A DNA stretch of 32,488 nucleotides, from NCBI GenBank assembly GCA_919901585.1, contig CAKKPH010000098.1, positions 1-32,488 of the forward strand, given 5' to 3'. The stretch comes from Thermodesulfovibrionales bacterium. Its GTDB lineage: Bacteria > Nitrospirota > Thermodesulfovibrionia > Thermodesulfovibrionales > UBA9159. This document shows, in pieces, positions 1 to 32,488 of the stretch. Within the stretch, counting starts at the first letter, position 1. Each line of letters starts with the position of its first letter. Below the pieces are notes generated by a model. That model was given only the letters and a program-made list of their open reading frames with translations. It was not told where the DNA came from and ran no database searches. A program made the translations under genes and the position numbers.

Positions 1-60
1 TTCTCTTGAGGATATTATAGACAGCCCTTGCCAGCTTATGGGCCAGAATGGTCAGTATAA
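1..60 (-). pseudogene. C-terminal fragment of an IS110-like transposase (runs off window edge)
   Basis: Minus-strand reading gives ...ILTILAHKLARAVYNILKR, resembling the conserved C-terminal LAHKLARAVYxxLK segment of IS110-family (Transposase_20) proteins. Only a short piece is visible. Confidence 0.4.
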
Positions 61-66
61 AAAAGT

Positions 67-94
67 AAAGGGGACGGTTCTATTTAATTGACAA
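67..94. repeat. 28-bp direct repeat copy A (AAAGGGGACGGTTCTATTTAATTGACAA)
   Basis: Matches 735-762 at 27/28 positions; brackets hicAB and the attC-like site. Confidence 0.85.
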
Positions 95-146
95 GGGCGG
101 ATAAAATGCTGAACGATTATTTGAATTTCTGGTAAAATAAGGCTAA

Positions 147-407
147 ATGGGCAAACATGTAAAGCTTTTACTCAAAATTTTAAGCGGTGCTTCGGATGAA
201 AATATCTATTTCGAAGATTTGTGTAACCTGCTGAAACATTTGGGCTTTGAAATAAAAGTTAAAGGCAGTCACCATATTTTCAGAAAAGAAGCAGTGATAG
301 AAAAAATTAATCTTCAGCGTGAGGGCAACATGGCAAAACCCTATCAGGTAAAACAAGTAAGAAACGTTATAGTGAAGTATAAATTAGGAGGGACTATTGA
401 TGTATAG
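147..407 (+). CDS. hicA: HicA-family mRNA interferase toxin
   Basis: Small ORF with GSHHIFR and AKPYQVKQVRNVIVKYKL motifs; overlaps a HicB-like ORF. Confidence 0.85.
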   Translation: MGKHVKLLLKILSGASDENIYFEDLCNLLKHLGFEIKVKGSHHIFRKEAVIEKINLQREGNMAKPYQVKQVRNVIVKYKLGGTIDV

Positions 408-612
408 ATACGAGATTATTATTTACTGGAGTAATGAAGATAATGCTTTTATAGCAGAAGTGCCCGAACTCCCTGGCTGTATGGCTCATGGAGAGACTCC
501 TGAAAAGGCATTAAAAAATGCTAAGGATGCCATTCAATTATGGATTGATACAGCAAAGGAATTCGGCGATACAATCCCCGAACCAAAAGGCAACAAACTG
601 ATGTACGCATAA
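397..612 (+). CDS. hicB: HicB-family antitoxin
   Basis: YWSNEDNAFIAEVPELPGCMAHGETPEKALKNAKDAIQLWI is a classic HicB N-terminal domain; overlaps hicA. Confidence 0.9.
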   Translation: MMYRYEIIIYWSNEDNAFIAEVPELPGCMAHGETPEKALKNAKDAIQLWIDTAKEFGDTIPEPKGNKLMYA

Positions 613-620
613 ATATTTTT

Positions 621-678
621 GCATAACAAATCACTTGTGCGGATGTCGTTCCGCCACCGCACAGTTCAGGCGTTGGGC
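621..678 (+). other. attC-like integron recombination site
   Basis: R''-like GCATAAC (621-627), L'' TGTGCGG (636-642) perfectly complementary to L' CCGCACA (657-663), R' GTTGGGC (672-678, fits GTTRRRY), with the typical ...TTCAGGCGTTGGGC end. 58 bp long, starting 9 nt after the hicB stop. Confidence 0.65.
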
Positions 679-694
679 AACACAAAGGAAGCGC

Positions 695-734
695 ACTTGA
701 ACAATAATAAAGCTACTTGAACAATAATAAAGCT
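695..734. repeat. Tandem duplication of 20 bp (ACTTGAACAATAATAAAGCT x2)
   Basis: Two perfect adjacent copies, 695-714 and 715-734. Confidence 0.95.
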
Positions 735-762
735 AAAGGGGACGGTTCTCTTTAATTGACAA
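735..762. repeat. 28-bp direct repeat copy B (AAAGGGGACGGTTCTCTTTAATTGACAA)
   Basis: 27/28 match to 67-94. Confidence 0.85.
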
Positions 763-919
763 AGACAAAAGAATATCATAAATTTGAACCAAAATGAATT
801 AGTGCATTCACTATCTCCAGCAGATGACAGAAGTCCAGCACTACTTATCTTATGCAGTTATGTATCGGTATTTCTTACAGTATTATGATAATCTTATGAT
901 GAGAGATGGATGTGGTATA

Positions 920-1147
920 ATGTCATTACCGGAAAAAATCTTTAAACATATTCAGGAAATGCCCGAATCATTTCAGGTTGAGATATTAGATTTTGTAGAG
1001 TACCTCGAATCAAAAATAAAGAAGGGCAAAAAAATCGGGGGGGAGGAAACAGACTGGCCAGAACTGTCTCTATCCTTTGCAATGCGTGATATGGAAGATG
1101 AATCTTCTCCCTATTCACTCAACGATCTCAGAGAACGTTTTACATGA
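920..1147 (+). CDS. DUF2281-like antitoxin-type protein
   Basis: MSLPEKIFKHIQEMPESFQVEILDFVEYLESKIKK... resembles the DUF2281 family. The internal ATG at 920 is a more plausible start than 824. Confidence 0.6.
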   Translation: MSLPEKIFKHIQEMPESFQVEILDFVEYLESKIKKGKKIGGEETDWPELSLSFAMRDMEDESSPYSLNDLRERFT

Positions 1148-1231
1148 TTCAGGAAGGACAAAGTTGTCACAAGAAGTTCCAAAATTTGATGAAGTTATAA
1201 AAGAAGAAGATACAGAGGCCTTCATCACTTG
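1144..1231 (+). pseudogene. Internally deleted, frameshifted PemK/MazF-like toxin remnant
   Basis: ATGA overlap with the DUF2281 stop; begins MIQEGQ (MazF-like N-terminus), then in another frame ...[21 protein letters not shown], resembling an internal MazF segment; the middle is missing. Confidence 0.5.
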
Positions 1232-2292
1232 ATCTCCTTAAGCCTCTCTGTCTGATAATGAGCGTTCAGGGCTTCTATAATCTCATCCATATTGCCCTCA
1301 AGGAAATGTTCGAGCTTGTGAAGGGTCAGTCCTATCCTGTGGTCTGACACCCTGTTCTGCGGGAAGTTGTATGTCCTTATCCTTTCGCTCCTGTCACCGG
1401 AGCCGACCTGTGTCTTCCTCTCTAATGCCCGTTCCTTATCCTGCCTCTCGGTCTCGAGTTCGTACAATCTTGAACGAAGCACCTTCAATGCCTTATCCTT
1501 GTTTTTTATCTGTGAGCGCTCGTCCTGACACTGTACGATCAGGCCTGTTGGTATATGGACAATCCTTACAGCAGAATATGTGGTGTTGACCCCCTGACCG
1601 CCTGGGCCTGAGGCGCAGAATGTGTCGATCCTGAGGTCTTTTTCCTCCACCTTTATGTCTACGTCTTCAGCCTCGGGCAAGACAGCGACTGTCGCAGCAG
1701 ATGTATGTATCCTGCCGGAAGCCTCTGTGACAGGTACGCGCTGGACTCTGTGAGCGCCGCTCTCATATTTGAGCCTGCTGTATGCGCCTTTTCCCTCTAT
1801 CGAGGCTACTATCTCCTTTATCCCGCCAAGCCCTGTGGGGCTTGAATCAATTATATCAACCTTCCATCTCCTCGACTCGGCATATTTTGTATACATCCTG
1901 AAAAGGGTTGCAGCAAAAAGCGCAGCCTCCTCACCTCCGGTGCCTGCCCTTATTTCAAGTATAACGCTTTTTTCGTCCCTCAGGTCCTTGGGGAGAAGCA
2001 TCATCTTAAGCTCATCCTCGACCAAAGGCCTCTTCCTTTTCAATTCCTCGAGTTCTGTCTGCGCAAGTTCCCTGAGGTCTCCGTCACCGCCCTTCAGTAT
2101 CTCCTCTGCCTCTTCGGCGTCAGAGATTATCTTATTGTACTCCTTAATCTTTTCGACGAGCGGCATGAGATCTGCCTGCTCCTTCGAGTACTTCTGATAA
2201 AGCTGGTTGTTTGAGAGCACGTCGGGGCTCATCATAAGCCCGGTCAGCTCTTCATACTTCGCCTCGATTGTCTTTAGCTTACCTAACATCAC
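1225..2292 (-). CDS. prfA: Peptide chain release factor 1
   Basis: Full-length RF1 with GPGGQGVN (GGQ) motif and codon-recognition region [27 protein letters not shown]. Confidence 0.97.
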
Positions 2293-3175
2293 CTGCCTCC
2301 AGCCTAATCGCCTCCCTTAAGGCTGCCACCGCAACCTCAATCTGGGAGTCATCAGGCTCTTTTGTCGTCATCTTCTGTAGCAGCAGGCCCGGCAAGATTA
2401 GAAGGTTGACAAAAGGATTGTCCTTCATCCTCGTAGACAGTTTTTGTATCTCATACGATATCCCGGCAATTGCAGGGATGAGGATAAGACGGGAGAGAAA
2501 CTTCGAGGCAAAAGGCCAGGACTGGGGTATAAATGAAAAGACGATTATGCTCATGACCATGACAATAAGGAGGAAACTCGTGCCGCATCTTGGATGTTGC
2601 GGACTGAATAACCTTATGTTCTTAAGATCAAGCTCCTTTCCTGCCTCATAGGCATGGATGACCTTGTGTTCTGCTCCATGATATTCGAATATCCTCCGCA
2701 TGTCCTTCCAGAGCCCGATAGCTAAAATATACGCAAGAAAGATTAAGACCCTCAGTATGCCATCCACAAGATTAAAGACAAAGGAGCTCTCGGTAATGAT
2801 GCCGGAAAAAAGGCCCATAAGCTTAGTGGCATAAAGTGGCAGTAACACAAAAAGACCTACGCCTAACAATAAGGCAAAAACGATTGTGGCAGTAATTGCG
2901 AGCGGGCTCATAGGCTTCTCTTCCTCGTTAAGCGCCTTGCCTGCTGAGAACTCTATCGCCTTTATGCCGATAGAGAATGCCTGATACAGGGCTATAATGC
3001 CCCTTATGAACGGAAGTCTCAGAAACCGGGGGAGCATCTTTAATTGCTCGACCTTAAGATGGATCTCACCCTTCTGGTCCCTCACGGCAACAGTCCAGCC
3101 ACCCCGGGATTTCATCATCACCCCTTCTATGACCGCCTGCCCGCCTATGTTATAAACCTTGGTCTTCATTAACAC
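2279..3175 (-). CDS. DUF1385 (YqhQ-like) membrane protein
   Basis: [15 protein letters not shown]-terminus and [13 protein letters not shown] / [12 protein letters not shown] motifs; adjacent to prfA and rpmE. Confidence 0.9.
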
Positions 3176-3181
3176 CCATCA

Positions 3182-3223
3182 AAAAAGGTCGTTAGTCATA
3201 TAAGTCAGACTAACGACCTTTTT
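3182..3223. terminator. Probable bidirectional intrinsic terminator
   Basis: AAAAAGGTCGTTAGTC (3182-3197) and GACTAACGACCTTTTT (3208-3223) are perfect 16-bp inverted arms with A/T tracts on both sides. Confidence 0.8.
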
Positions 3224-3239
3224 ATAGCGTTTATCCTGT

Positions 3240-3440
3240 CTACTTCTTTGCGTATTTTCTCTTGAACTTCTGAACCCTTCCCTCAGCATCAACCATCTTC
3301 TGTTTGCCGGTATAGAATGGATGGCACTTTGAGCATATGTCAACATGTATAGCAGGCCTTGTTGATCTTATGGCAAATGCCTCGCCGCAGACGCATTGAA
3401 TCTTTGCCTCTTTATAGTCGGGATGTATACCTTCTTTCAA
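3240..3440 (-). CDS. rpmE: 50S ribosomal protein L31
   Basis: MKEGIHPDYKEAKIQCVCGEAF...DICSKCHPFYTGKQKMVDAEGRVQKFKRKY; Cys-containing L31. Confidence 0.95.
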   Translation of the reverse strand: MKEGIHPDYKEAKIQCVCGEAFAIRSTRPAIHVDICSKCHPFYTGKQKMVDAEGRVQKFKRKYAKK

Positions 3441-3720
3441 GTCAAGCCTCCTGAATAATTTTGTATAAGATACAAATTTATTTTAGAACATTTTAAAGTT
3501 TTTTAGCAATAGCCCTGGCCGGCAGGGTTTCTGCAGCTTTTTAGTTTTGGACAGATATGTCTTAATCTGTTAAATTAACTATAGAGGCCGCGATGAGAAG
3601 CATTGAATAGCTCAGAAGATGACAGCAGGGTGCCTGTCAGGGTAGAGACAACAGTGTCCGTAGGTTATGTAACGGCTGAACTCAAGGTGCTCGAGACAGA
3701 GAGATAGCAGGAGAACCTAT

Positions 3721-5982
3721 ATGGCTGAAAAGGATATATCCATCAAGACCGGCCTGAGCCTTTCAGACCTTAGGACATGGGACATGACCCTGCTTAATCG
3801 ATACAAGCCGCATTACCATATGGTAAATAAGGCCTGCAGCCTTTGTGCACTCGGTCCATGCGACCTCATGAATGGGAGAAGAGGAGCCTGCGGACAGGAC
3901 TTAGAGACATTCATTGCGCGCGAAGCGCTTATACTCGCTGTTACTGGCGCTGCTGCGCATGCTGCACACGCGAGGGACGTAGTGACGCGGCTTATAGAAG
4001 CTCACGGCGCAGACCTTGCCCTCGACCTCGGGGAATGGGTCAATATCCTTATGCCTATAACAGAGATTGTTTATGGTAGCCGGCCGGGACATCTCAAAGA
4101 CCTCCTCCCTGTATTAGGGTATATCGAATCTCAGATTGTAAGGCTGCTTGCATCTACCCATTTCGGAGGCGAATCATCTTCCCTTGATCTCGAAAGCAAG
4201 ATATTCCATGCAGGCACAATGGATATACTCTCGATGGAGATAGCTGAGGTCGCTCAGATATCAGGATATAAATTTCCAAAGGGTGATGCAGAAACCCCTA
4301 TGGCAACAATAGGAAGGCATGGGATATCAGGCAATAAACCTGTGATCCTCTGTATCGGCCACCATTCAGATGTCGGCTTGAGGGTGATGGATAAAGTCGA
4401 CAAGACCTGTTTGGACCATGATATAGAAGTCGCAGCCCTATGCTGCACTGCCCATGACATGGCGCGCGGAATGAGTGGTATGAGTTCTTTCACTATAATA
4501 GGCAACATAAGGGAGCAACTCAGCTTTACAAGGAGCGGACGTGCCGACATTGTCGTGGCTGACCAGCAGTGCATAAGGCATGACCTCCTTGCTGAGACAT
4601 TAAAGACAGGCGCTTTTTTTATATCAACGAGTGACCAGACATCTGCCGGCCTTCCTGATGAGACTGATATGGACATACAGGAACTTGCTACAGTGCTCAT
4701 CGACCGTCCTGTCCGCGGCGTTTTTATCTCAGACCCTGAAAAGGCTGCAGAACTTGCCGTCGCAATAGCAAAACGCTATGGTAAAATAGCAAAACCCTCA
4801 AACGGCAATGAAAACAGCCTGTGGAGATCAACGCTCACATGCAACAACTGTGGTCTCTGCACCCGCTATTGCCCTGTAAGCCTCCCTGTGTCAGATGCAG
4901 TTTTCACTGCACAGAAGTCAATCAGAGATTCAGACAATACAGGCAGTGAAATGCCTGCCTCTGCTGTTAAGACGTTTGACGGCATTTATGATAAATGCCT
5001 CCTCTGCGGCCGCTGTGATTCTGCATGTCCAGGGCAGATACCTGTGATGTCCCTTATAGAATCTTCATATAAGACAAACGACAAGCGAGCGGAGAGAATG
5101 ATGAGGATAGGGAGGGGGCCGATTGATGACTACGAGATAAAGAGTACAGGGCCTTCAATAGTGCTTGGAGACATCCCCGGTGTAGTTGCCTTCCTTACAT
5201 GCCCTGAATATCCTGACGGCAGGGAAGCAGTGTCATGGATGGCAGACACCCTTGCCCAAAACGGGTATATTGTCCTTGCAGCAGGATGCACTGCCATGGA
5301 CATGGCAACTGGCGATAACAATGTTTATCTCAAGTTTCCCGGGACCTTTGATATGGGAAGCATTATAAACACAGGCTCATGCGTCTCTTCTTCGCATGCA
5401 ATAGGTGCTCTTATAAAGATCGCATCCATCTTCCTTCACAGGCGTCTTGACAGGAATCATGAAGAGATAGCCGACTATATACTCAACCGTATTGGTGCTA
5501 CGGGTGTGCTCTGGGGGGGCATAACACCCAAGAGCTTCTCTGCATCCGCAGGAGCTAATCGCCTCGGGATCCCTGTGATATTCGGGCCTCAGGGCAAAAA
5601 GTTCAGGAGGACACTTGAAGGTAACCCTGATGCAGACGGAGTCTTTGATTCGAGAACCGGCCGAAAGATGCAATCCGGACTAATGCCCCCGCATCTTTCG
5701 GTAGTTGCGAATACTAAGGAGGAGGCGCTTGTAGAGATAGTGCGGCTCTGCATCAGGCCGAATGACACAACAAAGGGCCGCCGTACAAAACTCAGCAATT
5801 ATCTCAGGCTCTCAAAATCTTTTTTTGGGGCTATCCCTCATGACCTTGCCAATTTTGTAAGGGTGGCTGACGACCTGCCTGATGAATCGAGGGATGAGCT
5901 TATGGCTTTCCTCAAGTCCAACAATTGGCAGGCCTCCTTCATACCTGATCCTACACTGCTCCGGAGGCTTGTGAGAAGATGA
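3721..5982 (+). CDS. CdhA-type (ACDS alpha-subunit-like) carbon monoxide dehydrogenase
   Basis: N-terminal CSLCALGPCDLMNGRRGACG cluster, two internal 4Fe-4S motifs (CNNCGLCTRYCP, CLLCGRCDSACP), and candidate C-cluster ligand motifs GHH, LCCTAHD, DQQCIRHD, LTCPEYPD, AAGCTAMDMA and NTGSCVSSSHA. The C-terminal half resembles archaeal CdhA. SD-like GCAGGAG precedes the ATG. Confidence 0.88.
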   Translation: MAEKDISIKTGLSLSDLRTWDMTLLNRYKPHYHMVNKACSLCALGPCDLMNGRRGACGQDLETFIAREALILAVTGAAAHAAHARDVVTRLIEAHGADLALDLGEWVNILMPITEIVYGSRPGHLKDLLPVLGYIESQIVRLLASTHFGGESSSLDLESKIFHAGTMDILSMEIAEVAQISGYKFPKGDAETPMATIGRHGISGNKPVILCIGHHSDVGLRVMDKVDKTCLDHDIEVAALCCTAHDMARGMSGMSSFTIIGNIREQLSFTRSGRADIVVADQQCIRHDLLAETLKTGAFFISTSDQTSAGLPDETDMDIQELATVLIDRPVRGVFISDPEKAAELAVAIAKRYGKIAKPSNGNENSLWRSTLTCNNCGLCTRYCPVSLPVSDAVFTAQKSIRDSDNTGSEMPASAVKTFDGIYDKCLLCGRCDSACPGQIPVMSLIESSYKTNDKRAERMMRIGRGPIDDYEIKSTGPSIVLGDIPGVVAFLTCPEYPDGREAVSWMADTLAQNGYIVLAAGCTAMDMATGDNNVYLKFPGTFDMGSIINTGSCVSSSHAIGALIKIASIFLHRRLDRNHEEIADYILNRIGATGVLWGGITPKSFSASAGANRLGIPVIFGPQGKKFRRTLEGNPDADGVFDSRTGRKMQSGLMPPHLSVVANTKEEALVEIVRLCIRPNDTTKGRRTKLSNYLRLSKSFFGAIPHDLANFVRVADDLPDESRDELMAFLKSNNWQASFIPDPTLLRRLVRR

Positions 5983-7112
5983 AAACAGAGTCAGGCAATC
6001 CCTCTGACAAGACCCTCAAAAAAGAAGACCTATTCCGTTATCTTAGGGATCCCTCGCTTGTTTCAGGGCTTGCTGATGCTATCAGGGCAGAGATGCCGCG
6101 CAACAGGCATATCAAGGTTATGCATGTCTGCGGCTCGCATGAACATTCTGTCCAACGGTGGGGGCTGCGGGGCCTGCTGCCTGAGGACCTCGAGATAGTT
6201 GCCGGCCCCGGATGCCCTGTCTGTATCTGTCCGGCCTTTGAGATAGGGGAGGCCATTTCGCTTGCAAGGGAAGGTGTTATAATCGCAACTTATGGCGACA
6301 TGGTCAGGGTGCCTACTCCTTATGGCTCTCTGATGAAGGAGAAGGCTGGAGGCGCCGGCATACAGGTTATATACAGCCCTATGGATGCTGTGGCAACTGC
6401 GAGGAATAATCCTGACAAAGAGGTAGTCTTCTTCTCAGTAGGCTTCGAGACAACAGTCGCACCTGCAGCTGCGCTCGTCGTGCGGGGAGACCTGCCTGAT
6501 AATTTTTCTTTGCTGACCTCTCACCGCCTCACCCCTCCTGCGATGGAATTGCTGCTCGGCATCGGAGATGTCCATATAGACGGTTTTATAGCCCCCGGGC
6601 ATGTATCTGTAATAGTCGGCTCAGAGGCCTGGGGGGTATTTCCGAGGGCCTACAACATGCCTGTAGCTGTTGCAGGGTTCGAGCCTGCGAATATCCTCTT
6701 CGGCCTCCTTATGTTATTAAGGCAGATAAAAAACGGGGAAGCCCGCCTCGATAACACTTACACTCAGGTTGTCCGGCCTGAAGGCAACCCTGTTGCGCTC
6801 AAGGCGATAGAAAAGGCCTTTGATGTAGTCCCTGCCTGGTGGCGGGGCATCGGGAGGGTGCCGCGTTCAGGCCTCGTTTTAAAGCCTGATTTTATAAAAG
6901 TTGACGCTCGGAAAAAGTTTGGGATAGCTGCCTCTCCGGAGAGGACTGAACTGCCTCCGGGCTGCTCGTGCCATCTTGTGATGCTCGGCAAGATATACCC
7001 ATCATCGTGCCCGCTCTTCAACAATAAATGCACGCCGGAAACCCCATACGGCCCGTGCATGGTCTCGCAGGAAGGCACCTGCCTGATATGGTCAAAATTC
7101 GGCACAGCTTAG
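5979..7112 (+). CDS. hypD: Hydrogenase maturation factor HypD
   Basis: MHVCGSHEHSVQRWGLRGLLP, GPGCPVCICP, FETTVAP, IAPGHVSVIVG, and C-terminal CSCHLVMLGKIYPSSCPLFNNKCTPETPYGPCMVSQEGTC; ATGA overlap with the CODH gene. Confidence 0.95.
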   Translation: MKTESGNPSDKTLKKEDLFRYLRDPSLVSGLADAIRAEMPRNRHIKVMHVCGSHEHSVQRWGLRGLLPEDLEIVAGPGCPVCICPAFEIGEAISLAREGVIIATYGDMVRVPTPYGSLMKEKAGGAGIQVIYSPMDAVATARNNPDKEVVFFSVGFETTVAPAAALVVRGDLPDNFSLLTSHRLTPPAMELLLGIGDVHIDGFIAPGHVSVIVGSEAWGVFPRAYNMPVAVAGFEPANILFGLLMLLRQIKNGEARLDNTYTQVVRPEGNPVALKAIEKAFDVVPAWWRGIGRVPRSGLVLKPDFIKVDARKKFGIAASPERTELPPGCSCHLVMLGKIYPSSCPLFNNKCTPETPYGPCMVSQEGTCLIWSKFGTA

Positions 7113-7164
7113 CAATATTAAATGTCTGTCTCTCCAGAGCTGCTCCGGCTTCAAGACATATATT

Positions 7165-9702
7165 TTATTTTTTATTCTTTATTCTTGAATTCCACAACTG
7201 ATAAAAGAGATCGATTTCCTCTTTCGCCGAATCGAGGAATTCTATCCTTGCTTCTGCGTCTCCCTTTAGGCGTAAAAGCTCGCCTTTTATCTCATCAAAC
7301 AGCGAGCGGTAAGCATTAGCAACCCTGTTTATCTCTTCCGACATCCTGTCGTTCAGGTCATTAATCTGCACCTGCAGATACTTCATCATGCGGTTGCCCT
7401 GTTCTGACATCATCATCTTGACAGCCTCATCAAGATTCTCCCGGACAAGCGAAAGTGCCTTTTTGAGTTCTACCTTTTCAAATACAAGCTTCATGGTCTT
7501 CCTTTTAATAACCCCCAATGAAAGCACCATAATCAATATGCCCGGGAAGTTCCTCTTTTTCACAAGTATTTCACTGAAAAGAGAGGGATCGAATATTTTG
7601 TCCAGCGCGAACAGCATGGGCCGAAAGTCGAATTTACTGAAAGAGGGATGCAGTCTGAGCAGTTTTGTGACAACCTGTTTTTTCTTGTCTTTTAAATATC
7701 TGTTGTATTCTGTAATCTTCGCCTGCGCTGCCGCGTCGTATTCCTGAAGTATCTTTTCCCTGTTGCTGACATCGCTGTTTATTAGCCTCTCATGTTTCGC
7801 CATAACATTGACGTAGTTTTTCTCCAACACGCTTGTCTTTGTCTCGTCGGTTATCTTGTCAACACCGTTTAAGCCGGAACCATTATGGAGTACTGCTAAT
7901 TCGTCCTGAGCGAGAGATGACAATAACTTTGTGAGTAGCCTGATCATATTGTTCATATGTATGTTGGTAATAAGGACCATAGATTTATCTGCCAGGTTTA
8001 TATCCCTCTTTATTCCCTGCATTCTTTCTATAGACCCTGATTTTTCAGCTATCCCGCGTATCAGGCCTTCGCAAAATTGCTCGATGTCGGCTATCTTCTT
8101 CTGTAGTTCATCCCTCTCCTTACTGAACTCAGTCAGTCGCGATAATATATGAGTCTCTTTAAGCCGTGCGAGTTTCTTGTCAACAAGTGTCATCTTATGA
8201 TTGAAAAGCTCGATCGCAGCCTTTTCTGTAGCAATGTAATTAATATATTTCTTAAGCTGTTCAACCCCGCTCTTCTCCCTCAGGGTCTTCAGCGTCGCAT
8301 TTTGATCTCCGTGAAACCAGCGGAGATTTCTGATCTGGCCGTCGATGAACGACAGGGTCGTCATCGCCTCCTTCCCCTGATAGCGCTCGAGCAAAGCATT
8401 AATACAGATGCGGAACGCCTCTCCATCGTCGGTATTCAGGTCAGCGCATTCCTTTATAGTCAGGACCTTTTGAGCATAAAAATACTGCAGGGCCGAAATC
8501 CCGAGGACAATGAATCCGCTATATCCCAAGGTCTTGAGCCTTGATCTCAGAAAATCAATAAACCTGACGGCAGACTTCTTCTCTTCACTCAGGTACATGA
8601 GGTCAAGCTTGTTGACCACTACTATGAAGGAATATATCTTGTTATGCGCTTCAAAGGCTGTCTTTATATCCCTGAAAAACTGCTCCTCGCTCGTGGTAAG
8701 GTACTTCGTATAATCGACAATAAAGAGCACTACATCTGCCTCGCCTATCCACTTGTACGCAATCTTTTTATGGGCACTACCGGCAAGGTCAGGTCCCGGG
8801 GTATCAATAATGGTGTAATCGCAAGGGCTGCCATCAATGGAGGCATAGTTAATCTCCATGTCATCAAGCACACATATGCCCTTGTTGTCCGCATGCGCAT
8901 TTTTAAACTCTTCGAGTATGTAGTCTTTAACCTCCGAGGGTTTCCTGAAATGGATATATTTATTCTGATACTTGAGTGATATTTTGTTGTCTTTACTCCT
9001 TGTGTAAATACAGGAATTGAACGTAGGAAGCTCTATGCTCGCAGGTGCATACTCGGTACCTAAAAAACAGTTCACCAGGACGCTTTTCCCGGACTTCTTC
9101 AGGGCCATTATAGCAACCTTCAGACTCCTGCGGTTCATCTCCATCAGAAGAGAGCCGATATCCGACAAGGCAGCCGAGATATCATAGCAGTCTCTTTTGG
9201 CTATATGGCTCCATTCTGCATTGCATATCTTTTCCTTTGTCTCTTTTAGTTTTTCCGAGACCTCACTGAACCTCTCACTGAAAATCTCCATCTCCCTTCT
9301 TGCAAGCTCTTCGCTCTTGAACATAACCTGTATGTCTATATCGAGATAGAGGAGGTTCTGGATTACCTCGCTAAGGATATCTTTATCCTCTGTATCGAGG
9401 ACAAGCCTGTAATTTGAAATATTGTTCTCATCGATGTAACCCGTCAGCTCGCTTAAGCTCTTAGGTCTCAGCAGGATACTTTCGGTCTCCCTGTCTTTAA
9501 GGCATGCTTCAAAGTTGAATAATATCTCTCTTGCGACCCTGATTTTATGAATGGAATTTCCGTCAACACCTGAGTTGTCTATAAACTGAAAGATGGGGGT
9601 ATCGTCCTGCAGGATTATCTTTTTATTCAATAAGGGGAAGGAAGCCTCTTTGCTGGACTTTTTCTGGATATAAAGCGCACCTTTTATCTTAAGGGTGTCC
9701 AT
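7165..9702 (-). CDS. Dynamin-like large GTPase
   Basis: 845 aa; G1-like ALKKSGKSVLVN, G3 DTPGPDLAG, G4 NKLD, long helical C-terminal region with a hydrophobic stretch (FPGILIMVLSLGVI). Confidence 0.8.
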   Translation of the reverse strand: MDTLKIKGALYIQKKSSKEASFPLLNKKIILQDDTPIFQFIDNSGVDGNSIHKIRVAREILFNFEACLKDRETESILLRPKSLSELTGYIDENNISNYRLVLDTEDKDILSEVIQNLLYLDIDIQVMFKSEELARREMEIFSERFSEVSEKLKETKEKICNAEWSHIAKRDCYDISAALSDIGSLLMEMNRRSLKVAIMALKKSGKSVLVNCFLGTEYAPASIELPTFNSCIYTRSKDNKISLKYQNKYIHFRKPSEVKDYILEEFKNAHADNKGICVLDDMEINYASIDGSPCDYTIIDTPGPDLAGSAHKKIAYKWIGEADVVLFIVDYTKYLTTSEEQFFRDIKTAFEAHNKIYSFIVVVNKLDLMYLSEEKKSAVRFIDFLRSRLKTLGYSGFIVLGISALQYFYAQKVLTIKECADLNTDDGEAFRICINALLERYQGKEAMTTLSFIDGQIRNLRWFHGDQNATLKTLREKSGVEQLKKYINYIATEKAAIELFNHKMTLVDKKLARLKETHILSRLTEFSKERDELQKKIADIEQFCEGLIRGIAEKSGSIERMQGIKRDINLADKSMVLITNIHMNNMIRLLTKLLSSLAQDELAVLHNGSGLNGVDKITDETKTSVLEKNYVNVMAKHERLINSDVSNREKILQEYDAAAQAKITEYNRYLKDKKKQVVTKLLRLHPSFSKFDFRPMLFALDKIFDPSLFSEILVKKRNFPGILIMVLSLGVIKRKTMKLVFEKVELKKALSLVRENLDEAVKMMMSEQGNRMMKYLQVQINDLNDRMSEEINRVANAYRSLFDEIKGELLRLKGDAEARIEFLDSAKEEIDLFYQLWNSRIKNKK

Positions 9703-9843
9703 GCTCTCTGCCTCCAGGTCATTATAGATTATACTTTATCACAAGAGGACGCCAAAAATCTTTTCTTGTCAATCCGTTGCAGGATGGGTATATATTTTGC
9801 TGTCATACCCATTGAGGCATGAAAAAAGGATGCAATTATACTG

Positions 9844-11106
9844 CTACACGCCGGGGAAATATTTTGAGATTACCCTGTCGAGGGTCTCCTCAAGAACACT
9901 GTCTTCAGCACCGGAGATCTCATGATAGAGCTGCTCTGATATCCTGGCAAAGGCGTCAAGGAGTCCGGAGTCAAAGTGCGTGCCTCTGTTTTCTTCGAGT
10001 ATGCTGATTGTCTTCTCGTAAGAAAAAGGCTCTTTGTAGGGCCGCCTGGAGGTAAGGGCGTCGAAATAATCGGCTATTGCAAAGATCCTCGCATTAATGG
10101 GTATGTCATTGCCCCTGAGCGCTGTTGTGTACCCGCTGCCGTCAAATTTTTCGTGGTGGTACTTGACAACATCCATGGCGTCACTTAGCCATTTATATCT
10201 GTCGATGATATCCACCCCGTGCCGGACATGGTCTTTCATTATCTCAAACTCTTCATTGCTCAGTTTGCCGGGCTTGAGCAGGATTGTATCACTTACGCCG
10301 ATCTTGCCGACATCATGCAGGAAAGCGCCCTTAATGAGGGCCCTCATCCTTTCACTGCTAAGCCCTGTAGTCTCTGCAAGACGCACTGCATAGAGCGTCA
10401 CCCTGAAGTTGTGCGTATGCGTATCACTGTCTCTCTTGGAGATGGCCCCGCCAAGGACCTTGAGCATCCCGATGTTCGCCCTTGAGAGGTCGACAGAGAG
10501 GTTTATGAGGTCCTTGTTAAGCGCAAGGATCACCGGATAGAACAGTATGGTGGTGGCAGAAACCACGATTACCACGAGGCCGAGAGACCAGAGGATATTC
10601 TCTGTAATGCCTTTCATTGTGTTGTCATCGACCTTATAGACACCCTCAAAATACCCGGAAATTGCGGAATTATCGGCTTTAAGCGGCACAAAAACCTGAA
10701 GATAGATCCTCCGGCCTATAAAGAACCTCTCATAACTCACAGCGTCTCCCATATGCAAGTCATGGCTGTATTTATTCAGTACTTCTTCTACATGTTCGCT
10801 CTCGGGCTTGACGGTCTCGACAACCTTTTGCCTTGTCTTGTCATAGAGCTCTACGATAATAAAATGCCCTCTTGCTATATGCTGCATGCTCTGTTCAGCG
10901 AGGTGACCTCTATTCTCCTCTGTTATGCTGCGGTAACCGGCCTGAGAGCCGGTAAAGGTCTTTGACTCTTCGAGTGCGAGGGTTTCTACAAAGACATCAA
11001 TTTTTTCCATTTCGACAAAGAAGACTATTGTTCCTATCAGGAGAGAAAGGATCAGCCATCCGAGGGCAAGTCTTTTTATCAGTCTTATGTGAATATTCTT
11101 CCGCAT
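9844..11106 (-). CDS. Membrane-anchored HD-GYP domain protein (putative c-di-GMP phosphodiesterase)
   Basis: N-terminal TM and extracytoplasmic region, second TM, then HDVGKIGV...KDHVRHG...YHHEKFDGSGY...ARIFAIADYFDALTSRRPYKEP. Confidence 0.88.
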   Translation of the reverse strand: MRKNIHIRLIKRLALGWLILSLLIGTIVFFVEMEKIDVFVETLALEESKTFTGSQAGYRSITEENRGHLAEQSMQHIARGHFIIVELYDKTRQKVVETVKPESEHVEEVLNKYSHDLHMGDAVSYERFFIGRRIYLQVFVPLKADNSAISGYFEGVYKVDDNTMKGITENILWSLGLVVIVVSATTILFYPVILALNKDLINLSVDLSRANIGMLKVLGGAISKRDSDTHTHNFRVTLYAVRLAETTGLSSERMRALIKGAFLHDVGKIGVSDTILLKPGKLSNEEFEIMKDHVRHGVDIIDRYKWLSDAMDVVKYHHEKFDGSGYTTALRGNDIPINARIFAIADYFDALTSRRPYKEPFSYEKTISILEENRGTHFDSGLLDAFARISEQLYHEISGAEDSVLEETLDRVISKYFPGV

Positions 11107-11202
11107 CTTAATATCCTGTCGATCTTATTATGTTTATGAGGTCTTCAGCCCTTCCTGTTGTCCTTATCTTGAACGGGTCCGGGCAACCCTGAATTTCACA
11201 AA

Positions 11203-12372
11203 CTACTGCGCTACGGCACTCTTTGCAGCCTTTTTGGCAGCAGCCTTCGCAAAAACATCGGGCGCATTGAAGGTGCCGTAAATGGCTTGTATAGGGCACT
11301 TTGAAGTGCAAATGCCGCAGCCGATACACTTTTCAGCGCTTACAAAATGCATCTTCTTGGGCTCGCCTGTTATTGCGCTCACAGGACAGACTTTGGCACA
11401 TATCTGACAGCCGATGCAGTTGTCCATGATAAAGGCCTTGGACCTTGCAGGGATATAGTCGACTATCGTCTTTGTCGGGCATGGTGCAACGCAGAGACCG
11501 CAGGCAGTACACTTGTCCAGGTCTATCCTCGATACATTATCCTTTATTGACGCAGCATCGAAGGGGCATATCTTCACGCACTTGCCGCATGCAATGCACC
11601 CGACATCACAGTTCTTCTTTGTATCAACACCCTTGTCCTTTGAATGGCACGCAACGACCACAAGTGTCTTTGATGCAGGGAGCACCTCTATAACCTTCTT
11701 TGGGCAGGCTATCTCACACTTCCTGCAGCCTGTGCATTTCGTTATATCTATTACAGGTATGTCATTGGAATTCATTGTTATAGCACCAAACGGGCATACA
11801 GCAGCGCATGTCCCATAGCCGAGGCAACCGTAGTCGCATGATTTGTTGCCGCCGCCTGCAAGGACCACTGCCCTGCAGTCACGCACTCCCTCATACTTGA
11901 AGTCCTGACGTGAGTTATTGCAGCCGCCCTGACACATCACCCTCGCATAATTAGGGTCAACTGCGCCGGCAGCCTTTCCTGTAATCCTCGCTATCGCCTC
12001 TGCAACAGAGCCCTTGCCCGGTGAACAGAGGCTCGGTGAGATATCAGGATTCGTTGCGACTGCCTCCGCATACCCCTGACAGCCCGCAAAACCGCAGGCA
12101 CCGCAGTTTGCGCCCGGCAGGACATCCCTCACCATCTCTACCTTCGGGTCAACCTTTACGGCGAACTTCTGTGCTGCAAACGCCAGCCCGATACCAAAGA
12201 TCGCACCAAGGCCTGCAAGAAAAATGAAAGTAAACAGAAGAAGCTGCTTGATATCAACCGGCCCGGATACATCAACGGCGCCGCCGACCCCGGCGTAAAG
12301 GACAGAAGCGTAACATAGCACCATTATAATGGTAATGATACCGGTCTTTCTTATCACATGGCCGTTAAGCAT
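11203..12372 (-). CDS. rnfB: Electron transport complex subunit RnfB with expanded ferredoxin domains
   Basis: CGACGFAGCQGYAEAVA RnfB signature plus multiple CxxCxxCxxxCP motifs; follows rnfA. Confidence 0.95.
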   Translation of the reverse strand: MLNGHVIRKTGIITIIMVLCYASVLYAGVGGAVDVSGPVDIKQLLLFTFIFLAGLGAIFGIGLAFAAQKFAVKVDPKVEMVRDVLPGANCGACGFAGCQGYAEAVATNPDISPSLCSPGKGSVAEAIARITGKAAGAVDPNYARVMCQGGCNNSRQDFKYEGVRDCRAVVLAGGGNKSCDYGCLGYGTCAAVCPFGAITMNSNDIPVIDITKCTGCRKCEIACPKKVIEVLPASKTLVVVACHSKDKGVDTKKNCDVGCIACGKCVKICPFDAASIKDNVSRIDLDKCTACGLCVAPCPTKTIVDYIPARSKAFIMDNCIGCQICAKVCPVSAITGEPKKMHFVSAEKCIGCGICTSKCPIQAIYGTFNAPDVFAKAAAKKAAKSAVAQ

Positions 12373-12422
12373 CTCTCATTTTCCTTCCGCACTTCCGCGC
12401 TGCCCTGCTGAGTCCTGTTTTA

Positions 12423-13004
12423 TCACAGCGTTATGAGACCCGAGAACCCCAGAAAGGCGAGTGCAATCAGGCCTGTTACAACAAACGCTATCGGCAGCCC
12501 CTGAAATGATTTAGGCACATCAGCGAGTTCGAGCCGCTCCCTGATACTCGCCATTATTATCAATGCAAGTGCAAAGCCTATACCAGAGCCGAGGGCAAAA
12601 GAAAGGCTCTGCAAGAAACTGTAGTTCTCACCGGCATTTATCAGGGGGACTGCGAGGATTATACAGTTAGTCGTTATCAGGGCAAGATAGATGCCGAGTT
12701 TGTAGTAAAGCCCGGGAGAGACCTTCCTCATTATAGTGTCTGCAGCCTGCACAAAACCTGCAACTATTCCTATGAAGATAACGATTTTCAAAAACGTCAG
12801 ATTCAACGGGATCATTATCGCTTTATAAATGACCCAGCTCAGGGCAGAGCTTATCACCATAACCGCAGTAAATGTTATGCTCATGCCGACCGCAGTCTCC
12901 ATCTTCTTTGTAACGCCGAAGAATATGCATAGGCCGAGGTATCTCGTGAAGACAAAGTTGTTTATCAGCGAAGCGGCTATAAATAATTCAAATAGGTTTT
13001 CCAT
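12423..13004 (-). CDS. rnfA: Electron transport complex subunit RnfA
   Basis: Polytopic; LFIAASLINNFVFTRYLGLCIFFGVTKK; in the rnf operon. Confidence 0.95.
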   Translation of the reverse strand: MENLFELFIAASLINNFVFTRYLGLCIFFGVTKKMETAVGMSITFTAVMVISSALSWVIYKAIMIPLNLTFLKIVIFIGIVAGFVQAADTIMRKVSPGLYYKLGIYLALITTNCIILAVPLINAGENYSFLQSLSFALGSGIGFALALIIMASIRERLELADVPKSFQGLPIAFVVTGLIALAFLGFSGLITL

Positions 13005-13633
13005 CAGTGCCCTCCTCCCGAAGCGCCCCCGCCTCCAAAGAACCTGATGTCTATCCAGTTAAAGAGCCCCATCAGTATCCCGACTGCAAAAAAACCTCCG
13101 GTGGGGAGGATCATGATAAGCATCGGCTTGAAATCAACGATCGGGATTCCCCAAAGCGAGCCCTTGCCGAGCAGCTCCCTGAAAAAACTTATAACAATAA
13201 GCGCAAAAAAGAAGCCTATTCCCATGCCGAGGCCGTCAAAGAATGAAGGCGCTACCTTGTTCTTGCTCGCAAAGAGCTCTGCCCTCGAAAGTATGATCGC
13301 ATATGCGACGATAAGCTGTATATAGAGGCCCATCTGCCTGTAAACATCTCTCGCAAAGGCTGCCATCATCAGGTCAGTGACAGTGACCCATGTAGCGATG
13401 ACAAACATGTATGACGGTATCCTGACTTTCGGATGTATGAACCTTCTGATGATTGATACAGTGACATTGACCATGGTCTGGACAAAGAGGACCGCTACGC
13501 CCATAAGGAATCCGTTCTTCAATCCGCTCGAAACAGCCACTGCAGGGCAGAGGCTCAGGGCAACCCTGAATATGGGGTTCTCGGCAAATATGCCGTTTTT
13601 GATCAGGCCCCAGTAATTACTTGTGCTGCTCAT
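13004..13633 (-). CDS. rnfE: Electron transport complex subunit RnfE
   Basis: NGIFAENPIFRVALSLCPAVAVSSGLKNGFLMG; in the rnf operon. Confidence 0.95.
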   Translation of the reverse strand: MSSTSNYWGLIKNGIFAENPIFRVALSLCPAVAVSSGLKNGFLMGVAVLFVQTMVNVTVSIIRRFIHPKVRIPSYMFVIATWVTVTDLMMAAFARDVYRQMGLYIQLIVAYAIILSRAELFASKNKVAPSFFDGLGMGIGFFFALIVISFFRELLGKGSLWGIPIVDFKPMLIMILPTGGFFAVGILMGLFNWIDIRFFGGGGASGGGH

Positions 13634-14219
13634 GTCTTACACCTCCAGCCTGTTCTGCGGGTTTCTGTTCGCCGGTATACTTTCCCTTGAGCAGTTTTAC
13701 TGCCTCCCTCACTCCGTTTGTTACAGCACGTGAGGATATGGTCGCTCCTGAAATAGCTAAGACCTTGTCTGTGCCTTCGGTCTTCACAACCTCAAGCTGT
13801 TCAATTGTTTTGCCTTCATATCTTTTCTTGAAATACTCCTGCTCTATCTCATCTCCAAGCCCGGGTGTCTCTCCGTGCCCGAGTATGCTGATCTTTTTAA
13901 CCTTCATGGAAGGGTCGACTGAAACGAGTATGCTGATGTAGCTCGAATAACCCTTCCCGTAAGTTGATGCAAGATATCCTATGGCCTCGTTCCCTTTCCT
14001 TGCCTCATAGTATTCGGCATGCTTTCCGAAGGGATCCCATTTTCCTGCCTCTTTGATCGCCTCTGCGTCAGGCATCAGCAGCTTCAATGCCTCTTCCTTC
14101 TCCTTTTTCTGAGCCTCAGCCATTATAGGCGCAGTCTTTGCGAACACCCCTGCCATTATAATCCCTGCAGCAACGAATATGCCTATCAGTGTAATGGTTA
14201 TCTTCAGCATCTCCTTCAT
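13617..14219 (-). CDS. rnfG: Electron transport complex subunit RnfG
   Basis: HGETPGLGDEI and flavinylation motif SGATISSRAV; in the rnf operon. Confidence 0.95.
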   Translation of the reverse strand: MKEMLKITITLIGIFVAAGIIMAGVFAKTAPIMAEAQKKEKEEALKLLMPDAEAIKEAGKWDPFGKHAEYYEARKGNEAIGYLASTYGKGYSSYISILVSVDPSMKVKKISILGHGETPGLGDEIEQEYFKKRYEGKTIEQLEVVKTEGTDKVLAISGATISSRAVTNGVREAVKLLKGKYTGEQKPAEQAGGVRHEQHK

Positions 14220-15289
14220 TGCTTTGTCTCCTTCTTCTTCACAAAGCCGAAAACCCGCGTCCGCATGTTCTTGTCGATCAACGGGGCAAAACAGTTCATA
14301 AGGAGTATCGCAAACATCACGCCTTCAGGATAGCCACCTTTAAGCCTTATCAGCATTGTCAAGGCACCGCATCCTATACCGAAGACTATCTGCCCCCTTC
14401 TTACAGAGGGGCATGTAACATAATCCGTAGCCATGAAGAAAGCCCCGAGGATAATACCGCCGCTTAACAAGTGGACAACCGGGTCGCCATGAAAGAGGAG
14501 CATCTTGCCGGTCTGCATGTCCTTGCCGCCAAAGACCCATGCAAGCAGGGCAGCAGATGCAAGGAATGATATTGGTAGATGCCAGGTTATATATCTCTTA
14601 TACATAAGGAAGCCTGCTCCAAAAAGCAAGGCTATCGCAGAGGTCTCTCCTATTGAGCCGGCCCTGTGGCCGAGTAAAAGCTGGGAATAGAGGTTGGTCG
14701 TATCGCCGAATGCCTCAATGAGCTTTTGTGCACCTTCTTCCTTTAGGATGCCGAGCGGCGTCGCTGCAGTCTTTGCATCAAGGCCAAAAAATGCCGATGA
14801 AGGTGTGTTCCATATCGTCATCGCCTTTGGAAAGGATATCAATAAAAAGGCCCTGCCGATAAGTGCCGGATTAAATATGTTATAGCCGAGCCCGCCGAAC
14901 AATTGTTTTGTGATTATTATTGCCACAACAGAGCCTATTACCGGTATATGGATAGTGAACGGACTGAATGACCAGAGGGATGAAGGCAGGTTCATCCCGA
15001 GCAGAAGGCCTGTCAGAAAGGCGCTCCCGTCGCTCACAGTTACCTTCTTTTTAAGGCCCTTCTGGACAAAATATTCAGAAAGCAGAGAAGAGATTATGCA
15101 GAGGACTGTGACAAAAAGAGCCTTCGGTCCGAAGAAGTATGCGCCCATGGTAATGGCAGGCAGCAGGCTGAGGTTGACACTCCACATTATACGGGTTACA
15201 GACTCTTCACTTTTTATGTGAGGGCTGACCGTAACAATGAGCTGCTGCTTATCAGTCTTCTCCATCATGCCTCCGCATCTCCCTTTCAT
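14216..15289 (-). CDS. rnfD: Electron transport complex subunit RnfD
   Basis: GLGYNIFNPALIGRAFLLISFP, GGYPEGVMFAILLMNCFAPLID; in the rnf operon. Confidence 0.95.
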   Translation of the reverse strand: MKGRCGGMMEKTDKQQLIVTVSPHIKSEESVTRIMWSVNLSLLPAITMGAYFFGPKALFVTVLCIISSLLSEYFVQKGLKKKVTVSDGSAFLTGLLLGMNLPSSLWSFSPFTIHIPVIGSVVAIIITKQLFGGLGYNIFNPALIGRAFLLISFPKAMTIWNTPSSAFFGLDAKTAATPLGILKEEGAQKLIEAFGDTTNLYSQLLLGHRAGSIGETSAIALLFGAGFLMYKRYITWHLPISFLASAALLAWVFGGKDMQTGKMLLFHGDPVVHLLSGGIILGAFFMATDYVTCPSVRRGQIVFGIGCGALTMLIRLKGGYPEGVMFAILLMNCFAPLIDKNMRTRVFGFVKKKETKQ

Positions 15290-15298
15290 CCTTTTAAT

Positions 15299-16606
15299 TT
15301 ATGGTTTAATCAGGGACTTTGCAAGCCTTATAAACTGCACTATCGGCCTCTTCGATGGACATACATAGGCGCATGAGCCGCATTCAAAACAGTCAAAAAT
15401 ATTGTATTCCTTTGTATCTTCATAATGAGCCTTCTCCGAGAGCACGCTCAGCATCGAAGGCATAAGCCCCATAGGGCATACATCTATGCACCTGCCGCAC
15501 CTTATGCATGTCTCAAAATCATTGGCATGTATTACCTCTCCTTCAGGTATGACGAGTATCCCTGAGGTGCCTTTTGTTACCGGAACATCAAGAGATGAGA
15601 GGGCAAACCCCATCATTGGGCCGCCTGCGATCACCTTCCCTGAGATGCCCCTGAACCCGCCGCACTCATCAATGAGCGCTGACACAGGTGTCCCGATCCT
15701 GACCATGAGGTTAGAAGGCCTGTTTATCCCCTCTCCTGTGACTGTCACTACCCTCTCTATAAGAGGCTTCCCGAACCTTGCAGCCTCATAAATAGCGAGG
15801 GCAGTACCGACATTTTGTACTACCACATTCACATCCATAGGAAGCCCCCTCGGGTGGATCTCCCTTCCGGTGACTGCTTTTATAAGCATCTTCTCAGCGC
15901 CCTGAGGATACTTTACCTCGAGTGCCAACACCATGATCTCAGGGTCCCTGCCGGCAGCCTGAGTCATCCTCTCAACTGCATCAGGCTTGTTGTCCTCTAT
16001 GCCTATGAAGCCCTTGCTTACTCCAAGGACCTTCATAATGATCCTGAGGCCCTCGATGATCTCATCAGGTCTCTCTATCATAAGTCTGTAGTCAGCAGTA
16101 AGATACGGTTCGCATTCAGCCCCGTTTATGATAACTGTATCAATATGCTTTTCCTTTGGAGGAGAGAGCTTTACAGAGGTAGGGAAGGCTGCACCACCAA
16201 GACCGACAATTCCGGCAGACTTTATTTTTTCCTTTAGCTCATCAACAGAGAGGTTCTTATAATCAGGGCTGTCTTTAAGGGCCGTCCACTCTTCCCTGCC
16301 GTCGTTCTCTATAAATACAGATGTGACCATCCTGCCCATAGCATTCGGAAATTCAGCAATCGCAGTCACCTTTCCTGAGATAGAGGAATGGACAGGGGCT
16401 GAAACAAACCCTCCGGGCTCGCCGATCAACTCACCTTTTTTTACCTCCTGACCAATTGAGATTACCGGCTTGCATGGTGCTCCTGTATGCTGGCTCAATG
16501 GGATTATTACTCTCTGCGGCAGAGTTGCAGGCGTAACAGGACTCTCTTTTGAAAGTTCTTTTTTATCAGGTGGATGTATTCCGCCGCTGAAAGTCAAAAC
16601 GCCCAT
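15299..16606 (-). CDS. rnfC: Electron transport complex subunit RnfC
   Basis: FSGGIHPPDKKELS, GLGGAAFPTSVKL, CIRCGRCIDVCPMGLMP and CFECGSCAYVCPSKRPIVQFIR. Confidence 0.95.
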   Translation of the reverse strand: MGVLTFSGGIHPPDKKELSKESPVTPATLPQRVIIPLSQHTGAPCKPVISIGQEVKKGELIGEPGGFVSAPVHSSISGKVTAIAEFPNAMGRMVTSVFIENDGREEWTALKDSPDYKNLSVDELKEKIKSAGIVGLGGAAFPTSVKLSPPKEKHIDTVIINGAECEPYLTADYRLMIERPDEIIEGLRIIMKVLGVSKGFIGIEDNKPDAVERMTQAAGRDPEIMVLALEVKYPQGAEKMLIKAVTGREIHPRGLPMDVNVVVQNVGTALAIYEAARFGKPLIERVVTVTGEGINRPSNLMVRIGTPVSALIDECGGFRGISGKVIAGGPMMGFALSSLDVPVTKGTSGILVIPEGEVIHANDFETCIRCGRCIDVCPMGLMPSMLSVLSEKAHYEDTKEYNIFDCFECGSCAYVCPSKRPIVQFIRLAKSLIKP

Positions 16607-16817
16607 TAGGCCCCCTCCCGATGAATTATGTCAGGGATAAAAGATAAAAAGACCTGTCAATAATAAGACGATAATAATCTATATGTCAAGTCCTGAGTTT
16701 AGGTTGTGAGTTTAGGTTTCCTTCGAAAAGCAATGAGTCAGCAAGGCTATGTTTTACATCATACAATCCCGGCGGCTAATTATGATAGGCTTTCTCTAAA
16801 AAAGGAGTTGATCGCAT

Positions 16818-17009
16818 ATGATGAAATGTCCCTTCTGCGATAGTGCACTGACAAAACATTCACTAGCGGGCTGGCAGTGTGAATGCGGTGAACTGGTCCC
16901 GTTTGGCTTCGGGGTAGACTCTGAAGAAAACTGTGAGACCTGCCCTGTAATCTACTGTCCTAATAGGAAAAAACCTCAGGCAGGAGACCTTAAGAACCTT
17001 CAGGTTTAA
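16818..17009 (+). CDS. Small Cys-rich (putative metal-binding) protein
   Basis: 63 aa; CPFC...CECGE...CETCPVIYCPNR; SD-like AAAGGAG upstream. Confidence 0.65.
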   Translation: MMKCPFCDSALTKHSLAGWQCECGELVPFGFGVDSEENCETCPVIYCPNRKKPQAGDLKNLQV

Positions 17010-17146
17010 TTCCCCTGTTTATCAGCCTGTTAAGCTTTTCTATTGATCAATTATTGACTTTTAAGCCCCTTTCAATTAATAATATCCAAGCAGAATTATC
17101 CGATTAAGGTATTTTACCTGCTAAGCTTTCACACTGGAGGGAATTT

Positions 17147-17833
17147 GTGGAAGAAGAAGCTCTATTAATGGACCTGATAATTAATCCGCACACTGTGCCG
17201 CATTATGTCTCTTACTCATTCCTCGTCTCAATAATCCTGATAGCCGTTGCGCTTTTGGTAAGAGGTTCACTTGCGCTTGTGCCTAAAGGCGTCCAGAATT
17301 TTCTTGAGGTTATAATCAGTACACTATATCAGCTCGCTGAAGATAATATCGGGCACAAGTGGTCCAAGCATCTCTTCCCCCTTATCGGGACAGTCGGCAT
17401 CTATATCCTCTTGTGCAATCTCATGGGCCTTATCCCGGGTTTTACTGCGCCGACGAGCAATATCAACACAACCGTATCCCTGGCCGTACCTGTCTTTCTC
17501 GCAACACACTATTACGGCATCAAAGTGCATGGCATTAAGTACTTAAACCATTTCCTCGGCCCTATACGTTCCCTTGCTGCGTTGCCGCTTATGATAATGA
17601 TGTTTTTCATAGAGTTCATCGGCCACATGGCGAGACCATTGACCCTCTCGGTCAGGTTATTCGGCAACATGGTCTCAAAACATCTGATACTGCTTGTGCT
17701 CGCTATCCTTGCCCCTGCCATTGTCCCTACTGCCATACTCGGCCTCGGAGTCCTTGTCAGTATCGTGCAGGCCTTTGTCTTTGTTTTGTTAACAACGCTT
17801 TATCTCGCAGGTGCTGTTGAAGAAGCACATTAA
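17147..17833 (+). CDS. atpB: F-type ATP synthase subunit a
   Basis: GTG start after GGAGGG SD; NLMGLIPGFTAPTSNINTTVSLA and RPLTLSVRLFGNMVSKHLIL. Confidence 0.95.
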   Translation: MEEEALLMDLIINPHTVPHYVSYSFLVSIILIAVALLVRGSLALVPKGVQNFLEVIISTLYQLAEDNIGHKWSKHLFPLIGTVGIYILLCNLMGLIPGFTAPTSNINTTVSLAVPVFLATHYYGIKVHGIKYLNHFLGPIRSLAALPLMIMMFFIEFIGHMARPLTLSVRLFGNMVSKHLILLVLAILAPAIVPTAILGLGVLVSIVQAFVFVLLTTLYLAGAVEEAH

Positions 17834-17863
17834 TCGAGACTTAAAGAAAGGAGGTTTAATAGC

Positions 17864-18217
17864 ATGAAGAAAATTCTTACAGTCTTACTGCTTTCAATCA
17901 CATTGCTCTTCCTTCTTGCCCCTGTAGCCTTTGCTGAAGAGGCTGCAGCAGCGGCATCTCCTAAGGATGCAAAGATGAACTATTATGCGATGGCTGCCTT
18001 AGGCTGCGGCATTGCTATCGGTATTGCTGCATTAGGCACAGGCATTGGGCAGGGCATCGGCTTGAGCAAGGCATGCGAGGGTATCGCAAGAAATCCCAAC
18101 GCATCCGGAAAAATCACGACTACTCTCATCATCGGCCTCGCCATGATAGAGTCACTTGCTATCTATGCGCTTGTCGTGGTTCTTATTATTCTTTTTATGA
18201 ATCCTTTCAAACTTTAA
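17864..18217 (+). CDS. atpE: F-type ATP synthase subunit c with predicted N-terminal signal peptide and Na+-type ligands
   Basis: Hairpin subunit with GIGQGIG, ARNP and MIESLAIY motifs; N-terminal [26 protein letters not shown] looks like a cleavable signal. Confidence 0.95.
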
Positions 18218-18225
18218 TTTTTCCT

Positions 18226-18259
18226 TATAGCGGAGGGCAGCAAACTGCCCTCCGCTATA
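18226..18259. terminator. Strong hairpin, likely terminator after atpBE
   Basis: Perfect 15-bp inverted repeat TATAGCGGAGGGCAG-CAAA-CTGCCCTCCGCTATA; no long U tract on the + strand. Confidence 0.65.
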
Positions 18260-18327
18260 AATCCTGAATCAGCCTCCAAGAGTATTTTGAGTATTTTCTT
18301 CAAATCATGTAAAATCGTTCTCACATC

Positions 18328-19119
18328 ATGAAACGCTATTCGACTATACACCCGCTTTATATGTCATTTTATTCAAAGTCACTGTACAGGGATGTTGCAA
18401 TGAACTGGAAGAAGGTATCATTCGTTTACCTCTTCCTGCTGCTCGCCATATGCGAGATACCTTTAATGTTCAGGCTGAATGATGAGGTCTCTGAATATAT
18501 CTTTCAGCAGGCCCCTGACATTGTTAAACAGGTACCTGCGATAACCGTCTCCAAAGGTGTTGTATCTGCAGAAGTGCAGATGCCCTACATAATCAGGGAA
18601 CCAAAGAAAAATTCCCCCCTTATGATCATTGACACAACCGGCAAGACAGTTTCACTCGAGGGCTCTGATGCGTTTGCGCTTTTGACAAAATCAGACCTCA
18701 TAGTCAGAAAAACTAAGACAAGCACGTGGAAATTCGACCTCTCTGAGGTCGATGGCCTTGTCATAGACAAGAAAATGCTCTATGACTGGATCGAGGCATT
18801 CGCAGGGCTCATCCCTGTGGTGACGTATCCCTTAGCCCTTTTATTTTCATTCATCTTCAGGGTAATTCAAGCATTGATATCTGCATTAGTCGGCATATTT
18901 CTGGCAAAAAATCTGAATATCTCCTTATCTTATTCACAATCGATAAGTCTTTCTATAGTATCGATGACGCCTGCAGTCATGCTCGGCACCATACATGATT
19001 ATTCAGGCATAGTTGTAAACTCATGGTGGTTTATTAGCCTTGTGATCGCACTCGGCTATCTCTGGTTTGGCATAAGGTCGGTTTCAGAACAGCCTGCTGA
19101 TGAACCTCAGCCAAGATAG
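18328..19119 (+). CDS. DUF1189-like membrane protein
   Basis: N-terminal HPLYMSFYSKSLYRDVAMNWKKVSF, extracytoplasmic region and several C-terminal TM helices, as in DUF1189 proteins. Confidence 0.7.
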   Translation: MKRYSTIHPLYMSFYSKSLYRDVAMNWKKVSFVYLFLLLAICEIPLMFRLNDEVSEYIFQQAPDIVKQVPAITVSKGVVSAEVQMPYIIREPKKNSPLMIIDTTGKTVSLEGSDAFALLTKSDLIVRKTKTSTWKFDLSEVDGLVIDKKMLYDWIEAFAGLIPVVTYPLALLFSFIFRVIQALISALVGIFLAKNLNISLSYSQSISLSIVSMTPAVMLGTIHDYSGIVVNSWWFISLVIALGYLWFGIRSVSEQPADEPQPR

Positions 19120-20234
19120 TCATTAATTTTCTCAGGATCGAACACCTCTTCATCAAGGACCTTGTCTACAAACCTGAAGATCATATTCCTCTGCGGCATT
19201 GTAAGCTCAGGATAAAAGATGGGATTTGCGACCACAACGCCCCTGAATGCAAAAAACGGCTGTACAACTGAATATATATCGGAGTCTCCTGACCTCTTAA
19301 CATAGTCCTCAAAGAATAACTTAAGCCCTTCATAGTATGCGCCCTTTAGACAGCCATTGAACCTGATCGAGAAGAATATATAGTTTATTGTGAGTGCAGT
19401 GATATCATCAGCCGGTTCACCCCATGGCCCGCGGCTCCTGTCGAGCAAGGTAAAGTCAATTTCAGTTCGGAGTTCGGAGTTTGGAGATTTAGGATTTCTG
19501 ATTTTACTACTCCCAACTTCTGACTCATTACTATTAACTTCTCTAAAGAGGATGTTCCCCGGATGGAAATCGCCGTGTATCTCTGAAAGCCTCTTGAACT
19601 TTGGTTTTAGTCTGGCCCTCCAGTCAACGGTTTTCCTCTCTATCCCTGCCATTTCATCATATGAAAGCACTCCGTCAGGATATGTGTCCAATACCCCCAT
19701 TATGCACTCGCCATGCCCTATATTGTCCCTCAATTTGCGCCAGTAAAGAGTCTTAGAATCTTTTTTTATTGCATGTATCTCAGAAAGATAAGAAGTCATC
19801 GAGATGATCTTTTCTATATCAGCAGGGCCGAGCCTCTCTTTGTCCCTGAACCCATCAAGGTCCTTAAAATAGTCCCTGCCTTCAGCCTTCTCCATCAAGA
19901 GATAGTACTCCCTGCCTCCGCCGATAGACTTTATCTTGCCGTCTTCCATCTCTGCAAGGACATCAATAGCTTTTACATGTTTCGGCAAATTCTTGAATTC
20001 ATCAAGATCGAGGAGAAACACTCCTGCCCTGTCAGAGGGATAGTCATGGGAAAAATCTTTTGGAACGAGGCCCTTGATAACAAATGATTTGAGGCCTTCA
20101 TCTGTTTCGATTTCGATAAGAAACCCTGCTCCGTGAACGCCGGAGCCGAGTTTTTTGATCTGTATCCGGGAGACACCACCAAACTCTTGTCTTAGATATT
20201 CCCTTAAAGCATCTTCGTTTATCATATGTTCCAC
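19107..20234 (-). CDS. Aminoglycoside phosphotransferase (APH)-family kinase-like protein
   Basis: IHGDFHPGNILF catalytic loop and LLDRSRGPWGEPADDI; carries a repeat-derived insertion between them. Confidence 0.8.
   Translation of the reverse strand: MEHMINEDALREYLRQEFGGVSRIQIKKLGSGVHGAGFLIEIETDEGLKSFVIKGLVPKDFSHDYPSDRAGVFLLDLDEFKNLPKHVKAIDVLAEMEDGKIKSIGGGREYYLLMEKAEGRDYFKDLDGFRDKERLGPADIEKIISMTSYLSEIHAIKKDSKTLYWRKLRDNIGHGECIMGVLDTYPDGVLSYDEMAGIERKTVDWRARLKPKFKRLSEIHGDFHPGNILFREVNSNESEVGSSKIRNPKSPNSELRTEIDFTLLDRSRGPWGEPADDITALTINYIFFSIRFNGCLKGAYYEGLKLFFEDYVKRSGDSDIYSVVQPFFAFRGVVVANPIFYPELTMPQRNMIFRFVDKVLDEEVFDPEKINDYLG
19463..19540. repeat. ACTCCGA-type and related repeats inside the APH-like gene
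   Basis: Minus strand AAATCAGAAATCCTAAATCTCCAAACTCCGAACTCCGAACT plus GAGTCAGAAGTTGGGAGTAG, encoding NSNESEVGSSKIRNPKSPNSELRT. Confidence 0.8.
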
Positions 20235-20313
20235 GCTCCTAATGTCCAGATAATAATCAGTATAACGAGGTTATAGCACTGAACCCTTTCCATCTAAAGG
20301 AGCATCTCTAAGA

Positions 20314-20335
20314 AAAGGCCCCGTACTGGGCCTTT
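20314..20335 (-). terminator. Intrinsic terminator of the cytochrome gene
   Basis: AAAGGCCC-CGTACT-GGGCCTTT hairpin just past the minus-strand stop at 20339, followed by TTTTCTT on the minus strand. Confidence 0.7.
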
Positions 20336-20338
20336 AGG

Positions 20339-20806
20339 TTACGGTCTGAACGTTTGATGACAGCTTACGCAGCCGTCAAGGACTTTCTTCGTGAGCAACA
20401 CCATCTTTTTATGGTCGTTCGAGTGAGATGCGTGCGCGAGTTTTTCGAGGTTGCGATGGAAATCCTTGTCCATTTTCACAAACTCCTTTAGCCTCTTTGC
20501 GTTCTTCTTCAGCTTTACAGTGCCGGCATCCACTCCTTCATGGGTCTTTTCCATAGTGCCGTGCATTGTCTCAAGGGCAGCGTGTACCCTTTGGCCGTCC
20601 CCGAGGGCCACGCCTGAAACGATCTCGTGAAAAACCTCATCCAGCTTCATCATCTCGTCGATAAGAGGATTCTCGGTTGATACCTCACTTCCCGTTGCAG
20701 GGTGGTGATGGTGATGGTGTGAATGGTCATCCTGAGCTGCTATTAAATATGCAGGTACTCCGGACAGGAGCAGGGCTAAGGATAAAACTGCCATTTTCTT
20801 TGCCAC
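20339..20806 (-). CDS. Monoheme cytochrome c with His-rich N-terminal segment
   Basis: Signal peptide, DDHSHHHHHH run, C-terminal CVSCH heme motif, helical body resembling cytochrome c'-like proteins. Confidence 0.75.
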   Translation of the reverse strand: MAKKMAVLSLALLLSGVPAYLIAAQDDHSHHHHHHPATGSEVSTENPLIDEMMKLDEVFHEIVSGVALGDGQRVHAALETMHGTMEKTHEGVDAGTVKLKKNAKRLKEFVKMDKDFHRNLEKLAHASHSNDHKKMVLLTKKVLDGCVSCHQTFRP

Positions 20807-20893
20807 TGATTGATCCTCCTGAAATTCATTAGTTTATTGGCCATGCCGCAGTTATTTTACAGTATCTCCTATGGACTCTTATTATGATTCAGG

Positions 20894-21643
20894 TCATAGT
20901 GCCCTTAGGGCTTCCATTACCGCCTTCTGGCAATTCCCTGCTCCGAGCCTGATGTCCCACCTCTCTATATCCCTTTCTTCCACAATGTTGCTTATACCCC
21001 TTATCTCAATAACAGGCTTACTATATATGGCACAAACATGTACAACTGCAGCGCCTTCCATATTCTCGCAGATTGCATTATATCTGTTCCTGAGTTCTAT
21101 TGCTCTTTTTCTTGTGCCTGTACAGGTTGAGACAGTCACAAAAGGGCCGATTTTAATGTTTGGGACAAATGACGAGTGACGAGTGACGAGTTTGATAAGA
21201 CCTTTATCAAAGGGGAATTCATTGAAGCATTTTTTGCTGCCTTTTTTAAGAAGCGGGATGCCTATAATATCTGTGCCTTGGAAACCCTCTCGTGTAAACA
21301 CGCCCTCATCGCCGTAAACCTCTTTTTCAGCAACAGCTATATCACCAACCTTGAGGCCGGATTCTGGATATGCCCCACCTACCCCAAAGAGGATGATCAT
21401 GTCAGGGGAATATTTTACGATTAATACTGTTACAGCGTGGGCGGCATTTGTCTTGCCCATGCCTGAAACCGCATATACAACTTCTCTGCCGTGGATTCTT
21501 CCATGAATGATGCGGAGCTGCGGAGACGCAGAGACACTGGAACCCTTCATATTCTTGAGAATTAAGTTCCCTTCTTCAGAAACTGATGAGATGAGACCGA
21601 TCAGTCTTTTCCGTTTCTCCGTTTCTCCCCTTCTCAGCGTCAT
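20894..21643 (-). CDS. mqnB: Phosphorylase-superfamily nucleosidase, probably futalosine hydrolase-like
   Basis: VSGMGKTNAAHAV, GVGGAYPESGLKVGDIAVAEKEVYGDEGV, NMEGAAVVHVCAIY, EIRGISNIVEERD. Confidence 0.7.
   Translation of the reverse strand: MTLRRGETEKRKRLIGLISSVSEEGNLILKNMKGSSVSASPQLRIIHGRIHGREVVYAVSGMGKTNAAHAVTVLIVKYSPDMIILFGVGGAYPESGLKVGDIAVAEKEVYGDEGVFTREGFQGTDIIGIPLLKKGSKKCFNEFPFDKGLIKLVTRHSSFVPNIKIGPFVTVSTCTGTRKRAIELRNRYNAICENMEGAAVVHVCAIYSKPVIEIRGISNIVEERDIERWDIRLGAGNCQKAVMEALRAL
21171..21190. repeat. GACGAGT tandem repeat inside the mqnB-like gene
   Basis: GACGAGTGACGAGTGACGAG, encoding VTRHSS on the minus strand. Confidence 0.8.
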
Positions 21644-22899
21644 TATTCTCTAATCTGTCCGCTGCCGAGAACTATGAATTTTGTGCAGGTTAGCTCCTCA
21701 AGCCCCATCGGGCCTCTTGCGTGAATTTTGTCAGTTGAAATCCCTATCTCAGCGCCGAGGCCGAACTGGTAGCCGTCATTCAGGCGTGTGGAGGCATTAA
21801 CCAGGACTGCGGATGAGTCAACCTCACGTAAAAATCTCATAGCCCTTGCATAGTTCTCTGTAACTATGGTATCAGAATGAGCAGAGCTGTATTTTGCGAT
21901 ATGCTCCATAGCGTCATCCATATTTTTTACAACCTTCACATTCAATATCAGGTCCAGATATTCGTTATAAAAATCCTTTCCTTTGACTTTCTTTATGCCG
22001 GTAAAAATCGCAACGGTTTTGGGACACCCCTTCACTTGAACCCTTGCAGCCTTAAACCTTTTGAGCATGCGGGGCAGGAATTTCTTTGCAATAGCCTCAT
22101 CCACGAGCATGGTCTCCATGGCATTGCATGTGCCGGGCCGCTGTACCTTTGCATTAAAGCATATATCTTCTGCCATTTTTAAATCCGCATCCCTGTCAAC
22201 AAAGACATGGCATACGCCTTTATAATGCTTCAGCACAGGTATCCGTGAATTTTCGGTAACTGCCCTGATAAGCCCTTCACCACCCCTTGGGATTATAAGG
22301 TCTATGATGCCTTCGAGCTTCAACATCTCCATGACGGCCTCTCTGTCAGGCATATCAATAAAGGTTATAGCGCCTTCATGTATCCCGTTATCCTTTGCAG
22401 CCTTTCTCAGTATATTTACAATTGCCTTGTTTGAATTTATCGCCTCTGAGCCTCCGCGCAGGATAACGGCGTTACCTGCCTTCAGGCAAAGGCTCGTTGC
22501 ATCTGCAGTAACATTCGGCCTCGACTCATATATTATGCCTATTACGCCAATCGGGACCCGCATCTTACCGACTGTCATGCCATTCGGCCTCTGCCACATC
22601 TTTATAACCTCGCCGACAGGGTCAGGGAGCTGCGCAACCTCAACAAGGCCCTCTGCTATCTCGTTTATGCGTTTTTCATTTAGGGCCAGCCTGTCGACCA
22701 TTGCCTTAGAGAGCCCCTTCTGTTCTGCATATGCAATGTCTTTCCTGTTTTCTGATATGAGTTCCGAAGCCCGTTGCTTAAGTGCCTCTGCCATCTTTAT
22801 TAGCGCATGATTTTTTTGGGCAGAAGATGCCTTAGCGAGCGACCGGGCCCCAGTCTTTGCCTCCATTGCAAGGTCATGTACATATCTTTTTAAATCCAT
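21643..22899 (-). CDS. proA: Gamma-glutamyl phosphate reductase
   Basis: Full-length; GVIGIIYESRPNVTADATSLCLKAGNAVILRGGSEA, RPGTCNAMETMLV, GLGAEIGISTDKIHARGPMGLEELT. Confidence 0.97.
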   Translation of the reverse strand: MDLKRYVHDLAMEAKTGARSLAKASSAQKNHALIKMAEALKQRASELISENRKDIAYAEQKGLSKAMVDRLALNEKRINEIAEGLVEVAQLPDPVGEVIKMWQRPNGMTVGKMRVPIGVIGIIYESRPNVTADATSLCLKAGNAVILRGGSEAINSNKAIVNILRKAAKDNGIHEGAITFIDMPDREAVMEMLKLEGIIDLIIPRGGEGLIRAVTENSRIPVLKHYKGVCHVFVDRDADLKMAEDICFNAKVQRPGTCNAMETMLVDEAIAKKFLPRMLKRFKAARVQVKGCPKTVAIFTGIKKVKGKDFYNEYLDLILNVKVVKNMDDAMEHIAKYSSAHSDTIVTENYARAMRFLREVDSSAVLVNASTRLNDGYQFGLGAEIGISTDKIHARGPMGLEELTCTKFIVLGSGQIRE

Positions 22900-23105
22900 C
22901 TATACCTCCAGTGGTTCTGTTTCCTAATTAACAATTTTAACACGATCAGCATCCGACTTTCACATCAGGTTAAATGCTCTTATTTAGGGTCAGGCTTTCA
23001 TTTGTGCAATTAACATCCTGATACGCTCATGCAATGCCTGACATTCTTCCTCCGTAGCGTGCATATAGAGTTTCGATAAAATCGATAGCTCTCTCTTGAA
23101 AAACT

Positions 23106-23193
23106 CTATGATGCGTGTTGAGCTTTAGGCGTCTCCATGAGAAGATGAACATGGTTGTCCATGAGGACATACGTACATAAACACACAAAAATA
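23106..23193 (-). pseudogene. Fragment of a second Y1/RAYT-type transposase
   Basis: Minus-strand frame reads VCLCTYVLMDNHVHLLMETPKAQHAS*, matching the HUH core (YxLMxNHxHLL) of TnpA_REP proteins without the flanking domains. Confidence 0.65.
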
Positions 23194-23196
23194 AAC

Positions 23197-23214
23197 AGGG
23201 ACACATCCTATTTA
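23197..23214. repeat. Left 18-bp inverted repeat of the RAYT element (AGGGACACATCCTATTTA)
   Basis: Perfect reverse complement of 23923-23940. Confidence 0.9.
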
Positions 23215-23886
23215 TTGTTCTTTTGCCTTCCTTGGCCTTCCTCGTGGTCTTAATTTAAATATTCTATCAAGTTTCCGCTCCATTTTCTCTATAAACCTCT
23301 CACTGTCGATGGGACTGCTATTCCTTAGATGATTCCTTATATGCGTTATCTCTTCTTCTTTTATGCCTACCTTCATCAATTCAATGTAATCCTTCCTCTG
23401 TCTGTCTTCAAACAGTGCCTCGCCAAGTATCTCGTCTTTTGCACCGTTTATATGAGCCCTTGTGCTTGAATAGGGATAATCTTCCACTTTCTTCACGAGC
23501 TTCGCCCTCACAGGGTTTTGTTCAATGTATCTCGCTACAGTCCATAAATACTTCTCTTTATCCACTAAGCATGAATGATACCTGCTCTCCCATAATCTGC
23601 CTGTCTTCTTATATGTCCTGTTTATGTATTGCGTATAGCAAAGGGTTATGCCCTGCATCATTTTGTATAAAGACTCTTTTGTTGACGGCCTGATCAACAA
23701 ATGCACATGATTGTTCATAAGACAGTAGGCAAGGATGGGTGAGTTCCATTTATCTGAATATTTCTTAAGAAGCAACAGATATTGCTCCTTATCCATCTCA
23801 CTTAAAAAGACTTTTTCTCTGTTGTTGCCTCTTTGAACAACATGATGGGGAAAACCTGATGCAATTGCTCGTGCCATCCTTGGCAT
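23212..23886 (-). CDS. REP-associated tyrosine (Y1, HUH) transposase
   Basis: MPRMARAIASGFPHHVVQRGNNREKVFLSE, YCLMNNHVHLLIRP, CYTQYINRTYKKTGRLWESRYHSCLVD. Confidence 0.92.
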   Translation of the reverse strand: MPRMARAIASGFPHHVVQRGNNREKVFLSEMDKEQYLLLLKKYSDKWNSPILAYCLMNNHVHLLIRPSTKESLYKMMQGITLCYTQYINRTYKKTGRLWESRYHSCLVDKEKYLWTVARYIEQNPVRAKLVKKVEDYPYSSTRAHINGAKDEILGEALFEDRQRKDYIELMKVGIKEEEITHIRNHLRNSSPIDSERFIEKMERKLDRIFKLRPRGRPRKAKEQ

Positions 23887-23922
23887 TATGGAATTCTACC
23901 GGATTGATTCTCTTATGTCAAT

Positions 23923-23940
23923 TAAATAGGATGTGTCCCT
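23923..23940. repeat. Right 18-bp inverted repeat of the RAYT element (TAAATAGGATGTGTCCCT)
   Basis: Perfect reverse complement of 23197-23214. Confidence 0.9.
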
Positions 23941-24005
23941 AAATAATTAATTAGGGCTGACTCCAAACAATTAATACGCATTATAATTGCTACCCTCCCC
24001 CCCGC

Positions 24006-24533
24006 TTATCTAAAATTATTCTCTGGTGTCCACAGTAAAAATTGATAGACTGGATACAATTGTTTGAAGCGATATAATACTTCTTCGATAATCCTACCCG
24101 TTGTGAGTCGTAAATCTTCATACTCTTTGTACCAAATACCTAATCTTAGCCAATTGTAACCTGGATCGAATCTGGATAACCAATCCAATAGCCGTTTTTC
24201 ACTATCCAAATCCGCCGCCGTTGTAGTAAGTTCTGGTTTGCTGGTATCTGGCCACCCACCAAAAATATAATCGCGCCCTAAACCTTTAAGTAGATGGATA
24301 AGTTGTTGCCGTTCCACTTTATGTTTCTCTACTTTCTTCTTGAAGTTTTGCGCATCTAACTATGCTTTATCAGTTACAAGTAGTTCAATTGCCAAATACT
24401 CACTGTCTATCCGAATACTTATCATCGGATGCTTCGTGTACTGAGTTTCTGAATAATCCAACAGTTTTGGAACTCCCATCATTTCTTCAACCGTCTGTAC
24501 TTTGGCGCGCGTGCGCAAATAACGCAGTTTCAT
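24006..24533 (-). pseudogene. Uncharacterised gene split by an in-frame amber codon
   Basis: Single frame reads MKLRYLRTRAKVQTVEEMMGVPKLLDYSETQYTKHPMISIRIDSEYLAIELLVTDKA*LDAQNFKKKVEKHKVERQQLIHLLKGLGRDYIFGG...FLLWTPENNFR; TAG at 24362-24360. Confidence 0.5.
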
Positions 24534-24787
24534 AAACCTAAAAGACCTCTCTCATAAAATGCCTTCGCAGACCGTGTTAAAGAGGGCTACATATAATATA
24601 CCAACCTGCCCGTCTCAACGAGTTTGTTAAAACTGTAATATATCAAGCTACTTGCCGTAAGAAATATTTTCTGGTATAATAACTGCCTGTTTTTGCCAAA
24701 TTATAATATGGTAATATGGATTAAATGGGCAGACCGTGTGAGCGGCAGCAAAAAACATTTCAGCATGAGGAGTCCGTTGGATAAATA

Positions 24788-25702
24788 ATGAACGCCATCG
24801 ACAAGTTCAAAGAGGTTTCGTCCTTTCTTAGATTTAAAAACATAGAGGATGCCGTGAGAGAGGCGGAGATGCTCATAACAGAAACGCTTCGGGTCAATAG
24901 ATCACGGTTTTATACCGATACCCTGGAGATATCAGGAGAAACAGCTAATAGTATAGATGCGTTTGCAGTGAGGCGGTCTCAGGGCGAGCCACTCCAGTAT
25001 GTTATAGGCCATGTTGATTTTTATGGGATGAAGATCAAGGTTGGCCCGGGCGTGCTTATCCCGAGGCCAGAGACAGAACTGCTTGTGGAAGAGGTCTTGA
25101 AGACAGTAAGCAGTAAGCAGTCAGCAGTCAGCGGTCAGAACAAAAACTCCGAACTCCGAACTCCCATGGGTCGTAGACCGAACTCCGAACTAACATCCTC
25201 ACTATGTATCCTCGACCTCTGCACAGGCAGCGGATGTCTTGCGCTTGCACTTGCAAAGCATATCCCGAATTCAGATGTATATGCTGTGGACATTTCTGAA
25301 AAGGCATTGGAATATGCGAGAGAAAATGCAGGAATCAACGGCATCAGCAATATTGTCTTTCTTAACGGCAGCCTGTTTGAACCTGTAAAAGATATGAAAT
25401 TTGACGTAATAGTCTCTAACCCGCCCTATATAAAGAGGGCAGACATAGAAACCCTCCAGCCTGAGATAAGGGATTGGGAGCCTTTTGAGGCGCTCGATGG
25501 CGGTGAAGACGGCCTCGATTTCTACAGGGAGATTATCTCTTCTGCGCGGTTATATCTTAATGACACGGGCCTTGTCATTCTCGAGGCAGGGGCAGGTGAA
25601 TCAGGAGATATTGTGAGGATAGCCGCAGAATCCGGACTGAGATGCGAGTCTGTAATAGAGGATTATGCAGGCATAGAGAGGATAATCTGCCTGACGATAT
25701 GA
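24788..25702 (+). CDS. prmC: Release factor glutamine methyltransferase (HemK/PrmC)
   Basis: RPETELLVEE, ILDLCTGSGCLALALAKHIP, SNPPYIK; contains a repeat-derived insertion. Confidence 0.93.
   Translation: MNAIDKFKEVSSFLRFKNIEDAVREAEMLITETLRVNRSRFYTDTLEISGETANSIDAFAVRRSQGEPLQYVIGHVDFYGMKIKVGPGVLIPRPETELLVEEVLKTVSSKQSAVSGQNKNSELRTPMGRRPNSELTSSLCILDLCTGSGCLALALAKHIPNSDVYAVDISEKALEYARENAGINGISNIVFLNGSLFEPVKDMKFDVIVSNPPYIKRADIETLQPEIRDWEPFEALDGGEDGLDFYREIISSARLYLNDTGLVILEAGAGESGDIVRIAAESGLRCESVIEDYAGIERIICLTI
25146..25191. repeat. 46-bp dispersed repeat copy 1 (ACTCCGAACTCCGAACTCCCATGGGTCGTAGACCGAACTCCGAACT), inside prmC
   Basis: Identical over 46 bp to 29562-29607. Confidence 0.97.
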
Positions 25703-25717
25703 CAGGATGCTTTTGAA

Positions 25718-26113
25718 ATGCATGAGGGCAGACCGCATATTGTTCCGAAATACATAATATACGGCTTTTTTGCGCTCGGTCTGATTTCTGCTATCGCCTT
25801 CAGGGCGATCATAGTGCTGCAGCACCTCGAGCCCGAATGGGTGAGGCCTGTCTGGTACATTGGGGCTGTGGGCTATTTCCTCTTCTTCCTCTACCGCTAC
25901 AAGATAAGCAAGAAAAGGAAGATGGCGATAGAGAGGTTTCAGTTGATTGAGAAGGTAAAGAACAATGCATGTCTGACAGATGAAGACAGAGAGGTGGTTC
26001 TGTATCTGCTCTCATCAGTAAAGGCCTCTCTCGAGGATATCAATTATGCGATTATCTTCCTCCTTTCGGTAATTGCTGTCGCGGCTGACCTGGTTCTTAG
26101 CGTTATGAAATAA
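25718..26113 (+). CDS. Small hypothetical membrane protein
   Basis: 131 aa with at least three hydrophobic stretches; no overlapping better ORF; between prmC and ribH. Confidence 0.6.
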   Translation: MHEGRPHIVPKYIIYGFFALGLISAIAFRAIIVLQHLEPEWVRPVWYIGAVGYFLFFLYRYKISKKRKMAIERFQLIEKVKNNACLTDEDREVVLYLLSSVKASLEDINYAIIFLLSVIAVAADLVLSVMK

Positions 26114-26270
26114 ATATGACAGGGCCGGAAAAGCCGTTTCTGCGATTTCCACCGGATGCCCTTCCTAATCTTTGACGTGTTCCGGGAAGAAGACAGAGTG
26201 CAGTATTTATGTGAAGCAAAGCTAAAGTTGTGGTAAAATATGGGATATTAATAGTTACCGGAGGGCAGAT

Positions 26271-26732
26271 ATGAAGGTTATAGAGGGTGATTTACAGGCA
26301 AAAGGCCTGAAATTCGGCATTGTTGTAAGCCGGTTCAATGACTTTATTACGAATAAGCTACTCGAGGGGGCACTGGATGCACTCATCAGGCATGGTGCAG
26401 ACGAAAAGAATATCGATATAGTCAAGGTGCCCGGTTCCTTCGAGATACCGCTGATTGCGAAAAAGATGGCAGGCAAGGGCGCATATGATGCTTTAATATG
26501 CCTCGGGACTGTTATAAGAGGTGCTACGCCTCATTTTGATTATGTTGCTGCAGAGGTATCCAAGGGCATTGCAGCAGCCTCAATGGATTCCGGCCTGCCT
26601 ATAGCATTCGGTGTTATAACTTCAGATACTATTGAGCAGGCAGTAGAGAGGGCAGGCACAAAGAGCGGGAATAAGGGATGGGATGCAGCTATGGCAGCCA
26701 TAGAGATGGCTCAGGTGATTAGGAAGCTATGA
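26271..26732 (+). CDS. ribH: 6,7-dimethyl-8-ribityllumazine synthase
   Basis: [71 protein letters not shown]. Confidence 0.97.
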
Positions 26733-26787
26733 CATCAGGTGCCGAAGCCTGTAATGTGAGGAGCATTCTTTCTTTGCATCCAGCATT

Positions 26788-27207
26788 ATGAAGAGGAGGA
26801 ATGCAAGAGAGCTTGTGCTTAAGCTTCTTTTCCAGTCTGATTTTACAGGGAAAAGACCTGAAGAAAAGGACTTTGACGAACTGTTCGGTAAGGACAGCAA
26901 GGATGCGGAGTCCAGAGCATTTTCAGAGGATATTGTAAACGGCACACTCGATAACCTTGAGGAGATAGACTCGACCATACAAAAGGCGGCAGAGCACTGG
27001 GTGCTCCAGAGAATGGCTGCGGTTGACAGGAACATATTAAGATATGCTGTGTACGAACTGCTATACCGCAAGGACATACCGTCAGCAGTATGTATCAATG
27101 AGGCTATCGAGATTGCAAAAAAATACTCTACACTGGAATCAGCCTCTTTTATAAACGGGCTTCTCGACAAGGTTGCAAAAGGTATCAAGGGCAGGAAGGC
27201 AAGGTAA
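26788..27207 (+). CDS. nusB: Transcription antitermination protein NusB
   Basis: RNARELVLKLLFQSDF, DRNILRYAVYELLY, INEAIEIAKKYS, FINGLLDKV. Confidence 0.95.
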   Translation: MKRRNARELVLKLLFQSDFTGKRPEEKDFDELFGKDSKDAESRAFSEDIVNGTLDNLEEIDSTIQKAAEHWVLQRMAAVDRNILRYAVYELLYRKDIPSAVCINEAIEIAKKYSTLESASFINGLLDKVAKGIKGRKAR

Positions 27208-27932
27208 TGCATTGTGCTGTCATGGCAGATGTGCACTCGAACCTCGAGGCCCTCGAAGCTGTCTTGAAGGATATTGAGAAGAGGGAGGCATCGGACATAA
27301 TATTTCTGGGTGATGCCGTTGGATATGGCCCTGATCCAAATAAATGCATAGATGTACTCAGGGATGCTTGCAGAGTCCTTATTGCCGGAAATCATGACCG
27401 TGCAGCAACATGCCAGGCTGATATCGAGTATTTCAATGAATATGCAAAGGCTGCAGTGTTATGGACAAGGGAGGAGCTTAGCGAGGAGAACAAGGGATTC
27501 ATCGAAGCGCTGCCGCTCACAGCTGAGATGAAAGACGATGGGGTCCTGCTTGTTCATTCGACCCCCAAGGAACCTGAGGCATGGCACTATCTGCTCACGC
27601 TCTGGGACGCAGAGATTAATTTTAATTACTTTGACCAGAGGATATGTATGCTCGGCCATAGCCATCAGCCATTTGTCATCGAAAGACTGCCGTCAGGCGA
27701 GATGGTAACCCAAAGGAAAGAGATTAGCCTCGGCAGCAGTGAAAGGTATATTCTTAATGCAGGAAGTGTGGGCCAGTCGAGGGACAGAGACCCGAGGGCT
27801 TGCTATATGATGGTTGATGGAGAAAAAGTGGAGTTTGTAAGAGTAGCATATGATATAGGGAAGACACAAAAAAAGATGCATGATTCGGGGCTTCCACTGC
27901 CTTTGATCGAGAGGCTGGCAAGGGGGACATAG
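27207..27932 (+). CDS. Metallophosphoesterase (YfcE/MJ0936-like)
   Basis: ADVHSNLEALEAVL, GDAVGYGPDP, AGNHDRA, GHSHQPF, NAGSVGQSRD. Confidence 0.92.
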   Translation: MHCAVMADVHSNLEALEAVLKDIEKREASDIIFLGDAVGYGPDPNKCIDVLRDACRVLIAGNHDRAATCQADIEYFNEYAKAAVLWTREELSEENKGFIEALPLTAEMKDDGVLLVHSTPKEPEAWHYLLTLWDAEINFNYFDQRICMLGHSHQPFVIERLPSGEMVTQRKEISLGSSERYILNAGSVGQSRDRDPRACYMMVDGEKVEFVRVAYDIGKTQKKMHDSGLPLPLIERLARGT

Positions 27933-28030
27933 AAAGGCAGTAAATCGTAAATTGTGATTTGTGAACAGTTAATAACGAATTATGCAGAACCTAAAAACCA
28001 ATAACTAATAACCAAACATATGGAGAGCGT

Positions 28031-29329
28031 ATGATTGCACGTTACACAAGGCCCGAAATGGGCAGTATATGGACACCTGAGAACAGGTATGCAAAGTGGC
28101 TCGATGTCGAGATAGCAGTATGTGAAGCCTGGGCAGAGAGGGGAGATATCCCGAAGAAGGCGGTTGCAGCAATTAAGAAAAACGCAAGGTTTGATGTCGA
28201 GAGGATCGATGAGATAGAGAGTACGGTCAGGCATGATGTCATCGCATTCCTGACAGCGGTCGCAGAGAATGTAGGTCCTGAGTCAAGGTTCATTCATAAA
28301 GGACTCACATCATCTGATGTTGTGGACACAGCCCTTGCCCTTCTTATGAGAGAGGCATCAAATATCATCAGCAGTGACATAAAAGGCCTCATGAGTGTCC
28401 TCAAAAAACAGGCCTTGAGATACAAGGAGACTCCCTGCATTGGCAGGAGTCACGGAGTCCATGCTGAACCCATGACATTCGGCCTCAAGTTTGCGCTTTG
28501 GTACGAAGAGATGAAGAGGAACCTTGTGAGGATAAAGAGGGCGCGTGAGGTGATAAGCATAGGAAAACTCTCAGGTGCAGTCGGGACATTCTCGAATATC
28601 CCCCCGGAACTTGAGGAAAAGGTATGCAAAAAACTCGGCCTACATCCAGAGCCGGTTGCGACACAGGTCGTTCAGAGGGACAGGCACGCTGAGTATCTAA
28701 CGAGCCTTGCGATTATAGCTGCAACAATAGAGAAGATAGCGACAGAGATAAGACATTTTCAGAGGACAGAGGTGCTCGAGGCTGAAGAGCCTTTCTATTC
28801 CGGACAAAAGGGCTCGTCCGCAATGCCGCACAAGAGGAATCCGATTGGGTGCGAAAACCTCACAGGACTTGCGAGGGTTGTGCGCGCAAATGCGCACTCG
28901 GCGCTCGAAAACATTGCGCTATGGCACGAAAGAGACATCTCTCATTCATCTGTTGAGAGGATAGTAATCCCTGACAGCTCGATACTCGTTGATTACATGC
29001 TTAACCGGCTCAAAGGCATAATCGAGGGCCTGCTGGTCTATCCTGAAAGGATGAAGGAGAACATGGCAAAGAGTTTTGGGCTGTACAATTCACAAAGGGT
29101 AATGCTTGCGCTCACAGACAAAGGCCTAACAAGGGAAGACGCCTATTCAATTGTCCAGAGGAATGCCATGAAAAGCTGGAAACAGAGAAAGGATTTTAAG
29201 GCCTTGCTTCTGAAGGACAGGGATATAAGGAAGCACCTCTCTGCAGCAGAGATAAACGGGATATTCAACATCAGACTCTATCTTGAGAATATAGGCTATA
29301 TTTTCGGGCGCGTGTTCGGGAAGGCCTGA
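28031..29329 (+). CDS. purB: Adenylosuccinate lyase
   Basis: Full-length; KGLTSSDVVDTALALLM, GRSHGVHAEPMTFG, GQKGSSAMPHKRNPIGCENL. Confidence 0.97.
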   Translation: MIARYTRPEMGSIWTPENRYAKWLDVEIAVCEAWAERGDIPKKAVAAIKKNARFDVERIDEIESTVRHDVIAFLTAVAENVGPESRFIHKGLTSSDVVDTALALLMREASNIISSDIKGLMSVLKKQALRYKETPCIGRSHGVHAEPMTFGLKFALWYEEMKRNLVRIKRAREVISIGKLSGAVGTFSNIPPELEEKVCKKLGLHPEPVATQVVQRDRHAEYLTSLAIIAATIEKIATEIRHFQRTEVLEAEEPFYSGQKGSSAMPHKRNPIGCENLTGLARVVRANAHSALENIALWHERDISHSSVERIVIPDSSILVDYMLNRLKGIIEGLLVYPERMKENMAKSFGLYNSQRVMLALTDKGLTREDAYSIVQRNAMKSWKQRKDFKALLLKDRDIRKHLSAAEINGIFNIRLYLENIGYIFGRVFGKA

Positions 29330-29333
29330 TCCA

Positions 29334-32300
29334 TTGCCGTTGCTTTATTTATACAGGAGACCTGCCTTATCCGGGTCAAAGAACAGCAATCTCCTTGGTG
29401 TTGTCAGGCAGAAGGTCTCAGAAGATATCAAAGATATTGCGACCGAGCATTGTTTTTATATCGAGTCAACTGCTGCACTCACCCCCGATGAGTATGCCCT
29501 CCTGAAATGGCTGCTCAGCGAAACCTTTGAGCAGGAGAATTTCTCGAATGAGAGCTTTTTGACTCCGAACTCCGAACTCCCATGGGTCGTAGACCGAACT
29601 CCGAACTCTATTTTAGAGACCGGCCCCCGCATGAATTTTACAACAGCATGGTCAACAAATGCTGTTTCTGTCTGTCATGCCTGCGGACTGACAAAGGTAA
29701 CCCGCATAGAAAGGTCGAGGAGATACAGATTAATCAGCTATCAGCTATCAGCTATCAGCGGTCAGAAGCCGACTGATTTTCTGAATCTCGTCCACGACCG
29801 CATGACAGAATGCCGGTATGCAGAAAGATTAACCACCTTTGAAACAAGGATAGAGCCTGAGCCTGTGTACGAGGTCAAAGTCTTGGAAGAGGGCAAGGCA
29901 GCGATCGAAAAGATAAACAAGCAACTCGGTCTCGGACTCGATGAATGGGACGTTGATTACTATTATGGCCTCTTTGTGAATGATATGAAGAGGAATCCGA
30001 CAAATGTTGAATGCTTTGATCTCGGCCAGTCAAACAGCGAGCATTCCCGGCACTGGTTTTTCAGGGGCCGGCTTGTCATAGACGGCATAACCATTCCCCA
30101 TACCCTGATGGAGATAATAAAGAGGCCATATAATGAGAATCCGAACAACAGCGTGATTGCTTTCAAGGACAATTCGAGCGCAATCAGGGGATATAAGATA
30201 AAGACGATTATACCTGAAAGACCGGGAAGGCTTTCGAGGTTTGTGGATAAGGAGCTTACATGCCACATCACATTCACTGCAGAGACCCATAACTTCCCGA
30301 CAGGTGTTGCGCCATTCCCTGGTGCAGAGACCGGCACAGGCGGAAGGATAAGGGATGTTCAGGCAGTCGGCAGAGGCGGGCTTGTCATAGCAGGCACTGC
30401 TGCATACTGCGTCGGCAATCTGCATATCCCCGGATATTGCCTGCCCTGGGAGGATGAATCATTCGAGTATCCGAAGAACCTTGCATCGCCGCTCCAGATA
30501 GAGATAGAGGCGAGCAACGGCGCATCGGACTACGGGAACAAATTCGGTGAGCCTTTGATTCAGGGCTATACTCGCTCCTTCGGCATGGTTTTGCCGAATG
30601 GCGAGCGTCGCGAATGGATTAAACCGATAATGTTCACGGGCGGTGTCGGCCAGATGGATGAAAGGCATGTAGAAAAAGGCGAACTTGAAAAGGGCATGCT
30701 CGTTGTAAAGGTCGGAGGCCCTGCATACAGGATCGGCATTGGCGGCGGTGCTGCCTCGAGCATGATTCAGGGTGAGAACATAGAAGAGCTTGATTTCAAC
30801 GCTGTTCAGCGTGGCGATGCAGAGATGGAGCAGAAGCTGAACAGGGTCATACGCGCCTGTGTTGAGATGGGGAGTGATAACCCTATAATCAGCATACACG
30901 ACCAGGGCGCAGGCGGCAACTGTAATGTTATTAAAGAGCTTGTATATCCTGCAGGCGCAAGGATAGACATAAGAAAAATCCCTCTCGGTGATAACACGCT
31001 CTCTGTGCTTGAAATATGGGGGGCAGAGTATCAGGAATCAAATGCGCTCCTCATACGTCCTGAGAAAAGGGATATCTTTGAGGGGATATGCAAAAGGGAA
31101 AAAGTCCCGTCTGCAATTGTGGGAACGATCACAGGGGACGGCTACATAGTCTTATTTGACGAAAAAGATAAAAGCACTCCTGTGAAACTCGATCTTAAAA
31201 AAGTTCTCGGCGAGATGCCTCAAAAGAGATTTACCTTTGACAGGATAAGGCCGGAGCTTTACCCTGTCAGCCTCCCTGAAGGCATTACTGTAAGGGATGC
31301 GCTCGAAAGGGTGCTGAGGCTTGTATCTGTCGGGTCAAAGCGGTTTCTAACAAACAAGGTTGACCGGTCTGTCACAGGCCTGATAGCGCAGCAGCAATGC
31401 ACTGGGCCTCTCCATCTTACAGTCTCTGATGTTGCTGTGATTGCCCAGAGCCATTTTGGAACAACCGGCGCTGCGATCTCTATAGGAGAACAACCGGTTA
31501 AGGGACTTATAAACCCTGCTTCAATGGCGAGGATGGCTGTTGCAGAGGCGATAACAAATATAGTATGGGCAAAGGTGAGTGCGCTTGAAGACATCCGGTG
31601 CTCCGGGAACTGGATGTGGCCTGCAAAGCTCCCCGGAGAAGGCGCTGCCTTGTATGATGCTGCAATGGCTATGATGGAGATTATGCAGGAGCTAGGCATA
31701 GCTGTTGACGGCGGCAAAGACAGCATATCCATGGCAGCCGTTGTAAGAAACAATCAGGCAACAGGGCATGAGATTGTCAAGGCGCCAGGGTCTCTCGTGA
31801 TATCCGCATACACGACATGCCCGGACATCACAAAGGTCATCACACCGGATATAAAGCAGCCGGGAATCAGCAGGCTTCTCTATATAGACCTTGCCAAAGG
31901 GAAAAAGAGGCTTGGAGGCTCGTCAATCGCTCAGGTATATTGTCAGCTCGGAGACGAATCGCCCGATATTGATGATCCCGGACTTCTAAAAAGGGTTTTT
32001 ATGGCTGTCCAGAAGCTTATTGAGAAAGGCCTCATCCTTTCAGGCCATGACATAAGTGATGGCGGTCTTATTGTCACGCTGCTCGAGATGGCGTTCTCGG
32101 GCAATTGCGGGATCTATATAGAGATTGAGGGGCAAGGGGCAAGGGTCAAGGGTCAAGAGAGAGAAGTGATTGAAGCCCTTTTCTCTGAAGAGGCCGGGCT
32201 CGTCATTGAGTATAAGAATGAGAAAGAAGATGAGATAACCATGGTCCTTAAAGACCTCGCAGTACCTTTTCATTTTATCGGCACTACGCTTGTAGAAAAA

Positions 32301-32488
32301 AAGATCAAAATAAATCTCCGGACTCAGGACTCCGAACTCCAAACTCTATTAGATGAGGACATGCAGGGCCTTAGGGCTGTCTGGGAGGAGACGAGCTACC
32401 AGCTCGAAAGGCTTCAGTCGGACCCTGACTGTGCTGAAGAGGAGAGAAAGAACATCTATGAGAGGAAGGGCCCTCCGTTTATACTCAC
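29334..32488 (+). CDS. purL: Phosphoribosylformylglycinamidine synthase, large single-chain type (partial, runs off window)
   Basis: Continuous frame from a likely TTG start: LLSETFEQENF, STNAVSVCHACGLTKVTRIERSRRY, FDLGQSNSEHSRHWFF, HNFPTGVAPFPGAETGTGGRIRD, TDRSVTGL-like VDRSVTGLIAQQQCTGPLH, VDGGKDSISMAA, SGHDISDGGL. Not in the supplied ORF track, presumably because there is no stop codon in the window. Confidence 0.93.
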   Translation, partial: MPLLYLYRRPALSGSKNSNLLGVVRQKVSEDIKDIATEHCFYIESTAALTPDEYALLKWLLSETFEQENFSNESFLTPNSELPWVVDRTPNSILETGPRMNFTTAWSTNAVSVCHACGLTKVTRIERSRRYRLISYQLSAISGQKPTDFLNLVHDRMTECRYAERLTTFETRIEPEPVYEVKVLEEGKAAIEKINKQLGLGLDEWDVDYYYGLFVNDMKRNPTNVECFDLGQSNSEHSRHWFFRGRLVIDGITIPHTLMEIIKRPYNENPNNSVIAFKDNSSAIRGYKIKTIIPERPGRLSRFVDKELTCHITFTAETHNFPTGVAPFPGAETGTGGRIRDVQAVGRGGLVIAGTAAYCVGNLHIPGYCLPWEDESFEYPKNLASPLQIEIEASNGASDYGNKFGEPLIQGYTRSFGMVLPNGERREWIKPIMFTGGVGQMDERHVEKGELEKGMLVVKVGGPAYRIGIGGGAASSMIQGENIEELDFNAVQRGDAEMEQKLNRVIRACVEMGSDNPIISIHDQGAGGNCNVIKELVYPAGARIDIRKIPLGDNTLSVLEIWGAEYQESNALLIRPEKRDIFEGICKREKVPSAIVGTITGDGYIVLFDEKDKSTPVKLDLKKVLGEMPQKRFTFDRIRPELYPVSLPEGITVRDALERVLRLVSVGSKRFLTNKVDRSVTGLIAQQQCTGPLHLTVSDVAVIAQSHFGTTGAAISIGEQPVKGLINPASMARMAVAEAITNIVWAKVSALEDIRCSGNWMWPAKLPGEGAALYDAAMAMMEIMQELGIAVDGGKDSISMAAVVRNNQATGHEIVKAPGSLVISAYTTCPDITKVITPDIKQPGISRLLYIDLAKGKKRLGGSSIAQVYCQLGDESPDIDDPGLLKRVFMAVQKLIEKGLILSGHDISDGGLIVTLLEMAFSGNCGIYIEIEGQGARVKGQEREVIEALFSEEAGLVIEYKNEKEDEITMVLKDLAVPFHFIGTTLVEKKIKINLRTQDSELQTLLDEDMQGLRAVWEETSYQLERLQSDPDCAEEERKNIYERKGPPFIL
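29562..29607. repeat. 46-bp dispersed repeat copy 2, inside purL
   Basis: Identical over 46 bp to 25146-25191 but read in a different frame. Confidence 0.97.
29731..29767. repeat. Short tandem repeat (AGCTATC units) inside purL
   Basis: AATCAGCTATCAGCTATCAGCTATCAGCGGTCAGAAG, encoding LISYQLSAISGQK. Confidence 0.85.
32129..32158. repeat. Short tandem repeat (GGGCAAG/GGGTCAA units) inside purL
   Basis: GGGGCAAGGGGCAAGGGTCAAGGGTCAAGA, encoding GQGARVKGQ. Confidence 0.8.
32316..32347. repeat. Degenerate ACTCCGA-type repeat inside purL
   Basis: CTCCGGACTCAGGACTCCGAACTCCAAACTCT, encoding LRTQDSELQT. Confidence 0.8.

Follow-up and report, generated by a model that had tools for sequence, protein, structure and literature searches.

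In the maturation of [NiFe] hydrogenases, the iron that receives carbon monoxide and cyanide is bound by the HypC-HypD scaffold, and the source of the CO under anaerobic conditions is unknown (PMC4161419, PMC12134894). In aerobes the CO donor is HypX, a formyl-THF/formyl-CoA decarbonylase. Among the CO dehydrogenases (CODHs), two groups of clade A stand closest to the enzyme considered here: the A-3 group (representative OGW06734), which is bacterial, lacks the D- and E/F-clusters, holds a full C-cluster and is not found with ACS beta, and the A-2 group, which lacks the D-cluster, keeps E/F and is archaeal and ACS-associated, as far as these groups are set out in the main text of Inoue et al. 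2019 (PMC6344411). Bacterial clade-A CODHs devoid of D- and E/F-clusters are thus already known, and that main text mentions neither HypC nor HypD and gives no association of hyp genes with A-2 or A-3. No description of a CODH-HypD module was found in the open-access literature (subscription papers, preprints and supplements were outside the scope), in keeping with the earlier note on this DNA, whose author knew of none.

The window, i.e., the whole stretch of 32,488 nucleotides that was analysed, is contig C98 of a Nitrospirota genome (G000; assembly of 2.05 Mb, 95 percent complete). Its forward strand carries cdhA for a CdhA-type Ni-CO dehydrogenase of 753 aa (3721..5982; assigned by TIGR00314, PDB matches and an AlphaFold model) and hypD for a protein of 377 aa (5979..7112), joined by a 4-nt ATGA stop/start overlap (5979..5982) that is read from the sequence as translational coupling, with AGGAG upstream of the first ATG of cdhA as a plausible ribosome-binding site. 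The earlier note had described just such a CODH alpha-like frame running into hypD, and this was borne out by profiles and structures. The CdhA protein scored 741 bits (E 1e-222) against TIGR00314, missing the equivalog cut-off of 781.3, which the CODH of another member, G246, also misses with 638 bits; it matched the PDB CdhA chains 8riu (E 1.7e-171) and 3cf4, and its AlphaFold model (pLDDT 89.9) fitted onto 8riu_A and 3cf4_A with TM 0.92-0.93. HypD passed its profiles (TIGR00075, 404 bits with a cut-off of 193; PF01924, 442 bits). No Rfam match was obtained for an RNA element 5' of the pair. The claim that the window holds no other ACDS (cdhB-E), cooC, hyp or hydrogenase gene stood for the genes annotated, and could not be extended to the part from about 19 kb onward, which is only incompletely annotated.

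The pair lies in a segment of about 8 kb (3176..11202) between DUF1385-prfA and rnfB, which also carries genes for a dynamin-like GTPase and an HD-domain protein and is missing from the genomes of the same family. In two of these relatives the spacing from rnfB to DUF1385-prfA is only 0.47 kb (G006) and 1.4 kb (G005), against 8 kb in the window, and therefore cdhA-hypD was most likely gained in the window genome by insertion at this site. Contamination or misbinning of the contig was excluded by the identity of its prfA and rnfC to those of same-family genomes (76-81 percent, with 48-52 percent for prfA to Chloroflexota) and by the gene order around the pair, which is common to G006 and G005. 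A search of plasmids for the pair gave no match, and no carriage on viral contigs was confirmed.

The residues of the CODH were surveyed in an alignment of 91 CdhA proteins, including the five members of the paired type described below and 76 archaeal rows. All the C-cluster ligand positions are kept in 5/5 members, i.e., in the window H214 (4360..4362), the C241/C242 region (4441..4446), C284 (4570..4572), C494 (5200..5202), C523 (5287..5289) and C554 (5380..5382), all on the forward strand like the other residues given here. The six ligand motifs (one His, five Cys) that the earlier note had marked as candidates are hence present throughout, and comparison with solved CdhA structures, in which missing ligands would have spoken against a CODH, found the ligands kept and the fold in agreement. 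The acid-base catalyst positions are likewise occupied by H80 (3958..3960) and K604 (5530..5532), being His and Lys in 5/5 members and in 76/76 archaeal CdhA, and the B-cluster cysteines (C39, C42, C47 and C57; 3835..3891) are retained in all five. By its ligands, acid-base residues, tree position and fold, the paired CODH is a clade A (Cdh-type) Ni-CODH, with the CO/CO2 activity and the nickel inferred. The two D-cluster cysteines (type I, CxxCC), found in 75/76 and 74/76 archaeal rows at the respective positions, occur in none of the five members, and in the protein of the window residues 36 (3826-3828) and 40 are Asn and Ser. The ferredoxin-like domain with two Cys4 motifs for the E- and F-clusters (4840..5028, Pfam Fer4) is present in four members and missing from G246. 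Such a loss of electron wiring around a retained active site would suit a low-flux biosynthetic enzyme. Profile-based alignment of CdhA to a CooS encoded in the same genome covered only part of the C-cluster region, and that CooS seems to be without some of the ligands, so that no proof is drawn from it.

CODHs of the paired type were found only in G000, G345 and G246 among 100 relatives and 396 phylum, 177 order and 231 class genomes, G345 belonging to the same order of Nitrospirota as the window genome. A GTDB-wide contig scan added, among the matches listed, one Chloroflexota genome (G439, locus L122), and a search of 400 Chloroflexota genomes added G851, with no CODH of this type in 49 other genomes of the order of G851. 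The type thus has at least five members, three from Nitrospirota and two from Chloroflexota, metagenomes being outside the scan. Each of the five has an overlapping hypD downstream of the CODH, the overlap being 4 nt in the window, G439 and G851, 20 nt in G345 and 14 nt in G246 (locus labels by overlap: L122 and L254 for 4 nt, L032 and L033 for 20 and 14 nt). The adjacency suspected in the earlier note is consequently not unique to one genome, and the five loci with the same arrangement exclude chance neighbours. Near ordinary ACDS-type CdhA, hypD occurred at 0 of about 86 loci (78 among the matches listed in the GTDB scan and 8 in Chloroflexota). In three of the five loci hypC stands immediately upstream of the CODH within a hyp operon: the order is hupD-hypC-CODH-hypD-hypE in G439 (overlaps of 11, 4 and 11 nt across the last four genes), hydS-hydL-hupD-hypA-hypF-hypC-CODH-hypD-hypE in G851, and hydS-hydL-cytochrome b-protease-hypA-hypB-hypF-hypC-CODH-hypD with a convergent hypE in G246. 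Hydrogenase structural genes belong to the cluster only at the latter two loci, and in the window genome and G345 the CODH-hypD pair lies apart from them.

The tree of 91 CdhA proteins, whose long branches drew a warning from the program, places the five paired CODHs in a single clade (SH-aLRT 97) within archaeal clade A, adjoining a solitary CdhA of Altiarchaeota. The paired HypDs likewise group together in one clade (100/100, and 95/88 once the nearest unpaired HypDs were added), and they branch in the order of the CODHs, (G246,((window,G345),(G851,G439))). On the evidence of these trees, CODH and hypD are inherited as one unit, moving and changing together, so that the five loci do not represent five independent origins of the adjacency. 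The window HypD keeps C51, C79, C82, C329, C344, C351 and C368 in the alignment, and its residue 332 (6972..6974, forward strand), which adjoins Cys331 of the C-terminal cysteine-rich region beside the [4Fe-4S] site, is His, as in all paired HypDs (5/5), while it is Gly in 86/86 unpaired ones. Whole-genome search found a single HypD and no second paralogue in the window genome, which settles the copy number that the earlier note had left undecided; the paired HypD is the sole one in each of the four genomes searched (G000, G345, G246 and G439), G851 being outside that search.

The window genome has its [NiFe] hydrogenase on C214, hypC-hypE-hypF on C210 and hypA-hypB on C75, and a [NiFe] hydrogenase is likewise encoded, along with further hyp genes, in each of G345, G246 and G439. 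The hypC-hypE-hypF cluster of G000 is without hypD, while same-family genomes, which have no CODH of the paired type, hold it in hypA-B-F-D-E, and G369, of the genus of G345, retains a canonical hypA-B-F-C-D-E cluster. Since the paired HypD is the only one in G000 and G345 and their relatives keep the canonical gene, the CODH-hypD pair seems to have taken the place of the canonical hypD in these two genomes. At the level of the class, HypD is present in 187/231 genomes and the pair in 3; most relatives therefore need another CO source, and the CODH-hypD module is an alternative, one of several solutions for CO and not a universal one. As to other CODHs, CooS-type enzymes occur in at least four genomes (G000, G345, G246 and G439), in the window genome in a separate bacterial CooS-ACS cluster on C122, and G851 gave no CooS or ACS match, so that the paired CODH is the only one detected there. 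A role of cdhA as an ACDS operon gene was excluded by the lack of cdhB-E among the annotated neighbours and by the association of the genome's ACS with CooS; nor was an ACDS operon elsewhere that depends on this gene, the reservation made in the earlier note, found in either G000 or G851.

In G000, G345 and G439, thus in two phyla, the gene for the hydrogenase large subunit has an in-frame TGA codon at exactly each of the two cysteines of an N-terminal motif, so that RICGVC reads RIUGVU. A homologue of SelA, 45 percent identical to the E. coli protein, is encoded in G000. The codons and SelA together suggest a putative double-selenocysteine [NiFe] hydrogenase; no tRNA-Sec was found in the 0.79 Mb of the window genome covered.

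CO supply is considered because the CODH gene sits between hypC and hypD at three loci and is accompanied by hypD at all five, and it is judged probable, if well short of secure, that the pair is a CO-ligand module of [NiFe] hydrogenase maturation. In such a module, low-potential electrons would enter the CODH via the ferredoxin-like domain (missing in one member), CO2 would be reduced to CO at the C-cluster, and traces of CO would be passed to the Fe ion that HypC and HypD bind between them, to which HypE/HypF would add two cyanides before the finished Fe(CN)2CO unit is transferred to the hydrogenase large subunit. The activity, its direction, the contact with HypCD and the CO transfer are all inferred, as this best explanation draws on sequence and gene context, without activity, complex or labelling data. 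The potential of ferredoxin is about -420 mV. For the CO2/CO couple, an E0' near -530 mV is quoted in PMC12134894. By arithmetic from these two values, 1 mM CO2 balances about 0.2 uM CO, which far exceeds the 10 nM or so of exogenous CO that was enough for the ligand in R. eutropha (PMC12134894), and since so little suffices, a slow and poorly wired CODH would do. It has been reported as well that CO is incorporated under anoxia and that in one aerobe exogenous CO2 was excluded as the direct origin of the CO (PMC12134894), the latter counting against a CO2-derived ligand. Other points also count against the module: most relatives need another CO source, the five loci are not independent origins of the adjacency, in G246, without D-cluster and ferredoxin domain, the electron route is unclear, and the CooS-type enzymes of G000, G345, G246 and G439 might also be CO makers. 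The fuller proposal, that this is the first dedicated anaerobic CO-ligand enzyme, a former archaeal acetyl-CoA-pathway CODH that would turn CO2 to CO directly for the Fe of HypC-HypD after losing its D-cluster and, once, its ferredoxin domain, with His332 of HypD as an adaptation, has about an even chance of being right.

CO inhibits many hydrogenases, and the CODH could instead oxidise CO near the maturation site, shielding the hydrogenase or HypCD from an excess of it, which the complete C-cluster and acid-base residues would permit and to which the report of a CO-inhibited HypCD species (PMC4161419) lends some weight. However, detoxification needs no link to hypD, yet hypD is constant (5/5) and the hydrogenase structural genes are nearby in only 2/5; the losses of D-cluster and, in one member, ferredoxin domain suit a low flux better than fast CO removal, for which CooS-type enzymes are already at hand in four of the genomes, so that scavenging is held to be unlikely. 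An equally improbable role is that of an electron donor, in which the CODH-like protein, through its B-, E- and F-clusters, reduces the [4Fe-4S] cluster or thiol pair of HypD with CO as fuel or with none. The physiological donor of HypD is unresolved (PMC12134894), the pair-specific H332 stands beside the HypD cluster region, and four members retain the two-cluster ferredoxin domain; but C-cluster ligands and catalytic residues kept in 5/5 would be superfluous for a mere carrier, and the ferredoxin domain is the very part lost in G246.

A CO-linked energy metabolism, with electrons from CO passing over the CODH to the hydrogenase in a CODH/ECH-like manner and hence clustering with hyp genes, has a precedent in the known CODH-hydrogenase gene clusters, mainly of clade F (PMC6344411, PMC13056359). 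It is nevertheless very unlikely here: the hydrogenases of G246 and G000 are of the membrane-bound uptake type, with a Tat-type small subunit and cytochrome b, and not energy-converting group 4, the CODH remains coupled to hypD where it is distant from the hydrogenase genes, and no CooF-like partner stands beside it. Scarcely credible is a sensing role tying HypD activity or translation to the CO level without making a ligand, for, although a redox-sensing role has been discussed for clade D CODHs (PMC13056359) and the translational overlap would fix a stoichiometry, no conserved regulatory domain or regulator gene adjoins the pair and the CODH active site is complete. Of the two functions that the earlier note had offered, CO supply to HypD is thus in better accord than CO sensing or removal with a position between hypC and hypD, although it is still only inferred.

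The HypD-locked CODH offers a named gene whose deletion, expression and assay could address the anaerobic source of the CO ligand. If CO supply is its function, a Ni-CODH would have a role outside carbon fixation and energy metabolism, the making of a metal ligand, and CO-making enzymes of at least two unrelated kinds, HypX and the paired CODH, would have been recruited beside hypCDE. The likeness to HypX is confined to this, a CO-making enzyme encoded next to hypCDE; the protein and the chemistry are unrelated, and a search of 11 genomes, the five carriers among them, gave no HypX match at E 1e-15. The clusters of CODH/ECH with HypA/HypB (clades E and F) similarly place a Ni-CODH gene near hydrogenase genes, but as described in the main text of PMC6344411 they contain CooS-type enzymes, and their link is to an energy-converting hydrogenase and to nickel chaperones rather than to HypD. 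With the HypC-HypD scaffold (HypD structure 2z1d) the paired HypD shares the invariant cysteines and the operon partners hypC and hypE, and differs in its coupling to a CODH, His332 in place of an invariant Gly and a distinct clade. The CdhA of archaeal ACDS (3cf4, 9c0q and 8riu) resembles the paired CODH in fold (TM 0.92-0.93; identity of 34-38 percent in the structure match), B-cluster, full C-cluster, acid-base His/Lys and E/F ferredoxin domain, whereas the paired CODH is without cdhB-E and the D-cluster cysteines, has HypD as its partner and forms a separate clade. Within clade A, as far as its groups are defined in the main text of Inoue et al., the CODH of G246 matches A-3 in having neither D nor E/F, and the window CODH, which keeps E/F, differs from A-3 and has the residue pattern of A-2, a group that is itself archaeal and ACS-associated.

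Both cysteines of the L1 motif in the [NiFe] hydrogenase large subunit are replaced by in-frame TGA codons (RIUGVU) in three genomes of the hyp-linked CODH clade, namely in the window's genome G000 (locus L230:1141-2868, minus strand), in G345 of the same phylum (L232:8241-9965, plus strand), and in G439 of Chloroflexota (L238:6317-8047, minus strand). The positions of the two TGA codons are identical across these three genomes of two phyla, and this shared placement at both L1 cysteines suggests that two selenocysteines coordinate the metal in this hydrogenase; the large subunits of the remaining carriers, G246 and G851, have Cys, not TGA. On weak evidence, a hairpin lies about 30 nt 3' of the first TGA in the large-subunit gene. 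The selA gene is present in G000 (L390:14795-16135), and no tRNA-Sec was found in the 0.79 Mb of this genome examined.

The closest HypDs lacking a paired CODH (loci L331-L335 and L338), with 50-53% identity to the window HypD, belong to other Nitrospirota families than the window's and are accompanied by hypC-A-B-E genes without CODH; they are probably the six unpaired HypDs that share the extra Cys84. A dynamin-like GTPase gene (7165-9702) and an HD-domain (HD-GYP-like) gene (9844-11106), both on the minus strand, are also part of the window's 8-kb rnfB-DUF1385 stretch, which is missing at this place in the relatives.

A CooS-type CODH of G000 (L040:727-2628, plus strand, contig C233), adjoined by NuoE/NuoF-like genes, seems to miss some C-cluster cysteines, with GSS replacing GSC and no Cys aligned at C241/242. 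The sister of the hyp-linked clade is a solitary Altiarchaeota CdhA (L128:183-3072, plus strand), missing one D-cluster Cys and immediately preceded by a polyferredoxin gene, with no ACDS genes on its 4.6 kb contig.

In several Chloroflexota hyp operons (L340-L347), 1-2 kb separates hypD from hypE; the gap content is known for L344 alone, where a crotonase-like protein of 284 aa is encoded (8123-8977, plus strand). This protein, perhaps another CO-supplying enzyme beside hypD, shares 27% identity over 161 aa with the C-terminal part of HypX, the CO donor of aerobes.
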